In this document: in pieces, positions 1 through 64,000 of the stretch
How the letters are laid out: every line of letters begins with the position of its first letter
Numbering within the stretch: the first letter of the stretch is position 1
NCBI GenBank assembly: GCA_033875315.1
Contig: JANRJG010000038.1
Location: 124,001-188,000 of the forward strand
Length of the DNA: 64,000 nt
Source: Candidatus Methylacidiphilales bacterium
GTDB taxonomy: Bacteria > Verrucomicrobiota > Verrucomicrobiia > Methylacidiphilales > CAZTYG01
Reading direction: 5' to 3'
Notes under the pieces: model-generated
Database searches by the model: none
Told to the model about the DNA's origin: nothing
Seen by the model: only the letters and a program-made list of their open reading frames with translations
Position numbers and translations under genes: made by a program

Positions 1-185
1 ACCCCCAGCACCATCCAGCCCAGGGTCGGGAGATCCCCGCCCGCCTGGAGATGGTCGACGATCCAGGAAGTCAGTTTGGGATAAGCCATCGCCGCCAGGG
101 TGGAAACCACCGCACAGGCCAGGGTGCCGAGGGCGAAACCACGGTAGGAACGGACATGGGAAAATACCCGGAGGAGGGGCGACAT
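1..185 (-). CDS. ABC exporter transmembrane subunit, N-terminal fragment
   Basis: Only the first 61 codons are present; the gene leaves the window at the left edge. The ATG at 185 opens with MSPLLRVFSHVRSYRG, followed by a hydrophobic stretch (about residues 18-35) and then YPKLTSWIVDHLQAGG. This is how the six-helix transmembrane domain of MsbA/LmrA-type ABC exporters usually begins (a short cytoplasmic elbow helix, TM1, then an external helix). The ATPase domain is not visible, so family assignment rests on this short stretch only and the substrate cannot be told. TAAGCT (195-200) lies 9 nt before the ATG, with TTTGCC 16 nt further up. Confidence 0.55.
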   Translation of the reverse strand, partial: MSPLLRVFSHVRSYRGFALGTLACAVVSTLAAMAYPKLTSWIVDHLQAGGDLPTLGWMVLG

Positions 186-222
186 AGGGAATGAAGCTTA
201 CGACAAAGATGCCGGAGGCAAA
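186..222 (-). promoter_or_regulatory. putative promoter of the ABC exporter gene, short leader
   Basis: Reading the minus strand, TTTGCC (217-222) is followed after 16 nt by TAAGCT (195-200), and the ATG starts 9 nt later. There is no Shine-Dalgarno sequence. It matches the pattern seen at many other first genes in this window. Confidence 0.35.
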
Positions 223-567
223 GGGCGCAGTTGCAGCTGATCCCCATCCGGCGAGCAAAAACTAAATGACATCCGTGTGGGTGAACTCGGCGGCCTTCCA
301 CCCCAGCCGGATCAACCAACTTCATACTCACGCCGGAGAAGAAGTCCCACTTGATTGGGCGTGACCCCCCTGACCGCCCGACCTCGTTTGGTTTCAAGTA
401 TTTGTGCATGCCCAACTCCCGTGCGGAAGGCCGGCGCATCGGCAGGCAAATCCGTGAATACCATTGCATGGTTGATTTATTGGGAGTGAACCAAGAGACT
501 GGAAGGGGTATGTTGGCGGCCCAGCCCTTTCCGGGTAGCGTCATCCAGGCCCTTTTTCCCACTGAAC
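186..567. other. intergenic region, nothing convincing
   Basis: This 382-bp gap separates the divergent ABC exporter fragment and the membrane protein at 568. Apart from the promoter-like sequence next to the exporter start, I see no gene, hairpin or repeat. The short reading frames here have neither a ribosome site nor a recognisable product. Confidence 0.5.
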
Positions 568-2508
568 ATGAATCCTGAAAATCACCCCAAAAACCCGGGA
601 ATAACGAATCAGATCGGACGACGGGTTCCATTATTGTTTGGTATCATTCTGGCTCTGGCGGCGGTTTTTGTTATTCCCTGGCATGTCCCGCTCCCCATGC
701 CGATATGTGGTGAATCCTACAGCTTTGGATTTTCCAACCGGGCGGCCGTCGTTGGACTCTGCCTGGCCATGGCGCTGATGTTTGTCGTTCTATGGAGAAG
801 GCAATCATCCGGGCAAAGCCTCGATTGGCTGGAGCGCAAACCCTTGTTTTGGCCACGCTACCGTGAAGCCCGGGGTGAGTACATCGTCCTCATGGTGTTC
901 AGCCTGCTCATGGCCGGGGTCATTCTGGCTTGGAACGCCTTCTTGGTGGCCCCCTACTGGGGGGAATCGCGTTATTTCTTGACGCGCATAGATTTGATAT
1001 ACCTGGGAATGAAACCCTACGCGGATTTTCAGTTCAATTACGGACCGGCCCTGATCTACTCACCCCTTCTGCTGGACTGGCTATCCAAGGGACTACTCGG
1101 CATCGAAAACGCCTACGCTTGGTGCCTGGCATTGGGTTACATCAGTGGTTTTGCCTGCCTTTTCCTTTTTCTGCGGGCCATACGACTGCCCGATACAAGT
1201 CGCCCCTGGGTATTGGCTGTGTTGATGCTCAACTGGTGTGTCCTAACGATGGCGATGCAATATATACCCATCCGGCACACCCTTCTCCCTGCCCTCTTGG
1301 TGATGGCAGGCTACCTGGTGCATGGGGCGGAACGGCAGCCCGGAAAGATGTTTTTTTCTGCCCTGGTCATTTTTGGGGGTGGCATTGGCTGCTTTTTGAT
1401 TTCTCCGGAAATGGGCATTGCCTACTGGGCGGGCATGCTGGCCGTGGTGGTGGTGATGCTCATTTCCAGGAAATTCATCACCGCCTCGCTCATCGTATGC
1501 TCACTAGCGGCCTCCGCCGGAAGCGTCCATACGCTGACATCGGGATACTTCCATGCGCTGATCTCTTTTGGGTCGGGAGCGTGGAATTTCCCAATCTACC
1601 CAAACTTACAGAACCTGTTTTTCATAGGCGCATGCCTGTCCGTCCTGCCCCTGCTCGGTTGCGCGGTCCTGCAGAACGCGACCGACGCACGGGCCCCCGC
1701 CGCTGCGGCTTGCGGAGGCGCGGCGGTGGTGCTTTTACCGGCCGCCCTCGGACGCTGCGATCCCGGGCATGTGCTCATCAACGGGCTGATCATTCTTGTT
1801 CTGGGCTTTGCCTTCTTGTTCTCCCTGAGCCTGCGCCACTTCAAATTGGGCATTTGGGCCTTTTCTCTCATATTCGGCCTGTTTGGACAGTTTTCTTACT
1901 GGAAAATGTATCGCCATCAATACGTTAATGCCGTGGAACAAGCCCGTTACCATGCGAGTCATCGGACAGAATTCGAACATTGGAAAGAGCAATGGCACCA
2001 ACACCAGCTGAAGATGTTCGGCAAGCCTTTGTTCAACTGGGGAAAACCGCTACCCTACCCGGACTGGGCGGAAAAAATTCCCGAAACACATGGCCTGGGG
2101 GCCCCGATCCGCATCAGCGACCCATTGGACCGATTCCTGAAGTTGCGTTCGGATTATCGGACAACCTACTTCCCAACCATGTGCCCGGATATGTTCTCAC
2201 CACAGGACGTAAAACGCAGCGCCGATGAGGCACTCCGCTTTGATCGCATACTTGTGCCCATATCCATTACCGATGCGGCGCAAAAAACATTGGATATCGG
2301 GGATTACGGGGAGATCAGCCAGGTCATCATGAGTGTTTTGATGATTTATCCGGTAAAGAGCCGGGTCCGCAATCCTCCTTTTGATCCAACCCGGGAACTG
2401 GCCCTTAAAATCATTCCGGAGACCGAAGTGGTTTGGAGCAACGACCAATTCCGCCTGTTGAAGCCACTTAAAGCCAGTCCGGATCATCCGGGTGGGGCTG
2501 GACGGTAA
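568..2508 (+). CDS. large polytopic membrane protein, GT-C glycosyltransferase-like
   Basis: A 646-residue protein with about a dozen hydrophobic segments spread over residues 20-440 and a soluble C-terminal part of about 200 residues. The loop after the third segment contains GMKPYADFQFNYGPALIYSP, which resembles the first periplasmic loop of GT-C glycosyltransferases (acidic residue followed by an aromatic-rich YGP motif). That suggests transfer of a sugar from a polyprenyl-phosphate donor in the cell envelope, but no family was identified with certainty. The start ATG at 568 has no obvious ribosome site. It is a lone gene. The calling of a glycosyltransferase is an inference; polytopic protein of unknown function is the safe label. 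Confidence 0.6.
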   Translation: MNPENHPKNPGITNQIGRRVPLLFGIILALAAVFVIPWHVPLPMPICGESYSFGFSNRAAVVGLCLAMALMFVVLWRRQSSGQSLDWLERKPLFWPRYREARGEYIVLMVFSLLMAGVILAWNAFLVAPYWGESRYFLTRIDLIYLGMKPYADFQFNYGPALIYSPLLLDWLSKGLLGIENAYAWCLALGYISGFACLFLFLRAIRLPDTSRPWVLAVLMLNWCVLTMAMQYIPIRHTLLPALLVMAGYLVHGAERQPGKMFFSALVIFGGGIGCFLISPEMGIAYWAGMLAVVVVMLISRKFITASLIVCSLAASAGSVHTLTSGYFHALISFGSGAWNFPIYPNLQNLFFIGACLSVLPLLGCAVLQNATDARAPAAAACGGAAVVLLPAALGRCDPGHVLINGLIILVLGFAFLFSLSLRHFKLGIWAFSLIFGLFGQFSYWKMYRHQYVNAVEQARYHASHRTEFEHWKEQWHQHQLKMFGKPLFNWGKPLPYPDWAEKIPETHGLGAPIRISDPLDRFLKLRSDYRTTYFPTMCPDMFSPQDVKRSADEALRFDRILVPISITDAAQKTLDIGDYGEISQVIMSVLMIYPVKSRVRNPPFDPTRELALKIIPETEVVWSNDQFRLLKPLKASPDHPGGAGR

Positions 2509-2519
2509 AGCATGTTGCA

Positions 2520-2629
2520 TTTAATCAGCCACTCGCTCTCATGCTTTTTCTCATTCTCGTGCTTTCGGGGATAAAGAGGACGAGCACGAGATCGAGTAAG
2601 ATTAACGAGATCAGAACGTGCTGATTAAG
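2520..2629. repeat. 110-bp imperfect palindromic element with GAGNNN-periodic interior
   Basis: Outer arms TTTAATCAGCCAC (2520-2532) and GTGCTGATTAAG (2618-2629) are reverse complements except for one inserted base and the last base. Inner arms CTCGTGCT (2556-2563) and AGCACGAG (2583-2590) are exact reverse complements. The right half reads as loose 6-nt units (GAGCAC, GAGATC, GAGTAA, GATTAA). It lies between two genes transcribed in the same direction. The structure suggests a small non-autonomous repeat element or a REP-type sequence; only this copy is present in the window. Confidence 0.5.
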
Positions 2630-2735
2630 TGGAAATCGCTCCCAGAGAGAATGGATCCACGATTCTGCCCTCCAACCACGGGAACCGGCTACGGATTCCG
2701 CTTCTCACGTTTCATCCGAACGCCTTCTCCCACAC

Positions 2736-2769
2736 TTGCCGAACGCGCATGTTTCAACTACCTTCCGCC
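2736..2769 (+). promoter_or_regulatory. putative promoter of nitroreductase gene, leaderless type
   Basis: TTGCCG (2736-2741), 17-nt spacer, TACCTT (2759-2764), then 5 nt to the ATG at 2770. No ribosome site precedes the ATG. The arrangement selects 2770 as the start over the upstream in-frame ATGs at 2629 and 2749. Confidence 0.5.
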
Positions 2770-3408
2770 ATGCCCGAACTCACCGTTTCCGAAGCCATCC
2801 TCCAACGCCGCTCCGTCAAGACCTTCAAGTCCGACCCCCTTCCCCCGGACCTGCTCCAGCGGGTCATTGACCTGACGCTCGAAGCGCCGAGCAGCTTCAA
2901 TTTGCAACCCACCCGACTGGTGGTCATCCAGTCGCCGGAACAAAAAGCCGCCCTGGCCGCAGTCGCTTGGGGACAGAAACAAATCACCCAGGCCCCGGTG
3001 GTTTTTGTCTTCACCGTTTCCATCCGCGGCTGGGAGTCCACCATGGACCAAGTCCTGGAGTCCGCCGTCAAAAAGGGTGCCTGGCCGGAAAAACTGGCTG
3101 AGATGATCCGCACTTCGGCCCCTGGATTCCAAGATGCCCTGGCCACCCATGGCCTCGAACGCGAATACGCCGTCAAGGACGCCCTCATTGCCGCCACCAC
3201 CTGTGCCCTGGCCGCCCAATCCCTCGGACTCGGCTCCTGTTTCATGAACGGCTGGGACGAGGCCGGCGTGAAAAAAGTTCTCGGCGTGGAAAACGACCCG
3301 GATATCGCGGTGGCTTTGGTCCTACCGGTTGGCTACATCGAGGTGGCTCCGGGCCATCCCGGACGCCTGCCCCAGTCCATCACCGTGGCCCACGAAAAAC
3401 TGGCCTGA
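2770..3408 (+). CDS. nitroreductase family protein
   Basis: A 212-residue protein of the FMN-dependent nitroreductase family, which reduces nitro compounds, quinones or similar acceptors with NAD(P)H. The N-terminal SEAILQRRSVKTF is the typical FMN-phosphate-binding opening of the family, followed by APSSFNLQPTRLVVI and, near the C-terminus, AAQSLGLGSCFMNGWD with the usual GlgS/C segment. Length matches the family (about 200 residues). The start at 2770 gives the family-typical short N-terminus; upstream in-frame ATGs would add a poorly conserved Ser/Pro-rich leader. Lone gene with its own promoter. The physiological substrate cannot be deduced. Confidence 0.88.
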   Translation: MPELTVSEAILQRRSVKTFKSDPLPPDLLQRVIDLTLEAPSSFNLQPTRLVVIQSPEQKAALAAVAWGQKQITQAPVVFVFTVSIRGWESTMDQVLESAVKKGAWPEKLAEMIRTSAPGFQDALATHGLEREYAVKDALIAATTCALAAQSLGLGSCFMNGWDEAGVKKVLGVENDPDIAVALVLPVGYIEVAPGHPGRLPQSITVAHEKLA

Positions 3409-3426
3409 GATTTCACAATGCAGTTG

Positions 3427-3604
3427 CTCACCGCGAAGAGCGCGAAGAACGCGATGTCATTCGGGTGTTGGCTGTTAAAGCTCCACGCACCGATCGGTCA
3501 GCCTGAATCCCTCCCCGATCCGTATCGGGGCAGGATGACTTCATTGCTATTTTTTGATCCGGTGTTTCTGCTTCGCGTTTGTCGCGCCCTTTGCGGTGAA
3601 AAGA
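3427..3604. repeat. inverted pair of 9-nt-period repeats (module 1)
   Basis: Left end 3427-3455 reads CTCACCGCGAAGAGCGCG followed by AAGAACGCGA; right end 3571-3604 reads CTTCGCGTTTGTCGCGCC followed by CTTTGCGGTGAAAAG. Each end is three 9-nt units, and the two ends are imperfect reverse complements with their GGTGAA-type tails pointing outward. The 115-bp interior holds CCCGATCCGTATCGGGG, itself a hairpin. The module fills the gap between the convergent nitroreductase and response-regulator genes. See the repeat finding for the other copies. Confidence 0.6.
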
Positions 3605-3617
3605 GGATCGTTCCAAC

Positions 3618-4961
3618 TCAGCCCCGCTCGGGAAGGTGGCTGATGCGCACGGTCGACCGGTGGGGCGTGGCGGCTCCGATCGGCCGCTGGCGCAAATGCC
3701 GCTGCATGATCCGCGTGGTCAGACCGCCGGCCGCGCGCAAGCTTTGACGAACCTCCGGATGCACTGGTGGTGGCGGAAACTCCATGGCTTTTTTCACCTG
3801 CTGCACCAGCTCTTTCATCATAAAAGGCTTGGCCAGGGTGCCGATGATGTTGGGGTGGTTCAAGGAGGCGGTCCGGATCTGGTCGGGAAAGCCGGACATC
3901 AACACAATCGGGATGCCCCCCAGCTCGGGATCGGTGCGCAGTTTGGCCGCGAAGGCGTCCCCGTTGAAGTCCGGCAGGGCATAATCCAACAGGATGACCT
4001 GGGGACGGTAGAGTTGCGCGCACTCCATGCCCTCGGCCCCCGTTTCCACGCCGATGATCGCGTGCGAAGGCCAGGTGTGCACCAGCATTTCCTCGGCACA
4101 TTGCAGAATCATCGGGTTGTCATCGACCACCAGAATTTTCGGCAGGGCCAGGAAGCGGGTTTGTTCCTCCTCGTCCACCCCGCCGAGGGACACCACCCGT
4201 TCAGCGAAAGCCGCGGCGGCGACGTTCCCCCCGGCAACGGCTTCGGCGGAAGCCTGGGCCTGGGATTGCATTTTTTGGTCCAATAGACGCGCAGCATCGA
4301 GGAGAAGAGACGGGCTATCGATCGTGATGGAATGGAAAACGGGCACCGGGGCGGGACTCTCCGTGATGGCCCCTCCGCGCCAGCAAAGAATTTCCTCGAA
4401 GGCCGTTTCCCCTTGGAGCGAGCCCGCCACCGCGTGGACAATTTTACCCTGCTCGAGGATGATGCGTCCCCGGGGACCGACCGAACTGACGATCTCCAAT
4501 TGGGTGGTGAATCCCCCCTGGATCTTCATTTGCAGCACCTCGAGCAAACTGACGTGGTGCAGGTGTGCTTGGTAAAACGAATCCGCGGCCAGACTCCCGG
4601 GATTGAGCAACCAGGACAGCATGACCGCCGCCTGTTCCGAGGTGAAGGGCTTGGGCAGGAAGTGGACGGCCCCAGAACGGAGGGCGTTTTCGAATCCCTC
4701 CGGAAGATTCTGCGGCACCAACAACAACATCCGGGCCAGGGGATGGTAGGTCCGGAAATCCATCAGCAGATCGTGGGCTTCCTGGCCCGCCTCCAGGTCC
4801 AGAACCAACACATCCGGCTTGGCCGCGCCCGCAATGCGCTGGGCTTCAAACAGCGAAGAGGCCTGGTGCAAAAGCGCCTCCGGGGCGACATGGAAGATGA
4901 GAGATTCCAGCAACCCGCCCAGACCCGGATCCGGCTCGTAGAGGAGCACCTGAAGCGACAT
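3618..4961 (-). CDS. response regulator: REC, DUF4388 (PATAN), REC
   Basis: A 447-residue protein with a receiver-like domain at each end. Residues 1-120 resemble a receiver (LLYEPDP, then VLVLDLE with Asp55 as possible phosphoacceptor, and KPF near 105). Residues about 130-240 match the DUF4388/PATAN domain (HHVSLLEVLQMKIQGG, ILEQGKIVHAVAGSLQGE). Residues about 275-395 form a standard receiver (ILVVDDNP, VILLDYALPDFNG with the phosphorylatable Asp, IVLMSG, AKPF). There is no DNA-binding or enzymatic output domain, so signalling through protein contacts or phosphorelay is likely. No histidine kinase is adjacent. TATGCT (4973-4978) lies 11 nt before the start. Confidence 0.82.
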   Translation of the reverse strand: MSLQVLLYEPDPGLGGLLESLIFHVAPEALLHQASSLFEAQRIAGAAKPDVLVLDLEAGQEAHDLLMDFRTYHPLARMLLLVPQNLPEGFENALRSGAVHFLPKPFTSEQAAVMLSWLLNPGSLAADSFYQAHLHHVSLLEVLQMKIQGGFTTQLEIVSSVGPRGRIILEQGKIVHAVAGSLQGETAFEEILCWRGGAITESPAPVPVFHSITIDSPSLLLDAARLLDQKMQSQAQASAEAVAGGNVAAAAFAERVVSLGGVDEEEQTRFLALPKILVVDDNPMILQCAEEMLVHTWPSHAIIGVETGAEGMECAQLYRPQVILLDYALPDFNGDAFAAKLRTDPELGGIPIVLMSGFPDQIRTASLNHPNIIGTLAKPFMMKELVQQVKKAMEFPPPPVHPEVRQSLRAAGGLTTRIMQRHLRQRPIGAATPHRSTVRISHLPERG

Positions 4962-4982
4962 GAGGCATCTCTAGCATAAAGC

Positions 4983-4994
4983 GCACCATGGTGC
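4983..4994. promoter_or_regulatory. 12-bp perfect palindrome upstream of response regulator
   Basis: GCACCATGGTGC is a perfect palindrome lying 22 bp upstream of the response-regulator ATG, inside the spacer between a possible -35 (ATCACA on the minus strand, 4996-5001) and -10 (TATGCT). It could be an operator, but a chance palindrome cannot be excluded. Confidence 0.25.
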
Positions 4995-5074
4995 TTGTGA
5001 TTAATTCACACCCGATTGACCAGGGAGAACGCACTTCAAACTTTAGCATGGCAATGCCTTTGGTTGGCAGGGGC

Positions 5075-5176
5075 GCAGGCGTCTCGCCTGCTGCGTTGGG
5101 CGTCCCGCCCAACGTGTGCCTACTCATCCGATCAGGGGGCAGGCAGGATGCCTGCCCCAGCAGGCGGGACGCCCGC
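5075..5176. repeat. array of four short hairpins with 3-nt loops (REP-like)
   Basis: Four perfect hairpins lie in 102 bp: GCAGGCG-TCT-CGCCTGC (5075-5091), CGTTGGGCG-TCC-CGCCCAACG (5094-5114), GGGGCAGGCA-GGA-TGCCTGCCCC (5136-5158) and GGCG-GGA-CGCC (5163-5173). The loops of the last two (GGA) are the complements of those of the first two (TCY), so the array is an inverted pair of pairs. This is the organisation of bimodular REP sequences. It sits in a 487-bp gap between the regulator at 3618 and the PEP-CTERM gene at 5449; the rest of that gap holds no gene. Confidence 0.65.
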
Positions 5177-5448
5177 GCTCCTCAAATCCAAATACTTCAT
5201 TGCAGAACGATTTTGATGCGTTTGCCCAGACCGGCTGATCGCGAAGCGGAGGTTGCAGCACCCAAAGTCCGCTTATCGGCTGATATTTGTCAAATTATTT
5301 GCCATGAAATTGTTTCTTTCCGTACAAAGGAACGCCACTTGCTGCCATCAGGATTAATAGGTTCTCAGAAGAGTTTCGGGCAATTGGGTGGAAACGTTGT
5401 GAGGACACCCAAAAAACGAAAAACCAACCGATTCGGAGAAAAACGAAA

Positions 5449-6249
5449 ATGAAAAAAATATTACTCAGCATGATGGCTCTTGGACTAAATCTTTCTGCCC
5501 AAGCGCAGGTTGTCTTTTCGGACAATATGGGAGGAACATTTTCAACTAATTGGACGTCCCAATCTACCGTAACAGGAACGGCATCATTTAGCAGTGGCGT
5601 GCTGCTAGTTGATAATGCTGGCGTGTCCGGCCAAACATGGGCATACACTTCAACCTCCACATATTCCTCTCCATATAACACTACACTTACAAATAATTCT
5701 AACAATGTTCAGTGGGCAATCAACATGCGGACATTGACCACAGACCCTTCAAGCACTAATAGGATGGCATTTGTATTGGCAGCTGATTCATCCAACTTTT
5801 CTACGGCTAGTGGCTATGCCGTTCGTGTAGGCGGTAATTCTCCATCTACAGATCCTTTCGAGTTGATTTACTTTACTGGAGGAGTTAACGGTACAACCAC
5901 TGCAATTGCTTCTGGAGCGTCTTTTACTGCAAACCAATACGGAAACCTTCGCGTGGTCTTTAATCCTCTGACGGATGCGTGGTCTTTGTTCGGTTCCACC
6001 GGATCTAGTTGGAGCGACCCCTTGCTCGAGACCACCCAACTCGGCGCAACTACGGTCAATAATACTGGCGTAGGCGCAACTCTCGGTTTTTCGGGTGTTT
6101 GGTCGCTACATACAACTGGAGCTGCACAGGATAGATCTTTTGATAATTTGACTGTTACTGTCGTCCCCGAACCGTCCACCTTCGCCCTCGTGGCCGGTGG
6201 CTTGGTCGGTCTGGCGGCCCTCCGCCGCTTCCGCGGCAAGAAAGCCTGA
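5449..6249 (+). CDS. PEP-CTERM domain protein, low-GC body
   Basis: A 266-residue exported protein. Residues 1-20 (MKKILLSMMALGLNLSAQAQ) form a signal peptide. The body is Ser/Thr/Asn-rich and probably beta-sandwich. The C-terminus has the sorting signal VPEPSTFALVAGGLVGLAAL followed by RRFRGKK: PEP motif, transmembrane helix, basic tail. Such proteins are processed by an exosortase; none is seen in this window. CGGAGAA about 12 nt before the ATG is the ribosome site. The body (5449 to about 6160) is clearly poorer in G+C than its neighbours, whereas the last 80 bp that encode the sorting signal are as GC-rich as the rest of the window. A rho-independent terminator follows directly. Confidence 0.85.
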   Translation: MKKILLSMMALGLNLSAQAQVVFSDNMGGTFSTNWTSQSTVTGTASFSSGVLLVDNAGVSGQTWAYTSTSTYSSPYNTTLTNNSNNVQWAINMRTLTTDPSSTNRMAFVLAADSSNFSTASGYAVRVGGNSPSTDPFELIYFTGGVNGTTTAIASGASFTANQYGNLRVVFNPLTDAWSLFGSTGSSWSDPLLETTQLGATTVNNTGVGATLGFSGVWSLHTTGAAQDRSFDNLTVTVVPEPSTFALVAGGLVGLAALRRFRGKKA

Positions 6250-6266
6250 TCGTTTCCGCTTCTTTC

Positions 6267-6303
6267 AAAAAACCCCGTCCGGTTCCCCGGATGGGGTTTT
6301 TGC
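6267..6303 (+). terminator. rho-independent terminator after PEP-CTERM gene
   Basis: AAAACCCCGTCCGG (6269-6282), loop TTCC, CCGGATGGGGTTTT (6287-6300), continued by TTT. The stem is 14 bp with a single mismatch-like wobble and is followed by a T-run, 18 bp after the stop codon. Confidence 0.85.
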
Positions 6304-6346
6304 TTTTTCGCCGTTGCCGAGACCACGGTGGATGAACCCGTCCCAC

Positions 6347-6380
6347 TTGGCCTGCCGGAGAAAGAGGCTACATTTACCGC
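6347..6380 (+). promoter_or_regulatory. putative promoter of metallophosphoesterase gene, leaderless type
   Basis: TTGGCC (6347-6352), 16-nt spacer, TACATT (6369-6374), then 6 nt to the ATG at 6381. There is no ribosome site in the 6-nt leader. Confidence 0.45.
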
Positions 6381-7535
6381 ATGTCCTTGTCCTCCTGGCT
6401 GACCTTTCTCAGCGTTGTCCTCTCCCTCCTGTCCCTGATTCACACCTTCATCGCTGTCCACCTCTGGTCCCTGCTCCCCGGTGGCTGGCCTCGTTTCCTC
6501 CTCATCCCGCTCTTTCTCTTCCTCGGGACCGCCTATGTGGCCGGGCGGGCATTGGAAACCCACGCCCCCTCGTTGTCCACACCCTTGCTTCACCTCGGCT
6601 CGTGGTGGCTCGGTGCCATGACGTATCTCTTCCTCGGCTGTGTGGTCGCGGACGTTTTCCTTCTGACTTTCCGCTTCCTGCCCGGTTACGCTCCCGACCT
6701 CCTCCCTACTGGACGGATCTATTTCATCACCCTCGGCCTGCTCACCGCCGCCGTCCTTTTCGTCGGCCACCTGAATGTCCTGTTCCCCGCCGTCCGCTCC
6801 GTGTCCCTCCCCCGCTCTTCCACTTCTTCTTTCCATTCGTCTATTCCTCCATCCAGTCCCCTCCGCTTGGCCGTCGCCTCCGACCTCCACCTCTGCGCCC
6901 TGGTCTCCCCGGAACGCCTGAACCGCGTCGTCGATCAAATCAACGAACTGAAACCGGATCTGATCCTTCTTCCTGGCGACGTGATCGATGAAGACCTCTT
7001 CCACACACCGCGCGGCATCGCTTTTGCCGGCCTCTTGAAACAGTTGCGCGCCCCCCTTGGGGTCATCGCCGTCACCGGCAATCACGAGTGGATTTCCGGG
7101 GCCGACCGGGCGGTGGCCTGGCTTGAATCCTGTGGCATCACCGTTTTGCGAGACCAAGCGGTCGACCTCGGCCCAGTCGTGGTGGCGGGCCGCGAAGACA
7201 TCGCCGGACCGCGCTTCGGCGCCGGTGCCGGCATGTCTCTGGCCGGGATCCTGCGCGGCACGGATCGTTCCAAGCCCCTGATCGTCCTCGATCACCAACC
7301 CGTGCGCATTCCTGAGGCGGTGGAGGCCGGAGCCGACCTGTTGCTCTGCGGCCATACCCACCACGGCCAGTTCTGGCCCTTCCAATGGATCACCCAACGT
7401 CTCTTTCCCGTCAGTCACGGACTGCGGGCTTTCGGCCAAACCCAGGTTTACGTCTCCTGTGGCGCTGGCGCCTGGGGTCCGCAGGTCCGCACCAGCAGCC
7501 GAAGCGAAATCGTGTTGATCGAATGGGACAAGTGA
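6381..7535 (+). CDS. membrane-anchored metallophosphoesterase (YkuE/YaeI-like)
   Basis: A 384-residue protein with four hydrophobic segments in residues 1-140, a Ser-rich linker, then a calcineurin-like phosphoesterase domain. All dinuclear metal-binding motifs are present in order: ASDLHL, LLPGDVID, TGNHEW and CGHTHHGQFWP. Family members of this layout (four TM helices then the catalytic domain) include YkuE and YaeI, which act on phospholipid derivatives at the membrane face. The substrate here is unknown. It is a lone gene with its own promoter and no ribosome site. Confidence 0.88.
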   Translation: MSLSSWLTFLSVVLSLLSLIHTFIAVHLWSLLPGGWPRFLLIPLFLFLGTAYVAGRALETHAPSLSTPLLHLGSWWLGAMTYLFLGCVVADVFLLTFRFLPGYAPDLLPTGRIYFITLGLLTAAVLFVGHLNVLFPAVRSVSLPRSSTSSFHSSIPPSSPLRLAVASDLHLCALVSPERLNRVVDQINELKPDLILLPGDVIDEDLFHTPRGIAFAGLLKQLRAPLGVIAVTGNHEWISGADRAVAWLESCGITVLRDQAVDLGPVVVAGREDIAGPRFGAGAGMSLAGILRGTDRSKPLIVLDHQPVRIPEAVEAGADLLLCGHTHHGQFWPFQWITQRLFPVSHGLRAFGQTQVYVSCGAGAWGPQVRTSSRSEIVLIEWDK

Positions 7536-7694
7536 TGGCGCCCAAGGAATGGTCCATACCAGATCGCTTTTGACTGGGCATCATACCCGCGCACGCGGAT
7601 CAGACCTTTTCTGCTTCATCAGCCGTTTACCCGCTGCAGACGGGCCCTGTTTTGATTAAGAAGTCCCACAAGAAGAGTTTGTACAAAGCCGGTT

Positions 7695-8468
7695 TTGTCT
7701 TACCCTTCCAGAGTGTCGTCCGAGCAGACCCATTTCCTTTTTCAAATCACCAACCCCACCCCGCAAACCGCGGCGGAGGGTTGCCTCCCCCTCTCCGGGC
7801 GGGATTTCCCCGTCGTCTTCCGTCGCAACCCACGTGCCCGGCAATACGTCATGCGCCTGCGCACGGACGGCACCGTGGCCGTGACCTTGCCGGGTCGCGG
7901 ATCAAAGGCGGAAGCCTGGCGATTCGTACGCAGCCGCACCGGCTGGATCGAGCGCCAATGGTCCAAGCTCCAAGCCCGCCCGGTCGTCCCCAAGACCTGG
8001 CCCCCTGGAACGGAAATCCTCCTCCGCGGCGAAGCCTTTCCCTTGGAAGTCGTGCATGAGGGCGGCAGCCACCTTCTGCGCATCGGCTCGGAATCCATCC
8101 GTCTGCGCCAGCCGGGCGAGAACCTTCGCACCGTGGCCGAGGCCCTGCTGCGCAAGCTGGCGGCCCGGGAGCTCCCGGGGCGGGTCGATGAACTGGCGGC
8201 ACGCGAAGGGGTCTCGATCCGCGAGGTCACCGTGCGCAACCAGAGTTCCCGCTGGGGTTCCTGTTCGGTGGCCGGTCGTATCTCCCTGAACTGGCGCCTC
8301 ATCCAGATGCCCCCGGCGGTCCGCGACTACATCATCCTGCACGAGTTGATGCACCGGCGCGAAATGAACCACTCCGCCCGTTACTGGCAGGAAGTGGCGC
8401 GCGTCTGCCCGGATTACCCGGAGCACGAACGCTGGATCAAAACCCACGCCGCACGCCTGGGCATGTAA
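7695..8468 (+). CDS. YgjP-type (WLM/M48-like) zinc metallopeptidase-fold protein
   Basis: About 257 residues from a TTG at 7695; a GTG at 7713 is an equally possible start. The C-terminal half carries IILHELMHRREMNHSARYW, which fits the HExxH-like HELMH zinc site plus the downstream H of the YgjP/DUF45 family, together with RWGSCS just before it, a family signature. E. coli YgjP has been associated with UTP pyrophosphatase activity, but a peptidase role is also considered for the fold. The N-terminal third is typical for the family (VMRLRTDGTVAVTLPG). Gene ends 11 bp from the convergent DUF456 gene. Confidence 0.8.
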   Translation: MSYPSRVSSEQTHFLFQITNPTPQTAAEGCLPLSGRDFPVVFRRNPRARQYVMRLRTDGTVAVTLPGRGSKAEAWRFVRSRTGWIERQWSKLQARPVVPKTWPPGTEILLRGEAFPLEVVHEGGSHLLRIGSESIRLRQPGENLRTVAEALLRKLAARELPGRVDELAAREGVSIREVTVRNQSSRWGSCSVAGRISLNWRLIQMPPAVRDYIILHELMHRREMNHSARYWQEVARVCPDYPEHERWIKTHAARLGM

Positions 8469-8479
8469 CTCGGGGATCC

Positions 8480-8965
8480 TCAAAAAAGCAGGGCATCGGC
8501 AAAGAAAGCCGCGATCATCAGGAGAGCCAGCGCGAGCTTGGCCACGGTCGATACGGCCAAGCCCGCTGCCACGCCGAGACCGGCCTTGGACGAATCCTTC
8601 AAGGTCCGTCGTGCGAAGATCATTTCCGCAATCACCGCCCCGATCAGCGGGCCGATGAGCAATCCGGGGAGCAGGCCGAAAAACAAACCGACCAGGCCGC
8701 CAATCACCGCCCCGGCCATCCCCCACTTGGTCCCGCCGAACCACTTCACCCCCGCCACCCCCGAGGCCCACTCGATGACCGTGCCCACCAAAACGGCCAC
8801 ACCCATCAGGGCAATGGTCCACCACGACAACACGTCCGGGAAATAAATTTTGTGCAGGATCGCCGCCCCCCAAATCAGTATCTGACCCGGAAGCACCGGC
8901 AACACCACCCCGGCCAATCCCACCACCATGGCCGCCACAACCAGAATCCAGACTAAAAGTTCCAT
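8480..8965 (-). CDS. DUF456 family membrane protein
   Basis: A 161-residue protein with about four to five hydrophobic segments and the Gly-rich repeats typical of DUF456: GLAGVVLPVLPGQILIWGA near the N-terminus and GLFFGLLPGLLIGPLIGA in the middle. Function of the family is unknown. The start at 8965 (MELLVWILVV) places the first helix at the N-terminus and has TAGGAT (8973-8978) 7 nt upstream; a start 21 bp further up is less likely. Convergent with the metallopeptidase gene. Confidence 0.85.
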   Translation of the reverse strand: MELLVWILVVAAMVVGLAGVVLPVLPGQILIWGAAILHKIYFPDVLSWWTIALMGVAVLVGTVIEWASGVAGVKWFGGTKWGMAGAVIGGLVGLFFGLLPGLLIGPLIGAVIAEMIFARRTLKDSSKAGLGVAAGLAVSTVAKLALALLMIAAFFADALLF

Positions 8966-9061
8966 CGTCCGCATCCTAGCCCACAAACCGACTGTCTGAA
9001 AGCCCTCCCCTTCATGGAATCGTAACGTGCTTTGCCCCCGGGGATTTGCCAGCGTGGAGTC

Positions 9062-9238
9062 ATGGCCAAGAAAAACGACGAACCGAAACCCTCGGAAGTG
9101 CGCCGGGAAAAGCGCAAACTACTCAAGATCCTGGTCCTGCTGGCCAAGGTGTACAAGAAGGGTGCGAAATCCAAAGCCCAGAAGGTGGCCTACGACCAAG
9201 TGGGCGACCTGCTCAAACGGCTGCGGAAAGATTCCTGA
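9062..9238 (+). CDS. small basic protein upstream of rpmH
   Basis: A 58-residue Lys/Arg-rich protein (MAKKNDEPKPSEVRREKRK start) predicted to be mostly helical. The ATG at 9062 has a good ribosome site, GGAG, 3-4 nt upstream. No family was recognised. It lies about 90 bp before rpmH and in the same direction, so it may be transcribed with the ribosomal protein/RNase P genes. The short length and compositional bias limit confidence that it is expressed, but the ribosome site and clean reading frame support it. Confidence 0.55.
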   Translation: MAKKNDEPKPSEVRREKRKLLKILVLLAKVYKKGAKSKAQKVAYDQVGDLLKRLRKDS

Positions 9239-9326
9239 CCCCCCCGGCACATAGAACCCCATATCGCAGGTTGACTTCGACCGTGCGATGGTTAATCTTC
9301 GGCCCCTTTATCAACCGAACAAGACT

Positions 9327-9500
9327 ATGCAACCGACCTACCGCCCGTCCAAACGCACCCGCAAGCGCCAGCACGGATTCCTCGCCAAAACCCGCACCAA
9401 GCGCGGACGCGCCACCCTTTCACGCCGTCGCAAAGCCGGACGCAAACGCCTCTTGCCCAAGGGCGTGGAGCGCAAATTTGCCCGCCACACCCAGGCTTGA
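9327..9500 (+). CDS. rpmH: 50S ribosomal protein L34
   Basis: A 57-residue protein with the complete L34 signature: MQPTYRPSKRTRKRQHGFLA, then RTKRGRATLSRRRKAGRKRL. It is a component of the large ribosomal subunit. L34 usually has 44-47 residues; here a C-terminal extension (PKGVERKFARHTQA) arises because the gene overlaps the start of rnpA. The start at 9327 is chosen because L34 begins with M-K/Q-x-T; an upstream in-frame ATG at 9288 would add 13 non-conserved residues. Confidence 0.95.
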   Translation: MQPTYRPSKRTRKRQHGFLAKTRTKRGRATLSRRRKAGRKRLLPKGVERKFARHTQA

Positions 9501-9864
9501 ACTGGGGCGGGATCGTATCCTGCGCCAGCGCCAAGATTTCGACCGTATCCGGCGGGACGGCCAGCGCGTCGTCGGCCGCTTTTTGGTCTGTAATTACCTG
9601 ACCGACCCCGCGCATCCCACCCGGGCCGCCTTTGTCATCGGAAAAGCCTGCGGCGGCGCGGTCGCCCGCAACCGCCTCAAACGCCGACTGCGCGAAATTT
9701 ATCGTCGCTTTGCCCAATCCCACCTCATCCCGGGATTGCAATCCGTATGGATCGCCCGGCAGAATGCGGCGCCCGCGGAATTCGCCGTCCTGCGGGAAGA
9801 ACTGCTCCGGCTCTACCGCAAAGCGGGATTGACCACCGGGGCCCGTGACTGCGGGGAGCCCTGA
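9478..9864 (+). CDS. rnpA: ribonuclease P protein component
   Basis: The protein subunit of RNase P, which matures tRNA 5-prime ends. It has ARNRLKRRLREIYRR, the conserved RNR motif that binds the RNA, preceded by FDRIRRDGQRVVGRFLVCNY and AAFVIGKACGGAV. There is no in-frame ATG near the conserved N-terminus. The TTG at 9478 is proposed as start because GTGGAG lies 7 nt upstream; it gives 128 residues, close to the usual 115-130, and a 23-bp overlap with rpmH, suggesting coupled translation. yidD, which often follows rnpA, is absent: yidC begins 31 bp downstream. Confidence 0.9.
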   Translation: MPATPRLELGRDRILRQRQDFDRIRRDGQRVVGRFLVCNYLTDPAHPTRAAFVIGKACGGAVARNRLKRRLREIYRRFAQSHLIPGLQSVWIARQNAAPAEFAVLREELLRLYRKAGLTTGARDCGEP

Positions 9865-9895
9865 TTCCCGCCCTCATCGGACAATTGGAGATTTC

Positions 9896-11704
9896 ATGGA
9901 CCGTACAAGTTGGATCGCTGTCATCATCTGTTTCCTGCTCCTCTTGGGCTGGGGACCGCTGGTCAATCATTTCTACCCCAACCGGCCAGGGCCCGCGCTC
10001 ACCGGCAACCAGACTGCATCCCCCCCCGATGCCTCCGGTCTCAATCCAGGCAGCCCCAGCAACCCGGCCATCCCAAACGCCCCAGCCCCCGCTGCTGCTT
10101 CGGCCCAAACCCCCGCTTTGCTCGAAGCGGTCACCCCGCCCCGCAGTGAAGCCGGTAACGAACAACGGCTCCTCTTGGAAAACGATCTCGTCCGGGTGGA
10201 ATTCTCCTCCCTCGGCGGCGCCATCCGCACCGTCTCCCTCAAAGAACACCGGGCTGATGGGGAAAACCCCGTCGTGCTCAACGGCGCGGCCCAACTCCCC
10301 CTGCTCAACCTTCGCGGCTGGGACCCCCAGCACGATCTCAGCCTCTACACCGTCGACAGCGCCGACGCCCAACAGATCACCTTTTCCCGCCAAGTCCAAC
10401 CCGGCGTCATCCTGACCCGCACCTACAAACTCGGACCCGATTACCGCATCGATCTTTCACAAACGGTCTTCAACCGTTCCCCCAACCCCCTCGTCCTACC
10501 GCCATATACCCTCGATTTGGGCACCGCCACGTCTGTCTACCAAACATCGGCGGAACGCCCGTATGTCGGCGTCTCCTGGCACACCCCGGAAGGCGGCTAC
10601 ACCAAACACAAAGTCCCCGAATTCGACGGATTCCACCTGCTCGGCATCCAGATGAGCCAGGGCAAAAGCATCATCGAAAGCAAACCCGGCCAGGCCATCC
10701 AGTGGGCCTCGCTCAAAAGTCAGTTCTTTGCCGTCATCGTTGACTGCATCGACTTCAACGCCTCCCACGTCTCCGCCACCCGCAGGCTTTTCCCGGAGTT
10801 GCGTCCCAAAAATGAAGCCGTGCCCGACGGGCTGGTCGGGGAGTTGACCATCCCGGGTATCCAGGCCGCCGCCGGGGCCTCCTACAAACAGGATTTTCTC
10901 GTCTACGCCGGCCCGAAGGAAGACCGCCGCCTTCGCACCCTGCCCGACCGCATGGACGAGGTGATGGAATTCGGCTGGATGGCCTGGATCAGCCGCCCGC
11001 TCCTCACCTTCATGAATCTCGTCCACAGCTTCGTGGGCAATTACGGTCTCACCATCATCATCCTCACCGTCCTGATCAAGGCGGTCCTCTGGTGGCCCCA
11101 GGGACAGGCCAACAAAAGCATGAAGCGCATGCAGACGGTGGCCCCCCTGATCAAGGAATTGCAGGACAAATACAAGGACAACCCGACCAAGCTCAACGAG
11201 GAGATGCTCAAGGTTTACCAGGATTACGGGGTCAACCCCCTCGGCGGCTGCCTGCCCATGCTCCTCCAGTTCCCCGTCTTCCTCGGCTTTTACTACATGT
11301 TGCTCAGCGCCACGGAACTGCGCCACGCCGGTTTCCTCTGGATCCACGACCTCTCCAAGCCCGATACCATCTTCCACCTCCCCATCCCGGGCCTGGAACT
11401 CCCGGTCAACCCCATGCCCCTGGTCATGGCCGCCACCATGTATTGGAGCATGCAGATCACCCCGCAACCCCAGGGTGTCGACAATCCCTCCATGAAAATC
11501 CTGAAGTTCATGCCGTTGATCTTCCTCCTCTTCTGTTATAACTTCAGTTCGGCACTCTCCCTCTATTGGACGGTGCAGAACCTCCTTTCCATCGTGCAAA
11601 TCAAGGTCAACATGTCCCAGGCAGCCCCGACCCTCGAGGCCCTCAAAGTCGAGGCCCAGCAACGACGCAAGGCCCGAAAAGCCCGGGGCAAATTCGGACT
11701 TTGA
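9896..11704 (+). CDS. yidC: membrane protein insertase YidC
   Basis: A 602-residue YidC/Oxa1 insertase of the Gram-negative type. TM1 at residues 6-22 (WIAVIICFLLLLGWG), a Pro/Ala-rich linker, the large periplasmic beta-domain (about 80-370) and the conserved five-helix region after residue 375, with LIKAVLWWPQGQANKSMKRM, the hydrophilic-groove helix and the GGCLPMLLQFPVFLGFYYML helix. The start at 9896 has GGAG 5 nt upstream; it lies 31 bp after rnpA. Together with rpmH-rnpA-jag this is the classic conserved cluster. Confidence 0.95.
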   Translation: MDRTSWIAVIICFLLLLGWGPLVNHFYPNRPGPALTGNQTASPPDASGLNPGSPSNPAIPNAPAPAAASAQTPALLEAVTPPRSEAGNEQRLLLENDLVRVEFSSLGGAIRTVSLKEHRADGENPVVLNGAAQLPLLNLRGWDPQHDLSLYTVDSADAQQITFSRQVQPGVILTRTYKLGPDYRIDLSQTVFNRSPNPLVLPPYTLDLGTATSVYQTSAERPYVGVSWHTPEGGYTKHKVPEFDGFHLLGIQMSQGKSIIESKPGQAIQWASLKSQFFAVIVDCIDFNASHVSATRRLFPELRPKNEAVPDGLVGELTIPGIQAAAGASYKQDFLVYAGPKEDRRLRTLPDRMDEVMEFGWMAWISRPLLTFMNLVHSFVGNYGLTIIILTVLIKAVLWWPQGQANKSMKRMQTVAPLIKELQDKYKDNPTKLNEEMLKVYQDYGVNPLGGCLPMLLQFPVFLGFYYMLLSATELRHAGFLWIHDLSKPDTIFHLPIPGLELPVNPMPLVMAATMYWSMQITPQPQGVDNPSMKILKFMPLIFLLFCYNFSSALSLYWTVQNLLSIVQIKVNMSQAAPTLEALKVEAQQRRKARKARGKFGL

Positions 11705-11743
11705 ACGATTCTGAACGCCCCCTGAACGACCGTACGTCTCTTT

Positions 11744-12205
11744 ATGCAATCCGGATATTCCCCACGCGAAACACTCGAGCTCATGCTCGGTCACCTGGGT
11801 TTCACTTTCGAGATCCGGGAAGAGGAGCGCCCTTCGGGCCGCACCCTCCACGTCTTCACCCGTGAATCCGCCCGCCTCATCGGACGCAACGGCCGGGTCA
11901 TCGACGACCTGCAATACCTCCTCAACCGCATCCTCACCCGCGACGAAGAAGCCGCCCCGCGGGTGATCGTCGACGTGGAAAACTTCCGCCAGCAACTGGT
12001 CGACCACATGCTGGCCGAGGTCCGTGAGGCTGCCGAACAGGTCCGCAGCAGCGGCCAGGAGGTCGTGTTGCGCCCGATGAATTCCTTCGAACGACGCCTG
12101 GTGCACAATCTCTTCAAGGACGACCCCGATGTTCAGTCGGTCAGTCCCCAGGACGATTCCCGCATCAAACGGATCACCTTGCGCAAACGCCCCGCTTCCT
12201 CCTAG
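11744..12205 (+). CDS. jag: KH-R3H RNA-binding protein Jag/KhpB
   Basis: A 153-residue protein with a KH-type region (residues about 20-75, with ARLIGRNGRVIDDLQYLLNR as the GxxG RNA-binding loop) and a C-terminal R3H-like domain (MNSFERRLVHNLFKDDPDV). It binds RNA and partners with YidC in the conserved cluster. The separate Jag_N domain seen in Firmicutes proteins is missing, as in many Gram-negative homologues. Its stop codon TAG overlaps the AGGA ribosome site of the next gene. Confidence 0.9.
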   Translation: MQSGYSPRETLELMLGHLGFTFEIREEERPSGRTLHVFTRESARLIGRNGRVIDDLQYLLNRILTRDEEAAPRVIVDVENFRQQLVDHMLAEVREAAEQVRSSGQEVVLRPMNSFERRLVHNLFKDDPDVQSVSPQDDSRIKRITLRKRPASS

Positions 12206-12214
12206 GATCACCCC

Positions 12215-14128
12215 GTGAACGCCCCGACGGCGATCCTCTCCGGGCGGGAGCCGTTCCTGCGTCTTACCCTGGGCGCTTTTGGGACGGCCCTGACGGCGGC
12301 CATACTCTCTGTTTCCGTTCTCCACTGGGGCGGGGTCTATCCGGCCATTGGCACCTGGTTGCAGATGGCGGGCGGCGCCCTCTGGGCAGTGGTGGCGGCC
12401 ATCTGCGCGCTCAATTTCACCCAGCGTAAAGCTTCCGGTGATCCCATCGACCTCGCGGTCTTCCTCTTCCTGGCCTACGCCGGATGGCGCTACACCACCA
12501 CTCCGGTGGAATACCCCGCGCGCCTCGAATGGCTCTGGATCTTGACCTATGCCGCCATCTTCCTCTTCGTCCGTTACGGGATGCCCAACCGGCACTGGGC
12601 CATGGCCCTGATCGGTCTCTTGGTGGCCGTCGCCCTGGCCAGTTGTATCTATGCCCTGATCAACCGCAACAACCCAACCCACCTCATCTGGGGTCTGCCA
12701 CGGCCGAATTATCAAGAGCGCGTCTCCGGCACCTTTGGTTGCCCGAACCATTTCGCCAACCTCATGGTCATGGCCGCCCTCTGCTGCCTTTTCATCGGTT
12801 CCTATTCCCGCCTGCCCTGGCCCCTGCGCATCTTCCTCTATTACCTGGCCGCCCTGCTCACCACCGGACTCTACTTTTCCATTTCCCGCGGCGGCTACCT
12901 CGCCTGGGTCACCGGCATGGGCGTGGTCGCCTGGTTCCTCTTCCGCAAAGCGGAAATCCGCTGGTGGTGGAAACTCACCGCCGCCATCACCGTCGCTGCC
13001 GGTGCGGTGGTCGTGGTGATCAAAAACCCGTTCGTCATGGAACGGATCGACGGAATGGTCCGTGGAGATATTCGCCAACTATTGGCCGAGGTCAGCCTGC
13101 ATATCTGGCAGATGGCTCCTTGGTGGGGCCACGGGGTCGGTGGTTACGACTTTCTTTATCTGCGCCACCACGGGCTGGTCTTGCAAACACGCGCCCTCTA
13201 CGCCCACTGCGATTACTTCAACACGCTGGTGGACTACGGAGCCGTCGGGCTCGGCTTGATCCTGGTTTTCCTCACCTGCGTCATCGTCGAACTGCGCCGC
13301 AAATCCCGCACCGGCACGCACGAACGCGACCTCCTTCTGGTCCGCCTGGGCTGGGCCGCACTGGCGGCCATGGCCATCCACTCGGTCTTTGATTTCAGCC
13401 TCCACATCCCTGCCTGCGCCGTGGCCTTTTTTATTATTCTGGCCGCTGCCGTCATGCGCACCCACCACGAAGAAAAACACCTTCCATCCGTGCGACTTCC
13501 CCGTCTGGCCTTGGTCTTGGCCGCACTCGCCGCGCTCGCCGCCAGCGGCTACACCACGGCAACCGCCTGGCAAACCGGACGGGCCCTCCGCCTCGTCCCC
13601 ACCAAGGAAAAGGATTTCACCCCCCTGGCAGACGCCGACCTCCGGCGTCTGGGCGAGCAACTCTACGCTCTGGACCCGAATGCCTACCCGCAGCTGGAGC
13701 GGATCGGCGATGCTTACCGTGTGCGCGCGGCCAAGCTGGGGAGCGAATTGAGCCAAAGTCCCGGTTCCCTAGAACTTCTGCGGGCAAGGGAAGATCTGGG
13801 CAAACGATCCCTCATGTACTACCAAAGGGCCCACCAAGCCGCCCCCTTGGAGGACACCCTTCTGGTCAAACAGGCCATGATCCTCGACATCCTGCAACGC
13901 AGCGCCGAAGCCGAGCTGGCTTTCCAAAAAGCCATTAGTCTGCAGCCCCACAATCGTTACTTCCGCTTCCACTACGGCCTGCACCTTTTGGAAAGCGGCG
14001 ACATTGGTGCTGCACTTGATCAATTTCGCTTCTCCGCCTCCATGCCCCTCGATCCGCGCGAAGATCCCGCCCTGCGACAGTTCGCCCTCATGACCATCCA
14101 GAAACTCGAAAAATCCCTCCGTCGCTAA
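12215..14128 (+). CDS. O-antigen ligase-like membrane protein with C-terminal TPR region
   Basis: A 637-residue protein beginning at a GTG with AGGA 7 nt upstream. About 10-12 transmembrane helices occupy residues 15-430; the Wzy_C/WaaL region includes SGTFGCPNHFANLMVM and a large periplasmic loop around residues 290-350 with WWGHGVGGYDF. The last 150 residues form TPR-like helices. WaaL/Wzy family enzymes join or polymerise oligosaccharide repeats at the periplasmic face. Ligase and polymerase cannot be told apart by sequence. It starts 9 bp after jag, so it is probably part of that operon, replacing the usual mnmE. Confidence 0.82.
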   Translation: MNAPTAILSGREPFLRLTLGAFGTALTAAILSVSVLHWGGVYPAIGTWLQMAGGALWAVVAAICALNFTQRKASGDPIDLAVFLFLAYAGWRYTTTPVEYPARLEWLWILTYAAIFLFVRYGMPNRHWAMALIGLLVAVALASCIYALINRNNPTHLIWGLPRPNYQERVSGTFGCPNHFANLMVMAALCCLFIGSYSRLPWPLRIFLYYLAALLTTGLYFSISRGGYLAWVTGMGVVAWFLFRKAEIRWWWKLTAAITVAAGAVVVVIKNPFVMERIDGMVRGDIRQLLAEVSLHIWQMAPWWGHGVGGYDFLYLRHHGLVLQTRALYAHCDYFNTLVDYGAVGLGLILVFLTCVIVELRRKSRTGTHERDLLLVRLGWAALAAMAIHSVFDFSLHIPACAVAFFIILAAAVMRTHHEEKHLPSVRLPRLALVLAALAALAASGYTTATAWQTGRALRLVPTKEKDFTPLADADLRRLGEQLYALDPNAYPQLERIGDAYRVRAAKLGSELSQSPGSLELLRAREDLGKRSLMYYQRAHQAAPLEDTLLVKQAMILDILQRSAEAELAFQKAISLQPHNRYFRFHYGLHLLESGDIGAALDQFRFSASMPLDPREDPALRQFALMTIQKLEKSLRR

Positions 14129-14144
14129 GGCGGAAGGATGCTGT

Positions 14145-14314
14145 TGAACCACAGAGGACACAGTGAACACAGAGTTGAAAACAGGGTCTACAAAAGAGCG
14201 GCGAACAATCCCTACTGAGTGGACGCTCGATTCAACTTCATCGCATGCTGATCAAAAAGGATAACTACCCAACCCCTTTCTTCCTCTGTGCCCTCTGTGT
14301 CCTCTGTGGTAAAC
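14145..14314. repeat. inverted pair of 9-nt-period CACAGAG repeats (module 2)
   Basis: Left end 14145-14176 reads TGAACCACAGAGGACACAG then TGAACACAGAGTTG; right end 14282-14314 reads TCCTCTGTGCCCTCTGTG then TCCTCTGTGGTAAACC. Both ends consist of 9-nt units of the form NNCACAGAG (or its complement) and they are inverted relative to one another with tails pointing outward. About 100 bp of unrelated sequence lies between. The element fills the gap between the O-antigen ligase and ndk; the rest of the gap shows nothing else. Confidence 0.65.
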
Positions 14315-14387
14315 CAACTGAATCGTTCCGTTCGCCCTTCAAAATGCGCTTTCCAAAAACGCCGCCATGGCTAGCTTGGGGAACCTT

Positions 14388-14807
14388 ATGGAAAAGACCC
14401 TCATCCTTTTGAAGCCCGATTGCCTGAAAAACAGCCACTGCGGCGAAGTCATCGGGCGCTTTGAAAAAGCCGGTTTCGCCATCCGCGGCTGCAAGATGAT
14501 CCGCCTCACCGACGCCATCCTGGCCGAACACTACGCCCATGTGGCCTCCAAGCCGTTTTACCCCGAAATCAAGAACTTCATGCAGTCCGCCCCCGTCATC
14601 GCCCTCATCCTCGAAGGCGACAAAGCCGTCGAACGCATCCGCGAACTCCTCGGTCCCACCGACAGCACCAAGGCGGCCAAAGGCACCATCCGCGGCGACC
14701 TCGGCAAGAGCGTCATGGTCAACGTCGTCCACGCCTCCGACTCCCCGGAAAACGCCGCCCTGGAAATCCAGCGCTTCTTCCTGCCCGCCGAAGTCTTCGC
14801 CTATTGA
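14388..14807 (+). CDS. ndk: nucleoside diphosphate kinase
   Basis: Transfers the gamma-phosphate of ATP to NDPs through a phosphohistidine. The 139-residue protein has the full fold: EKTLILLKPDCLK at the N-terminus, FYPEIKNFMQSAPV, and the active-site histidine in NVVHASDSPENA (usually HGSDS; Gly is Ala here). The start at 14388 matches family N-termini and has GGGGA about 6 nt upstream; an ATG at 14367 would add seven residues. Convergent with the Nudix gene, 29 bp apart. Confidence 0.93.
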   Translation: MEKTLILLKPDCLKNSHCGEVIGRFEKAGFAIRGCKMIRLTDAILAEHYAHVASKPFYPEIKNFMQSAPVIALILEGDKAVERIRELLGPTDSTKAAKGTIRGDLGKSVMVNVVHASDSPENAALEIQRFFLPAEVFAY

Positions 14808-14836
14808 TTCGGATTCAGACTCTGGGCTGAGGACAA

Positions 14837-15337
14837 CTAGGGCACCATCCGATGGCTGGTGATCCGGTCTCCGTCAAAGGTGAAATATCCGGCGAACAAT
14901 CTTCCGGCCAGCATCTCGGGAATCCAGTAAATGTCGTCTGCCCACATCTGGGCGTAAGGGATCTTTTCCACGGACTCCCAAAAGGGCTCGGCCTCGTCGG
15001 TTTCCACCATCTCGCCGGAACATCCCCTGGCCGTGAAGACGGCGCAATGAATGGAATGCCCGTCGGCGAATTGGAAAAACAACTCGCCGGCGAGGACCGG
15101 ATCTTCGGGAAACAGGCCGACTTCTTCCCGGGTTTCCCTCACCGCGGCTTGGAGGGCGCTTTCTCCGGGTTCGATCCGTCCGCCCGGGGCGTTGATTTTG
15201 CCGGCACCCAAACCGCGTTTTTTCCGGATCAAGAGGATGCGTTCCTCCCGGATGATGAAACAAAGCACCGCGCGTTCACGCGGGGACTCCCCGGTTTCCC
15301 AGTAAGGAAGATAAAGAGGACGGGAAGGGGTTTCCAT
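14837..15337 (-). CDS. Nudix hydrolase (MutT/8-oxo-dGTPase type)
   Basis: A 166-residue Nudix hydrolase. The Nudix box is complete: GGRIEPGESALQAAVRETRE followed by EVGL, with the catalytic REEV core as RETREEV. The preceding ILLIRKKRGLGAGKINAPGG resembles human MTH1/bacterial MutT-like 8-oxo-dGTP or 2-OH-dATP hydrolases. The ATG at 15337 overlaps the stop of the upstream rhomboid-like gene in ATGA, so translation is probably coupled; an in-frame TTG three bases earlier is unlikely to be used. Last gene of the long minus-strand cluster. Confidence 0.88.
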   Translation of the reverse strand: METPSRPLYLPYWETGESPRERAVLCFIIREERILLIRKKRGLGAGKINAPGGRIEPGESALQAAVRETREEVGLFPEDPVLAGELFFQFADGHSIHCAVFTARGCSGEMVETDEAEPFWESVEKIPYAQMWADDIYWIPEMLAGRLFAGYFTFDGDRITSHRMVP

Positions 15338-16209
15338 CAATCCTGGCCGGCATCCCGGCGGACCAGCTTTTGCCGGGTGCGTTCCAGCACCGCCCGGTCG
15401 CGCTCGTTCAAACTGGCCATGCCGTTGCGGGAAATTTTTTCCAAGATCTCGTCAACCGTCTGTTCCTCGACCGCGCGTTCCAGCTGGTTGCGGGCGCGGC
15501 GCTGGTCGATCTTCCGCTCCCGGCGTTGCATCCGCCAGGATTCGACGGCGTTCCACCACCCGAAGCCCCCGCCGACCCCGGCAAAACGGAGCATGCTCCA
15601 GGCCACCGACATGGTCAGCCAGAAGTAAAGCAACAGGAACCAATCATGGCCCACCAAGTAGACCAGGGTGGAAATGGCCAGAAAAACCACCGCCATCCAC
15701 TTGGCCAGGATGCCGAAGAGAAGCTGGGCATTGGGATAGATGATGGCAAAACCGACAAACACCGCCAAATGGATGGTCGAGGATCCCTCGATGAACCCGC
15801 TGGCGTGGAGGGGGACGAAGAGATTGAGTGCGGCCAGACCGACCGGGGGCATCAGGCAGAGCAGGGCGTAGAACCAGGCAAAGGCACTCCTGCCAATGAA
15901 TCGCTCCACCTCGCGGCCGAACCAGAAAAACATCAGCATTTGCACGGCAAAAAAGATGCTTTCGCGCGTGATGTCGTGGCAGAAGGCGTAGGTGAAGAGG
16001 GACCAGGGCCGCCCGGAGGCGAGAAAGGATGTGTCGAATTTGGCCGCCTCGACCCAAGCCGTCTGCTTGGTGGTCAAGAGCAAGGCCACCACCAGCATGC
16101 CCGCCACATGGACGAGGGTGATCAATGTGGTCACATCTAGGGCCACCCCGCGGATGTAGGTCAACGGTTCGGAGGAACCCGAGGACGATGGCCACCGATG
16201 ATAAGACAT
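15337..16209 (-). CDS. rhomboid-like membrane protein with DUF6576-like tail
   Basis: A 290-residue protein with six hydrophobic segments and the rhomboid-fold layout, followed by a charged C-terminal tail whose end (ILEKISRNGMASLNERDRAV) looks like the small domain that often follows bacterial rhomboid homologues (DUF6576). The catalytic GxSG is degenerate (GSST around residue 145) and no clear His partner is seen in the last helix, so it is probably a pseudoprotease. The ATG at 16209 has TAGGTT 7 nt upstream and TTGCCC 17 nt above that, so it may have its own promoter in the 126-bp gap after gspD. Confidence 0.7.
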   Translation of the reverse strand: MSYHRWPSSSGSSEPLTYIRGVALDVTTLITLVHVAGMLVVALLLTTKQTAWVEAAKFDTSFLASGRPWSLFTYAFCHDITRESIFFAVQMLMFFWFGREVERFIGRSAFAWFYALLCLMPPVGLAALNLFVPLHASGFIEGSSTIHLAVFVGFAIIYPNAQLLFGILAKWMAVVFLAISTLVYLVGHDWFLLLYFWLTMSVAWSMLRFAGVGGGFGWWNAVESWRMQRRERKIDQRRARNQLERAVEEQTVDEILEKISRNGMASLNERDRAVLERTRQKLVRRDAGQD

Positions 16210-16245
16210 GACCCGGAACCTATCCCAACCGCCCTCCCGGGGCAA
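16210..16245 (-). promoter_or_regulatory. putative promoter of rhomboid-like gene, leaderless type
   Basis: On the minus strand TTGCCC (16240-16245), 17-nt spacer, TAGGTT (16217-16222), 7 nt, ATG at 16209. No ribosome site. It would allow transcription of the rhomboid/Nudix pair independently of the secretion operon. Confidence 0.5.
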
Positions 16246-16289
16246 GACCGGAACAAAGACGCCTCCGGGCCCCGCCAAAAACCATATGT

Positions 16290-16322
16290 CTTGGCGAACT
16301 TCGGGTTCTTCGTGGTGAAAAT
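16290..16322. repeat. single 9-nt-period repeat copy downstream of gspD
   Basis: CTTGGCGAACTTCGGGTTC followed by TTCGTGGTGAAAAT: three 9-nt units (TTGGCGAAC, TTCGGGTTC, TTCGTGGTG) and the GGTGAAA tail. It has the same architecture as the inverted-pair modules but no partner is visible on the left. Confidence 0.5.
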
Positions 16323-16335
16323 GCCTTTACCCCGC

Positions 16336-18513
16336 TCAAGGCTGGGCGGGGGACAGGCCCCGGGGCGGCTTGGGGCGTTTGAGTTGGGTCCGGACCGGCT
16401 CGGTCTTCTGGGCCGCATCGGCCGCATCCGGGCTGAGGAGGTAGCGTTTCGCCTCCTCGTCACTCTTCTCACTCACCGACTCGCCCTGCCCGATGACGCG
16501 CGGCTGGATCATGACGATGAGTTCGTTGCGCGGACGGTTGATGTTGGTGGTCTTGAAAAGGTAACCCAACAGGGGGATGTCCTTGAGGATGGGAACACCG
16601 GTTTCCGTGCGGCTGGCCGTGTCCTCGATCAGGCCGCCGAGGATGACAGTGTTGTTGTTCCCCACCTTGATGGTGGTGTTCACCTCCTGGGTGCTGATGA
16701 CAGGAATTTCATTGCTGTCGACAATCTGGGTGTCGACGATGCTGTCGTTCTGCTGGGCGATCTGGAGCGTGACCTCGTTGTCGGAGTTGATCAGCGGGAT
16801 GACCTCCAGCTTGAGGACCACGTCCTCGTAATTGATGCTGGTGTTGGTGTTGCCCGTGCTGATGTCGGTGGTGCTCTGGGTCGGGACCGGCACGCGTCTG
16901 CCCGAAAGGATGACCGCTTTTTTGTTGTTGGAGGTGAAAACACTCGGACGCGACAAAACTTTGAAATTACGCGTCTCCTCGAAGGCCCGCACGTAGGCGT
17001 CGATGATGTCACCGAACGCGCCATAAACGGTCAACCCGTTGGCCGCCCCGACGAAGCTCGCCGCGCTGAGAAGCGATCCCGGGGCCGGGCGCAGCTTGGA
17101 CTGGCTGCTGGGAGTGACACTGGAACTGGCGATCCCGGAATTGTATTTGTTCAGGATGTCGACGCCGAACTCGGTCTCGCGGGTGAGGGTCAACTGGCCG
17201 ATGACCGTTGAAAGGAAAACCTGCCGGGGCTCGATGTCGAGACTGTCAAGGATGCTCGAGACTTTGTTGACGCTCTCCGGCGAGCCGATGATGAGGATGG
17301 CATTGGACCGCTTGTCGGCAATGAGGCGGGTCTTGCCCACGTTGAGCGAACGCGGGGCCTGGTCGTCGTCCGGACTCCCGAGCTGGTCGGATTTGTTGAT
17401 CCCGGAACCCGAGCCCGAACCGGAGGAGGACGATGATCCGCTCGTGCGTGAGTTTGATGTGGAACCGCTCTGGGGGGCTTTGGTGCCACCGGCGGAACCC
17501 GAGGAAGCCCCCTCCTTGACGTCCCCTTCCACTTCCGAGAGGAGCTCCCCGAGGACGGGCAGGACCTCGTCGGCGGCGACATACTTGAGCGGGCGGACAA
17601 ACGGTTTCTCGAGTTCCACCGCTTCATCGAACTGTTGGATTAATTGCTTGATAGGCGGAAAAGCCAGGGGCGAGCAGATGACCAGAATGCGGTTGGTGCG
17701 GCGGTCCGGGGTCAACTGGATGTCGCCGGAGAGGTAGTTGGCTTCGCTGCTGCCGGCCCCTTCCGCACCCGGAGTACCGGGGGGCAGGCCCTGGGGATTA
17801 CCTCCACCGGTCTGTTGTTGGTTCTGCTTGCGACCCTGGATGAGCTGGTTGAGCAGTTCCGCCACCCGTTCGGCATCGGCCCGTTCCAACTGGACGAATT
17901 CCCGGGTCAGCCGCGCCGGCGGCACGTCGGCCAGTTCCTTGAGCTTGAGGTATTGGCGGATGAGGGTGGAAGTATCGGTGACCAGCACCGCGCCCGCATC
18001 CTTCATTTCCACCAAACCAAAGTATGGATTCCCCGAGGCCGCCTGCTGCACCACTTGCATGAATTTGGACGTATCAATGTAGGTCAGCGGGACAAAGAAG
18101 CTGACCACCTGGTCGCCCGGGGGCAGGTCTTCCGCCCGGGTGAAGATGGGGATGCCTTCGGTGCGTGGCCCGCCCTTCTGGCCGACGTTCAGGACCTTGA
18201 CCGTGTTGTCGGGCCCGGGGACGAGGGAAAAGCCGTTGAGCAGGAGCGCGGCCTCGATCAAGCGTACGGCCTTGTCCTTGGGCACCGGTTCGGCCACGAC
18301 CAGGCGGATGAAGGGACCGGTGATGTTCTGGCCGCGCAGGATGGTTTTACCGGTGTATTGCTCATACAAACTCAGGACCGTTTCCACCGGGGCATTGGGC
18401 AGTTGCAACGGCACCATTTCCTGGGAGGTCGCCGGAGGATTCTGGGCCGGTAAAGAAGCGGCCAGAAGCAGGCCGAAGCAACCGGCGAAAAGGAAGCGGA
18501 GGGGAGATTTCAT
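16336..18513 (-). CDS. gspD: type II secretion secretin GspD
   Basis: A 725-residue outer-membrane secretin. Signal peptide at residues 1-22; N0 domain with VPLQLPNAPVETVLSLYEQY; N1-N3 domains between about 110 and 430, the last interrupted by a Ser/Gly-rich insertion (SGSSSSSGSGSGSG); then the secretin channel, ending with GVPILKDIPLLGYLFKTT and ELIVMIQPRVI. It forms the outer-membrane pore of the T2SS. The ATG at 18513 overlaps the stop of the upstream gene (ATGA). It is last of the secretion genes; a 126-bp gap follows. Confidence 0.93.
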   Translation of the reverse strand: MKSPLRFLFAGCFGLLLAASLPAQNPPATSQEMVPLQLPNAPVETVLSLYEQYTGKTILRGQNITGPFIRLVVAEPVPKDKAVRLIEAALLLNGFSLVPGPDNTVKVLNVGQKGGPRTEGIPIFTRAEDLPPGDQVVSFFVPLTYIDTSKFMQVVQQAASGNPYFGLVEMKDAGAVLVTDTSTLIRQYLKLKELADVPPARLTREFVQLERADAERVAELLNQLIQGRKQNQQQTGGGNPQGLPPGTPGAEGAGSSEANYLSGDIQLTPDRRTNRILVICSPLAFPPIKQLIQQFDEAVELEKPFVRPLKYVAADEVLPVLGELLSEVEGDVKEGASSGSAGGTKAPQSGSTSNSRTSGSSSSSGSGSGSGINKSDQLGSPDDDQAPRSLNVGKTRLIADKRSNAILIIGSPESVNKVSSILDSLDIEPRQVFLSTVIGQLTLTRETEFGVDILNKYNSGIASSSVTPSSQSKLRPAPGSLLSAASFVGAANGLTVYGAFGDIIDAYVRAFEETRNFKVLSRPSVFTSNNKKAVILSGRRVPVPTQSTTDISTGNTNTSINYEDVVLKLEVIPLINSDNEVTLQIAQQNDSIVDTQIVDSNEIPVISTQEVNTTIKVGNNNTVILGGLIEDTASRTETGVPILKDIPLLGYLFKTTNINRPRNELIVMIQPRVIGQGESVSEKSDEEAKRYLLSPDAADAAQKTEPVRTQLKRPKPPRGLSPAQP

Positions 18514-19217
18514 GGGTTGTTGGGGGGCGGGGTCACGGGTTTGGGTCGGATGATCAAGCGGCGTGGAGGTCTGGGCGTGGAGGACGTGCCGGCCGGCAAG
18601 CCGGGAATGGCGGCGGAAGTTCCCGGTGGACGGGCGGCCGGATTGACAGGGTTGGCCGGATTGGTATTTCCCGGCGCGGGAGCGGCCGGGGCCAGGGAGG
18701 CCAGCGAAGAAAGGTCCTGCTCTTGGAAAATCAATTCGGCCTCTTCGGTTCCGCGGGCAATCTTCACTTTGCTCTGGCGATAGTCCGTTTTGATGTCGGC
18801 GCTGACCAGACGGAGGTTGTGGGCGCTGCTTTCCCTCATCTTGACCACCGCCGTTTCCCCATTGGTCTTGTTGACGACAATGGCCACCGGCTCCCCGTTC
18901 ACCCGGCTGAGCGAAGTCAGCAGCCAATCGGCGGCGATGCCCGTCGGGGCGGCATTCGCCGCTTGGATCGATAATTCAAAGGGCGACCGCTGCCAGATGG
19001 ACCCGTAGTGATCCACTGTGACGCGTCCGGGGATGGGCGTCTGGGCAGATGGGATCGTGACCGGGGTCGAAGGAGCCGGAGCCGACGGGGCGGGGACCGG
19101 CGCCACGGCGGTCGACGGGGCGGTCCCTGCCGTCATTTCCGGCGGAAGGCCGGGCGGCAACTCCTGTGCGGACAGCACGGGAAAGCCCAACAATACAGTC
19201 ATCCACAAGTATTTCAT
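18510..19217 (-). CDS. exported Pro/Ala-rich protein of the secretion operon
   Basis: A 235-residue protein with a signal peptide (MKYLWMTVLLGFPVLSAQE), a Pro/Ala/Thr-rich segment (30-70), a compact domain (about 75-175, PGRVTVDHYGSIWQRSPFEL onward) and another Pro-rich, Arg-containing tail. No family was recognised. It sits exactly where GspC or PilP would be, between the GspM/PilO-like gene and gspD, and both junctions are 4-bp ATGA overlaps, so a periplasmic link between the inner-membrane platform and the secretin is a reasonable guess. This is inferred from position only. Confidence 0.72.
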   Translation of the reverse strand: MKYLWMTVLLGFPVLSAQELPPGLPPEMTAGTAPSTAVAPVPAPSAPAPSTPVTIPSAQTPIPGRVTVDHYGSIWQRSPFELSIQAANAAPTGIAADWLLTSLSRVNGEPVAIVVNKTNGETAVVKMRESSAHNLRLVSADIKTDYRQSKVKIARGTEEAELIFQEQDLSSLASLAPAAPAPGNTNPANPVNPAARPPGTSAAIPGLPAGTSSTPRPPRRLIIRPKPVTPPPNNP

Positions 19218-19789
19218 TTGGGATTCCCGGTTGGGTTCTGGGCCACGGAACCGGCCCTGTTGCCATACCATTTGCGCAACTGGGCCGAGCATTCCACCTG
19301 GCCCGCCTCCTTCAGGGGACGCAACTCCAGGAAGGTCACCTCGACGAATTCCCCCGGCTGTTGGACCATGGCCAGCCATTGGCCGACCTCTTTCAACGGC
19401 CCTTGGAACACCAGCTTGGCCCCCACACCGATGAACTCGCGGTCCTCCACCGGATCAAGCAGACCCTGCTGGCCGATGACCAGCTTGCGTTCGGCGGCCG
19501 ACTTCTGGAGTTGTTCCAGAAATTTCGGGCTGGCCTCGTTCGTCGAACCCGCGGGCCGCAATTCCGAGGCCAGCCAGGCCGCCCGTTGATTCCAAAGCTG
19601 TTTATCCGCAATCCAGCGACGGGCCTCGGCGATCTGTAACTTCACATTTTGCTGGCGCTTCACCATGGCAGCCTGGCGGGCGGCCAGCTCGTCCCACAGG
19701 AACCAGGCCCCGATGCCCACCACCACGACCAGGAAGACCATGCCCATGACCCGCTCCCGGGCGTTGAACTGGAAAAGGGACGCGCTCAT
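19214..19789 (-). CDS. GspM/PilO-like assembly platform protein
   Basis: A 191-residue bitopic protein: short cytoplasmic N-terminus, TM helix at residues 15-34 (MGMVFLVVVVGIGAWFLW), coiled coil at about 35-70, then a ferredoxin-like periplasmic domain (LVFQGPLKEVGQWLAMVQQ). This is the layout of GspM and PilO. It would pair with the GspL/PilN-like protein upstream. The ATG at 19789 overlaps the preceding stop codon. Confidence 0.78.
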   Translation of the reverse strand: MSASLFQFNARERVMGMVFLVVVVGIGAWFLWDELAARQAAMVKRQQNVKLQIAEARRWIADKQLWNQRAAWLASELRPAGSTNEASPKFLEQLQKSAAERKLVIGQQGLLDPVEDREFIGVGAKLVFQGPLKEVGQWLAMVQQPGEFVEVTFLELRPLKEAGQVECSAQLRKWYGNRAGSVAQNPTGNPK

Positions 19790-20982
19790 CGCCCCCCCTT
19801 TCCCTTGACCACAAACTGCGCGCTGCCGTTGGGCTGGATATTCGGCGGATCCATCTCCCAGACAAAAGCATCATGTCCCTTGAGGGCTTCGGCATAGGAA
19901 AAGGCCATGGTGGTGTCGGACGCTTCGCCCGTCAGCCGCAACTGACCATCCTTCCACTGGAACTCGGTCAAACGGACCCCGCTTGGCGGCAACAGGGCGG
20001 CCACGGCCCGCAGGTGTTCGAGGGGGAAAACTTCGGGATCCACCGTGCTTTCCAGCCGCCGCCATCGGCGGGCAATCTCCCGGATGCCCTCGGCCTCGTC
20101 CCGGAGGGCGGCATATTCGGATTCCAAGGAACGCAATTGCTGGAGCGACCAGAGCACCCGACCACCGGAAACCCCGAGCACCGCCAGCAACACCATGCCC
20201 AGGATGGCCGCCATCTGCCGGACTTGGCGGGCCCTCGATCTGCGCTGGCGCTGTAAAGCAACGGCAGGATGGATCACGTCGGCCCCCGTGGATGGCGGCA
20301 CCCAGGCTGGACGGGCTGACAGGACCACCGGCAGCCCCAGCTCACCCCGGAGGGCGTGCTCGGTCGCCGGATCGACCGCATCCCACAAGGTCACGCCCGC
20401 GAAAGATGGGACAAAGCCGCCTCGCTTCAACCCTTCGGCGATACAGGCGACATCCGTGGCCGCACCCACCGTCAAGGACGGGCCGCTGAAGGCCGAAAAG
20501 TAAACCGGACGCTTGCCCCGGGTGGCGACCAGAATCCATGCATTGCGCTCAAGGAACAGAACCAGCCGGTCGGCCGGCCACTCCAACGATTCCAAGGCGG
20601 TCGGGTAACTCCGGGCGGTGGCGTTGAAGTCTGCCTCCTTGACCTGGCGCGAAACCGCCACCGCCAGCACCATGGTCTTCTCCCCCTCACGCAGGATTTC
20701 GCTGACCCGCAGACTTTCCTCGTGGTAAACGCGCGGCCCGATCCCCTGCTTCTCCAATTGCAGACCGGCGGCCCCGGCAAAAGTTGTGGCATCGCTGCCG
20801 GTCAACCAAAGCGGCAACCCCACCAAATGACGCAAGGGCCAGACCATCCCATCGGCGCGGGCCGCGACCGGCTCTGATGCGAGGGACTCCCGCGAACCGC
20901 CTATCGGCCCCATGGTCCATCCAGCCGCTTCGGGTAGAAGCCAGATGTCCTGTCGCTTCTTGGATTTGGCGGCTGTGGTCAT
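19786..20982 (-). CDS. GspL/PilN-like assembly platform protein
   Basis: A 398-residue protein with a cytoplasmic actin-like N-terminal half resembling PilM/GspL (about 1-240), one TM helix (about 266-285, AAILGMVLLAVLGVSGGRVLW), a coiled coil and a periplasmic PilN-type domain (FPLEHLRAVAALLPPSGVRL). It would anchor the secretion ATPase to the inner membrane platform. The ATG at 20982 overlaps the gspK stop in ATGA; six upstream codons in frame are not needed. Assignment is from architecture and operon position. Confidence 0.78.
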   Translation of the reverse strand: MTTAAKSKKRQDIWLLPEAAGWTMGPIGGSRESLASEPVAARADGMVWPLRHLVGLPLWLTGSDATTFAGAAGLQLEKQGIGPRVYHEESLRVSEILREGEKTMVLAVAVSRQVKEADFNATARSYPTALESLEWPADRLVLFLERNAWILVATRGKRPVYFSAFSGPSLTVGAATDVACIAEGLKRGGFVPSFAGVTLWDAVDPATEHALRGELGLPVVLSARPAWVPPSTGADVIHPAVALQRQRRSRARQVRQMAAILGMVLLAVLGVSGGRVLWSLQQLRSLESEYAALRDEAEGIREIARRWRRLESTVDPEVFPLEHLRAVAALLPPSGVRLTEFQWKDGQLRLTGEASDTTMAFSYAEALKGHDAFVWEMDPPNIQPNGSAQFVVKGKGGR

Positions 20983-21938
20983 GGTCCCAAATGCTCCCAA
21001 CGGGACACGGTTTGGCGCGAATCCGTCCCCCGGTTGGCGATTTCATAGATGGTAACCTTCCTTCCCCCGACAACTCCAGTGGATTCGAAACGGAACAGTT
21101 TCCCTCCCACCGTGACGGCCCCCTTCAGGCCCTCGGCTTCTTCTGCCCCGACCCCGAGTACACGCAAAGCCTGGTCCGCACTCTCAAATTTGATGTCGTC
21201 GTCCGTCCCGTCCGTCCGGTCGCGGCCCTGGCGTGTGCGCACAAACCGCTCGGCCTCGCCGGGTGTCACCCCGCAGACCACTTCGATCAACTCGGCCGGG
21301 GCATCCTGCAAATCCAACCCTCCCTGGGCATGGAGGCTGAACGAATCCTCCCAGCCCGGGTGGGCCTCATCGAGCAACTCCGCCACTCCCAATACTTCCC
21401 GCACTTCCTCGATGGTCTGGAACGGACGGTTGAGGGGATAGGCCGCCAGCCCGGCCTCCAAGTAAGCATCCCGTTCCGCTCCGTCGATCCGTGTCAACCC
21501 GTCCCCATCCACCCAGTCGGCCATGCGGTCACGCACCGTCTCGGCCTCTTCCAGTTTCATCCCCCAGGAATTGAGCAGGCGGACGAGTGTGATGTCATCG
21601 TCCTTGGCCAGGAGGGCATTGAGGTTCAGCCGCGCCCCTTCCGAAGTAAACACCACCTCGCGGCTCGCGTTGCCTCCATCTTCCTCGTATTTCAAGAGCG
21701 GGGAATCGCGCTCGATCTCGGGATGGCGGGCCAGGGCCAGGCCGCTTTCCGCCAGCAAACGGGCGCGCACGGTGCGGTTTTCCACGGTGGCTTGTTCGAC
21801 ATCGAGGCTGAGCAACCCGTAAACCTTCACCAGAATGGCCGAAAGCATGATCACCGCCCATAGGATCAACAACAGGATTGCCCCACGCCGGCCGCGGCGC
21901 ACTCCGGCAACAGGAATGGGGTGGGCCTCCGGCTTCAT
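20979..21938 (-). CDS. gspK: type II secretion minor pseudopilin GspK
   Basis: A 319-residue protein with a short basic leader, a prepilin-like hydrophobic helix (RRGAILLLILWAVIMLSAIL) lacking Glu at position +5 as usual for GspK, followed by the family motifs ARLLAESGLALA, RLNLNALL and a helix-hairpin-helix-like region (FQTIEEVREVLGVAE). GspK caps the pseudopilus. ATGA overlaps join it to both neighbours. Confidence 0.9.
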   Translation of the reverse strand: MKPEAHPIPVAGVRRGRRGAILLLILWAVIMLSAILVKVYGLLSLDVEQATVENRTVRARLLAESGLALARHPEIERDSPLLKYEEDGGNASREVVFTSEGARLNLNALLAKDDDITLVRLLNSWGMKLEEAETVRDRMADWVDGDGLTRIDGAERDAYLEAGLAAYPLNRPFQTIEEVREVLGVAELLDEAHPGWEDSFSLHAQGGLDLQDAPAELIEVVCGVTPGEAERFVRTRQGRDRTDGTDDDIKFESADQALRVLGVGAEEAEGLKGAVTVGGKLFRFESTGVVGGRKVTIYEIANRGTDSRQTVSRWEHLGP

Positions 21939-22582
21939 GACGGGGGGGCCTGTGCCGCCACCGGAGCCCGCGGCACCACTTCCATCACCTGCACCAGTTC
22001 CGGGCGGCCCAGACGGCGCAGGGTCAGCTCGACCACTGTCGGCCGCACCCCCCCATCCTGCCAGTCCTCCTGCCAGGATTGGGAACGCGCATCAAAAAAA
22101 CGCCAGCTCAACATCTCCAGGTCGTCGATCAAGACCAACGGCACCGGCTTCTCCCCCACTTTCGTCACCCGGTTGAACGCGGTCAACTGCACGCACATCA
22201 ACCCGCCCGGGCGACGTTCCGCGTCCATCACCACCCGTTGGCGCACAAAGGACACCTGTCCGAAGCCCAGGATGCGCCCCGGCTCGTCGATCACCAGCCG
22301 CTGCACCGGCGGCGACGCGGCCCGGTCGTTCAGGACCTGCAGGGTCGCGTTGGAGGGCAGATTGCGGAACGTTTCCCGCATCAGTTCAACAAAAGAATAG
22401 ACAATGGCGTCATCATCCCGCACCCGCGCCACCCGCACCGAAGTCTCCATCGAGGTGCGAATGGTCAGCAGCACCCCGCCGGCGATCGCCACCAGGATGG
22501 CCATGGCCAACACCACCTCAAAGAGGGTCATGCCTCCGGCCCTCCCTCTTCTTCCGACTCCCGGGGTATGGACACTTCGCAT
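21935..22582 (-). CDS. gspJ: prepilin-type minor pseudopilin, GspJ-like
   Basis: A 215-residue protein with the prepilin peptidase site RAGG|MTLFEVVLAMAILV (Gly at -1, Glu at +5) starting near residue 16 and a C-terminal beta-rich domain. Position directly before gspK and the length suggest GspJ; GspI or another minor pseudopilin is possible. The ATG at 22582 is preceded by TAATAT 8 nt upstream and TTGGCG 17 nt above, making it the first gene of the operon. No prepilin peptidase, ATPase (gspE), GspF or major pseudopilin gene is in the window. Confidence 0.82.
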   Translation of the reverse strand: MRSVHTPGVGRRGRAGGMTLFEVVLAMAILVAIAGGVLLTIRTSMETSVRVARVRDDDAIVYSFVELMRETFRNLPSNATLQVLNDRAASPPVQRLVIDEPGRILGFGQVSFVRQRVVMDAERRPGGLMCVQLTAFNRVTKVGEKPVPLVLIDDLEMLSWRFFDARSQSWQEDWQDGGVRPTVVELTLRRLGRPELVQVMEVVPRAPVAAQAPPS

Positions 22583-22619
22583 GTCTAGCCATATTAGCCC
22601 CTTCCCCGTCCCCCGCCAA
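22583..22619 (-). promoter_or_regulatory. putative promoter of the type II secretion operon, leaderless type
   Basis: On the minus strand TTGGCG (22614-22619), 17-nt spacer, consensus-like TAATAT (22591-22596), 8 nt, ATG at 22582. No Shine-Dalgarno sequence fits in the leader. Confidence 0.6.
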
Positions 22620-22706
22620 ACGTTTCCGACGACCGTCCACGGCTCCCGGGCTTCCGGCTTGCCTCCGGCGTCGGTTCTGGGACGCTTCCTCCCCCTTCCG
22701 CATCCC

Positions 22707-24293
22707 ATGAGCCTGCCCCAGCAAATCCAGCGCCGCCGCACCTTCGCCATCATCTCCCACCCGGATGCCGGCAAAACCACCCTCACGGAAAAACTCCTCC
22801 TTTACGGCGGCGCCCTCTCGCTTGCCGGCTCGGTCACCGCCCGCAAGAACCAGCGCGCCACCACCTCCGACTGGATGGAGCTGGAAAAAAAACGTGGCAT
22901 CTCCATCTCCTCCACCGTGCTCCAGTTCGAATACGGCGGCTGCGTGGTCAACCTCCTCGACACCCCGGGCCACAAGGACTTCTCCGAGGATACCTACCGC
23001 GTCCTCACCGCCGTCGACGCCGCCATCATGGTCATCGATGCCGGCAAGGGGATCGAGACCCAGACCCGCAAGCTCTTCGAAGTCTGCCGCCAGCGCGGCG
23101 TCCCCATCTTCACCTTCATGAACAAACTCGACCGCCCCGCCCGCGAGCCGCTCACGCTCCTCGACGAGCTCGAGTCCGTCCTCGGCATCGGCGCCTGCGC
23201 CATGAACTGGCCCCTCGGCGCCGGACCCGAATTCCGCGGGGTCTTCGACCGCCGGACGCAGGAAATGCACCTCTTCGAGCGCACCGCCCACGGGGCCTAC
23301 CGCGCCCCGGTCAAAGTCGGCGGTTTGGACGACAGCTTCGTCAAGGAACACACCGACCCCGCTTCCCTCGCCCAAGCCGTCGAGGAACTCACCATGCTCG
23401 ACGGGGCCGGCCACGCCTTCGACCGCGCAGCGGTCGAGCGCGGCGAACTGACCCCGGTCTTCTTCGGCAGCGCCAGCAACAATTTCGGGGTGCAGTTGCT
23501 CCTCGACGCCTTCCTCGAGCTTTCCCCGCCACCGCGCCCGCGCAAATCCCGCGACCGTGTCATCGACCCCGCGGAAAACGCCTTTGCCGGGTTTGTCTTC
23601 AAGATCCAGGCCAACATGGACCCCCGCCACCGCGACCGCATCTACTTCATCCGCGTCGTTTCGGGCAAATTCGAGCGCGACATGCAGGTCACCCACACCC
23701 GCACCGGAAAGAAAGTCCGCCTCTCCAATTCCCAACGCCTCTTCGCCCAGGAACGGGAAACCGTCGACGAATCCTACGCCGGCGACGTCGTCGGTATCGT
23801 CGGCAACCACGACTTCCAGATCGGTGACGCCCTGGCAGAAAAGCCCGACGTCTTCTTTGACGAAATCCCCCGTTTCGCCCCGGAATGCTTCGCATTCCTC
23901 CACAACCCCTCGACCGCGCAATCCAAGCGCTTCCGCGAGGGCCTGACCCAGCTCCTGGCCGAGGGCGTGGTCCAGGGGTTCTCCCAGCCCCACGCCGCCC
24001 AGCGGATTGCTTTGTTAGGTGCGGTCGGCCCCCTCCAGTTCGAGGTCGTACAATACCGGCTGGAGAGCGAGTACGGGGCCTTGTCCCGTGTGGAACCCGC
24101 CCCCTGGCGGCACATCCGTTGGATCCGCTCGGCCGAAGGCGGCGACCCCTGGCAATGCGACCTGCCGACCGGCGTCAGTCTGGCCCTGGATGCCGAAGAA
24201 CGCCCGGTGGCCCTCTTTCCTGAAACCTGGCCGATCAAATTCTTTTCCGAACGCAATCCGGCCTGGGAAACCTCGGCCTCCCCCTTCAAGTAA
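22707..24293 (+). CDS. prfC: peptide chain release factor 3
   Basis: A 528-residue translational GTPase that removes RF1/RF2 from the ribosome after termination; the E. coli protein has 529 residues. G-motifs are intact: AIISHPDAGKTTLTEKLLLY (P-loop), TTSDWMELEKKRGISI (switch I), DTPGHKDFSEDTYR and FMNKLDRPARE. The C-terminal half has the RF3-specific PVFFGSASNNFGV and GAVGPLQFEVVQYRLESEYG. The start at 22707 gives the family N-terminus MSLPQQIQRRRTFAIISH; in-frame codons above it are not conserved. Divergent from the secretion operon. Confidence 0.95.
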   Translation: MSLPQQIQRRRTFAIISHPDAGKTTLTEKLLLYGGALSLAGSVTARKNQRATTSDWMELEKKRGISISSTVLQFEYGGCVVNLLDTPGHKDFSEDTYRVLTAVDAAIMVIDAGKGIETQTRKLFEVCRQRGVPIFTFMNKLDRPAREPLTLLDELESVLGIGACAMNWPLGAGPEFRGVFDRRTQEMHLFERTAHGAYRAPVKVGGLDDSFVKEHTDPASLAQAVEELTMLDGAGHAFDRAAVERGELTPVFFGSASNNFGVQLLLDAFLELSPPPRPRKSRDRVIDPAENAFAGFVFKIQANMDPRHRDRIYFIRVVSGKFERDMQVTHTRTGKKVRLSNSQRLFAQERETVDESYAGDVVGIVGNHDFQIGDALAEKPDVFFDEIPRFAPECFAFLHNPSTAQSKRFREGLTQLLAEGVVQGFSQPHAAQRIALLGAVGPLQFEVVQYRLESEYGALSRVEPAPWRHIRWIRSAEGGDPWQCDLPTGVSLALDAEERPVALFPETWPIKFFSERNPAWETSASPFK

Positions 24294-24308
24294 CCACACC
24301 GGACACCG

Positions 24309-25067
24309 TCAATGGCGGCCCAATCCGGCCGGACGGAGCCTCCTCCAGCAGGCAAGCCCCAACACACCCAGACCTAACAAACCAAAACTTCCCGGCTCGG
24401 GAACGGCCACGGCGGTGAGCTGGACATCATCGAAGTCGACCTCGTTGTCCACCCCGGCGGCGTTGGTGGCATTCAAACTGGTCAGGCGGATGCCCAGCGC
24501 CTGTGACGGGGTCACCGATACCCCGGTGGTGAAGGTGACCGTGCTCAAAGCCCAGGCGCCTTCGGCGATGCTCAGGCTGTTGTTGTCGGAGGCGATGACC
24601 GACCCGGCCGCCAGAAGATCGACGCGGTAGCCGGGGAAATTGGAGAGATTGTAAAAGGTGTTGTTCTGGGACGTTCCCGAGGTGATGTTGCCGACCCGTA
24701 CGGTCAGGGAGTATTGCGTATTGGCCTGGAGGGTGTCGGTCAGTGTCTGTTGGTAACCATAGACGCCCGCCGCCTTGCTCCCGCTGTTGAAAAGAATGGC
24801 CACGCGGCTGCCCTGCGGGGCCGGCACCGGGAAAAACTGCACGCCGTTCGGCTGCAACGTGCCGGTATACACCGTGCTTTGGTTGACCAGGCTGTTGGGG
24901 TCGTAAAGGGCCCAGCCCGCGGGCGTGCCAAAGGTGAATTCCTGGAACACCGTCTGCCCGGATGTGTTCTCGAAACCTGGATTTTGAATGATGAGATTGA
25001 CGGCGGGGAGACGGACCGGATTAGAGACCAATGCCAAGATGGATAAAGCGAGGAGCCGCTTCTTCAT
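24309..25067 (-). CDS. PEP-CTERM domain protein
   Basis: A 252-residue exported protein. Signal peptide at residues 1-22 (MKKRLLALSILALVSNPVRL), a beta-sandwich-like body starting LIIQNPGFENTSGQTV that resembles the carbohydrate-binding-like domain common in such proteins (NxGFE motif, later DFDDVQLTAV), and the sorting signal VPEPGSFGLLGLGVLGLACW followed by RRLRPAG. Unlike the protein at 5449 its base composition matches the surroundings. ATG at 25067 has TAAAAT 6 nt upstream and no ribosome site; a TTG one codon earlier is also in frame. Ends 15 bp from prfC (convergent). Confidence 0.88.
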   Translation of the reverse strand: MKKRLLALSILALVSNPVRLPAVNLIIQNPGFENTSGQTVFQEFTFGTPAGWALYDPNSLVNQSTVYTGTLQPNGVQFFPVPAPQGSRVAILFNSGSKAAGVYGYQQTLTDTLQANTQYSLTVRVGNITSGTSQNNTFYNLSNFPGYRVDLLAAGSVIASDNNSLSIAEGAWALSTVTFTTGVSVTPSQALGIRLTSLNATNAAGVDNEVDFDDVQLTAVAVPEPGSFGLLGLGVLGLACWRRLRPAGLGRH

Positions 25068-25102
25068 CAAAAAATTTTAGCCAAAAAAGGCTAGGGAGTC
25101 AA
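25068..25102 (-). promoter_or_regulatory. putative promoter of PEP-CTERM gene overlapping the end of yebC
   Basis: On the minus strand TTGACT (25097-25102), 17-nt spacer, TAAAAT (25074-25079), 6 nt, ATG at 25067. TTGACT forms the Leu-Thr codons just before the yebC stop codon. The spacer contains TAGCC-TTTTTT-GGCTA, a small hairpin. Confidence 0.6.
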
Positions 25103-25852
25103 TCCACCTGCGGACAACTGCCGGACCAGCTCGGGCGAAATGTCCGCATTGGTATGAACGCGCTGGACGTCATCGTGCTCTTCCAGGGCTTCCACCAGAT
25201 CCAGGACCTGCCGGGCCGTGGAAAGGTCGGCCACGGGAGTGAGGTTTTCGGCAAAGAGACTGAGCCGGGCCTGCCCGGGCTCCAAGCCTGCCGCCTTGAG
25301 CGATTTCTCCACCAACTCGTAGTTCTCCGGCGCACAGAAGACCTCGACCGCCCCATCCTGGACAGCAATGTCCTCCGGGTTGGCGTCCAGGGTCGCTTCC
25401 ATCACCTTTTCCTCGTCGCCCCCCTCCAGCCGGAACCAGCCCTTCTTCTTGAACATCCAGCTGACGGCCCCGGTCGCCCCGAGGTTTCCGCCCCCGCGGG
25501 TGAAAATCGCCCGCATCTGCTGCGCGGTGCGGTTCCGGTTGTCGCTCAGGGTCTCAACCAACAGCGCCACCCCCGCCGGGCCGTAGCCTTCATAGGTCAG
25601 TTCCTCGTAGGAAACCCCCTCCAGTTCACCCGTGCCCTTCTTGATCGCACGCTCGATGTTCTCGGCGGGCATGGACTCGGCTTTGGCTGTTTGGATAGCC
25701 GTGCGCAGGCGTGGATTGAACGAGGGGTCGCCCCCGCCCATCTTGGCGGCCACGGTGATTTCGCGCGACAGCTTGCTGAAGAGCTGGCCGCGCTTGACGT
25801 CGGCCGCCCCCTTGGCGCGCTTGATCTGGGACCAATGACTGTGTCCTGCCAT
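25091..25852 (-). CDS. yebC: YebC/PmpR family transcriptional regulator or translation factor
   Basis: A 253-residue YebC-family protein, complete and of normal length (about 240-250). It opens with MAGHSHWSQIKRAKGAADVK and FSKLSREITVAAKMGGGDP, the strongly conserved first domain, followed by MPAENIERAIKKGTGE, YEGYGPAGVALLVETLSDNR and FTRGGGNLGATGAVSWMF. Members have been described as DNA-binding regulators and more recently as factors that relieve ribosome stalling. Preceded by a TTGACA promoter shared back-to-back with the sigma factor gene. Confidence 0.95.
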   Translation of the reverse strand: MAGHSHWSQIKRAKGAADVKRGQLFSKLSREITVAAKMGGGDPSFNPRLRTAIQTAKAESMPAENIERAIKKGTGELEGVSYEELTYEGYGPAGVALLVETLSDNRNRTAQQMRAIFTRGGGNLGATGAVSWMFKKKGWFRLEGGDEEKVMEATLDANPEDIAVQDGAVEVFCAPENYELVEKSLKAAGLEPGQARLSLFAENLTPVADLSTARQVLDLVEALEEHDDVQRVHTNADISPELVRQLSAGGLTP

Positions 25853-25893
25853 AGTGGAAGGGCCATAAAACGTCGCCCACGCGACTTTGTCAA
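25853..25893 (-). promoter_or_regulatory. putative promoter of yebC
   Basis: On the minus strand perfect TTGACA (25888-25893), 17-nt spacer containing GTCGC-GTGG-GCGAC, TTTTAT (25865-25870), then 12 nt to the ATG at 25852. The leader would be only about 5 nt. Confidence 0.6.
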
Positions 25894-25896
25894 CGG

Positions 25897-25932
25897 TGGA
25901 CGGTTCGATCCGGGCCCGTTATGATCGCCCCC
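25897..25932 (+). promoter_or_regulatory. putative promoter of ECF sigma gene, leaderless type
   Basis: TGGACG (25897-25902), 17-nt spacer, TATGAT (25920-25925), 7 nt, ATG at 25933. Its -35 lies 3 bp from the yebC -35 on the other strand. The -10 box includes the alternative upstream ATG (25921), which argues for the start at 25933. Confidence 0.5.
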
Positions 25933-26517
25933 ATGTCAGACCTCCCGGACGAGGACCTCATGCGCGCCACGGCCGCAGGCGACGACGGGGCCTTTGCCGC
26001 GTTGGTCCGGCGCCACCAGGACCGGGTCTACGGGACGGTTTACAAGATGCTCGGCGCCCACCAAAGCGAAGCCGAGGATGTGGCCCAGCAGGTCTTCATA
26101 CGCGTCCACCGCGCTGCGGCCCGCTACCGTCCCGAGGCCAAATTCACCACCTGGCTCATGACCATCTGCCGCAATTGTGTCTTCACCCAGTTGAAAAAAT
26201 CCCGCCGCCACCCCTCAGTTCCCCTCGACCCGGTCGGGCCCGACGGCGAGGAGATCGAATCCCCCCTGCCCGACCCGGAAGCCCGCTCCGCCGACCAGAT
26301 GCTCCAGGAGAAAGAAATGCGCCGGACCCTGGAGACGGCCATGGCCGAGCTGCCCGAACTGCAGCGATCCGCCCTGGTGCTCAGGCAGTATGAACAGCTC
26401 GATTACGAGGAAATCGCCCGCGTCCTCCAAACTACCGTACCTGCGGTCAAATCCCTTCTTTTCCGGGCCCGCGACATGCTACGGCAGCGATTGCAGGATT
26501 ATTTGCGTGAAACTTAA
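25933..26517 (+). CDS. ECF-type RNA polymerase sigma factor
   Basis: A 194-residue sigma-70 family protein of ECF type. Region 2 spans about residues 20-90 (FAALVRRHQDRVYGTVYKML, EAEDVAQQVFIRVHRAA, FTTWLMTICRN) and region 4 about 125-185 (LPELQRSALVLRQYEQLDYE, TVPAVKSLLFRARDMLRQ). It directs RNA polymerase to a specific stress or envelope regulon. The two genes downstream encode a bitopic membrane protein and an exported protein and probably form its sensing cassette. Alternative start at 25921 adds four residues. Confidence 0.92.
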   Translation: MSDLPDEDLMRATAAGDDGAFAALVRRHQDRVYGTVYKMLGAHQSEAEDVAQQVFIRVHRAAARYRPEAKFTTWLMTICRNCVFTQLKKSRRHPSVPLDPVGPDGEEIESPLPDPEARSADQMLQEKEMRRTLETAMAELPELQRSALVLRQYEQLDYEEIARVLQTTVPAVKSLLFRARDMLRQRLQDYLRET

Positions 26518-26548
26518 CCCAAAATCAGGAGTTATATCAGGAGGCATC

Positions 26549-26875
26549 ATGAAAGAACCCATCGACCATCTGGACCAATTGCTGGCGCAGGCCCCGCCCC
26601 CGCCCGCACCCCCTTGGTTCGAACAGCGCCTGATGGCCCGCCTCCGTCGCGAGGAGGAAAACCGCCGTCCCTTCTGGGCCCGGCCCGGCCTCCTCTTCCG
26701 CATGCCGGTCCTGGCCGGCGCCTTGGCCATCGCCCTTACGGCCATCGTCACATGGCGGATATCCCAACCCGCCGAATCCACCCCCAACTTGATGGCCGAT
26801 GATGAAATCCACCAGGGTCTCGATGCCTTCGTCGCCTACCAGGAGCAAAGCCGGTCATGGAACGTCGAGTGGTGA
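26549..26875 (+). CDS. small bitopic membrane protein, putative anti-sigma factor
   Basis: A 108-residue protein with an acidic/Pro-rich N-terminus (MKEPIDHLDQLLAQAPPPPA), a basic helix RLMARLRREEENRR, one TM helix at about 51-70 (MPVLAGALAIALTAIVTW) and a short periplasmic tail. A strong ribosome site, CAGGAGGC, lies 4-6 nt before the ATG at 26549. It follows the ECF sigma gene by 31 bp, which makes a membrane-bound anti-sigma factor likely, although no zinc-binding HxxxCxxC motif is present. Overlaps the next gene by 19 bp. Confidence 0.68.
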   Translation: MKEPIDHLDQLLAQAPPPPAPPWFEQRLMARLRREEENRRPFWARPGLLFRMPVLAGALAIALTAIVTWRISQPAESTPNLMADDEIHQGLDAFVAYQEQSRSWNVEW

Positions 26876-27444
26876 CCCTGTTCGGCGCGGCCGCCGTCCT
26901 GATCTTGAGTCTTTCGTCGGCCCACGCCCAAGCGGACTTCCCTCCGCCGCCTCCGCGCCCCGGTGCGGAAGACGGTCCCGGCGGTCCCCCATTGGACGGC
27001 CCACCGGGCGAAGGCAAGGGCGGTATGCGCCCCCCCAAGGGTGGCTTGCGCCACCTCATGCCCTTCAAACCCTTCCTCATGGCCGGCTCCCCCCAGTTCG
27101 GCCAGATGCTCAAAATCGCCCTCCTCCCCCCGGAACGCGTCCAGGAAGAAATTCAAAATTGGCCCAAATACCAGGAAATGGACGAAACCGGGAAAGAGGA
27201 TTTTCACCGCGTGATCGAACGCTTCCGGCAGCGCACCCGCGAGGAAGCCCTGGCCGAAGCCCGCGAACAGAAGTGGGCCATTCCAGCCGGACGCGAAAAC
27301 GAATACGTCCGTTTTTACTGGGAAAAACGCATCGCCATAGAGACCCGCGTCCGCCAGCAGGCCGAGGAACAGCTCAAGATGGAAATGGGCACCGCCTTCA
27401 AGGAAATCCGCCAGCGTTTCCCCTCCCCACCCGCAGCTCCCTGA
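26857..27444 (+). CDS. exported protein of the sigma cassette
   Basis: A 195-residue protein with a signal peptide (residues 1-24, LILSLSSAHAQA), a Pro/Gly-rich stretch (25-65) and a helical, highly charged C-terminal half with ALLPPERVQEEIQNWPKYQE, a layout reminiscent of DUF3106-type or CpxP/heavy-metal-sensor-like periplasmic proteins. Membership is not certain. It overlaps the putative anti-sigma gene by 19 bp, so it probably acts with it on the periplasmic side. The helical part has many Glu/Arg pairs and lacks Cys. Confidence 0.65.
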   Translation: MERRVVTLFGAAAVLILSLSSAHAQADFPPPPPRPGAEDGPGGPPLDGPPGEGKGGMRPPKGGLRHLMPFKPFLMAGSPQFGQMLKIALLPPERVQEEIQNWPKYQEMDETGKEDFHRVIERFRQRTREEALAEAREQKWAIPAGRENEYVRFYWEKRIAIETRVRQQAEEQLKMEMGTAFKEIRQRFPSPPAAP

Positions 27445-27473
27445 TGCTGCTCCGGGACCCCGCCGATTTGCCG

Positions 27474-27510
27474 TTGCAATTCATTGCTCTATGAAGCACT
27501 ATCGGCGTGA
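27474..27510 (+). promoter_or_regulatory. putative promoter of long greA
   Basis: TTGCAA (27474-27479), 17-nt spacer, CACTAT (27497-27502), 8 nt, ATG at 27511. The -10 is a poor match, but spacing fits the leaderless pattern of the window. Confidence 0.3.
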
Positions 27511-29334
27511 ATGGAATCCGAATTGCAACAGCTCGTCGACACTGAACAACTGAATCCCGCAACCGCCGCCAAACTTCAGGAACTGGCCCCGGGCCGTTGC
27601 TGCCAACACCGCAGCTGGGGCAATGGCAAAATCCGCCTCTGGGACACCGCCCTCCGCCAGATGGTCGTCGACTTCACCGGCAAGCCCGGACACACCCTCA
27701 CATTCGACTTCGCCGCCGAATCCCTCAAACCCCTCCCCGAAGACCACATCATCTCGAAGGTTCTCAACGACCCCGAGACCGTCCGCGCCGCCGCCAAGAA
27801 AAACCCCGGCGAAACCATGCGCACCGTCGTCCGCAGCCTGGGCAAGGACGCCACCGCGGAACGCATTGAGATTGCCCTTGTTCCCGCCCTCATTCCACCC
27901 GCCGACTGGAAAAAATGGTGGGAAGCGGCCAAGCGGGAAATGAAGAAAGACCCCCACTTTGTGGTCCCTTCCCGCCGCACCGAAACCATCCTCCTCCACG
28001 ACAGTCCTCCCGACCGCAAACAGAATTCCCTCGAAGCCTTCCGTGACGCCATCGGGGCCAAAGCCAAGATCCCCACCCTCGACGGTTTGGCCAAACACTG
28101 GAAAGAAATCAACGACCCGGCCGTCTTCACCGAAGTCAATGCCGAGGTCGAAGCCATCCTGGCCAAGATGCCCGTCTCCCAGTCCGCCCTCGCGGTCGAA
28201 CTCTGCCTCGCCCGCGATGAGTTGTCCCTGGCCGCGGGACACGCCGCCAACAACGCCGCCCTGCAAAAATTCCTCCCCCGTGACCTCAAGAACCTCGTCA
28301 ACCTGATCGAGGCCCTCCCTGCGGCCAAACAGTCCCGCTGCCTCGAGCGCGTCAAGAACATGGTCGGCGACCAGTGGAACAACACCACCGCCCAACTCAT
28401 GCCCCTGGCCAACAGCCGCCTGGCCGAGGTCATCATCACCACTTACAAGAACGATGGCCGCTTTGACCAACTCCTCAGCCTTCTGACCCGCCTCATCCGC
28501 GAGCGCAACCTCCACTACGACTTCCTCTTCTGGCTGGCCCGCAATCGCGGCGGCGATTTCGCCTCCCTCATCAACGTCGAACTCTTCGCCGCCATCCTCT
28601 CCGTCCTTGAATTCGAACAACTCGGCGGCTCCCGCAAAGCCTCGCGCCTCGAGGACCTCCTCCTGACCGACAAGGAACTGCTCAAGGATCTCCTGGCCAG
28701 CGCCGGTGAGGACCAGGTCCGCGACGTCGCCCGTGCCGTCCTGCAAAGCCCGGCTTTCGAAGAACTCGACAAGCGCTCCCTCCTCGCCGCCCTGGTCAAG
28801 CTCTACCCCTACGTCCAGAGCATGATCACCAAGGGAGAAAGCCGCAGCGAGGCCCAACCCCTCATCGTCTCCTGGGAAAGCCTGCGCCGCCGCCAGCAGG
28901 AACTGGAGGAAATCGTCCTCAAGAAAATCCCCGAGAACAGCAAGGAAATCGGCGTGGCCCGATCCTACGGCGACCTGCGCGAGAACCACGAATTCAAATC
29001 CGCCAAGGAAATGCAGACCATCCTCATGCGCCGCAAGGCCGAGTTGGAAGGCATGCTCGTGACCGCCCAGGGCACCGACTTCAAAAACGTCGATTGCTCG
29101 GAGGTCAACATCGGCACCATCGTGTCGCTGGTCGACGAAGACGGCGGTGCCAAACTCGAATACACCATCCTCGGCGCCTGGGACAGTGCCCCCGAAAAGG
29201 GAATCATCTCCTACATGACGGCTGTCGCCTCCGCCCTGATGAAACGCAAGGTCGGTGACGTGGTCAACCTTCCCCTCGAAGGATCCGCCATCCGCCGGGT
29301 CCGCATCGATTCGATCAAGCCCTTCGCCTCATAA
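27511..29334 (+). CDS. greA: GreA-family transcription elongation factor with long N-terminal extension
   Basis: A 607-residue protein. Residues from about 454 are a complete GreA: coiled-coil with the acidic tip SYGDLRENHEFKSAKE (the Asp and Glu that stimulate RNA cleavage are conserved) and an FKBP-like C-terminal domain (GTIVSLVDEDGGAKLEYTIL, RKVGDVVNLPLEG). The first 450 residues are a helical region of unknown role, beginning with a short basic-domain-like part (GRCCQHRSWGNGKIRLWDTA). Ordinary GreA has about 158 residues; chlamydial GreA is also much longer, so the extension may be a PVC trait. Lone gene followed by eno 53 bp later. Confidence 0.88.
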   Translation: MESELQQLVDTEQLNPATAAKLQELAPGRCCQHRSWGNGKIRLWDTALRQMVVDFTGKPGHTLTFDFAAESLKPLPEDHIISKVLNDPETVRAAAKKNPGETMRTVVRSLGKDATAERIEIALVPALIPPADWKKWWEAAKREMKKDPHFVVPSRRTETILLHDSPPDRKQNSLEAFRDAIGAKAKIPTLDGLAKHWKEINDPAVFTEVNAEVEAILAKMPVSQSALAVELCLARDELSLAAGHAANNAALQKFLPRDLKNLVNLIEALPAAKQSRCLERVKNMVGDQWNNTTAQLMPLANSRLAEVIITTYKNDGRFDQLLSLLTRLIRERNLHYDFLFWLARNRGGDFASLINVELFAAILSVLEFEQLGGSRKASRLEDLLLTDKELLKDLLASAGEDQVRDVARAVLQSPAFEELDKRSLLAALVKLYPYVQSMITKGESRSEAQPLIVSWESLRRRQQELEEIVLKKIPENSKEIGVARSYGDLRENHEFKSAKEMQTILMRRKAELEGMLVTAQGTDFKNVDCSEVNIGTIVSLVDEDGGAKLEYTILGAWDSAPEKGIISYMTAVASALMKRKVGDVVNLPLEGSAIRRVRIDSIKPFAS

Positions 29335-29366
29335 TCGTCTGTACTTTCCCCACCCAAACCTTATAA

Positions 29367-30668
<1,302 letters not shown>

Positions 30669-30673
30669 TCCGC

Positions 30674-31066
30674 ATGGGGGCACGGTCGAAATTCTTCGAT
30701 CCGCGCAGCATCCGCGCCTCCACGCGGCCGTCTACGGGCGACCTCTGGGGTCGCCTGGTCCCCTGGTTCTACTTCGCCATCATCCTCGGCCTGCTCACCC
30801 TGGCCGGGGTGATCTTCTGGCCCCAGATCCTCAAAACCCAGCAGGCCCAGGCACGCAAGATCGCCCTTCTCGGCGAAATCGAGTCCGAACAGGCCCGCAC
30901 CCTCAAACTGCAGCAAGTTCTCTACGCCCTCCGCGACGACCGTTTCTACGTGGAGCGCATGGCCCGCGACGTCCTGAATTACGGAAAAGAAGGCGAAACC
31001 ATCTTCAAGTTCCCCCCCTACGGCGGAGAAGCCAACCCCCTCCGCCAGGACAGCCCCCAGCCTTGA
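30674..31066 (+). CDS. ftsB: septum formation initiator FtsB/DivIC
   Basis: A 130-residue bitopic protein: basic N-terminus, TM helix at about 29-48 ([20 protein letters not shown]), coiled coil ([20 protein letters not shown]) and the FtsB/DivIC motif [20 protein letters not shown] near the end. It links divisome proteins FtsL and FtsQ. It starts 6 bp after the eno stop codon, the same gene order as in many other phyla, which supports the assignment. Confidence 0.88.
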
Positions 31067-31131
31067 TCTATCAGGCTTCCAGTCGCGACCGACTTCGAAT
31101 CTACTGAGTCGTAGGCCACCCCAGACAAGCA

Positions 31132-31169
31132 TTGTCAGCGGGAACAAAAAAACTAATATCGGCCTTGTT
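31132..31169 (+). promoter_or_regulatory. putative promoter of mdh with very short leader
   Basis: TTGTCA (31132-31137), 16-nt A-rich spacer, TAATAT (31154-31159), 10 nt, ATG at 31170. The predicted leader is about 3-4 nt and carries no ribosome site. Confidence 0.6.
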
Positions 31170-32156
31170 ATGAAATCCCCCATCCGTGTTGCCGTCACCG
31201 GTGCTGCCGGCCAAATCTCCTACTCGCTTCTTTTCCGCATCGCCTCCGGTGCCATGTTCGGACCCGAACAACCCGTCATCCTCCAATTGCTCGAAGTGCC
31301 CTTGGAAAAACCCATGAAGGCCCTCGAAGGCGTCGCCATGGAACTCGACGACTGCGCTTTCCCGCTCCTCAAGGGCATGGTCCTCACGGGTGACGCCAAG
31401 GTTGCCTTCAAGGACGCCAACTGGTGCCTGCTCGTCGGCGCCAAACCCCGCGGACCCGGCATGGAACGCGCCGACCTCCTCAAAGACAACGGCCAGATCT
31501 TCATCGGCCAGGGCAAAACCATTGACGAGGTCGCCGCCGATGACGCCCGCGTCGCCGTCGTGGGCAACCCTGCCAACACCAATTGCATGATCGCCGCCAG
31601 CCAGGCCAAACGCCTCCCGGCCGAGCGATTCACCGCCATGGTCCGTCTCGACCAGAACCGCGCCCAGACCCAGCTCGCCCTCAAGGCCAAGGTCGATCTC
31701 ACCGAGGTGAAGGACATTTTCATCTACGGCAACCACAGCCCGACCATGTTCCCCGCCTTCGCGCACGCCACCATCTCCGGCAAAAAAGCCACCGACGTCA
31801 TCACCGACCACGAGTGGCTCAGGGGCCCGTTCTGTGAAACCGTCGGCAAGCGGGGCGCCGCCATCATCGCCGCCCGCGGCGCTTCCTCCGCTGCCTCCGC
31901 CGCCAACGCCCTCGTCGACCATGTCCGGAGCCTGGTCACCCCCGGGGCCATCCATTCCGTTGCCGTCAAATCCAATGGCCACTACGGCTTCGACCCGAAC
32001 GTGTGGGCCGGCATGCCGGTGAAAACCACCACCCCCGGGAGCTACGAGGTCATCACTTCTTACGCACAGGATGATTTCGCCAAGGCCAAAATCGCGGCCA
32101 CCAACAAGGAACTGGTCGAAGAACGGGCCATGGTCGCATCGATGATCGGCGGCTGA
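31170..32156 (+). CDS. mdh: malate dehydrogenase
   Basis: A 328-residue NAD-dependent malate dehydrogenase of the TCA cycle. Features: [20 protein letters not shown] nucleotide-binding loop, [28 protein letters not shown] (substrate-binding Arg), [27 protein letters not shown] with catalytic Asp, and [11 protein letters not shown] with catalytic His. This is the cytoplasmic-type MDH subgroup of about 325-330 residues. It has its own promoter and a strong terminator 24 bp downstream, so it is monocistronic. Confidence 0.96.
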
Positions 32157-32180
32157 CCCGGCCTCGAGCCCCATATAGCC

Positions 32181-32211
32181 AAAAAGCCCGGCTCCGGCCG
32201 GGCTTTTTTTT
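32181..32211 (+). terminator. rho-independent terminator after mdh
   Basis: AGCCCGGC (32185-32192), loop TCCG, GCCGGGCT (32197-32204), followed by a run of seven or more T and preceded by four A. Perfect 8-bp stem. Confidence 0.92.
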
Positions 32212-32386
32212 GCCCTAACGGCCCGGGCCGGTGTCTGACAAATCATTTGACGACCTGTCAGGCCCCTTCCCATTTTTTTGTAAACTTCCCTGCCGGCCAA
32301 CTTCGGCCGCCCCCCATAAATGTAATAACTTTTTTCTAGAGCTAATTAATACTTGAGATTGGCAATGCCTGGCACATGCTAGGCCC

Positions 32387-32728
32387 ATGGCCAGAAACAA
32401 ATACCAGCGGGTGACCGCACGCGTGGAAGTTCCTCCATCCAACCTCTACTACATCTGGAGGGACCACACCGAACACGGCCCCTTCATGACCGAGGATGTT
32501 CTGGAATTCTGGCACAAGGGCGAATTGTTGGCCGAGGATTACATCCGGGAGTCACACAGCACGGACTGGGTCGATACCCAAACCTTCCTGATGCCGATCA
32601 TGGCCTCCGAGGCAACACACCCCGAACAAATTTCCCTCTTGGCCCCTCCGGACACCGCCCCACCCCCCTCAGAGGACCCACCCTCCGGCCGCATGGCCAA
32701 CCTTTCCCGCTGGATTCGCTTCGCCTGA
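32387..32728 (+). CDS. small GYF_2/DUF4339-like domain protein
   Basis: A 113-residue protein. Residues about 20-66 (YYIWRDHTEHGPFMTEDVLE, then FWHKGELLAEDYIRESHSTDW) match the pattern of GYF_2/DUF4339 domains, in which an aromatic-rich strand, an HGP turn and a W(x)G segment form a peptide-binding fold. The rest is Pro-rich and low in complexity, ending SRWIRFA. Usually such domains sit on larger membrane proteins; a stand-alone copy is unusual. The upstream 170 bp are AT-rich for this genome, which may hold the promoter. Confidence 0.7.
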   Translation: MARNKYQRVTARVEVPPSNLYYIWRDHTEHGPFMTEDVLEFWHKGELLAEDYIRESHSTDWVDTQTFLMPIMASEATHPEQISLLAPPDTAPPPSEDPPSGRMANLSRWIRFA

Positions 32729-32815
32729 TCAGCCAATCGGAACCTCAAAGCCAGCGCGGGGGGGAAGATCGTCCCTGACCATTCTTCAAAAGCCGCCCAG
32801 TCGATTCTGGCGCTC

Positions 32816-32849
32816 TGGACTTTTCTCCTGGCACGGTTAGCCTCTCACC
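32816..32849 (+). promoter_or_regulatory. putative promoter of exported protein gene, leaderless type
   Basis: TGGACT (32816-32821), 16-nt spacer, TAGCCT (32838-32843), 6 nt, ATG at 32850. The -35 resembles the TGGACG of the sigma gene promoter. Confidence 0.35.
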
Positions 32850-33578
32850 ATGCATGGTCCCCTAGGTTCGAGCCCGGGTCGGTTCTACTCCCAATCCTCT
32901 TTTTCTTCCCCCCGGCAAGACACGATCGGTTTAACCAGATCACGAGCGCACTCATGGGTTCTCACCGCCGCGAGCGCCGTCGTCCTTTTGATCCCCAACG
33001 CCTACTCGGCCAAAATCGCCCAAGACACTTGGAAAGAAGAAACCAAGAAAGCCGACCTTTCTACGTTGCGCCATTGGAGTTACCTCAGCGAGGCCGGCGA
33101 CGGGGTCATCACCGAAGAAAAGGGCAAACGCTTCCTCCGGCTGAAGGAGGGGGCCAAAATCCAGTCGGTCAATGTCGCCGCTTACACGGACACCTTGAAC
33201 CTCAGCGGAAACTTCACCATTACCTCGCCGGGCGGTTCGGGTGGCTTCGGCTTCATCGATTTCTCCTCCGGCCTCTACTACTACGCTTACCTGGACAAGA
33301 GCAAGGGCCGCTTTTATCTCCAACGGGGCGATGGCGATAACGCCACCGTCCTCGCGGAAGCCGAGGCCCCGTCCACCATGTCTGGCCCGTTGCAATTGAC
33401 CGCCGACCTGAAAACCAAGGACCGCATCCGCCTCTCCCTCCTGTCCGGCAGCCAGGAAATCCTGAAGGCCGAGGAAGCCCGGCCGGATAAAATGGGCGGG
33501 ACCTATCAAATTTATTTCGGCATCAGCCAGGACGCCGCGGTGGATCTGTTCGAACTGACCGCCATCACCTCGCGATGA
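32850..33578 (+). CDS. exported protein of unknown function
   Basis: A 242-residue protein. A long N-terminal region (about 34 residues) precedes a signal-peptide hydrophobic core (SWVLTAASAVVLLIPNAYSA), after which comes a probable beta-sandwich domain (IQSVNVAAYTDTLNLSGNFT, GFGFIDFSSGLYYYAYLD), similar in outline to concanavalin-like/DUF1080-type folds. No family was firmly recognised. The TAGCCT box 6 nt upstream supports the ATG at 32850 although it makes the leader long. The stop codon overlaps the next start in ATGA, so the two genes form a translationally coupled pair. Confidence 0.62.
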   Translation: MHGPLGSSPGRFYSQSSFSSPRQDTIGLTRSRAHSWVLTAASAVVLLIPNAYSAKIAQDTWKEETKKADLSTLRHWSYLSEAGDGVITEEKGKRFLRLKEGAKIQSVNVAAYTDTLNLSGNFTITSPGGSGGFGFIDFSSGLYYYAYLDKSKGRFYLQRGDGDNATVLAEAEAPSTMSGPLQLTADLKTKDRIRLSLLSGSQEILKAEEARPDKMGGTYQIYFGISQDAAVDLFELTAITSR

Positions 33579-33946
33579 ATCCTACGGAAGGCCGGGTCCT
33601 TTGGGAAAGGGGCTTGCTACTTGCCTCGGCTGCGGGCGTGGTGCTGGGCTCGATCAGCGCAGCAGCCGGCTACTTTGTCACCCCCCAGGCGGCCACGATG
33701 AAATGGGAATACGCCTTCACCCGGGTTTTCCCAACCTATGCGGATTGTCTGGCCCTGGCCGGTCTCGCCTTGCTGACGCTATGGCTGTGCGGATGCCTCC
33801 TGCTGCTTGGCCGTGCGTTGCGTATCAGGCGGGTTCCCTGGGAAGGTCTGGCCTGCGCTGCCCTGTCTCCGGTTCTGCTCCTGCTGTCCAACAGTGTCTT
33901 CATGCTGGCCGTACGCCACATCGCCCCTCTTTCAATCGGTCGCTGA
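33575..33946 (+). CDS. small integral membrane protein
   Basis: A 123-residue protein with three hydrophobic segments (about 13-33, 56-80, 92-115) and basic loops. No family was recognised. Its ATG overlaps the stop of the exported-protein gene (ATGA, 33575-33578), so the two are made together and may work as a membrane protein plus a periplasmic partner. The gene is convergent with the TPR gene at 34105. Confidence 0.6.
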   Translation: MNPTEGRVLWERGLLLASAAGVVLGSISAAAGYFVTPQAATMKWEYAFTRVFPTYADCLALAGLALLTLWLCGCLLLLGRALRIRRVPWEGLACAALSPVLLLLSNSVFMLAVRHIAPLSIGR

Positions 33947-34076
33947 GCCGGACACTTCCCCGCTTCACTTTGCTCGGTGTCGGGAAAGGGATCCTGATCT
34001 GATCCCGATCCCGATCCAAATCCAGACCCCAAGGCCAACACCTCCTCAAATCCAGGTCTCTGGGTGGTGGGGTGGT

Positions 34077-34092
34077 CTGGTGGAACCACCAG
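34077..34092. terminator. possible terminator hairpin between convergent genes
   Basis: CTGGTGG-AA-CCACCAG is a perfect 7-bp inverted repeat 13 bp after the TPR gene stop (minus strand) and in the spacer between convergent genes. The 2-nt loop would have to open, and there is no T-run, so this is a weak candidate. Confidence 0.25.
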
Positions 34093-34104
34093 CCTGTCTT
34101 CCGT

Positions 34105-36219
34105 TCAGGCCGGAGCGTCTGAAGGCATTTCAGATTTATCCCGGGGGTGGGAGCGTTCTTCGGCCGCCTTGGCTTTTTCCACTTGTCCGGCCTTGCGGTA
34201 GACATAGGCCAGGTGGGCATGGGCTTCCAGAAGCTCCGGATCGATGGCGACCGCTTTTTCCAATGAGCGGATGGCCTCGTCCCACTTCTGCACGCCTTCA
34301 TACACCAAACCCAACCCGAACCAACCGCGGGCGTAATCAGGCCGGACCAACACCAGGCCTTGGAAGCAGGAGGCGGCGCGTTCGGATTGGCCCTGCTGCA
34401 CGTAGAGCAAACCGAGATTGATCCGGGCGGAAGCATGATCGGTCTGGATCTTGATTGCCCGTTCATAGGCCCCCGCTGCCTGTTCGGGCATCTGCATCTT
34501 CTCCCACGCCACCCCGGCGTTGTAGGGCCAATCGGGAATTTCCGGTGACAGATCGGAAGCGCGCATGAACGCCTCCGCCGCCTCGGCATACCGCCCCACG
34601 CTGTAACGCACCAACGCCAGTTCCGACCAGGCACGGGCATCCCCGGCCTCGGCCCGAACCGCCTGGGCCAGGGCGATTTCCGCCTCTTCCAAATTCCCCT
34701 GCTGGCGCTGGATCCAACCGCAGCGGGTCCAGGCCCGGCCATGGGAGGGGTCGGCCTCGACCGCTGAACGGTGGCATTCCAGTGCCCGGGCCATCTCGCC
34801 TGCGCTTTCCAGACCCAGGCCGGTTTCATACCAGGCAAAGGCCACCATTGGACGGAACTCGATATTGCGAGATACTCGCCAACAGAGAGATAGGGCATCC
34901 TCGGGATTCCCCTGGCGGGCCAGGACCACGGCCAGGTAGCACAAACCGGGAACCGATTCCGGATCTTGGGCCAGAAGGTTGCGGAAAGCCGCATCTGCCG
35001 CCGCGATGTCCCCCACCTGGAGATAGACAATGCCCCGCTTGAGGATGACCTCGGCATTGTCGGGATCGAGGGCGGCCAGCCGGTCCACCGCCTCCAAGGC
35101 CGCAGCACTGTCACCGCGCTCTACCAGAACGGAGACCAGATTGTTCCACAACTTGGCCGAATCCGGCTGCAATTCCAGCGCCCGTCTGAGCGAGCTTTCG
35201 GCCGCGGCAAACTGCTCCAGCTCATAATGCAGAACCCCCAGGTTCGCCCAGGACTGGACATGGTCCGGATGCCGCCCCACCAAACCCTCGTAGACCAGGC
35301 GGGCGTCCTGCGCCCGTCCCAGCTCGTGGTAAAGCGTCGCCTGATAAAACGACAGCGAGGCCATCGTCGGAGCGGCCGCCAGGGCTTTCTGGCACCAATC
35401 CAAGGCCGCTTCCGGTCGCTGGGCCGCTTGAAGCATCCGCGCCATGAGGAAAAAAACCGGGGCCCGCATCCAGTGGGCCAGCCCGGGCTGTTCAAAGATC
35501 TCCGCATCCTCCTGAAGGCGGTCCCACTGCCCCAACATCGCCTTGGTCAGCATCCGGTCGAGATGTCCCTGCATCTCTTCATCTTCGGGCGCCGCGGGCG
35601 CGGCCACCAGAGGTGCCGCCACCGGCGTCGGTAGTTGCCCGGGCGAAGGCATTTCCTGAACCGGATGATGGGAAACCAGATCTGCCGCGACTTTCGAAGT
35701 CACCCGCATCATCCGGCGGATGTCCGCGCGACGGCGCTGCGGCTGCACCGGGTCGGGCGGTGGTGGCACGGCGGCAATCTCCAAAGCGGTGGCCGACGAT
35801 CCTCCCCCCTCACCGGATCGCTCCACCCAACGGTGAAGTTCGGCGTTCACAGGATCGATCTTGGAGGCATAGGAAAAGATCCGGTGGGCCTCATCCCGCT
35901 TGGCAAAATCCTGGTAGAGCATCTTCCCGAATGCCGGCAAGGCCAAAGTGTCCCTGGGCGAGCGACTCAGGCGGACCAGGACGTCGATCTGTTCGGGTGT
36001 CAACAGGATCACCCCGTCCTCGCCCCGCCCAAGGTTGCTCAACTTCTCCGAGCGGACCAGGTTGTCCAGACAGTCGGAGATGAGTTGGTAACCCTCGAAG
36101 GAATCGGAGTCCTTCTGGTCGAAACACTGGATGAGGAGGTTGTGCCAGGATTCGGTGCTGAGCGGATCGCGCCGGATCCTGTCAAGAATTCTGCGGACCG
36201 TGGGCAGGTCGTAGTTCAT
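34105..36219 (-). CDS. large TPR-repeat protein
   Basis: A 704-residue soluble protein. Residues 1-140 form a helical N-terminal part (MNYDLPTVRRILDRIRRDPL), followed by a Pro/Ala-rich linker (about 145-215), and then about 13 tetratricopeptide repeats to the end, for example AESSLRRALELQPDSAKLWN and EEAEIALAQAVRAEAGDARA. No signal peptide is seen. TPR arrays mediate protein-protein contacts. It is downstream of two unknown genes on the same strand with a 52-bp gap, plus a TACCCT box 12 nt before its ATG, so it may have its own promoter. Confidence 0.85.
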   Translation of the reverse strand: MNYDLPTVRRILDRIRRDPLSTESWHNLLIQCFDQKDSDSFEGYQLISDCLDNLVRSEKLSNLGRGEDGVILLTPEQIDVLVRLSRSPRDTLALPAFGKMLYQDFAKRDEAHRIFSYASKIDPVNAELHRWVERSGEGGGSSATALEIAAVPPPPDPVQPQRRRADIRRMMRVTSKVAADLVSHHPVQEMPSPGQLPTPVAAPLVAAPAAPEDEEMQGHLDRMLTKAMLGQWDRLQEDAEIFEQPGLAHWMRAPVFFLMARMLQAAQRPEAALDWCQKALAAAPTMASLSFYQATLYHELGRAQDARLVYEGLVGRHPDHVQSWANLGVLHYELEQFAAAESSLRRALELQPDSAKLWNNLVSVLVERGDSAAALEAVDRLAALDPDNAEVILKRGIVYLQVGDIAAADAAFRNLLAQDPESVPGLCYLAVVLARQGNPEDALSLCWRVSRNIEFRPMVAFAWYETGLGLESAGEMARALECHRSAVEADPSHGRAWTRCGWIQRQQGNLEEAEIALAQAVRAEAGDARAWSELALVRYSVGRYAEAAEAFMRASDLSPEIPDWPYNAGVAWEKMQMPEQAAGAYERAIKIQTDHASARINLGLLYVQQGQSERAASCFQGLVLVRPDYARGWFGLGLVYEGVQKWDEAIRSLEKAVAIDPELLEAHAHLAYVYRKAGQVEKAKAAEERSHPRDKSEMPSDAPA

Positions 36220-36260
36220 GCAGTTGGGGTCAGGGTAGCCGTCTTAAGACGTGCGCCAAG
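36220..36260 (-). promoter_or_regulatory. putative promoter of the TPR gene, with palindrome in the spacer
   Basis: On the minus strand CTTGGC (36255-36260), 17-nt spacer, TACCCT (36232-36237), 12 nt, ATG at 36219. The spacer contains the 12-bp perfect palindrome CGTCTTAAGACG, a possible operator. Confidence 0.35.
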
Positions 36261-36271
36261 CCCAATGCGGA

Positions 36272-36943
36272 TCACTTCTCCAGAGACCGGACCAAGCGCA
36301 GCTTCTCGGCCAAGCCCGGGCCACGAAAGCGACGGATCAACAACACGCGTTCGCGTCGCGGATGCCGCCGCACTGCGGCAACAAAGCGGCCAGCCAGACC
36401 ACGGGCCAGTCGGTAACGGCGCTCTACCCGGCCATCACCACCACCATCCGATTCATCCCCGTACAAGCGTTCCCAGATCCAGTCCCGGGTCTCCGTGGAA
36501 ATCGGCCCTCCGCCTAACAGGCGACAGAAACGCACCAGCAGAAAATAGGTGTCCACGCGGGCCTGGGCCTCCAAGGCACAGGCAAATTGCTCCGAATCCC
36601 ATCGCCTCCACCCGGCCCGGAAGGCCAGGGCCGCATGCACCCCGTGGGTGATCTCCTCGATGAACTGGATGAAGGCCACGACGTTGCGGTGGCTGATCGA
36701 TTCGCGGGGGTCCTCTTCCTCGAGACAACGGATGAGGGAAGGATCATAGTAGATGCCAATGTAGAGATTGTCCGCGGAGGTGCGCAGGTAGGTGCGTGCC
36801 ACGGGAGTCAGTGCCCCCGCACCCGGACAGAGGGCGGCCAACTCGGCCGAGCGACGCCCCCCGATCAGGCATTGTTCCAAGTTGATGCCCGACGGACTGT
36901 AAGTCCGTTCCAGCACTTCCTGGATTTCCGAAAGCAGGCTCAT
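36272..36943 (-). CDS. protein of unknown function, coupled to its upstream neighbour
   Basis: A 223-residue mainly helical protein, no signal peptide or TM helix. The middle contains FIQFIEEITHGVHAALAF and LEAQARVDTYFLLVRFC, with Glu/His spacing that could form a helical metal site, and the C-terminus is very basic (RRHPRRERVLLIRRFRGP). No family was recognised. Its ATG overlaps the stop of the gene at 36940 (ATGA), and the TPR protein gene follows 52 bp later. The three probably form one functional unit. Confidence 0.62.
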   Translation of the reverse strand: MSLLSEIQEVLERTYSPSGINLEQCLIGGRRSAELAALCPGAGALTPVARTYLRTSADNLYIGIYYDPSLIRCLEEEDPRESISHRNVVAFIQFIEEITHGVHAALAFRAGWRRWDSEQFACALEAQARVDTYFLLVRFCRLLGGGPISTETRDWIWERLYGDESDGGGDGRVERRYRLARGLAGRFVAAVRRHPRRERVLLIRRFRGPGLAEKLRLVRSLEK

Positions 36944-37644
36944 GCCAGCCTGCCGGGCAGCAGGCTGTGCCCTCCGGAAAGATGCAGCACGTTTTCCGCC
37001 AACTCGTTCAACACCCTTCGCACTTGGTGGAACCGCTCGCCCAACTGTCGGAAAACCCGCTTGTGCTCGGTCTCTTCCACCAACCGCTCGTTGGATGCCG
37101 CCCTGTAATGGCTCTGCCCCATCTCCTCATAAAAACGCAGGTCCGGCCCTCCCCGCAGGCGGTTCTGCGCCCGCACCCGGTCGGCAAAAACACCGCTGAC
37201 AAAAAGCGAGTAGTCCGCGATGTGTGACGAGATCATGAGCCGCTCCCACGGACCCGCATCCTTCAACATCAGCAACATGTCGCTGATGTAAGGATAGGCA
37301 AAAAGGCTGTTGACCTCGCCATCCCGCGCACTCACCGCCTTGCGGCCGAATTCCACCAGCACGGCGGAGATGTAATCCGCCATTTCCCGGTCATCGATCC
37401 CCGCCCGCCGGGAGGCCTGCCGCACCAGCACGTAGAAATAAAATGCCGGGGAGACCTTCAGGCAATGGCATTCATCCAGCAGTTCCCGGTAGACCAGGTC
37501 ATGGTCCACCACGCAGTCCCGTGTGTCCTCGTCGGCCAGCAAATCCGCCAACGGCACCGCATCCTTCCGGCTGCGCGAGAGTGTGCGGACCACAAATTGG
37601 AAATCATCGGCCGTGAATTGGCCCCGGCAATTGGCTTTCAGCAT
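36940..37644 (-). CDS. protein of unknown function, first gene of TPR operon
   Basis: A 234-residue helical cytoplasmic protein (MLKANCRGQFTADDFQFVVR start) with conserved-looking blocks such as HCLKVSPAFYFYVLVRQASR and NSLFAYPYISDMLLMLKDAG. No family was recognised. The ATG at 37644 is preceded by AGGAGGAATT, the strongest ribosome site in the window, so it is very probably translated efficiently. It is translationally coupled to the next unknown gene. Confidence 0.68.
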   Translation of the reverse strand: MLKANCRGQFTADDFQFVVRTLSRSRKDAVPLADLLADEDTRDCVVDHDLVYRELLDECHCLKVSPAFYFYVLVRQASRRAGIDDREMADYISAVLVEFGRKAVSARDGEVNSLFAYPYISDMLLMLKDAGPWERLMISSHIADYSLFVSGVFADRVRAQNRLRGGPDLRFYEEMGQSHYRAASNERLVEETEHKRVFRQLGERFHQVRRVLNELAENVLHLSGGHSLLPGRLA

Positions 37645-37779
37645 AATTCCTCCTGGTGTGGGTTGACTCCAAACGGAAAAGCATAAACGGTGCCATGCTT
37701 GCGGCACCCGGGTTCGACTCCATTTTGGCGCATGAATTCCCGGATGGCAACCACCCCCGGTCCAAGAATCCAATCCAAG

Positions 37780-38355
37780 TTAGTGCCGGGACCGCAGGAC
37801 CCAACCATCACCGGTCACCGCCGCATCCAGCCGGCGGTCCCAGTCCTCGAACGGTACGCGTTCCACCTGCTGGCAGGAGTAGAAGACCCCGATGCTTTCC
37901 ACTTCCGGCCCCAGCCGCGCCAGCAGCCGGTCGTAGTAGCCCCGCCCCCGCCCCAAGCGCCTCCCCTCGGCGTCGATGGCCAACCCCGGCACCAGACACA
38001 CTCCCGGTCCGCCCCGCCAGACCGGAAGGTGCGACGACGGTTCGGCCACTCCGAAGCTTCCAGTGGACAAATCCCCCGGTCCACCCACTTCATGCAAGAC
38101 CAAGTCGTCTCCCGCCACGCGCGGCAGCCAAACCGACCTTCCAGCCTGCCAGCGAGCCTCCAACAACGGCCGGATGTCCGGTTCATTGGGCAAGGGCATG
38201 AAGGCCACCCACTCGCCCGATCCCATCCGTTCTCCCAACAGGGTCCTGATGGTGGTGGATTCTTTCTGGCACGCACCGGCCTCAAGCGCCGCCAATCGTC
38301 TGCGCATCTCGGTGCGCAGACGGGCTTTGGCGTCGTTGATCGGGCGTGGGTCCAT
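37780..38355 (-). CDS. fthC: 5-formyltetrahydrofolate cyclo-ligase
   Basis: A 191-residue enzyme that converts 5-formyl-THF to 5,10-methenyl-THF with ATP. N-terminal KARLRTEMRRRLAAL, the middle WVAFMPLPNEPDIRPLL and WLPRVAGDDLVLHE, and the C-terminal ATP/folate motif GRRLGRGRGYYDRLLARLG are all present. Length is normal (about 190). The start at 38355 is selected because sequence above it is not related to the family. Divergent from the MBL-fold gene. Confidence 0.9.
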   Translation of the reverse strand: MDPRPINDAKARLRTEMRRRLAALEAGACQKESTTIRTLLGERMGSGEWVAFMPLPNEPDIRPLLEARWQAGRSVWLPRVAGDDLVLHEVGGPGDLSTGSFGVAEPSSHLPVWRGGPGVCLVPGLAIDAEGRRLGRGRGYYDRLLARLGPEVESIGVFYSCQQVERVPFEDWDRRLDAAVTGDGWVLRSRH

Positions 38356-38413
38356 GGTGGTGGAATAGGAAATGGGAAAGGAGAAAGGGGAAGGGACGAA
38401 CCAAGGAAAAGGG

Positions 38414-38449
38414 TTGGTGGTTGCTTGTCCGGCATTTACTCTGTCCCCT
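38414..38449 (+). promoter_or_regulatory. putative promoter of MBL-fold gene, leaderless type
   Basis: TTGGTG (38414-38419), 17-nt spacer, TACTCT (38437-38442), 7 nt, GTG at 38450. It supports a GTG start for a gene with no in-frame ATG near the conserved region. Confidence 0.5.
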
Positions 38450-39337
38450 GTGTCGCGGCCCGAAAAGCCAAAATCCCTCCCGCGTTGGCGCACCCGGAAT
38501 TTCATCACCGAGGTGCTCCTCCCCTCGCTCCTCACCCGCAAGGCCGGGGTGCGCGCCCGCCAATCGCCCCTCTTCCCCAAGCTCACCGGCAACCAGATCT
38601 GCCTGACCTGGATCGGCCATGCCTCTTTCCTCATCCAGACGGCCAAGCACAACATCCTCATCGATCCCAACTGGGCCAACTGGCTCCTGGTCATCCGCCG
38701 CCTCAAACACGCGGGCCTCCCACTGCACGACCTGCCCAACATCGACCTCGTCCTCGTCACCCACGCCCACTTCGACCACCTCCACCGCCCCACACTCCGC
38801 CGGGTCGCGGAACGCCAACCGGTCGTCGTCCCCCACGGCGTGGGTGACCTCGTGCACAACCTCGGCTTCGAAAAAGTCCTGGAAATGCACTGGTGGGACA
38901 CCCTCTCATTCGACGGGCTCGACATCACCTTCACCCCGGCCAAGCACTGGGGCGCGCGCAAAATCCTCGACCAACACCGCGGCTACGGCGGCTTCGCCCT
39001 CACCTGGCAGGGCCGCACGGTCTACCATGCCGGCGACAGCGCCTGGTTCGACGGTTTCACGGAAATCGGGCGCAGACTCCGGCCTGAAATTGCCTTACTT
39101 CCGATTGGCGCTTATGAGAATCCCTCCAGCCGCGACCACCACATCAGCCCCGAGGAGGCGGTGGAAGCTTTCCGGGAACTCGGCGCCCGCACGCTCATCC
39201 CCATGCATTTCGGCACTTACCGGTTGAGTTACGAACGCCATCACGAACCACCCCAGCGCCTGATGCTGGCCGCATCACAAGCGGGCATCCTCCCCCAACT
39301 GCGCTTCCTCACCGAGGGCATGCCCGCCGTATTTTGA
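38450..39337 (+). CDS. MBL-fold metal-dependent hydrolase (UlaG/NAPE-PLD-like)
   Basis: A 295-residue metallo-beta-lactamase-fold protein. It has ICLTWIGHASFLIQT, the zinc motif VLVTHAHFDHLH (HxHxDH), VVPHGVGDLV, the later ligands in YHAGDSAW and the C-terminal IPMHFGTYRLSYERHHEPPQ. These are typical of the NAPE-PLD/UlaG-like group, which hydrolyses phosphodiester or lactone substrates; the actual substrate is unknown. GTG at 38450 is chosen as start from promoter spacing; the nearest in-frame ATG (38372) would add 26 residues of low-complexity sequence. Confidence 0.85.
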   Translation: MSRPEKPKSLPRWRTRNFITEVLLPSLLTRKAGVRARQSPLFPKLTGNQICLTWIGHASFLIQTAKHNILIDPNWANWLLVIRRLKHAGLPLHDLPNIDLVLVTHAHFDHLHRPTLRRVAERQPVVVPHGVGDLVHNLGFEKVLEMHWWDTLSFDGLDITFTPAKHWGARKILDQHRGYGGFALTWQGRTVYHAGDSAWFDGFTEIGRRLRPEIALLPIGAYENPSSRDHHISPEEAVEAFRELGARTLIPMHFGTYRLSYERHHEPPQRLMLAASQAGILPQLRFLTEGMPAVF

Positions 39338-39374
39338 TTTGCCAAGCCCCCGACAGCGCACAGGCTTTCGGCCT

Positions 39375-40418
39375 ATGATCAAACTGGCCATCATCGGCAC
39401 GGGCGGCATGGCCCACCACCACGCGCAAAGCTTCCAGAAAATCAAAGGCGTCACCCTCGCAGCCGCCTGCGACATCGATGCGCAGCGCGCCCTCGATTTC
39501 TCGGATAAATACGGCATCCCCCACACCTTCAACGATCCGTACGAACTCATCCGCCACGCGGACGTCGATGCCATCTCCAACGTCACCTCCGACGCCTTCC
39601 ATGCGCCGATTTCCCTCGCCGCCCTCAAAGCCGGCAAACACGTCCTGTGCGAGAAACCCCTCGCCGTCGATTATCCCGAGGCCCGTAAAATGGTCGCGGC
39701 CGCCAAGAAAGCCCGCCGCATCAACATGGTCCAGTTTTCCTACCGCAGCTCCGCCGCCTGGCTGAAGGCCCAGGAACTGGTCCGCACGGGCAGGCTCGGT
39801 GCCATCACCCACTTCGAGGCCTCCTACCTCCAAAGCTGGCTCAGTGCCAACATGTGGGGCGATTGGAAGACCCACGACGGCTGGCTCTGGCGGCTCGATT
39901 ACTCCAAGGGCAGCAAGGGCGTGCTCGGCGACGTCGGTGTCCACATCGTCGACTTCGCCACCAGCGTCGCGGGCGATATCGCCCGGCTCAATTGCCGTTT
40001 GAAAACCTTCGAAACCCTCAAGGGAAAGACCCGCGGCCGTTACCGGCTCGACGCCAACGATTCCGCCGTCATCCACTGTGAGTTGGCCAACGGAGCCCTC
40101 GGCGTCATCCACACCAGCCGCTGGGCCACCGGATTCACCAACCGCGTCTTCCTCCGCGTCCATGGAACCAAGGGCGCGCTCGAAATCGATCTCTCCAAAA
40201 GCTATACCGAATTGAGCGTCTGCCTCGGCCAAGACCGCCATGAAGCAGCCTGGAAAACCCTCCAGTGCAAGCCTGCTCCCGACATGTTCCAACGCTTCAT
40301 CAAAGCCATCCGCACCGGCAAACAGGACCAGCCCGACTTCACCCGCGGTGCCGACGTCCAGAAAGTGCTCGACGCCTGCTTCACCTCCGACCGCACCGGG
40401 AAGACCGTGCGTGTCTAG
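39375..40418 (+). CDS. Gfo/Idh/MocA family oxidoreductase
   Basis: A 347-residue NAD(P)-dependent sugar or inositol dehydrogenase-like protein. N-terminal Rossmann motif IKLAIIGTGGMAHHHAQSF, then VDAISNVTSDAFHAPISLAA and the family signature GKHVLCEKPLAVDYPEARKM with the catalytic EKP; the C-terminal domain includes GSKGVLGDVGVHIVDFATSV. The substrate cannot be told. It is 37 bp after the MBL-fold gene, so it is possibly cotranscribed; the polyketide synthase gene follows 71 bp later. Such proteins are very abundant in Verrucomicrobia and Planctomycetes. Confidence 0.9.
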   Translation: MIKLAIIGTGGMAHHHAQSFQKIKGVTLAAACDIDAQRALDFSDKYGIPHTFNDPYELIRHADVDAISNVTSDAFHAPISLAALKAGKHVLCEKPLAVDYPEARKMVAAAKKARRINMVQFSYRSSAAWLKAQELVRTGRLGAITHFEASYLQSWLSANMWGDWKTHDGWLWRLDYSKGSKGVLGDVGVHIVDFATSVAGDIARLNCRLKTFETLKGKTRGRYRLDANDSAVIHCELANGALGVIHTSRWATGFTNRVFLRVHGTKGALEIDLSKSYTELSVCLGQDRHEAAWKTLQCKPAPDMFQRFIKAIRTGKQDQPDFTRGADVQKVLDACFTSDRTGKTVRV

Positions 40419-40489
40419 CCTTCAAAGGGAAAAGCTTTTTAACGGGAAACATTTTTCCCCATCCCGCCGATTGCGGTGTAGGGTATTGC

Positions 40490-41521
40490 ATGTATCTGCA
40501 AGCGCTGGCCCATGCAGTCCCTCCCCGTTCGTTCTCCCAACGGGACATCTGGGATGCCGTCGCGGCCTCGCCCGTGGCCGCCCACCTCAAACCCCGCTCC
40601 CTCACCCTGCTGGAGAAAATTCTCTCCGGCGACAGCGGGATCGAAAAACGCCACCTGGCTTTCGATGATCCGGGCGACGTCTTCCTGCTCGATGCCGAGG
40701 GCCTCAACCGCCGTTTCGAGGCCACCGCCCCGGGCCTGGCCACCTCGGCCCTCAACCGGGCTCTGGAACAGGCGGGCCTCGATGCTTCATCGCTCGACGG
40801 GATCATCGTCTGCACCTGCACCGGTTATCTCTGCCCGGGGTTGACCAGTTTTGTCAGCGAACAGGCGGGCCTGCGGAGCGATACCTGGTTGTCCGACCTG
40901 GCAGGCCAGGGATGTGGTGCCGCCATCCCCGCCCTCCGCCAGGCCGCCCATTTCCTGGCCGCCCACCCCGATGCCCGCATCGCCACCGTGGCGGTGGAAG
41001 TCTGTTCAGCCGCCTTTTTCCTCGATGATGATCCCGGGGTGCTCATCAGCGCCTGTCTCTTTGGTGACGGGGCCGCCGCGGCCATTTGGACGGGAAAACC
41101 GGCAACCAACAGCCCTGTTTGCTGTGATCATTTTCAGACCCTCCATTTACCGGGGGAACGGGAAAAACTGCGCTTCGACAACGCCGGGGGAAAACTCCGC
41201 AACCTCCTCGACCGCTCGGTACCCGGATTGGCCGCGGATTCCGTGGCCCAACTTTACCACCAGCGCCCGATGGCGAATGGCGATACCGTGCTGGTCCACA
41301 CCGGCGGGAAAAAGGTCCTCGAAGCCATCCGCAAGGTGTTGCCCGATCATCCGCTCGCGGAAAGCGAACACATCCTGCGGGACCACGGCAACATGAGCAG
41401 CCCATCCATCCTGTTTGTCCTGGAAGAGGCCCTGAAGCGGAACCCGAGGGGAACCTTTTGGCTCACATCCTTCGGCGCCGGCTTCACCTGCCACGCCTGC
41501 CGGATCGAATCGACTCCCTAA
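40490..41521 (+). CDS. type III polyketide synthase (chalcone/stilbene synthase family)
   Basis: A 343-residue thiolase-fold protein with the full Cys-His-Asn triad of type III PKSs: Cys142 in LAGQGCGAAIPALRQA, His270 in VLVHTGGKKVLEAI and Asn301 in ILRDHGNMSSPSILFVLEEA. Such enzymes condense an acyl-CoA starter with malonyl-CoA units to pyrones, resorcinols or other phenols. The FabH-like alternative is disfavoured because the HTGGKK and GNMSSPS motifs are PKS III-like. The start at 40490 has TAGGGT 5 nt upstream. No methyltransferase or P450 tailoring gene is adjacent; the product is unknown. Confidence 0.85.
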   Translation: MYLQALAHAVPPRSFSQRDIWDAVAASPVAAHLKPRSLTLLEKILSGDSGIEKRHLAFDDPGDVFLLDAEGLNRRFEATAPGLATSALNRALEQAGLDASSLDGIIVCTCTGYLCPGLTSFVSEQAGLRSDTWLSDLAGQGCGAAIPALRQAAHFLAAHPDARIATVAVEVCSAAFFLDDDPGVLISACLFGDGAAAAIWTGKPATNSPVCCDHFQTLHLPGEREKLRFDNAGGKLRNLLDRSVPGLAADSVAQLYHQRPMANGDTVLVHTGGKKVLEAIRKVLPDHPLAESEHILRDHGNMSSPSILFVLEEALKRNPRGTFWLTSFGAGFTCHACRIESTP

Positions 41522-41528
41522 CCCAGAA

Positions 41529-42203
41529 TCAGCCCTGCGGCCTTTCGATGGAGGCCGATCCGGCTGTTTCCGGCCCGGGCTGGACCTGTTGCAAGGGACG
41601 TCCAAACCCGACGAAGCGGGCCCGGCGTTTGTAGCCACCGAACATATCCTTGACGCCACCCATCGAGGCATTGGGGTCGAAGTCATAAACATCCACTCCG
41701 CCCCTCTTGAACGTTTCCCCCAGGCTGGCCGAGGATGAACCCGCCATCTTCGGGGTGCCGTCCGCCGTTCGCCCGAGGTAGATCATGACATGGCTGACCG
41801 GAGGTGTGCGCTTGATGTTGTAGGTCCATTCCCAAAAGAGCAGGTCCCCCGAACGCAGTTGACCCAAAAGGGCGGTGGTATCGATCGACCCGTCTGTCCG
41901 GACCGGGGCATCGGTGATCCGCCCCTGCTGGCTCAGGGTCCAATACTGATCGGACGCCGTCCGCGGCAAATCGATGCCCAGAACCCGGGCATAGAGATAA
42001 CGCGTGGTATTGGAACAATCCATCACCCAGGTGCCGGGCCGGTCCGGCAGACGCCAGGCCTCGCCGTAACCCACGCCTTCGCTGCCCAACCAACGCACCG
42101 TGTCCACCAGGCATTTGTGCTGCTCCGGCCGGAGCTGGGCCTGGAGTCCACAGACACTGCCCGCCAGGAACAGAGCACAAGCCATGCTTGGGTGGATTTT
42201 CAT
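41529..42203 (-). CDS. exported NlpC/P60-like cysteine hydrolase
   Basis: A 224-residue protein with a signal peptide (residues 1-22, MACALFLAGSVCGLQAQ). The catalytic Cys is probably in WVMDCSNTTRYLYARVLG and the His in PPVSHVMIYLGRTADG, and SGDLLFWEW is the usual strand between them; this is the order of NlpC/P60 peptidoglycan endopeptidases. The match to canonical members is loose (C-S-N-T instead of DCSGF), so a related CHAP-like amidase is possible. A strong promoter with -10 inside an inverted repeat immediately precedes the ATG. Confidence 0.75.
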   Translation of the reverse strand: MKIHPSMACALFLAGSVCGLQAQLRPEQHKCLVDTVRWLGSEGVGYGEAWRLPDRPGTWVMDCSNTTRYLYARVLGIDLPRTASDQYWTLSQQGRITDAPVRTDGSIDTTALLGQLRSGDLLFWEWTYNIKRTPPVSHVMIYLGRTADGTPKMAGSSSASLGETFKRGGVDVYDFDPNASMGGVKDMFGGYKRRARFVGFGRPLQQVQPGPETAGSASIERPQG

Positions 42204-42240
42204 ATTTACGTATATTAACGTAAAATATCAGACCAAGCAA
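42204..42240 (-). promoter_or_regulatory. promoter and operator-like inverted repeat of NlpC/P60-like gene
   Basis: On the minus strand TTGCTT (42235-42240), 17-nt spacer, TAATAT (42212-42217), 8 nt, ATG at 42203. The -10 box is the exact centre of the inverted repeat TTTACGT-ATATTA-ACGTAAA (42205-42224). A repressor bound there would cover the -10, the transcription start and the start codon. Confidence 0.6.
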
Positions 42241-42509
42241 GCCCTACCCTGTTGGGTTTTTTTCCAAACACGGGGCCAAACCATCAGCGATCAGACTGGC
42301 TGCGGACGTTGATGAATCCTGGGGAATACCACCTTTGCGCCCATCTCCCATAAATTGAAGCGGGCATCGGCAATCCGGACCCTGTCCCTATAACCCTTTC
42401 AAAGGTGATTGGCGTGCCAAGCTTCAGGCCTCCGATTCAATTTGCACTCCGCTCGGTCCTTGCCATTGTGAATTCTGAGTTAGGAGCAGGCGGCCCACTA
42501 GGATCGCCC
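42241..42509. other. intergenic region upstream of hybrid kinase, nothing convincing
   Basis: The rest of the 306-bp gap between the divergent NlpC/P60-like and kinase genes. It holds an imperfect hairpin around CCCTGTTGGG and CCAAACACGGGG with a T-rich loop, and the AGGA ribosome site of the kinase. I see no gene, and the kinase promoter was not identified. Confidence 0.4.
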
Positions 42510-44501
42510 ATGAAAAAGTCCACCCAACGAAAAATCTGCCAGGCATCGCAGCCGGCCGTGGGCGTTCATTCCAACAACGGATCCCCCGTGCATCATTTCC
42601 GGAACGAGGAGGGTTTCCGGCATTTTTTCAATCATCTGGCCGATCCGATGCTGTTGTTGGACGAGACCACCCATCGTTTTGCGGACGCCAACCAGGCCGC
42701 ATTGCGTCTCTTGGAAGTGTCCAGTCTGGAACAATTGCAACTACTCGAACCTGGCGATGTTTCCCCGGAATACCAACCGGACGGCCGGTCTTCCGCGGAA
42801 AGGGCCAAAGAAATCTTTGCCCAGATGCGGGATATGAACACGCGCCGTTTTGATTGGGTGCACCGCAGTTTCAGCGGGAAGGAATTTCCGGTTGAGGTCC
42901 TGCTCACTCCGCTGGAAATCGGAGGCCGACAAATGATCGCGGTCCTTTGGCGTGACATATCCTCCAGGTTAGAATATCGGGCTGCCGCCGAGATCCGCCT
43001 GGCCGCCTTGGAGGCGGCGGCCAACGCCATCGTCATCACCGATGCCCAAGGAGTCATCATCTGGACCAATGAAGCCTTCACCCGGTTGACGGGCTACCTT
43101 CCAGAAGATGCCCACGGCCTGACTCCGCGCATGCTCAAATCGGGCGCCCAAGATGCCCGGCTCTACGCCGATATGTGGGGCACCATCTCGCAGGGCAAGG
43201 TTTGGAGCGGGGAATTGGTCAACCGGCGCAAGGACGGCACCCTCTACCACGAGGAAATGACAATCACGCCCCTGCGCATTCGTCCGGAGGGGCCGATCAG
43301 CCATTACATCGCTGTCAAAAATGACACCACCGAGCGCCGCCGCCTGCAGCAACAGTACCTCCGCGCCCAGCGCTCGGAAACACTGGGCACCCTGGCTGGC
43401 GGCATCGCCCACGATCTGAACAACATCCTCCTCCCGGTCACCCTGGCCGCCGATATGCTGAAACTGCGCCACGCCGACCCGGAGGACCAGCGCATGCTCG
43501 ACACCATCTCCACCTGCGCCAGGCGCGGTGCCGATATGGTCCGTCAAATCGTCGGCTATGCCCGGGGGGTTGAAGGCCGCCGGGTCGAGGTGCAGGTGCG
43601 CCACTTGATGCGCGAAGTGGAAAAAATGATCCGTGAGACCTTCCCCCGGGGCATCTCCATTGATGTGCGCATCCCCAGCCGGCTGCGAGTGATCGAAGCC
43701 GACCACACGCAGATCCAGCAGGTGCTGATGAACCTATGCATCAACGCACGGGATGCCATGCCGTCGGGAGGGCGCCTCGGCCTTTCAGCCCGCGACGTCG
43801 AGGTGGACCCTGCACTGTCGGCACAATACCCCGGTGCCCGCACGGGCCCATATCTCCTCCTGGAGGTGGAGGACAACGGAGAGGGAATCCGTCCGGAAAT
43901 CGTGGAGCGGATCTTCGATCCCTTCTTCACCACCAAAGAAGTGGGCAAGGGCACCGGTCTCGGGCTGTCCACCGTGCAAAGCATTGTCCGCAGTCACCAG
44001 GGCTTCGTCACGGTCGACAGCGCACCGGGTAGAGGCACCCGATTTTCTGTTTATCTGCCAGCGCTCAGGGAACAGCATGAGGAAACCAGAGACAAACCGG
44101 AGCCCGTCATGAACCGCGGCCATGGCGAGCTCATCCTTTTGGTGGATGATGAGACCGCCGTTTGCGACATCGTGAGGAGTATTCTCGAGGAGCACGGTTA
44201 CCGCTGTCTGGTGGCCCACGACGGTGCGGAGGCCCTGGCGCTCTACGCCTCCCACCGTTTTGAGATCGCCGCCGTCATCACCGACCTGATGATGCCGGTC
44301 ATGGACGGGTCGCAAATGATCCAGGTCCTGCGACGCATGAATCCCGTCGTACGCGTCATTTGCACCAGCGGAAAGGCGGGCGACCGTCATACGGGGCCGG
44401 ACCAGGCAGCGGGCGGACGGTTTCTGGCCAAGCCTTTCGATGCCGCCTCCCTCCTGCGCGAACTGCGCGAACTGCTGCGGGATGCGCCCGCGCAGGCCTA
44501 G
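42510..44501 (+). CDS. hybrid sensor histidine kinase: PAS-PAS-HisKA-HATPase-REC
   Basis: A 663-residue cytoplasmic kinase. Two PAS domains (about residues 35-160 and 165-290; FHF-type [19 protein letters not shown] and [20 protein letters not shown]), HisKA with the phosphoacceptor in [20 protein letters not shown], HATPase with N box INARDAM, G1 VEDNGEGI, F box [11 protein letters not shown] and G2 GTGLGLSTV, then a C-terminal receiver with [20 protein letters not shown] and LAKPF. There are no TM helices, so it senses an internal signal or ligand through PAS. AGGA 7 nt upstream supports the ATG at 42510. The output partner is unknown. Confidence 0.92.
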
Positions 44502-44524
44502 ACTCATTAAGTCATTCAGCCATT

Positions 44525-44545
44525 CCGGCTTTGCCGGCGCATTTT
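44525..44545. terminator. possible bidirectional terminator between kinase and ccsA
   Basis: CCGGC-TTT-GCCGG (44525-44537) followed by GCATTTT. It lies between convergent genes. The stem has only 5 bp and the T-run is short, so it is a weak candidate. Confidence 0.3.
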
Positions 44546-44567
44546 CAGCAGCCCCGCAGTCCCCGGC

Positions 44568-46220
44568 CTAGACACCAGCCTCAGTGACCGACAAGTCCTT
44601 GATACCCCGGTGCCGCCAAATGGCCGCGGCCACGAAGGCCGCATCGGCCAGCACGAAAGCGACCACGTATTCCTCGCCCCCCAGACCGAACCCATAACTG
44701 TGCAGGCCGACACCCAGAACGAAATTGACCCCGTACCAAGCCATGATGACGGCCAGGAAGCAGGCCACCGAGGCCACCGCCAGGCCGAATTTGCCCCACC
44801 ATCCGGCCAGACGTCCGTGCAGGGCGAAAATGTAGGCCAGAAGGGCGATGAGAGCCCAGGTCTCCTTGGGATCCCAGCCCCAGAACCGGCCCCAACTGTA
44901 ATTGGCCCACACTCCACCAAGGATGGTGCCCACCGCGAGTAGAAGCACACCCATTTGTAAAACCCGGTAAAGCCAGAAATGGACCTCGCTGTCGGCGTGG
45001 GTTTCCGCCGGCCGGCGGATGACCCGGAACAGCACAATATGCCCGAAGGCCATGGCCAGAAGGAAGGCGGCATAGCTCAGAGTGATGGTGAGGACATGGA
45101 CCGTCAGCCAAAAATTGCTCCGCAACACCGGCACCAAGGGGTCCAAACGCGCGGGCATGGCCAGCGGGATCTGGTGGACAATGAGCAGACAGAGCGCCGC
45201 CGCCGGCAGCGCCGCCAGCAGGTAGAGCGCGGTGCGGTAGCGCAGGGCGAAGACCAGGCCGAAGGCCACCGCACCCCAGGCCACCCAGATGACCGACTCA
45301 TACATGTTGGTCACCGGGGGGCGTCCGGCAATGACGCACCTCAGCACGATCCCCGCCGTCTGGAGCAAAACCCCCGCCACCGCCAGACCACAGCCCACGC
45401 GGAGTGCGGGCTTGAACGCGCGCCCGGCCAGAAGCAGGAAAAAGGCCAGCAGGTATATCCAAGTGGCGTGCTCGAACAGCTTTGCCCGGTTGTAGAAAAC
45501 CTCGGTCTTCAACGTCATTTCCGACGGATAGACTTCCGGCCGCAGGGCCCGGATGGCCAACCGGAGTTGGTTGGCGTTGAGGGTGAAAGGGAACGGTTCA
45601 CCCGCCAAATAATGGGTCCCCACCGCCTGGAGGTGCTTCAGCGTGCTGGCAAACTTTTCCGGACCATAGGCCGGACTCGCTTCCGGCGGGGTCAACCAGT
45701 TGGGCGCGCCCTCGGCGGAGGGGACCAACAGGAAAGCGGAGCCATCGGCGATGCGGGTAAAGACCGTCAATCGCGCCGCCACATTCTCCGCCTCGAGCAA
45801 TTCCCGGCTGAGCGTCTTCTCTTCCCTCCGGAGGGCATGCGCCTCACGCAACAGATCCTGCAAACGGGTCACCGCCGCCAGTTGCTTGAAGGAAAATCGT
45901 TTCTGCTTCGGGTCCAACCCCAGCTTCTCGACCAGCGGGCGGTGGGCCACCAAAATCAGCGGTTCATCCGCCCATGAGTGGGTGTCGAGCAGCATGGACA
46001 AAGCCCATTCATCCGCCCCCCAGGTTCGCCCACCCGCTTTCACCTCCGCCCGGCCGCTGATGCGGATCAGACTTTCTTCGGCGAATGTGTCCACCGGTTT
46101 GATCCGGTCCCCATCCTGGATGGCCAGGAGACCGAAGGCGGAAACATCCACCGCCCCGTGCACCGGAACCAGGCTGATGACAGGCAATACGAAGCAAACA
46201 AAAAAGAATCCACGCATCAT
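44568..46220 (-). CDS. ccsA: cytochrome c biogenesis protein CcsA with N-terminal extension
   Basis: A 550-residue protein. Signal or TM helix at the N-terminus, a soluble region of about 240 residues (26-265), then eight or so TM helices with the haem-handling WWD motif NYSWGRFWGWDPKETWALI and conserved His residues (LTVHVLTITLSYAAFLLAM, HGRLAGWWGKFGLAV, GVGLHSYGFGL). CcsA transports haem to the periplasm and presents it for ligation to apocytochromes c in System II. The partner ResB/CcsB is not adjacent, and the soluble domain does not clearly look like ResB. Start 46220 follows TACCTT by 7 nt; a second ATG one codon later is also possible. Confidence 0.88.
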   Translation of the reverse strand: MMRGFFFVCFVLPVISLVPVHGAVDVSAFGLLAIQDGDRIKPVDTFAEESLIRISGRAEVKAGGRTWGADEWALSMLLDTHSWADEPLILVAHRPLVEKLGLDPKQKRFSFKQLAAVTRLQDLLREAHALRREEKTLSRELLEAENVAARLTVFTRIADGSAFLLVPSAEGAPNWLTPPEASPAYGPEKFASTLKHLQAVGTHYLAGEPFPFTLNANQLRLAIRALRPEVYPSEMTLKTEVFYNRAKLFEHATWIYLLAFFLLLAGRAFKPALRVGCGLAVAGVLLQTAGIVLRCVIAGRPPVTNMYESVIWVAWGAVAFGLVFALRYRTALYLLAALPAAALCLLIVHQIPLAMPARLDPLVPVLRSNFWLTVHVLTITLSYAAFLLAMAFGHIVLFRVIRRPAETHADSEVHFWLYRVLQMGVLLLAVGTILGGVWANYSWGRFWGWDPKETWALIALLAYIFALHGRLAGWWGKFGLAVASVACFLAVIMAWYGVNFVLGVGLHSYGFGLGGEEYVVAFVLADAAFVAAAIWRHRGIKDLSVTEAGV

Positions 46221-46255
46221 GGCAAGCAAGGTAATCGTGCCCCGGCCTTTGTCGA
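46221..46255 (-). promoter_or_regulatory. putative promoter of ccsA, leaderless type
   Basis: On the minus strand TCGACA (46250-46255), 16-nt spacer, TACCTT (46228-46233), 7 nt, ATG at 46220. TACCTT is the same -10 as in the nitroreductase and prmC upstream regions. Confidence 0.45.
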
Positions 46256-46343
46256 GCCAGCCCCGTTTCCCCATTTGGGGATGGCCCATGCTGGTGCGGT
46301 CTCATTTGCTTCATATTCATCCAGCGTCATGCCATGATCCCCC

Positions 46344-46613
46344 ATGCCCACCGAGGATGCCGCCTGGAGCCCGTTTGCCGAAAAACTCGCCGCCCACCAT
46401 ACCTGGCCCTGTTGCTACGTCTTCAAGTGCGTGGTACCGGCCGCCCAAACTGCCGCCGCCCGCGCTTTGCTGCCCGGCAACGACATCACCGCCCGGGAAT
46501 CGTCCGGCGGCAAATACACCGCCCTGACCTGCTCCTTCGAAGCCCAGGACGCATCCGTTGTGGTCGCCCTCTACCGCAGCCTCTCCTCCATCGAGGGCAT
46601 CGTTCTCCTTTAA
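46344..46613 (+). CDS. DUF493 (YbeD-like) family protein
   Basis: An 89-residue protein with the DUF493 fold pattern: WPCCYVFKCVVPA, then SSGGKYTALTCSFEAQDASV and LYRSLSSIEGIVLL. DUF493 is an ACT-like alpha/beta domain of unknown function, sometimes regulatory. The start is the ATG at 46344; it is divergent from ccsA and about 60 bp before a larger secreted protein gene in the same direction. Confidence 0.78.
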   Translation: MPTEDAAWSPFAEKLAAHHTWPCCYVFKCVVPAAQTAAARALLPGNDITARESSGGKYTALTCSFEAQDASVVVALYRSLSSIEGIVLL

Positions 46614-46673
46614 GGCAACCGTCCTGAGTCGGATGCGCTTGCTAAATCCGCACATCCAGTGCATTCCAAGCCG

Positions 46674-48194
46674 ATGGCTCGCGCATGGATTGCCGGATGG
46701 CTGGGATTGCTGCTGGGAGGCACCGCCACCGCCGCGACCTACCTTCCCGCCCCGGTCCAGCCCCCGGCCGTGCCGCGTGAATTCCGCGCCGCTTGGGTGG
46801 CCACGGTTCACAACATCGACTGGCCCTCCCGACCCGGCCTCCCCGTCGAACAACAGAAGGCCGAACTCCTCCGGATCCTCGACCAGGCCGCCGCCCTCCG
46901 GCTCAACGCAATCATCCTCCAGGTCCGCCCCAGTTGCGACGCGCTCTATGCCTCCCCCCGTGAGCCCTGGTCCGAATTTCTCACCGGGAAAATGGGCCGC
47001 GCACCCGAACCCTTCTACGACCCCCTGGACTTCGCCGTCACCGAAGCCCACCAACGCGGGATCGAACTCCATGCCTGGTTCAACCCGTACCGCGCCCTGA
47101 CCTCCCCCGAGGCCTCGGTCAGCCCGGAACACATCAGCCGCACCCGTCCCGACCTCGTCCGCCATCACGGACGCCTCCTCTGGCTCGACCCCGGTGAACC
47201 CGAAGTGGTGGAGTTCACCCGCGAAACCATCCTCGACGTCGTCCGCCGCTACGACATCGACGGGGTCCACATCGACGACTACTTCTACCCCTATCCCGAG
47301 CTGCGAAGGAACCCGGAATTTGACGACGCCCGGACTTTCCAGAACTATCAAAACAAAGGTGGTAAGCTGAACCGCGCCTCATGGCGGCGCGACAACACCG
47401 ACCGGATGGTCAAAAGCCTCTACGAGGCCATCAAGTCGGAGAAGCCCTGGGTCAAGTTTGGCATCAGCCCCTTCGGTATCTGGAAGAGCGGTGTTCCGGC
47501 CGGGACCAAGGCCGGCATCGACGCCCGCGAGGATCTCTACGCCGACTCCCTCCACTGGCTGCGCATGGGCTGGCTGGATTATTTCTCGCCCCAGCTCTAC
47601 TGGCCGATCGACAAACCGGAACAGAGCTTCACCAAACTCCTCGCCTGGTGGCGCTCCCAGAACCCCCTCCACCGGCACGTCTGGCCGGGGGTGGCCGCCG
47701 ACCGGATCGGCCGCGACCGCAAAGCGGACGAAATCATACGCCAGGTACTCTACGCCCGCCAGAATGCCTCGCCTTCCGCTGGAAGTATTTTATGGAACTT
47801 CAAACCCGTCCTGCTCAACAAGGCCGGAGTCGCCGCCCAACTGAAAGACCAGGCGTTCCAGGAAACCGCCTTGACCCCCGCCTGCCCCTGGCTCAACCGG
47901 AAACTCCCCGCCGCACCGCACCTGGTGGTGCTCCCCCGTCCGGATGGCGGGGTCTCGGTCCGATGGGCCGAGGGTGATGAATCCGAATCCCACGCCCACC
48001 GCTGGGTTTTGCAGGTAGAACAATCCGGACACTGGTCGCTCCATGTCAACCCATCCGGCCAGACCAGGCTGGAACTGCCCGAAGGAGAGGTCAAACCCTC
48101 GCAAATCAGCGTGTTTGCCGTCGACCGCTACGGCATGGCCGGCCCACCCGCCGGACTGCAACTGCAGACCGGCGACACCCTGGCCTTCCGCTGA
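46674..48194 (+). CDS. secreted GHL10-type putative glycosyl hydrolase
   Basis: A 506-residue exported protein. Signal peptide about 1-20 (WIAGWLGLLLGGTATAA). Residues about 35-345 match the GHL10/DUF187 (YddW-like) TIM-barrel family: FRAAWVATVHNIDWPSRPGL, ALRLNAIILQVRPSCDALYA, IELHAWFNPYRA and RYDIDGVHIDDYFYPYPE with a probable catalytic Asp pair. A C-terminal Ig/FN3-like domain follows. The substrate is probably a cell-envelope or extracellular glycan. ATG at 46674 is preferred over a GTG at 46659. Its last 67 bp overlap the convergent nitronate monooxygenase gene. Confidence 0.85.
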   Translation: MARAWIAGWLGLLLGGTATAATYLPAPVQPPAVPREFRAAWVATVHNIDWPSRPGLPVEQQKAELLRILDQAAALRLNAIILQVRPSCDALYASPREPWSEFLTGKMGRAPEPFYDPLDFAVTEAHQRGIELHAWFNPYRALTSPEASVSPEHISRTRPDLVRHHGRLLWLDPGEPEVVEFTRETILDVVRRYDIDGVHIDDYFYPYPELRRNPEFDDARTFQNYQNKGGKLNRASWRRDNTDRMVKSLYEAIKSEKPWVKFGISPFGIWKSGVPAGTKAGIDAREDLYADSLHWLRMGWLDYFSPQLYWPIDKPEQSFTKLLAWWRSQNPLHRHVWPGVAADRIGRDRKADEIIRQVLYARQNASPSAGSILWNFKPVLLNKAGVAAQLKDQAFQETALTPACPWLNRKLPAAPHLVVLPRPDGGVSVRWAEGDESESHAHRWVLQVEQSGHWSLHVNPSGQTRLELPEGEVKPSQISVFAVDRYGMAGPPAGLQLQTGDTLAFR

Positions 48195-49615
48195 TCGATC
48201 TTTCCAAGCAGAGTCCGCACCACTTCGGCGGCCCGCAAGGGTCCGTCGTCGGGTCCGCGGGAAAAATCTTCATCCAACCGTGCCAAAGCATCGCCCGCCG
48301 TGACCAGCGGCATCTCGGGCCATGCCCCGGGCCTCAACTGACCCAATCCGATGGAGGCCATCAGCCCGTTGCAGACGCAGGACCGCCCCGCCATATCCTC
48401 CATTTTTCCTCCTTTGCGAAGATAGGAATCCTCCGGCTCGCCGGGGCAGCGGAATCCGGTCCCCCCGTCGGGCTTGCGGTAGGCCTCGCGCAGATAGCCC
48501 AGATCGCAGACCCGTCCGCGCGGGGCCTGCCAGCTCGACGGGCCCTGCACCACCTTGAAAGGGAATCCGGTCGGGGAAACCCTCGGGTCGGTCTTGATCC
48601 GCAGCCGGCCCTCGCGCAGATGCCGCAGGACCGCTTGCCGGACGCCCGGGCTGAGCCCGGATTCCTCGCAGAAGGCGAAGACTGTGCCCGCCTGGATGCC
48701 CTGCGCTCCTTCCGCCCGTGCTTTTTCCAAGCCGCCGGGCTGGCCGTATCCCCCCGCCAGCCAGAACGGCAGACCGAGGGCTCGGAAGGCAGCCAAGTCG
48801 GCTTCATCCCGGGGACCGTAAACCGGCTCCCCCTCGGGCGTGAGTTGCATGGGTCCGCGCGGGGGCGCGTTGTGCCCGCCCGCCGAGGCCCCCTCGACGA
48901 CAAATCCATCCACCCGTCCGCTGGATTTGCGGGCCAGGTTGGTCGCCAAAGTGGACGAGGAAACAATGGCCAGGAACAGGGGCCGGGCCAGTGGTGGCGG
49001 GGTTCCCCGCCAGAATTGCGCAGGGTCAAACGAAACAGACGTCTCCTCCCCGGCCACACTCCCGGCCACATCGATCCTGAGGCTGGCGGCTTCTCCCCGG
49101 GCCAGACGGTCGAGGATGCCGGGAATCTGCCGAGGAATACCCGCACCCATCAAGACCACGTCCACCCCGGCCAACAGGGCACCGTAGAGCGAAGGCAGGG
49201 TGGGCAATTGGATCTTTTCCAACAAATTCAACCCCACCTTCCCCCCATGCCCTTCCTTGGCCAGATGGATTTCGCAGAAATTGGCCAGCACCATCCGGTC
49301 CGTCTGGTCGCGGCCGGGCCGCAGTGACGGCATGGGCAGGGCCACGAAGGGTTCGCGCGGGGACTTGCCTCCGGCGATATAAAAGCGTTCCCAGACTCCG
49401 GTCGCCACTGAGGGAATAGGGAAGGCGGCAAAGGCGCGGCGCAGCGCACCCCCGGGATCACCCATCTGCAAACGCCGCACCATGACCAGATCCAGGGCCG
49501 TGCCGGAAACCACACCCAGTTGGCCCTCCATGGAGACGGCCCGGGCCAGTCTCCAACCGGAAACGGCCACGCCCATGCCCCCTTGGATCAGCGGCGGTAG
49601 ATGCGATGCGCTCAA
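48128..49615 (-). CDS. nitronate monooxygenase-like FMN enzyme
   Basis: About 495 residues from a TTG at 49615, or 520 from a GTG at 49690. The family signature begins LPPLIQGGMGVAVSGWRLAR and continues with GKVGLNLLEKIQLPTLPSLY, GVDVVLMGAGIPRQIPGIL, EGASAGGHNAPPRGP (FMN phosphate and active His) and PFWLAGGYGQPGGLEKAR. The enzyme oxidises alkyl nitronates, but many members have other activities. The C-terminal 120 residues carry a Cys-rich segment (MAGRSCVCNGLMASIG). Its 3-prime end overlaps the GHL10 gene by 67 bp on the opposite strand, within the Cys-containing tail VCSCSPAGGPAMP. Confidence 0.85.
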   Translation of the reverse strand: MSASHLPPLIQGGMGVAVSGWRLARAVSMEGQLGVVSGTALDLVMVRRLQMGDPGGALRRAFAAFPIPSVATGVWERFYIAGGKSPREPFVALPMPSLRPGRDQTDRMVLANFCEIHLAKEGHGGKVGLNLLEKIQLPTLPSLYGALLAGVDVVLMGAGIPRQIPGILDRLARGEAASLRIDVAGSVAGEETSVSFDPAQFWRGTPPPLARPLFLAIVSSSTLATNLARKSSGRVDGFVVEGASAGGHNAPPRGPMQLTPEGEPVYGPRDEADLAAFRALGLPFWLAGGYGQPGGLEKARAEGAQGIQAGTVFAFCEESGLSPGVRQAVLRHLREGRLRIKTDPRVSPTGFPFKVVQGPSSWQAPRGRVCDLGYLREAYRKPDGGTGFRCPGEPEDSYLRKGGKMEDMAGRSCVCNGLMASIGLGQLRPGAWPEMPLVTAGDALARLDEDFSRGPDDGPLRAAEVVRTLLGKIDQRKARVSPVCSCSPAGGPAMP

Positions 49616-49706
49616 CGATTCATTAAACTCCCACCGGCCGGGAGGCGCAAAGGCAAATGCGGAAACGGCGAAGTTATTAGCCCGGCACACCGGTCCGAGT
49701 CGCCAT

Positions 49707-50843
49707 CTAATCCTTTTTTTCTCCAGCGGATGGTTCGGCCGGGCCGGACTCCGGCGCGGTCTCCGCCGCCGCTTTCTCCTCCGGCATGGGCTCGGGTTGC
49801 TTCTCGGGATTCCAATCGGAAAGCAGGACCGCGATCCATTTCAAGTCGGGGATGTTTCCGACGATGATCTTGATCACCATGGTCAGGGGAACCGAAAGCA
49901 GCATCCCCACCGGACCCCAGAGCCAACCCCAAAAAACCAGCGAGAGTGTCACCACCAGGGTCGACAGCCCGAGACGGCGGCCCATCATCATCGGCTCGAC
50001 GACATTGCCAAAGATGACGTTGGCCGCAACAGTCACCCCGAGGAAGGCCAGGGCCGAACCCCAACCCAGTTGCACCAGTGCCAGGAGGACCGAGGGAATC
50101 GCGGGCAGGATCGAACCGATGGTCGGGATGTAGTTGAGGGCGAAAGTCAGCAGTCCCCACAACACCGGGAAGTCCACACCGATCATCCAGGCCCCCAGCC
50201 CGACAAACAAACCGGTCGCGAGACTCACCACGGTCTTGATCCAAAGGTAGGAAACGATTTCGCGCACAATACCGTGGAAGCGCTCGGGATCACCCTCGGT
50301 CTGGCCGAAGATGTAACGCAGTTTACCGGGGAAAGAGGCCGCCTCCAGCAGGGCAAAGAGCATGATGACAAAAACGAGCGCCGCGTTGGAAAGGACGTCC
50401 ACCAGGCTGAGCAAGCCCTTGCGGGTGATATCAAACACCGAAGCCGGCTGGATGACATCGAGGGAAACCTTGGAAGCATCGAACCACGGCTGGCGGCCCA
50501 ACCATTCCAGAGAAACCTGATAGAGTGCCACCGATTTTTCCCGGTAAACCGGGAGGGCCTGGTCGAAATCACCCACCGAGACATAAGCCAGGAACACCAA
50601 CGACCCCATGATCAGAAAATTGAGCGCCAGCGTGCCGAGGGTGGCCAGCCACGAAGGCCAGCCCTTTTCCTGCAACCAGAAGACAACCGGGAAACTCAGA
50701 AAGGCCAGGAACAGGGCCAGGGCGAACGGGGCCAGAATGGAAGCCCCCAGCTTGAGACCGGCAATGACGATGACGACACAAGCCGCTGCAGCCAGGGTCC
50801 GGTAACTGCGGCCCGGAGCGATCGACGGAGCTTCACTTGCCAT
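49707..50843 (-). CDS. AI-2E family transporter (YdiK/PerM-like)
   Basis: A 378-residue membrane protein with about eight TM helices in the AI-2E pattern: two N-terminal helices (LGASILAPFALALFLAFL), a central soluble helix region (about 90-160), then helices with YLWIKTVVSLATGLFVGLGA, GLLTFALNYIPTIGSILPAI and VVEPMMMGRRLGLSTLVVTL, which are the diagnostic family motifs. Members export or take up various small molecules; the name reflects one member. The C-terminus is a charged 40-residue tail (KQPEPMPEEKAAAETAPESG). Located between MscS and the monooxygenase genes on the same strand. Confidence 0.9.
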   Translation of the reverse strand: MASEAPSIAPGRSYRTLAAAACVVIVIAGLKLGASILAPFALALFLAFLSFPVVFWLQEKGWPSWLATLGTLALNFLIMGSLVFLAYVSVGDFDQALPVYREKSVALYQVSLEWLGRQPWFDASKVSLDVIQPASVFDITRKGLLSLVDVLSNAALVFVIMLFALLEAASFPGKLRYIFGQTEGDPERFHGIVREIVSYLWIKTVVSLATGLFVGLGAWMIGVDFPVLWGLLTFALNYIPTIGSILPAIPSVLLALVQLGWGSALAFLGVTVAANVIFGNVVEPMMMGRRLGLSTLVVTLSLVFWGWLWGPVGMLLSVPLTMVIKIIVGNIPDLKWIAVLLSDWNPEKQPEPMPEEKAAAETAPESGPAEPSAGEKKD

Positions 50844-50888
50844 GAACAGGATTTAGCGGGGTAAACCCCGGACAACAAGGCCTTAACC

Positions 50889-51992
50889 TCAAGACCCGGA
50901 CGGCCTGCCCGCCAGATGCACGGTCTGCGTCGGAAAGGCGAAGCCCAGGCCGGCCTCATCAAACCGCTCCTTGAGCGTCGTGTTCAGTTGGGTCAGCAAC
51001 CGGTTGAGGTCGTGTTCGTTCTGGTAATCCGCCCAGAGGATCAATTCCAAATTCAGCGCTGATTCGCCAAAACCGCGGAACACCGCCTCCTGGTCATGGA
51101 CGTTTTCGTGTTTGGCCGCCACGTCTTCCAGAATACCGAGGGCCCGGCCGATCTGCTCCCGGCCGCAGTCGTAAAGCAGTCCGACCTCGATCCTCAACTG
51201 GTGGATGCGCAACCGCCTGCCACCCCGGACCACCTCACGGGTGTAGTTGCGGATCTGCTTGTCGACCAGATCTTTGTTGGGGACATTGATGATTTCCCCG
51301 GTGATCGATTTCAGGACCACACTGCGCAGCCCGCGTTCCACGACAAACCCATCGTAATCCCCGAAGCGGATGCGGTGGCCGACGTTGAAGAGCCGGTCGA
51401 CCAGGATCTCCACCCCGCCGATGGCGTTCCCGATGGTCGACTGGGCCGCCAGCGCCACCGCGGCGCCGAGGAACCCCAGTCCGGTCAGCAGGGGCAGGAT
51501 TTCCACGCCGAAATTCTGCAGGATCAGCAGGAGGACCAGGGTGGCGAAGAGCATCTTGACCGCGCGGGTCAACAGGGTCAGCAGGTTGTCCTGGAGCGTG
51601 TCGTCCTCGTCGAGGAATTGGCGCAGGGCGACGCGGGCCACCACATCGATGCAGCGCCAACCCAGGACGATGACCACCAGCGTGCAGACCACCGGGATGG
51701 CCTGTTGCTTCCACATCCACAACCAGGGAGGCATTTGCTTGAAGGCGTCGAGGGCGATGCGGAGGAAGTAAAACAAGACCAGGGCCGGCAGCGGCCAGTT
51801 GATCACTTGGCGCACAGTGTCGGGGCGGAGAACTTTGGAATCGCCCAGGATGTTCCCGATCCAGCGCAGGAGCCACCAGCGCAGCGTCACCACGACGACC
51901 AGTCCACAACCCAGCACGGTGAAAAAAGTCGTCCATTCGGAGGCCTGTGTGTGCTGCACCACCCAATCCCGGACTTGCTGCCAGCGTTCCAT
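50889..51992 (-). CDS. MscS family mechanosensitive channel
   Basis: A 367-residue protein with four N-terminal TM helices and the MscS core: pore helix GLGFLGAAVALAAQSTIGNAI, then GGVEILVDRLFNVGHRIRFG, VVERGLRSVVLKSITGEIIN and VPNKDLVDKQIRNYTREVVR of the beta domain, and the C-terminal domain ending with LGFAFPTQTVHLAGRP. It releases osmolytes under hypo-osmotic stress. The ATG at 51992 is preceded by TATCCC 6 nt upstream. Likely first gene before the AI-2E transporter (45-bp gap). Confidence 0.92.
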   Translation of the reverse strand: MERWQQVRDWVVQHTQASEWTTFFTVLGCGLVVVVTLRWWLLRWIGNILGDSKVLRPDTVRQVINWPLPALVLFYFLRIALDAFKQMPPWLWMWKQQAIPVVCTLVVIVLGWRCIDVVARVALRQFLDEDDTLQDNLLTLLTRAVKMLFATLVLLLILQNFGVEILPLLTGLGFLGAAVALAAQSTIGNAIGGVEILVDRLFNVGHRIRFGDYDGFVVERGLRSVVLKSITGEIINVPNKDLVDKQIRNYTREVVRGGRRLRIHQLRIEVGLLYDCGREQIGRALGILEDVAAKHENVHDQEAVFRGFGESALNLELILWADYQNEHDLNRLLTQLNTTLKERFDEAGLGFAFPTQTVHLAGRPSGS

Positions 51993-52027
51993 CGCTCTGG
52001 GATAACCGCACCCCCAGCCCGAGGCAA
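51993..52027 (-). promoter_or_regulatory. putative promoter of mscS-type gene, leaderless type
   Basis: On the minus strand TTGCCT (52022-52027), 17-nt spacer, TATCCC (51999-52004), 6 nt, ATG at 51992. The last base of the -10 is not T, so it is weaker than the others. Confidence 0.35.
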
Positions 52028-52098
52028 GCCCGGAACCTCGCGCGTCCCGTCACAAATCCCCCTTTCCCCGGCCGGGGAAACATCGTACCTTTCCCAAA

Positions 52099-52920
52099 TT
52101 GAAAATCCTCGAACTGCTCGAACGCACCACGGAGTATTTCACCCACCAAGGCGTGGCCTCACCCCGCCTGCAGATCGAACTCCTCCTGGCCCATGTGCTC
52201 AAGCTCCCACGCATGCAGCTTTACCTGCAGTTCGAACGCCTCCTCACACCGGCCGAACTCGATGCGCTCCGCCCCCTGGTCAAGCGCCGGGCCGCGCACG
52301 AACCCTTGCAATACCTCACCGGCTCCACCGCTTTCCACGGCCTCAATCTGGCCTGCAAACCCGGCGTGCTGATCCCACGACCAGAGACCGAAGTATTGGT
52401 GGACTTGGTTCAAACCACCCTGGCCAACCGGCCGCCCGGCCATTTGCTCGACCTCGGCACCGGCTCCGGGGCCATCGCCCTCGCCCTGGCCAAGGCCCTG
52501 CCGGACTGGACGGTCTCCGCGACCGACATCTCTCCGGAGGCCCTCGACCTGGCCCGGGCCAACCAAGCCACCGATCCAGACTTGTCCCGGGTCCGATTCC
52601 TTCTCGGAGAACTTCTGGCCGGCGCTGCCCCCGACGTCCTGGTTTCCAACCCGCCTTACCTCACAGACGCAGAAATGGCCGCTCTACCCCCGGAAGTACA
52701 AAAAGAACCGGTCACCGCCCTCCACGGGGGCACCGATGGCCTCGACGTGGTCCGCCGCATCCTCGCCGCACTCCCCTCATCGGTTAAACTCGTGGCCTTC
52801 GAACTCGGCCTCCACCACACGGAAACGGTCGCCAACCTGCTCGCCCATACGGGCTTCACCACCATCCGGCGGGAGAAGGACCTCGCCGGCGTGGAACGCT
52901 TCATCCTGGCGGAACGCTGA
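52099..52920 (+). CDS. prmC: peptide chain release factor N5-glutamine methyltransferase
   Basis: A 273-residue SAM-dependent methyltransferase that methylates the GGQ glutamine of RF1/RF2. N-terminal helical RF-binding domain (LLERTTEYFTHQGVASPRLQ), PLQYLTGSTAFHGLNLACKP, VLIPRPETEVLVD, SAM motif LLDLGTGSGAIALALAKALP and the catalytic VSNPPYLTDAEM (NPPY) are all present. It starts with TTG; TACCTT lies 7 nt upstream. prfA, its usual partner, is not adjacent. Confidence 0.94.
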   Translation: MKILELLERTTEYFTHQGVASPRLQIELLLAHVLKLPRMQLYLQFERLLTPAELDALRPLVKRRAAHEPLQYLTGSTAFHGLNLACKPGVLIPRPETEVLVDLVQTTLANRPPGHLLDLGTGSGAIALALAKALPDWTVSATDISPEALDLARANQATDPDLSRVRFLLGELLAGAAPDVLVSNPPYLTDAEMAALPPEVQKEPVTALHGGTDGLDVVRRILAALPSSVKLVAFELGLHHTETVANLLAHTGFTTIRREKDLAGVERFILAER

Positions 52921-53003
52921 CCCTCCTATCACCGGCGAGAACTGCCTTCCACACCGAACCGGGAAAGGGCCGGCCGGCCATGCCTTCCCACCTCCTTCCT
53001 TTT

Positions 53004-53035
53004 CCTTTGCGTCCTTCGCGCTCTTCGCGGTTAAA
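53004..53035. repeat. single 9-nt-period repeat copy upstream of coaD
   Basis: CCTTTGCGTCCTTCGCGCTC followed by TTCGCGGTTAAAT: TTTGCGTCC, TTCGCGCTC, TTCGCGG and tail TTAAAT. It lies 13 bp before the coaD ATG, and its TTGCGT (53008-53013) and TTAAAT (53030-53035) are in promoter-like relation (16-nt spacer). No inverted partner is visible. Confidence 0.5.
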
Positions 53036-53047
53036 TAGGCCACTCCC

Positions 53048-53539
53048 ATGAAACGCGCCATCTACCCGGGCAGCTTTGACCCCATCACCCACGGTCACCT
53101 CGACGTGGCCGAGCGCGCCCTCCGGTTGTTTGACGAACTGGTCATCGCCGTGGCCTTGAACGAAGGCAAAAAGCCCCTCTTTTCCCTCGAGGAACGCACC
53201 GCCATGGTGAGCGAATCCGTCCGCAGCCTGCCCGGCCATGAGCGCATCCGTGTCACCTCGTTCGACAACCTGCTTGTCGATTACGCCGACCAACAGGACG
53301 CCATCGCCGTCGTCCGCGGCCTGCGCGCACTTTCCGATTTCGAATATGAATTCCAGCTCGCCCTCCTCAACCGCCGTCTCAACGCGCGCGTCGAGACGAT
53401 TTTCCTCATGCCCCGCGGCACCTACATGGCCATCAGTTCGCGCATGATCAAGGAAATCGCCAAGCTCGGCGGCAAGGTGGACGCCTTTGTCCCCGAAGGG
53501 GTCAAAGCCGCCCTGTCGCAAAAATTCCATTCCCCATGA
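53048..53539 (+). CDS. coaD: phosphopantetheine adenylyltransferase
   Basis: A 163-residue nucleotidyltransferase of CoA synthesis (4-phosphopantetheine + ATP to dephospho-CoA). The (T/H)xGH motif is in YPGSFDPITHGHLDVAERAL, followed by VRGLRALSDFEYEFQLALLN and the ISSxxxKE motif YMAISSRMIKEIAKLGG. Length is standard (about 160). Its stop overlaps the next ATG (ATGA). First gene of a lipid/CoA operon: coaD-yceD-rpmF-plsX-fabH. Confidence 0.95.
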   Translation: MKRAIYPGSFDPITHGHLDVAERALRLFDELVIAVALNEGKKPLFSLEERTAMVSESVRSLPGHERIRVTSFDNLLVDYADQQDAIAVVRGLRALSDFEYEFQLALLNRRLNARVETIFLMPRGTYMAISSRMIKEIAKLGGKVDAFVPEGVKAALSQKFHSP

Positions 53540-53991
53540 AAATCAACCTGCGCCACCTGCCGGAGGAGGGCGTGTTCCTCCAGGGGGAACTCGATCCGCT
53601 GCCCTACGAATTGCCCGCCGAGCCCGACCAGAGCTGGGCCCCCATCCGCTACGCCCTCCGCGTCCAATTGCTCGGGGAGGAATGCCTGGTCATGGGTGAA
53701 ATCCATGCCTGCCTGAATTCCCCCTGCGGCAGATGCCTCGAACCCCTCACCCACGCCATCGATATCCCCGAATTCCACCACAGTTTCCCCGCGGAAGGAC
53801 TGGAGGCTATCGACTTGACGCTCCAAATCCGCGAAGATATTGTGCTCGGCTTGCCTTTGGTCGTCCGGTGTGTGCTGGAGACCAATGGCAAGTGTCCCAT
53901 CACCGGCAAAACCCACGCCGCACCGGCTGATACCAGTCCGATGCTCCGGGGGGATATCTGGGGGGCACTCGACAAATTGAAGGAGAAATAA
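53536..53991 (+). CDS. yceD: YceD/DUF177 family protein
   Basis: A 151-residue DUF177 protein with the family Cys motif LNSPCGRCLEPLTHAIDIPE and a C-terminal acidic segment (SPMLRGDIWGALDKLKEK). DUF177 genes almost always lie directly before rpmF; the proteins have been linked to 23S rRNA metabolism in some organisms. The ATG overlaps the coaD stop. Confidence 0.85.
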   Translation: MKINLRHLPEEGVFLQGELDPLPYELPAEPDQSWAPIRYALRVQLLGEECLVMGEIHACLNSPCGRCLEPLTHAIDIPEFHHSFPAEGLEAIDLTLQIREDIVLGLPLVVRCVLETNGKCPITGKTHAAPADTSPMLRGDIWGALDKLKEK

Positions 53992-53992
53992 T

Positions 53993-54178
53993 ATGGGCGT
54001 TCCCAAACGTCGTTCGTCAAAACAACGCATGCGCACCCGCAAGGCAGCCCAGCGTTCCCCCAAGACCCAGCTTCGTACCGACTCCAAAACCGGCTCAAAG
54101 CACCGCGGACACTGCGTAGATCCCAAAACCGGCCTCTACCGCGGCCGTCAGGTTCTCAGCGTCACCGCCGAAGAATAA
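53993..54178 (+). CDS. rpmF: 50S ribosomal protein L32
   Basis: A 61-residue L32 protein (MGVPKRRSSKQRMRTRKAAQ). The C-terminal half has a single Cys (HRGHCVDPKTGLYRGRQVL) instead of the two CxxC knuckles, so it belongs to the zinc-independent type. Located between yceD and plsX as in most bacteria; separated from yceD by one base. Confidence 0.93.
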   Translation: MGVPKRRSSKQRMRTRKAAQRSPKTQLRTDSKTGSKHRGHCVDPKTGLYRGRQVLSVTAEE

Positions 54179-54225
54179 CCCGCTGAGTCGCAAAGTCTTA
54201 AAGCGTCCGTTTTCCAAGCCCCGGG

Positions 54226-55242
54226 ATGAAAATCGCCCTTGATGCGATGGGTGGGGATCATGCCCCCGCCCACCCCGTGGCCGCGGCCGTCCAAGCCCTG
54301 GCCCGTTTTCCCGAAATCACCCGCCTCGTTCTCGTCGGCGACGAGGACAAGCTGCGCACCGAACTGGCCAAACACGGGGTCGAACCCAACGACCGCCTCC
54401 ACCTCTTCCACACCACCCAGGTCGTCGAGATGACCGACGCCGCCGTCGAGGCCGTCCGACGCAAAAAAGACAGTTCGCTTTGCCGCGCCGTCGACTTGGT
54501 CAAAGAGGGGGCCGTCGATGCCATCGTCTCCGCCGGCAACACCGGCGCCCTTGTCGCCGCCGCCACCATCAAGCTCCGCAACCTCCCGGGAGTCGACCGC
54601 GCCGGCCTCGCCTGCCCCATGCCCACCCGCGACGGCATCTGGATTCTCCTCGACGCCGGAGCCAATGCCGATTCCCGTCCGGAACACCTCTTGGCCTACG
54701 CTTCCATGGGCTCGATCTACGCCCATCATATTTTCGGCGTCGGCAAACCCCGCGTCGGCCTCCTCTGCAACGGCACCGAGGAAGGCAAGGGCAACGAACT
54801 CACCCGCGCGGCCCACGAACTTCTCAAAACCGCCCCGGTGAATTTCATCGGCAACGTCGAAGGCCACGGCCTCTTCGAGGGCGCGGCCGACGTCGTCGTC
54901 TGCGACGGCTTTGTCGGCAACATCACCCTCAAAACCGCCGAGGCCCTGGCCAAGTTCACCTTCAAGTGGATCAAAGACGAGATCACCCGCAACCCCCTGC
55001 GCATCGCCGGGGCCCTCCTGGCCAAGGGGGCCTTCCAGACGATCAAGAAAAAGACCAACGCCGACGAATACGGCGGGGCCCTTCTCCTCGGCGTCAACGG
55101 CATCTGCGTCAAGGCCCACGGTTCCTCCTCCGTCCACGCCCTTTACAATTCCCTCCGTGTCGCCTGCGAGGCCGTGACCCAACAAGTCAATCCCCACATC
55201 GTAGAGGCCCTGGCCTCCAAAAGTTCCCCTCCAACTCAGTGA
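54226..55242 (+). CDS. plsX: phosphate acyltransferase PlsX
   Basis: A 338-residue enzyme making acyl-phosphate from acyl-ACP for phospholipid synthesis. It has MKIALDAMGGDHAPAHPVAA, VVEMTDAAVEAVRRKKDSSL, AIVSAGNTGALVAAATIKLR and VGLLCNGTEEGKGNELTRAA, plus NFIGNVEGHGLFEGAADVVV. Complete and of normal length. It lies between rpmF and fabH as in the widespread operon. Confidence 0.95.
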   Translation: MKIALDAMGGDHAPAHPVAAAVQALARFPEITRLVLVGDEDKLRTELAKHGVEPNDRLHLFHTTQVVEMTDAAVEAVRRKKDSSLCRAVDLVKEGAVDAIVSAGNTGALVAAATIKLRNLPGVDRAGLACPMPTRDGIWILLDAGANADSRPEHLLAYASMGSIYAHHIFGVGKPRVGLLCNGTEEGKGNELTRAAHELLKTAPVNFIGNVEGHGLFEGAADVVVCDGFVGNITLKTAEALAKFTFKWIKDEITRNPLRIAGALLAKGAFQTIKKKTNADEYGGALLLGVNGICVKAHGSSSVHALYNSLRVACEAVTQQVNPHIVEALASKSSPPTQ

Positions 55243-55280
55243 CCATGAGTGCCAATTAGTGGTTTGGTCTTCCTTCCCCT

Positions 55281-56252
55281 ATGAGAATCGTCGCCACCGG
55301 AAAATACCTTCCCCCCAAGATCGTCACCAACGCCGAGCTGGAAAAAATAGTCGAGACCACCGACGAGTGGATCGTCACCCGCACCGGAATCAAGGAGCGG
55401 CGCATCGCCTCGGAGGCCGAATCCAGTTCGGAAATGGGCGCCCGTGCCGCCCAGGAAGCCCTGCGCAAGGCCGGGATCGCCGCCTCCGAGATCGACCTCA
55501 TCCTGGTGGCCAGTGTCACCGCCGACGCCACCTTCCCCTCCACCGCCTGTTACGTCCAACACAAGATCGGTGCCGGCAAGTGCGCCGCCGTTGACATCCA
55601 GGCCGCCTGCTCCGGCTTCGTTTACGCCCTCGTCGTCGGCTCCCAGTTCCTCGCCACCGGTGCCTACAAGAACATCCTCGTCGTCGGTTGCGAGCGCCTC
55701 TCCTCCATCGTCGACTGGACCGACCGCTCCACCTGCGTGCTCTTCGGCGACGGTGCCGGGGCGGCCGTCATCCAGCCTCGGGCTGACGGCAAGAACGGCC
55801 TGCTCGCCTTCGACCTTGGCGCCAATGGCGGACTGCACGAAATCCTCTACCTCATGAACGGCCAAACGCCCGGGCCGGAGGGTTTGGATGCCAAAGCCGG
55901 ACCGCATTACATGAAGATGTCCGGCCAGGAGGTCTTCAAACAGGCCGTGACCGAAATGGGCCGCTCGGCCAATAAAGCGCTGGAGACGGCCGGCCTCACC
56001 GTTGCCGACCTCGCCTGCGTCATCCCCCACCAGGCCAACATTCGCATCATCGAGGCCCTGCGCGACCGCCTCCAGGTCCCGCCGGAGAAATGCTTCATCA
56101 ACGTCCAGCGATACGGCAACATCTCCGCCGCCTGCATCCCCGTCGGCCTCGACGAGGCCGCGGCCGAATTCTCCCTCCAGCGCGGGGACAAGATCCTCCT
56201 CGTCGCCTTCGGCGGAGGCCTGACCTGGGCCTCCTGCGTCCTGGAGTGGTGA
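55281..56252 (+). CDS. fabH: 3-oxoacyl-ACP synthase III
   Basis: A 323-residue KAS III that starts fatty acid synthesis by condensing acetyl-CoA with malonyl-ACP. Active-site Cys110 lies in VDIQAACSGFVYALVVGSQF, His in CVIPHQANIRIIEALRDRL and Asn in INVQRYGNISAACIPVGLDE: the full C-H-N triad. The N-terminal MRIVATGKYLPPKIVTNAEL and WIVTRTGIKERRIAS are typical. Last gene of the operon, 16 bp from the convergent kdtA stop. Confidence 0.95.
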   Translation: MRIVATGKYLPPKIVTNAELEKIVETTDEWIVTRTGIKERRIASEAESSSEMGARAAQEALRKAGIAASEIDLILVASVTADATFPSTACYVQHKIGAGKCAAVDIQAACSGFVYALVVGSQFLATGAYKNILVVGCERLSSIVDWTDRSTCVLFGDGAGAAVIQPRADGKNGLLAFDLGANGGLHEILYLMNGQTPGPEGLDAKAGPHYMKMSGQEVFKQAVTEMGRSANKALETAGLTVADLACVIPHQANIRIIEALRDRLQVPPEKCFINVQRYGNISAACIPVGLDEAAAEFSLQRGDKILLVAFGGGLTWASCVLEW

Positions 56253-56268
56253 TTCCGCTTCCGCCCGT

Positions 56269-57582
56269 TCAGGCGGACGCCCGGCTGTCCAACAACCCCT
56301 CGATCATCCCGACCGTTTTGCGCAGGGCCCCGCTTTTGCGCTGGTACATCTCCCGCGCCTTGCAGCCCACGGCTTGGGCTTCCTGGGGATGGTCCAGCCA
56401 GCGACGCAAGATCTTCTCCAACCCGGCTTCATCCGGCACCTGTGCCAACCCGCCCCCGGCTTGGAACTCCTCCACCGCCGTGCGGAAGTTTTCCACCCGC
56501 GGCCCCACCACAACAGGCTTCCCGGCCTGCGCCGCTTCCAGAAAATTCTGGCATCCCTGGCCCTCGGGGGCGCGCAGGGTCTTGCCCACGAAGACCACCG
56601 TGGCCAGCCCGTAGGTCCGGCGCAATTCACCCGTGGTGTCCAGGATGAAGACATCCGCATGTTCACCCTCCGGCATCGCACCAGCCTCGGTGCGCAATCG
56701 CACTTTCCATCCGGCGGCGGTGATCAGTGGAACCAGCCCGGGAGTCCGCTCCACATGCCGCGGCACGAGGAGGAAGCGCAGGTCCGGATGATCTTTTTTC
56801 AGCGTGGCGTAAACCCGGAGAAGGATTTCCTCCTCGCCGGGGAACGTGCTACCGGCCATGAACACCGGATCGTCCTCCGACCAACCCGCCGCCGCACGCA
56901 GCTCCCCGGCCAACGAATCCCCACCCCCGCCATCGAGTTCATACTTGATGTTCCCGGTGATGAACAAGGCATGCGGCGGAAAACCGGCGGCGGCAAAACG
57001 GGTCCGGTCACGCTCATCCTGCACACACACCACATCCAGCAGCCCGAGGATGGGGCGGGTCCACCGGCGGACATATCGCAGTCGTTTTTCTGAGCGGATG
57101 GATAGTCGCCCGTTGATGAGCCAGACCGGGACCTTCCTTTTCCGGGCCTGCCAGAGGTGGTTGGGCCAGATTTCCTGTTCGACCAACACCAGGGCCGCGG
57201 GCCGGATATGGCGGAACGCCGAGGCAACCGCCGGGGCCAGGTCCACCGGGCTGTAAACCACCGCCGTGTGGGCGTCGGACGCACTCTCGGCCACCGCCCG
57301 GCCGGTCGACGTCGTCGTGCTCAGGACGATGTTCTGCCCGGGACGCCGCTCTCGCAACGCGCGCACCAAGGCCAGGGCAATCATCATCTCGCCGACACTG
57401 ACCGCATGGATCCAAAGCGGCGACTCCAACCGGGCCAAACGCTCGCGCACCGGTTGTCGGTAAATTCCCAGTCTTTGCGAAAAGTGACGCCGGAAATGCC
57501 CCCGGCGCAGCATGCGCAACAGGTAATACGGCCAACAGACCAGAAACAGCAGCGGGAAAAGCAGATTGTAGAAGATTTTCAA
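56269..57582 (-). CDS. waaA: 3-deoxy-D-manno-octulosonic acid (Kdo) transferase
   Basis: A glycosyltransferase that adds Kdo from CMP-Kdo to lipid A, marking an LPS-producing outer membrane. N-terminal membrane anchor (FYNLLFPLLFLVCWPYYLLR), LWIHAVSVGEMMIALALVRA with the catalytic Glu, VLSTTTSTGRAVAE, LINGRLSIRSEKRLRYVRRW and the C-terminal PVVVGPRVENFRTAVEEFQA are family motifs. The TTG at 57582 gives 437 residues, close to the 425 of E. coli. A longer frame (GTG at 57648) would put the dispersed 9-nt repeat inside the protein as FAFFAPFV, which is unlikely to be conserved. Confidence 0.9.
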   Translation of the reverse strand: MKIFYNLLFPLLFLVCWPYYLLRMLRRGHFRRHFSQRLGIYRQPVRERLARLESPLWIHAVSVGEMMIALALVRALRERRPGQNIVLSTTTSTGRAVAESASDAHTAVVYSPVDLAPAVASAFRHIRPAALVLVEQEIWPNHLWQARKRKVPVWLINGRLSIRSEKRLRYVRRWTRPILGLLDVVCVQDERDRTRFAAAGFPPHALFITGNIKYELDGGGGDSLAGELRAAAGWSEDDPVFMAGSTFPGEEEILLRVYATLKKDHPDLRFLLVPRHVERTPGLVPLITAAGWKVRLRTEAGAMPEGEHADVFILDTTGELRRTYGLATVVFVGKTLRAPEGQGCQNFLEAAQAGKPVVVGPRVENFRTAVEEFQAGGGLAQVPDEAGLEKILRRWLDHPQEAQAVGCKAREMYQRKSGALRKTVGMIEGLLDSRASA

Positions 57583-57693
57583 CACGAAGGGCGCGAAGAA
57601 CGCGAAGTTGGAAGCTTGGGGATTTGAGAGAGTAGTCTTCGTTGACACTCCAAATCAACCGCCTTTCTTCGCGACCTTCGTGTTCCTGAGGTG
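57576..57693. repeat. inverted pair of 9-nt-period repeats (module 3) at the waaA start
   Basis: Left end 57576-57610 reads TTTTCAACACGAAGGGCGCG then AAGAACGCGAAGTTG; right end 57664-57693 reads TTCTTCGCGACCTTCGTG then TTCCTGAGGTGA. Both consist of 9-nt units, face each other as inverted repeats and have their tails (TTGAAAA on the minus strand, GGTGA on the plus strand) outside. The module fills the gap between xerC and waaA. Confidence 0.55.
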
Positions 57694-57704
57694 ACCCTGC
57701 CTTT

Positions 57705-58664
57705 TCAGGCCCGCGGGTGTGCCTTGCGGTAGGCCTGCTTCAAGCGCTCGGAGGTCACCGCCGTGTAAACCTGCGTTGTCGACAGGCTGGCATGGCCCAG
57801 AAGCTCCTGCACACTCCGAAGGTCGGCCCCCCGGTCAAGCAGATGGGTGGCAAAGGTGTGCCGCAATTTGTGCGGGCTGAGCCGGTGGTCCAGGCCGCAA
57901 TACGATAGGTATTCCTTCAACATCAACTGGATCGCCCGTCCTCCCAGCGCCCGTCCATCCGGCCCCAGGAAAACCGCTTCGCCGCCCAGCTTCAACGGAA
58001 GCGCCTCCCGGTAGTTGTCCAGCGCCTCCAGCGCCGGTTCGCCCAGAACCACCAGGCGTTCCTTCTTCCCCTTGCCCATCACCCGCGCGGTGGTGGCACG
58101 GCGGTCGATGTCGTCCATTTCCAAGCGGACCAGCTCATCCAAACGCATTCCCGTGCTGTAAAAAAATTCCAGGATCGCGGCATCGCGCAGGAACTGCCAG
58201 GCCTCTTTCTTTCTTCCCCGCCCGCGTTTCACGCCCGCCGCCTCTTTCATTCTTTCCAGCGGCGCGGCCAGCAGGCGCAACACTTGTTCCTCACCCAGGA
58301 ACAGGGGCAGCCGCTTCTTTTTCACCGGCAGCTTCAAGTCGGTCAGCGGATTGTCAGTCAGCCTCCCTTGTCGCTGGAGGTATTTATAGAATGACCGGAG
58401 GGCCGAGAAACGCAACCGGACCGAGGCCGGGCCCAGCCGCCGCTCTGTCGACAGGCGGTAAAGGTATTGGCGGAAGTGGGCCGGGCCCAGCTTTCCCCAC
58501 TGCTGCCCCGGAAAGGCCGCCCCACACTCCAGCAGGGCCTGCCGGTAGTTCCGCCCGGTTTTGTCGGAGTATTGTTTCTGCACCCGCAGGTGGGCGAGGA
58601 ATTCCTCCGCCCAAGCGGCGGGCTCGGGGAAACGATCTCCCGTGGCTTCCCCCTCTTTCTTCAT
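57705..58664 (-). CDS. xerC: tyrosine recombinase XerC
   Basis: A 319-residue site-specific recombinase that resolves chromosome dimers at dif. The catalytic set is complete: Arg174 (STGMRLDELVRLEMDDI), Lys198 (MGKGKKERLV), His265 and Arg268 (SPHKLRHTFATHLLDRG), His291 (LLGHASLSTTQVY) and Tyr300. The N-terminal SAM-like domain spans about 15-105. A Lys/Arg-rich insert (MKEAAGVKRGRGRKKEAWQF) near residue 140 is not usual. Its ATG overlaps the stop of the luxC-like gene (ATGA), an unexpected partner. XerC and XerD cannot be told apart from sequence alone. Confidence 0.9.
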   Translation of the reverse strand: MKKEGEATGDRFPEPAAWAEEFLAHLRVQKQYSDKTGRNYRQALLECGAAFPGQQWGKLGPAHFRQYLYRLSTERRLGPASVRLRFSALRSFYKYLQRQGRLTDNPLTDLKLPVKKKRLPLFLGEEQVLRLLAAPLERMKEAAGVKRGRGRKKEAWQFLRDAAILEFFYSTGMRLDELVRLEMDDIDRRATTARVMGKGKKERLVVLGEPALEALDNYREALPLKLGGEAVFLGPDGRALGGRAIQLMLKEYLSYCGLDHRLSPHKLRHTFATHLLDRGADLRSVQELLGHASLSTTQVYTAVTSERLKQAYRKAHPRA

Positions 58665-59746
58665 CCCACCTCCGTTCCGGGGTCGCAGGCAATCCAGCGC
58701 ACCAAGGGAGCCAGGCGCATGCCGCCATCATGACGCCAGAGCAACGGCGGCTCCTGCAAGTCGCCCATGCGGCACACACGACCAATGCCCAGGCGGCCCC
58801 AGGACGCCACCCACTCCTCCGGCACCCGCTCTCCGGAAACAGAAACCGCGGAAATCCGCCCGCGCCAGGGTTCCAGCAAGGCGGGATCCTGCGAGGGCAC
58901 CACTTCGATGTATCCCCCACCCGGGCCGGGTTCGATGCGGGGGTCCTGCCGCAACACCACCGTCCAACCCGAAGGGTTGCCCGACTGCCAAAGCCGGTCC
59001 CCGCGTGCCGCCGCCCTCAGACGCGCCTGGCGGATCCCGGCGGCATCCCCCCCGCTTCCAGTGGGCGGCGGCCCGGCGGCTTCCAGCGCCGCCGCCAACG
59101 CCTCGGCAAAATGGCCCGCCTCTTCTCCGTTAGGACAAAGATAGGCCTGGGGCGACAAACAACCGGCTTGCCCGAAGGCCCGTATTTCGCTCGCTGCCGC
59201 GGGCGCCCACAACTCCGGGACTGTCCCCGGCAAAACCCAGCCCAGCGACAGCTTCGGACCATAGGCGACAAACATCTGATCCCAACGGGTTTCCCGGTGC
59301 AGTGCCGCCACTGTGTCCTCATTCCCGAAAACAACCACCGCCCCAGCCCGCGCCATCACCGCAGGATCATGGACCGGCAGCAACTGCACCCGTTCCCGCA
59401 GGACCACGGGCAGCGAGGCCACCAGGTCCGTGAACCCGGGAAGACCGGACGAGGGAAGTTTGAACGCCAACCGCGAGCCCAGCACCAGTCCGAGGGCCAG
59501 GGAGGTTTCCGCGGAGACCGCCAGATTGGAGGCACAAACATGATAGATCAAGGAAGGGGCCAGGGCCCGCTGCCAATGTCCCTCACGCAGGACCGCCCGG
59601 TCCAGAACCTCCTCATGGCCAAGTTCCAGCCGCAGCAAGGCCCACAAATCCACCTCGGTCCGTATCCCGGTTCCAGGGCGGTTGGCCAGCCCTTCCGCCA
59701 CCAGGCGGACGCGATCACGCGTCGTGGATGCAGAAACCTCACTCAT
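58661..59746 (-). CDS. LuxC-like acyl-CoA/fatty acyl reductase
   Basis: A 361-residue protein of the LuxC family, an aldehyde dehydrogenase-superfamily enzyme that reduces an enzyme-bound acyl group to a fatty aldehyde with NADPH. The catalytic Cys is in EIRAFGQAGCLSPQAYLCPN; the cofactor-binding part includes HVCASNLAVSAETSLALGLV, FKLPSSGLPGFTDL and FGNEDTVAALH. The length is shorter than vibrio LuxC (about 480) because the N-terminal part is reduced. It overlaps the luxE-like gene by 8 bp upstream and xerC by 4 bp downstream. No luxA/B/D is present, so light emission is not implied. Confidence 0.82.
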   Translation of the reverse strand: MSEVSASTTRDRVRLVAEGLANRPGTGIRTEVDLWALLRLELGHEEVLDRAVLREGHWQRALAPSLIYHVCASNLAVSAETSLALGLVLGSRLAFKLPSSGLPGFTDLVASLPVVLRERVQLLPVHDPAVMARAGAVVVFGNEDTVAALHRETRWDQMFVAYGPKLSLGWVLPGTVPELWAPAAASEIRAFGQAGCLSPQAYLCPNGEEAGHFAEALAAALEAAGPPPTGSGGDAAGIRQARLRAAARGDRLWQSGNPSGWTVVLRQDPRIEPGPGGGYIEVVPSQDPALLEPWRGRISAVSVSGERVPEEWVASWGRLGIGRVCRMGDLQEPPLLWRHDGGMRLAPLVRWIACDPGTEVG

Positions 59747-60782
59747 AGGACAGGGAACAGCCTCGCGCATCCGCATCCGCCACGCGACCCAGAAGTCGCA
59801 GACCGCCTTCCTCCCAACGGGCCAGGTCACGCGTGCCTACGGCCACCACACTGCCGATATTGGCCAAGTCGTAGGCCTCGACGACACCCGTCTCCCCCCG
59901 GGCGACCGGATCTCCCGTGACCGGGTCGCGGAGGACGATCCGCATCCACGGGGGGAAACGGTGCAGGCCGGTGTCGGCCCTGGCGTAGCCCTGCGACGAC
60001 CACTCGGTCATGCCGTATTCATTCCAGATGGAGGAAAGCGGAAGACCGAACGATTCCGAAAGCAGGCGATAGAATTCCTCCCGGGGGATTTCCCGGTGGC
60101 GGCCCTTGAAACCCCCGGTATCGAAAACCACCGACCCCCCGGGCAAGGCCGGCAGGCCCACCCTTTCGGCCACTCCGGCCAGCGCAAACGATGTGCCCAG
60201 CAGCAGGACCGGCCTGTCCGCAGCCGCCAGGGTTCGTTTGAATTTATCGTGATCGATTTGATAGTCTGCGCCGCAGCACCATTCGACCCGCCCGCCCGCC
60301 ACCTGTCGCGACAGGTGCGACACCATGTGGCTGAGGGAGGAAGACGGACGGGCGGAGGCGGGAGGGATCAGGGAAACCCAGAGATGCCCGGACAGATCGG
60401 GCAGGAACAATCGCCAGGCCGACTCGAGGGCTTTTTCGTAATAAACCAATGACCGGAAAAAGTGCCGCCCCGGCCGTCCTGTGGTGGTGCCGCTGGTCTC
60501 GAAACAGGCCACCGCTTCGGGCTCGGGAAAGGCACACACCGCCACGTCCTTGAAGGAAGCCGCCGGCATGGCCGGGAACGCGGACCACGACCCGGCTCGC
60601 GCCGGATCGAGGCAGATGGCATCCAGCAAACGGCGGTAAGCCGGGTTCATTTCCGCTTGCTGGCGCAGAAGGGCCAGAGCCAGGTCGTCGAATCCGTCCC
60701 CCGGCCACCCTGGGTCCAGGGCGGCCAGGATGCGTGCCGCGCCTTCGCCCGCGCCCGCGGGATCAAAAAAGGATGGTTGCAT
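59739..60782 (-). CDS. LuxE-like acyl-protein synthetase
   Basis: A 347-residue ANL-superfamily adenylating enzyme of the LuxE type, which activates a fatty acid as acyl-AMP and transfers it to LuxC. Features: MQPSFFDPAGAGEGA start, the phosphate loop CFETSGTTTGRPGRHFFRS, LLGTSFALAGVAERVGLPAL, GGFKGRHREIPREEFYRLL and the A5-type motif SIWNEYGMTEWSSQGYARAD. The start at 60782 gives the family N-terminus; in-frame sequence above is not conserved. First gene of luxE-luxC-xerC; the divergent bactofilin gene starts 43 bp away, and the shared spacer holds an imperfect inverted repeat around TGGGG/CCCCA. Confidence 0.85.
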   Translation of the reverse strand: MQPSFFDPAGAGEGAARILAALDPGWPGDGFDDLALALLRQQAEMNPAYRRLLDAICLDPARAGSWSAFPAMPAASFKDVAVCAFPEPEAVACFETSGTTTGRPGRHFFRSLVYYEKALESAWRLFLPDLSGHLWVSLIPPASARPSSSLSHMVSHLSRQVAGGRVEWCCGADYQIDHDKFKRTLAAADRPVLLLGTSFALAGVAERVGLPALPGGSVVFDTGGFKGRHREIPREEFYRLLSESFGLPLSSIWNEYGMTEWSSQGYARADTGLHRFPPWMRIVLRDPVTGDPVARGETGVVEAYDLANIGSVVAVGTRDLARWEEGGLRLLGRVADADARGCSLSYE

Positions 60783-60825
60783 GGCTGGGGTTCCATGAGC
60801 ATAAAAGCCCCAACCCTTTCCCGCC

Positions 60826-61137
60826 ATGCTATTCGGCTCCAAAGAATCCCCCACCCCCGTCCGGCCTTTGGTCGGGGGCACTCAGTCACTGCGCGGTCAG
60901 ATGACATTGCTTCGCGATGGCGGCTTCGAAGCCGACCTCAACGGCCAACTCCGCGCCCTGCAGAGTGTCCACCTCCTGCCCGGGGCGGTCGTCTGGGGCG
61001 GGGTTTCGGCGGCAGGAGAAATTGTCCTTCACGAGGGTAGCCAGGTGCGCGGACCAATCGAGGCCGGCGCCCTTGACCTCCAAGAAGGGGCCATCTACTC
61101 CGGCATGGTCCGGATCGGCCCCGATTCCACCCCCTAA
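60826..61137 (+). CDS. bactofilin-family protein
   Basis: A 103-residue protein of the polymer-forming cytoskeletal family: residues about 25-98 form the short beta-helical repeats (LRGQMTLLRDGGFEADLNGQ, SVHLLPGAVVWGGVSAAGEI, GSQVRGPIEAGALDLQEGAI). Bactofilins self-assemble into filaments that position cell-wall enzymes or other machinery. The protein is short compared with typical bactofilins (about 130-180) and lacks long tails. Followed 5 bp later by a second, zinc-ribbon bactofilin. Confidence 0.8.
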   Translation: MLFGSKESPTPVRPLVGGTQSLRGQMTLLRDGGFEADLNGQLRALQSVHLLPGAVVWGGVSAAGEIVLHEGSQVRGPIEAGALDLQEGAIYSGMVRIGPDSTP

Positions 61138-61142
61138 CTCCG

Positions 61143-61913
61143 GTGTTCAAATCCCGCAAATCCCCACCCAAGCAAACGGTCCAGTGCCCGTCCTGCCGCC
61201 ACACCCAGTGGGAATACGCCGCCGCGGTCGCCACCCACTGCCACACCTGCGGCACCCGCATCCCCATCCAGGAAAAAACACGTGAGGGCCGTCTTGTCCG
61301 CCTCAAGGTGGAACGCAAGGAAATCGACTGCCACCACTGCAACCGCCCCCTGGTCATCCCGGCCGAAGCCCTCTCCTGGCAATGCCCCGGCTGTTCCTCT
61401 TACCTGGATTTCAAGGACCATGTGCTGGACCGGGAAACCTCCTCCAGCATTGAAACCTATGGCACCCTCACCGTTGGCCCGAAAGGCGTCGCCGCCGGCG
61501 TGCGCACCTCGGCCGTCTCGGCCGAAATCGCGGGCAGGATTCTCGGGCGCCTCACTTGCGTGGAAAAAGTCCGCCTTTCCGGGGAAGCCCGTCTCCACGG
61601 CCACCTCGAAGCCGAGGAAGTGGTCGTGGCCCCGGGTGCCCGGGTGGATGTCGCCCAGCTCATCGAGACCCCGCTCATCCGGGTCGACGGTCGCTTGAAG
61701 GCCACGGAAATCCTCGCCAGCCATGTCGTCGTCGGCCCCGAGGGCGACCTTGCCGCGGACGTGGTCCGCTGCTTTTCCATCCAGGTGGAAAAATGTGGAC
61801 GCCTCCGCGCGCGCTTGGAAACTCGTGACAAGCCCGCCCCGCCTCCCGTGGAGCCGGAACCCGTCCCCCCCTCCCCCGAAGAAGAAGACCCCCTGGCGGA
61901 ATACCTCAAATGA
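61143..61913 (+). CDS. bactofilin with two N-terminal zinc ribbons
   Basis: A 256-residue protein starting at GTG. Residues 1-100 hold two zinc-ribbon-like modules: CPSC with CHTC, and CHHC with CPGC, both CxxC-x(n)-CxxC. Residues about 108-235 form a bactofilin beta-helix (SSIETYGTLTVGPKGVAAGV, RLTCVEKVRLSGEARLHGHL, AEEVVVAPGARVDVAQLIET, DLAADVVRCFSIQVEKCGRL). The tail is Pro/Glu-rich. Zinc ribbons fused to a bactofilin are unusual and suggest interaction with nucleic acid or a partner protein. Coupled to the antiporter gene by an ATGA overlap. Confidence 0.82.
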   Translation: MFKSRKSPPKQTVQCPSCRHTQWEYAAAVATHCHTCGTRIPIQEKTREGRLVRLKVERKEIDCHHCNRPLVIPAEALSWQCPGCSSYLDFKDHVLDRETSSSIETYGTLTVGPKGVAAGVRTSAVSAEIAGRILGRLTCVEKVRLSGEARLHGHLEAEEVVVAPGARVDVAQLIETPLIRVDGRLKATEILASHVVVGPEGDLAADVVRCFSIQVEKCGRLRARLETRDKPAPPPVEPEPVPPSPEEEDPLAEYLK

Positions 61914-63475
61914 TACCGATCCCCCGTTCAGCCCTCCTGATTGTGCTTCTTTGGCCTGCGTCTTTTCTCTGTCCTCTTGCCACGGCCGCTCCGACCGTTC
62001 CGGACGGGACGGAAGCACCTTTCCCCCGGCCCTTGGAAAGTTACCAGGACGCGCATCTGGCGGGCATCGGCGAAAAACTGCTCCACCGTGTCAAAGTTGA
62101 ACCTTTCAACGCAGTAGCCACCCTCATCTTCCTCTGTGCCATCCTCCACACCTTCGCCGCATCCACCTTCATCCGCATCGCCCACCGCATCGAGGAAAAA
62201 CACCACGATGCCCTGCGCCAGAAAGCGACCCAGCCGGAAGCCCACGGGGAGACCACCCCGGTCAGCTTCACGGCCACCCTGTTCCATTTTCTCGGCGAAG
62301 TGGAGGCGGCTTTCGGCCTCTGGTTGATCCCGCTCTTTGTCGCCATCGTGGTTTTTTTTGACTGGAACCACGTCCTCCAATACGTCGACCGGGCGAACTT
62401 TGCCGAACCGGTTTTCGTGGTGGTCATCATGGCCATCGCTGCAACACGCCCGGTCATCCGCCTGGCTTCGTCGTGGGCCGCCCAGGTTGCCCGCCTGGGG
62501 GGGCAATCCGTGGGTGCCTGGTGGTTGGCCATCTGCACGCTCCTGCCGGTTTTGGGCTCATTCATCACCGAACCCGCCGCCATGACCATTGCGGCCACGC
62601 TTCTGGGTGTGAAGTTTTGCCACCTCAAGCCTTCGCCCCGGCTCATGTATGCCACCCTGGGGACGCTTTTTGTGGCCGTCTCGGTCGGGGGCACGCTGAC
62701 CCATTTTGCCGCCCCGCCGGTCCTGATGGTGGCCGGGAAATGGGACCTGAATACCCCGCTCATGTTGGTGCACTACGGTTGGAAAGCGGTGGCCGGCATC
62801 ATCACCACCAACGCGATTGTTTATTTGTGTTTCCGGCGTGAATTTTCCCGCCTGCAATCGAAGGCAGACGAACTCGCCACCCGGCAACCTGCGACCACAG
62901 AAACGCCCATTCCTGTCTGGGTCACGGGGGTCCACTTGGCCGCCCTGGCTTGGACCGTGGCCACCCTGCACCACCCGCCTTTTGTCATCGGAGGGTTCCT
63001 CTTCTTCACCGCCTTCACCATCGCCACCGCCCACCACCAGTTCCAGGTCGCCCTGCGAGGCCCGGTCATGGTCGGTTTCTTCCTGGCCGGCTTGGTTCTC
63101 CATGGGGGGTTCCAGGGCTGGTGGATCAGCCCGCTGCTCGGTGGACTCGGGGAGTTTACCCTCTTTGCCGCCGCCACCATTCTGACTTCGTTCAATGACA
63201 ACGCCGCCATCACCTACCTGGCCTCTTTTGTGCCCGAATTGAACACCCACTTGGCCGCCGACCCCCAGCGTGCCCTGGCCCTGCAATACGCCGTCCTGAC
63301 CGGCGCGGTCACCGGCGGCGGATTGACCGTCATCGCCAATGCCCCCAATCCCGCCGGACAATCCATTCTGGCCAAGTATTTCCCGGATGGCATCTCCCCA
63401 CTGGGTCTCTTTCTGGGGGCCCTCGGGCCGACCTTGATCGTTGCCTCCTTTTTCCTGTTCTTCAAAACCATCTGA
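61910..63475 (+). CDS. putative Na+/H+ antiporter family membrane protein
   Basis: A 521-residue protein with a signal-peptide-like N-terminus (LLIVLLWPASFLCPLATAA), a short loop, and about 11 TM helices. Motifs such as GSFITEPAAMTIAATLLGVK, VSVGGTLTHFAAPPVLMVAG and TSFNDNAAITYLASFVPELN with GGLTVIANAPNPAGQSILAK match the uncharacterised Na+/H+ antiporter family related to NhaD/ArsB ion transporters. Ion specificity cannot be deduced. It is translationally coupled to the zinc-ribbon bactofilin, so the three genes 60826-63475 form an operon, possibly including the methyltransferase 16 bp downstream. Confidence 0.85.
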   Translation: MIPIPRSALLIVLLWPASFLCPLATAAPTVPDGTEAPFPRPLESYQDAHLAGIGEKLLHRVKVEPFNAVATLIFLCAILHTFAASTFIRIAHRIEEKHHDALRQKATQPEAHGETTPVSFTATLFHFLGEVEAAFGLWLIPLFVAIVVFFDWNHVLQYVDRANFAEPVFVVVIMAIAATRPVIRLASSWAAQVARLGGQSVGAWWLAICTLLPVLGSFITEPAAMTIAATLLGVKFCHLKPSPRLMYATLGTLFVAVSVGGTLTHFAAPPVLMVAGKWDLNTPLMLVHYGWKAVAGIITTNAIVYLCFRREFSRLQSKADELATRQPATTETPIPVWVTGVHLAALAWTVATLHHPPFVIGGFLFFTAFTIATAHHQFQVALRGPVMVGFFLAGLVLHGGFQGWWISPLLGGLGEFTLFAAATILTSFNDNAAITYLASFVPELNTHLAADPQRALALQYAVLTGAVTGGGLTVIANAPNPAGQSILAKYFPDGISPLGLFLGALGPTLIVASFFLFFKTI

Positions 63476-63491
63476 TCCTTAACCCCAATCC

Positions 63492-64000
63492 ATGGCCTGG
63501 ATCGATCCCCTTTTTTCCATCAAACCCCTGCGCAAGGCCATCTGGCGTTTGTGGTATCCTTATCTCACCCGACAATTGGCGAAGGAAGAATCCCACCGGA
63601 CGGTCTTTCTCAATTACGCCTACGAAACCGAACCCCCCTGGAATCTCCCCTTGGACCCGGCGGACGAATCCGACCGCGGCTGCATCCAGCTTTACCACCA
63701 CACCGCCACGCTCGGCGGCCGCAGTCTTTCCGGCCTTGATGTGCTGGAAGCCAGTTGCGGCCACGGCGGCGGCGCTTCCTACCTCACCCGCACCTTCCAT
63801 CCCCGCAGCTACACCGGCCTCGACCTCAATCCGGAGGCGGTCCGCTTCTGCCAACGGCACCACTCCCTCCCGGAGCTGCGCTTCCTCACGGGCGATGCCG
63901 AGAACCTCCCTTTTCCCGACAATTCCTTCGATGCCGTGGTCAATGTCGAGGCCTCGCATTGTTACCCGGATTTCCCGCGTTTCCTAACCGGCGTATCCCG
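63492..64000 (+). CDS. SAM methyltransferase, phthiotriol-methyltransferase-like, 5-prime part
   Basis: The gene runs off the right edge; 169 codons are present. The N-terminal [13 protein letters not shown] and [16 protein letters not shown], followed by the SAM site [36 protein letters not shown] and [20 protein letters not shown] with [12 protein letters not shown], are class I methyltransferase motifs. The order and wording of these blocks closely resemble the mycobacterial phthiotriol/phenolphthiotriol dimycocerosate methyltransferase as I remember it. The substrate here is unknown; these are O-methyltransferases of lipid or small phenolic alcohols in that family. Confidence 0.82.

Follow-up and report, generated by a model that had tools for sequence, protein, structure and literature searches.

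Intergenic modules with inverted three-unit ends in a Methylacidiphilales genome: probable non-autonomous members of a dispersed family linked to GxxExxY genes

Short intergenic elements in which two inverted ends enclose an interior that varies are best known from the REPIN/RAYT system (Bertels and Rainey 2011, PMC3116915), in which a chromosomal gene is linked to the same ends and the elements have hairpin potential. Each REPIN end is one palindromic REP, and the RAYT is a Y1 HUH transposase. A second relevant system is formed by the intervening sequences (IVS) of 23S rRNA, such as the Coxiella IVS, which are called selfish elements; they are one-gene elements of ~450 bp with inverted ends in transcribed DNA, they carry a four-helix-bundle (S23) ORF, and RNase III excises them (PMC4990558). 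MITEs derived from DDE transposons are short gene-less elements having terminal inverted repeats and a gene-bearing partner, and the TAACTGA repeats of Beggiatoaceae, which are scattered over Cyanobacteria and Bacteroidetes as well, are intergenic tandem heptamers near start codons (PMC4679880).

The modules described here resemble each of these systems in part. REPIN/RAYT is functionally the nearest, as the modules have all the features named above for it, but their ends consist of three direct short units instead of a palindromic REP and the linked enzyme is a predicted PD-(D/E)XK nuclease instead of a Y1 transposase, so that by its parts the family is not a member of that system. With the IVS the elements share size, inverted ends and position in transcribed DNA, and the genes of the IVS protein family in Bacteroides have the same tandem-unit end architecture; the GxxExxY elements, however, carry another protein, sit between protein genes and have ends without sign of selection for RNA pairing, and no four-helix-bundle (S23) ORF was found in the window modules. 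The likeness to MITEs extends to a gene-bearing partner (C38:19506-19957), whereas the ends are composites of tandem units, no target-site duplication was detected and no DDE transposase lies between them. The TAACTGA repeats differ in being direct arrays rather than paired inverted ends, with no linked gene known. We consider it probable that the modules belong, as non-autonomous members, to a dispersed family, that its gene-bearing member encodes a GxxExxY protein, and that dispersal depends on this protein.

The window, a stretch of 64,000 nucleotides (C38:124001-188000), belongs to a genome of 3.15 Mb in 42 contigs (G000). The original prediction placed three intergenic modules (3427-3604, 14145-14314 and 57576-57693) and two solo ends (16290-16322 and 53004-53035) in it, and all five were found where they had been placed (Table 1); both solo ends were also recovered by the model described below. 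The proposal that the three modules have the same build holds for the inverted ends, but module 3 has a degenerate outer unit on the right side and module 2 represents a second unit family, CACAGAG, within the genome. No Rfam family scored above threshold anywhere in the window.

Table 1. Positions and composition of the modules and solo ends in the window, and of the GxxExxY copies in the same genome
Feature	Position	Strand	Composition	Score
Module 1, left end	3427..3454	+	tail (C)TCACC; units CGCGAAG/CGCGAAG/CGCGATG; spacers AG, AA	30.5 bits, E 2.3e-8 (29-nt model)
Module 1, interior	3455..3570		palindromic segments also present in further modules of 150-180 bp in this genome; GxxExxY-like ORF absent	
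Module 1, right end	3571..3604	-	inverted; outward tail GGTGAA	24.2 bits
Module 2, left end	14145..14174	+	CACAGAG family; units CACAGAG/CACAGTG/CACAGAG; period 9	
Module 2, interior	14175..14283			
Module 2, right end	14284..14314	-	CACAGAG x3; outward tail GGTAAA	
Module 3, left end	57576..57607	+	TTTTCAACACGAAGGGCGCGAAGAACGCGAAG	
Module 3, interior	57608..57666		short class	
Module 3, right end	57667..57693	-	two good units, degenerate outer unit	13.9 bits
Solo end	16290..16322	-	three units and GGTGAAAA	24.2 bits
Solo end	53004..53035	-	three units and GGTTAA	30.6 bits
GxxExxY copy 1	G000:C38:19506-19957		CGCGAAG ends, period 9 (the window's type); inside atp operon	
GxxExxY copy 2			CGCNGAGG units, period 8	
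GxxExxY copy 3			CGCAAA units, period 9-10	
GxxExxY copy 4			CGCGAAA units, period 9-10	
GxxExxY copy 5			AACRGAG-type units	

In the window, a two-unit pattern gave 12 matches compared with 1.2 expected and the CACAGAG pattern gave 5 compared with 0.7; with at most one mismatch, the two-unit pattern matched the whole genome 138 times and its reversed-pattern control 6 times. A 29-nt sequence-only model built from 29 aligned ends recovers every window end. The genome-wide profile of ends that had been proposed as a check was made with this model, and orientation and spacing of the pairs were tabulated: 112 ends were found at E of 1 or less, and adjacent ends at most 600 bp apart formed 31 pairs, every one of them inward, where random placement gives 0.3 inward pairs. 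The paired inverted ends thus exceed what chance arrangement of solo copies would give. At E of 0.01 or less, 48 of 74 ends belong to an inward pair, and the paired modules measure 80-296 bp, apart from one of 452 bp.

The end had been described as three 9-nt units plus a tail. The tail and the number of units were right, while the unit is really a heptamer, CRCNRAG, and the remaining two bases are a near-random spacer: behind a tail of TTYACC or TTAACC come three heptamers separated by two free bases, and the information content, taken over 24 parsed modules, is 0.8-2.0 bits at heptamer positions and 0.2-0.6 bits in the spacers. Single ends, read from the sequence, are three direct heptamers and not imperfect palindromes of the REP kind. 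In modules with alignable interiors, identity was 0.86 for units, 0.74 for interiors and 0.46 for spacers, and although the detection of ends itself favors conserved units, the occurrence of intact units next to near-randomized spacers points to constraint acting on the units. That the two ends of a module are recent copies of each other was considered and rejected, since their spacer identity is 0.25 in this genome and 0.33 when partners are swapped between modules. The interiors, which had been called unrelated, are so only in part: module 1 falls in a subfamily of 150-180 bp with recognizably related interiors that contain palindromes and with an extra outer stem (AAGCCGG..ATGCAGTT), which a shorter class of 80-113 bp is without. 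As a separate observation, the second tail base (the N of T-N-ACC) is always A, C or T in the 29 aligned ends, and G does not occur; the outward reading is therefore GGTGA, GGTAA or GGTTA, and many copies place a stop codon at their border.

A family search of the genome found five PDDEXK_3/GxxExxY genes (PF13366/TIGR04256), the proteins of which score 93-148 bits, the NCBIfam curated cut-off being 35. By direct reading, all five lie between inverted three-unit ends, each with its own unit type (Table 1), and the copy that has the window's type is located between atpA and atpG, ~104 kb before the window start. The CACAGAG family of module 2 has several more copies in the genome, on contigs C3, C9, C14, C15, C25, C38 and C39; no GxxExxY gene with exactly CACAGAG units was found in this genome. 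One GxxExxY copy with CGCNGAGG units (L032:1390-2110, contig C8) stands amid further modules with the same ends, arranged head to tail. The protein is predicted to be a small PD-(D/E)XK nuclease. D72, E82 and K84, corresponding to the catalytic D and E-x-K, are invariant in 23 GxxExxY proteins, and the modeled structure (pLDDT 90) has the PD-(D/E)XK fold, with Cas4-like SSO0001 as the best structural match (Z 9.3, rmsd 6.0 over 112 residues) and Hjc and restriction enzymes as further matches (Z 5-8). A search by sequence for relatives of solved structure gave none that was convincing.

We then asked how general the association is, using 80 GxxExxY loci taken from named genomes of many phyla. 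When the upstream flank was compared with the reverse-complemented downstream flank at 78 loci, 68% scored at least 30, compared with 8.5% for flanks paired across different loci and 1.4% at other places within the same loci. Such a comparison favors similar flanks by its design, so the two sides were also scanned for ends independently of each other; these ends were inward on both sides in 44 of 75 loci and wrongly oriented on both sides in 7. The two ends of one element agree in unit spacing and sequence, whereas elements differ from one another; left and right spacing, which falls into the classes 8,8, 9,9, 8,9, 9,10 and 10,10, each common to both ends of an element, was equal in 40 of the 44 loci (shuffled mean 14.4, maximum 27 of 10,000). 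On the GxxExxY protein tree, spacing class requires 12 changes versus 18.8 when shuffled (minimum 14 of 300), and protein similarity correlates with end similarity (Mantel r 0.20, 0 of 2000), also with a linear effect of GC difference removed; common descent would also give both of these results. In the 30 loci of Bacteroides, both ends were found in 26 and wrong orientation in none, and spacing was equal in 22 of the 26.

Copies without the gene follow the local gene. Bacteroides sp. G035 contains 54 ends and Cerasicoccus frondis G034 contains 31, most of which match the ends of the local GxxExxY copy in spacing and unit, with 0 control matches; in G046, G114, G130 and G118, too, gene-less ends agree in period and unit with those around the local GxxExxY gene. 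Among 150 Bacteroides genomes, the mean number of three-unit ends was 21.9 in the 60 genomes with a GxxExxY gene and 1.9 in the 90 without, and at least 20 ends were found in 19 of the 60 and in 1 of the 90 (Fisher 5e-8), kinship being ignored in both comparisons. Exceptions are G072 and G081, which have 33 and 19 ends and no GxxExxY gene, and also G079 and G051, in which the dominant repeats differ from the ends of the GxxExxY copy examined.

Ends of this architecture are found around another protein too. The ORF carried by the IVS of 23S rRNA belongs to the TIGR02436 family, and prompted by locus L211 we tested 28 four-helix-bundle (TIGR02436) loci of Bacteroides; inverted tandem-unit ends scored at least 30 in 89% of them, compared with 5% when swapped and 0% elsewhere. 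In the loci L235-L264 these genes stand between inverted ends of three to four tandem units of 7-9 nt, and the units (AAGTTAAG, GATTTATG, AATTGACA, GAGCTACA and others) differ almost every time, matched from left to right. This suggests that the tandem-unit end architecture is more general than one enzyme. As the four-helix-bundle genes are by annotation not nucleases, the catalytic step of the class may be performed by something other than the nuclease, and the claim that the nuclease carries out the whole reaction is weakened. The shared architecture may also explain the origin of the 23S rRNA intervening sequences.

The presence of S23-family genes between the same kind of ends, together with the excision of the IVS by RNase III and the S23 ORF that they carry, favors an explanation at the RNA level, in which RNase III would cut out the stem formed by the ends, the insertion would be tolerated, and the protein would be a passenger or accessory. 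The strong hairpins formed by the modules (z -5.3 and -5.6) and the insertion within operons, between stop and start, agree with this. However, G-U-compatible differences on the sense strand are not in excess (66 versus 74 for GxxExxY and 28 versus 26 for the four-helix bundle), no G-U wobble asymmetry is seen in the left-right differences overall (96 versus 113), the spacers are free to mismatch, and the spread of copies is left unexplained. We consider this explanation unlikely.

Since no relative of the window's genome is nearer than order, occupied and empty sites were compared in Bacteroides. Here, orthologous sites proved to be occupied in some related genomes and empty in others, and the empty sites are stop-to-start gaps. 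At the mutA/mutB junction, many of the Bacteroides genomes examined have only the stop, 1-3 bases and the start, while four genomes have a GxxExxY element (L202-L205) and two others a gene-less module, which is of period 9 in G082 (L232) and short in G109 (L213). The same gap elsewhere contains a four-helix-bundle ORF with AAATCGT-type units or a solo end of the AAATCGT type, and in still other genomes ACAAG units or AAGAATKA units. This gap of 1-3 bases (L202-L233) has thus taken in several unrelated tandem-unit elements in different species. The junction of radA with the gene of an FAD-dependent protein is home to 19 of the 30 Bacteroides GxxExxY copies, mutA/mutB to 4, and most radA copies leave no more than a few bases of the space from stop to start unfilled. 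G046 (L295) has its element exactly where G081 (L298) has an 81-bp gap from stop to start, and the two are 97-98% identical on both sides, the G081 gap resembling that of G058. To judge from this alignment, the element looks as if it replaces the native gap rather than inserting into it, but exchange of the whole radA segment may have occurred, given that likeness between G046 and G081 is only ~80% elsewhere in the genome. Of the sites compared that hold a gene-less copy in G081, several lack it in G046, G058, G096 or G144, although two of six (L326 and L336) were uninformative and the relatives are only ~80% identical, which blurs the element boundaries so that they are not base-exact. No excess of direct repeats, as expected from target-site duplication, flanks 20 Bacteroides and 32 G000 modules. 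Selection may explain part of the stop-to-start placement, because insertions in genes get removed.

At the radA site, identity of the gene agrees poorly with that of the flanks (Spearman 0.27, compared with 0.80 between the flanks), indicating that element and host histories differ in part. This, with the concentration of copies at two junctions, the G046 element at the G081 gap and the absent target duplication, makes homing by gene conversion a live alternative for the gene-bearing copies: the nuclease would cut the empty stop-to-start gap, repair would copy the element from the homologous locus, and the gene-less modules would be relics. As an account of the whole family we hold it quite unlikely, because tens of gene-less copies at unrelated sites and the unit spacing common to both ends are not explained by it.

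The original prediction of a non-autonomous, REPIN-like family is sustained as to inward pairing, intergenic copies and presence or absence at orthologous Bacteroides sites, and fails as to membership in REPIN/RAYT. Mobilization by a RAYT, a Y1 tyrosine transposase, would fit the inverted pairs, intergenic position and hairpin potential, but single ends are not palindromic, and the RAYT gene that had been suggested to lie between the same ends was not found: the genome has only three weak Y1_Tnp matches, none between ends and one with a solo CACAGAG end ~1.4 kb away. We hold this explanation highly improbable. Equally improbable are intergenic sites that serve the host, as bidirectional terminators or for protein binding, and arose without mobility; these would account for the intergenic position and for units more conserved than spacers and interiors but not for similar interiors at unrelated sites, unit types that vary by genome and track the local GxxExxY, or presence and absence at orthologous sites.

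For the preferred reading of a GxxExxY-dependent family, in which we infer mobility from the presence/absence comparisons, the three phased units would be a composite recognition site for the GxxExxY nuclease or for a complex containing it. The nuclease might then act in trans on whatever DNA lies inside an inverted pair of such ends and promote the copying of that DNA into a new intergenic site. As for RAYT and REPIN, the coding copy would mostly stay at a fixed locus while short gene-less copies multiply. The scarcity of GxxExxY among mobile replicons (0 of 50,697 phage records and 8 of 72,556 plasmid records) is odd for a highly mobile gene and counts against this reading, as do the exceptions named above, the CACAGAG family of the window's genome with no GxxExxY copy of exactly its unit, and the fact that neither a transposition event nor an intermediate was observed. 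One Bacteroides finegoldii record named 'plasmid 50' (L234, NZ_OY725952.1) contains thrA, radA and the radA-site GxxExxY element, and therefore looks chromosomal. Only tentatively can the reading be extended to a general class of minimal mobile elements, with one small gene for a GxxExxY nuclease or four-helix-bundle protein and inverted ends of three to four phased units, which would spread into or replace the exact stop-to-start gaps of operons without target duplication, with the two ends of an element changing in unit sequence and spacing together with each other and with the protein, and with gene-less copies multiplying in trans.

In the literature covered, subscription journals and preprints excepted, we found nothing that ties the GxxExxY family (TIGR04256/PF13366, PDDEXK_3) to flanking repeats or mobility, and no bacterial literature containing the unit strings tried; PMC8934634 mentions GxxExxY only as a gene beside a reverse transcriptase. 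The family is apparently undescribed, a provisional judgment, and very widespread among bacteria. GxxExxY genes occur in many bacterial phyla under only a placeholder name, and the link with repeats gives them a testable role; it would also explain many unexplained intergenic repeats with units such as CACAGAG, CGCGAAG and CGCAAAG. Moreover, the natural pairs of protein and DNA-end variants, with spacing of 8, 9 or 10, could allow a recognition code to be deciphered.

Two smaller observations concern neighboring and sister copies. In G035, the flanks of L183, L186, L192, L193 and L198 show that units from other families (AAGTTTTTG, GAAGAATTA) often lie directly against CACAGAG elements, indicating that different families share insertion sites. 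In the sister genomes G051 and G161 (L270 and L274), one unit, in the left end only, has a block of two bases changed (CAGATT to CAGAGG), as if it had been converted from another copy.

Follow-up and report, generated by a model that had tools for sequence, protein, structure and literature searches.

Tandem short-word arrays in a Methylacidiphilales genome as probable terminal inverted repeats of very small mobile elements

The tandem arrays of short words found between genes of this Candidatus Methylacidiphilales bacterium are, with a probability that we put at about three in four, the terminal inverted repeats of very small mobile elements, whose copies in the window (the whole stretch of DNA analysed, 64,000 nucleotides of contig C38) contain no gene and were most likely moved in trans by a protein of the GxxExxY family. 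The arrays come in inverted pairs, one to each arm, and such a pair bounds a mobile element, an arrangement absent from the sequence-only reading of this DNA, which had described two repeat families as different words in the same grammar. Larger relatives of these elements carry a single gene between their arms, and the word and spacing of the repeats change together with that gene.

Paired arms of short intergenic elements

The CTCTGTG element of the window is whole and gene-less and spans positions 14125..14333 (no strand assigned), from an outer tail CTAAGGCGGAAGGATGCTGTTGAACC on the left to a tail GGTAAACCAACTGAATCGTTCCG on the right, its limits being set by alignment with four other copies in the genome and with the right ends of six more. 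It occupies the space that separates an O-antigen ligase gene (stop codon 14126-14128) from ndk (start 14367). Its left inverted arm (14148..14175, minus strand) consists of three 9-nt units that read CTCTGTG, CACTGTG and CTCTGTG on the minus strand, and CACAGAG (14150), CACAGTG (14159) and CACAGAG (14168) on the forward strand; all five aligned copies retain CACAGTG, the odd middle unit. This arm pairs with the right arm (14282..14314, plus strand), CTCTGTG CC CTCTGTG TC CTCTGTG G TAAA, in which direct reading places the units at 14284-14290, 14293-14299 and 14302-14308, followed by G-TAAA. When the element is folded as RNA the arms pair, at -62.9 kcal/mol (z -5.6).

The second word, CTTCGCG, is represented by a right arm at 53004..53035 (plus strand; CTTTGCG TC CTTCGCG CT CTTCGCG G TTAAA), with CTTTGCG at 53005-53011 and CTTCGCG at 53014-53020 and 53023-53029, followed by G-TTAAA, and this arm ends 13 nt upstream of the start codon (53048) of a CTP_transf_like gene. 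The inverted-pair search of C38 reported no pair for it, and its left partner, placed near 52929-52950 by eye only, is doubtful. The same search found two further CTTCGCG-family elements in the window, neither with an assigned strand. The element at 3409..3620, which begins directly after the stop codon of a nitroreductase gene (3406-3408), has arms at 3430-3456 (minus) and 3571-3599 (plus) and a tail AATGCAGTT at 3417-3425 (C38:127430-127599, score 17). That at 57581..57684 has arms at 57583-57607 (minus) and 57667-57682 (plus), and lies between a Kdo-transferase-like gene and a tyrosine recombinase gene (C38:181581-181684, score 17.5). The recombinase gene adjoining the latter element (Phage_integrase match; 57705-58664, minus strand) is probably a housekeeping gene of the Xer type.

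Copies of both word families are the inverted arms of 100-210 bp elements between genes. The elements of the window have no gene inside, unlike their larger relatives, and show the layout of MITEs, being short and gene-less, with terminal inverted repeats and several copies.

Both families repeat every 9 nt, with a G behind the last unit, and they share one tail. The sequence-only reading had claimed that period and tail, rather than the word, are what they share, and this holds; the tail proved longer than noted there, as an outer tail of 20 nt, AACTGCATnnTTCCGGCTTA, is common to both families and present at 22 of 49 arms. Allowing at most 4 mismatches of 14, the tail GGTNAACTGCATnnTTCCGGCTTA was found in the CTCTGTG family at 10 of 12 arms and in the CTTCGCG family at 12 of 37; 300 shuffled tails matched on average 0.55 of the 49 arms and never more than 8. 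Away from the arms, its matches on C38 were near background (35 vs 21 reversed). A degenerate motif that covers both words on the other strand, CRCNRAGNNCRCNRAGNNCRC, occurs 68 times in the 3.15-Mb genome and never when reversed, and over 40 genomes of the order, this one included, 396 times against 13 reversed. Intermediate forms between the two words, about which the earlier reading had asked, exist among the 136 units at the 68 sites: CGCGAAG (71), CACGAAG (19), CACAGAG (16), CGCAAAG (10), CGCTAAG (7), CGCCAAG (5), CGCGGAG (3) and others (5). As CACAGAG and CGCGAAG were adjacent in none of the 68 sites, each element keeps its own word.

Placement, the other question raised at that stage, is alike as well: both families occupy short gaps between genes. 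On C38, 92% of which was called coding, 8 of 13 motif sites are clear of greedily called ORFs. Three of the other five are in the window: the sites at 14288 and 53009 lie between Pfam-identified genes and overlap only an antisense or spurious ORF, and the site at 57583 falls in the 5' end of an ORF for which too early a start may have been called. C38:19510, beside a GxxExxY gene, and C38:105336 make up the five.

A word-blind search of C38 (286 kb, window included) yielded 11 tandem arrays with an inverted partner, two of which (27171, 54958) resemble plain coding sequence. Pairings on this contig with a score of at least 14 numbered 18, against 2 in the reversed control, and those with at least 16 numbered 8 against 0. 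Element density is patchy, since C38 has 11 inverted tandem pairs and contig C9 none over its first 160 kb.

The five CTCTGTG copies have the same left arm, largely different interiors and unrelated outer flanks. The copy at C14:35933-36189 (L004/L023) contains, nested within it, a small inverted element built of 6-nt words of the CTCGTGCTCGTTCTC type, resembling the 6-nt words found at the S23 gene of locus L071. Another sequence, GAGCCTATCCGGATA, has 48 sites vs 5 reversed (at most 2 mismatches), lies near many contig ends of the window's genome (for example C14:123-137, C29:123-137, C39:123-137 and C40:123-137; L275-L304), and directly follows the shared tail in several arms; a multi-copy insertion sequence with a preference for this tail probably ends here.

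Genes between the arms, and the period and word that accompany them

The single gene between the arms of the larger relatives encodes either GxxExxY (TIGR04256/PF13366), which has a PD-(D/E)XK nuclease fold, or S23/IVP (TIGR02436/PF05635), a four-helix-bundle protein familiar from the intervening sequences of 23S rRNA. In the window's genome, inverted repeats were seen by eye on both sides of 5 of 5 GxxExxY and 7 of 7 S23/IVP genes; scored with 300-nt flanks, the same 12 genes range from 10.5 to 27.5, the low values indicating that some arms are worn. A gene-bearing CACAGAG element was not found in this genome.

The arm test was extended to oriented loci with 250-nt flanks from the 40 genomes, with 340 phantom genes of the same length at the same loci as control. 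Inverted arms above the 99% phantom level (13.3) were present at 54 of 58 GxxExxY genes and absent at 4; for S23/IVP, 24 of 36 genes lie between such complementary ends and 12 do not. Scores above the phantom maximum (25.5) were reached by 17 GxxExxY and 5 S23 genes. The 58 GxxExxY loci derive from 65 match rows, from which 7 fragments or partial genes were left out, and the 36 S23 loci from 40 rows, 2 of which were below the cut-off, leaving 38, and 2 more dropped for short flanks. Median lengths of the gene-bearing elements are 476 bp (GxxExxY) and 450 bp (S23). In one genome, G024, which has 189 sites of the 9-nt motif, two GxxExxY genes (L143, L144) lie between very long inverted arms of ~100-150 nt with larger inner repeats, and these loci were left out of the period counts given below.

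A named sample from many phyla, for which the best 80 were taken out of at least 570 relatives of a single narrow GxxExxY subfamily and which is hence no fair sample of phyla, showed arms above 13.3 at 43 of 80 loci and no such arms at 37 (81 loci with one viral locus, 80 being tested as one flank was too short). The positive loci include Verrucomicrobiota, Planctomycetota, Flavobacterium, Geobacter, Chloroflexi, a cyanobacterium and a Methanoculleus. Sphingomonad loci mostly lacked arms (among L193-L258, e.g. L205, L212, L221 and L238). The arm-less loci, many of them sphingomonad, indicate that GxxExxY also exists outside such elements, and in sphingomonads it is perhaps a settled host gene. 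In viral contigs the S23 query had no match and the GxxExxY query one locus.

GxxExxY has an invariant or nearly invariant pattern of E, D, E-x-K and Q and a match to Pfam PDDEXK_3. Its AlphaFold model (pLDDT 95.3) has as best PDB match 4ic1, SSO0001, which we take to be a Cas4 protein (Z 9.5, rmsd 4.4, 102 residues), followed by restriction-endonuclease-like folds and Hjc Holliday junction resolvases, where matches with Z <8 may reflect a common arrangement only. Having both the fold and the E...D...ExK residues, GxxExxY is placed among the PD-(D/E)XK nucleases, with nuclease activity as a prediction from its model. PADLOC models for Cas4 and for a reverse-transcriptase-associated PDDEXK protein match some GxxExxY members weakly, and S23 is related to the solved structures 2gsc and 2rld.

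Periods were counted for arms with a score above 13.3 and below 60 and a periodicity z above 3 (42 GxxExxY, 24 S23). The GxxExxY arms have periods of 8 nt (14), 9 nt (19), 10 nt (8) and 6 nt (1), that is 41 of 42 at 8-10 nt, and the S23 arms have periods of 6 nt (3), 7 nt (18) and 8 nt (3), that is 21 of 24 at 6-7 nt (at least 8 nt versus less; Fisher test; p-value: 5e-13). In the named sample, 29 of the 33 loci with a clear period have 8 nt and 4 have 9 nt. The sequence-only reading had suggested that the 9 nt serve recognition of one face of the helix or encode a tripeptide. Neither suggestion is borne out, as the period follows the carried protein: sister elements of the same plan use 6, 7, 8 or 10 nt, values at odds both with a constant helical repeat and with multiples of three.

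The words follow the protein too. When protein identity was compared with arm composition by Mantel test, closer proteins had more similar arm words in both families (r 0.41 for 53 GxxExxY and 0.48 for 22 S23; p-value: 2e-4 each), with permutations that are blind to relatedness, so that common descent of whole elements is part of this signal. On the GxxExxY tree, the period changes among 8, 9 and 10 nt 8 times, compared to a mean of 18 and a minimum of 13 when shuffled; removal of 12 orthologous loci gives 7 changes against 13 (minimum 9). Over the 40 genomes, the count of the 9-nt motif tracks the presence of GxxExxY (rank test; p-value: 2e-4) and, less strongly, that of S23 (p-value: 0.004). 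Among the 12 genomes with a motif count of at least 5, G006 and G008 lack a GxxExxY match; the motif words of G006 look coding, and G008 has S23.

Occupied, empty and swapped sites, and how the elements may move

Occupied and empty states were compared at two sites in relatives of the same order, for elements other than the window's own. One element of G025 (L145), which carries GxxExxY between CACGGAT arms, lies between two genes that are a few bases apart in G015, where the element is missing; in G009 (~95% identical) the gap holds a different insert with inverted ends. The gap between two genes that we take, from their sequences, to be gatA and gatB is a 10-bp spacer in G015. In G009 it contains a GxxExxY element whose units are of 9 nt, and in the ~96% identical G025 an S23 element whose units are of 7 nt; its flanks are 95.5 and 97.4% identical between the latter two genomes. 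At the empty sites compared, no target-site duplication was definable. The elements have an outer tail, and no parent transposon was found for them. Different elements also occupy one intergenic gap between flanks 94-98% identical in the pairs L102/L148 (S23 versus GxxExxY), L075/L076, L091/L092 and L104/L107, the proteins of the last three pairs being 64%, 70% and 74% identical. These swapped pairs represent rapid replacement or repeated insertion. A search with L145 as query gave 111 matches in G009 and 116 in G025, and among the matches listed nearly all are to the arms, meaning that gene-less copies are numerous.

A terminus comprises two to four short tandem units, in this genome often with the outer tail, and a complete element measures ~450-480 bp, with GxxExxY or S23/IVP as the one gene between the arms. 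In the mechanism that we propose, a GxxExxY protein would most likely move the gene-less copies of the window in trans, and the nearest candidate mobiliser in the genome is the GxxExxY gene at C38:19563-19913, the own arms of which are CTTCGCG. Because the motif count tracks GxxExxY and not reverse transcriptase, we infer that the units are recognised by the protein which the element carries, that this protein acts on the arms when they are folded or paired, and that host enzymes finish the reaction. One subunit may bind each unit, which would explain the distinct word and spacing of every protein lineage. The two arms would fold on each other to form the substrate, the GxxExxY nuclease would cut at the folded arm, and host repair or replication would complete insertion into the short gaps between stop and start codons, where it would be tolerated.

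Elements swapped between flanks of 94-98% identity, as in the pairs above, would also be produced by a homing-type exchange, in which a nuclease cuts the locus bearing a rival element and recombination of the flanks copies the other element in, mainly as replacement at fixed sites. We regard this as conceivable but doubtful, as movement to new sites is needed to account for the dispersal of one arm family in many copies, seen in G009 and in G025, and for the five CTCTGTG copies, whose outer flanks are unrelated, and the fixed sites may just be the few places where insertion is harmless. Movement at the RNA level, with a transcript that folds via its arms, is bound by S23 or GxxExxY and is copied to a new site by a reverse transcriptase, agrees with the strong RNA folding of the window's CTCTGTG element, with the resemblance of S23/IVP to Avd of diversity-generating retroelements, as treated in part of PMC10053308, and with the excision of the Coxiella IVS, an S23 element, from 23S rRNA via its paired ends, as given in the relevant part of PMC4990558; intervening-sequence RNAs might once have moved likewise. 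However, there is no RVT_1 match in the window's genome (95.65% complete), nor in the element-bearing genomes G001, G009, G010, G011, G021 and G025, and over the 40 genomes the motif count is independent of reverse transcriptase (p-value: 0.53), so that we consider this route unlikely. The form of it that needs a reverse transcriptase in the same genome is discarded, since the window's genome lacks an RVT_1 match.

Being short, intergenic, foldable and numerous, the repeats recall REP/REPIN sequences that a Y1 (RAYT) transposase mobilises in trans; GxxExxY and S23 would then be passengers. Matches to Y1_Tnp occur in 30 of the 40 genomes, with three weak ones in the window's genome, but the motif count is not significantly related to them over the 40 genomes (p-value: 0.09; rho 0.10), G013, G023 and G019 have 48, 15 and 12 Y1 matches and zero motif sites, and the arms track the carried protein instead; the Y1/RAYT reading is weakened by this and appears very unlikely. 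Tight intergenic gaps, often directly upstream of start codons, would suit host-owned regulatory or structural sites (for instance for the nucleoid or mRNA stability) that are not mobile and enclose genes by coincidence. Such sites are hardly credible here, given that in two cases the same gap is empty or differently occupied between relatives, that two gene families are associated with the arms, that word and protein co-vary, and that one element is nested in another (the C14 copy).

Relation to known elements and significance

We place the elements with the small mobile elements that have inverted ends, and the nearest of these are the intervening sequences (IVS). Animal foldback transposons have long inverted ends made of short tandem direct repeats and resemble the present elements in this layout of the ends only, as they are eukaryotic, larger and equipped with other proteins. 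Cyanobacterial STRR repeats, which are tandem heptamers in intergenic gaps, can be likened to the arms. Among bacterial MITEs, BrickBuilt of Porphyromonas gingivalis is, in the part of its description used here, similarly small and intergenic, with inverted ends, many copies and a tandem array inside, an inner 23-nt minisatellite (PMC4596501), whereas in our elements the tandem units form the inverted ends and the gene-bearing relative has no known transposase. The TAACTGA heptamers of marine Beggiatoaceae are intergenic, often right upstream of start codons, and scattered over phyla, and their authors allow for a mobile element; on the other hand, the passages that describe them speak of direct repeats with one inverted set and do not name S23 or GxxExxY (PMC4679880).

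The Coxiella burnetii IVS is described, in the pertinent passages of PMC4990558, as a 428-nt sequence whose complementary ends enclose an S23 gene and whose 5' part contains the heptamer GACAGAT three times in tandem. It is like the S23 elements reported here in having one S23 gene between complementary ends, a 7-nt grammar and a similar length (median ~450 bp here), and by this analogy it fits the S23 branch of the element class. Known IVS lie inside rRNA genes, in contrast to the window elements, which lie between protein genes and have no S23 gene inside, and GxxExxY, periods of 8-10 nt and gene-less copies are features of the present elements and not of that account of the Coxiella IVS, as far as those passages go (PMC4990558). 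Among the open-licence PMC papers searched, none links such arms to GxxExxY or, outside rRNA, to S23.

A broader proposal, for and against which we would lay even odds, is that GxxExxY and S23 genes form one large unrecognised superclass of minimal mobile elements in many bacterial phyla and some archaea, moving without a transposase, integrase or reverse transcriptase of their own. The protein would read a short word at its own fixed spacing, word and protein would drift together, rival lineages would displace each other at the same gaps, and the IVS of 23S rRNA would be members that landed in rRNA.

Many bacterial genomes are full of odd short tandem words, and through the arms two common 'hypothetical' families, GxxExxY and S23, gain a testable role. 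The riddle of the 23S rRNA intervening sequences is thereby extended to the rest of the genome. The finding points to movement of DNA by a single protein of ~120 residues, and it offers a natural series of proteins and target words that have changed together, which would be useful for learning how DNA or RNA is read.
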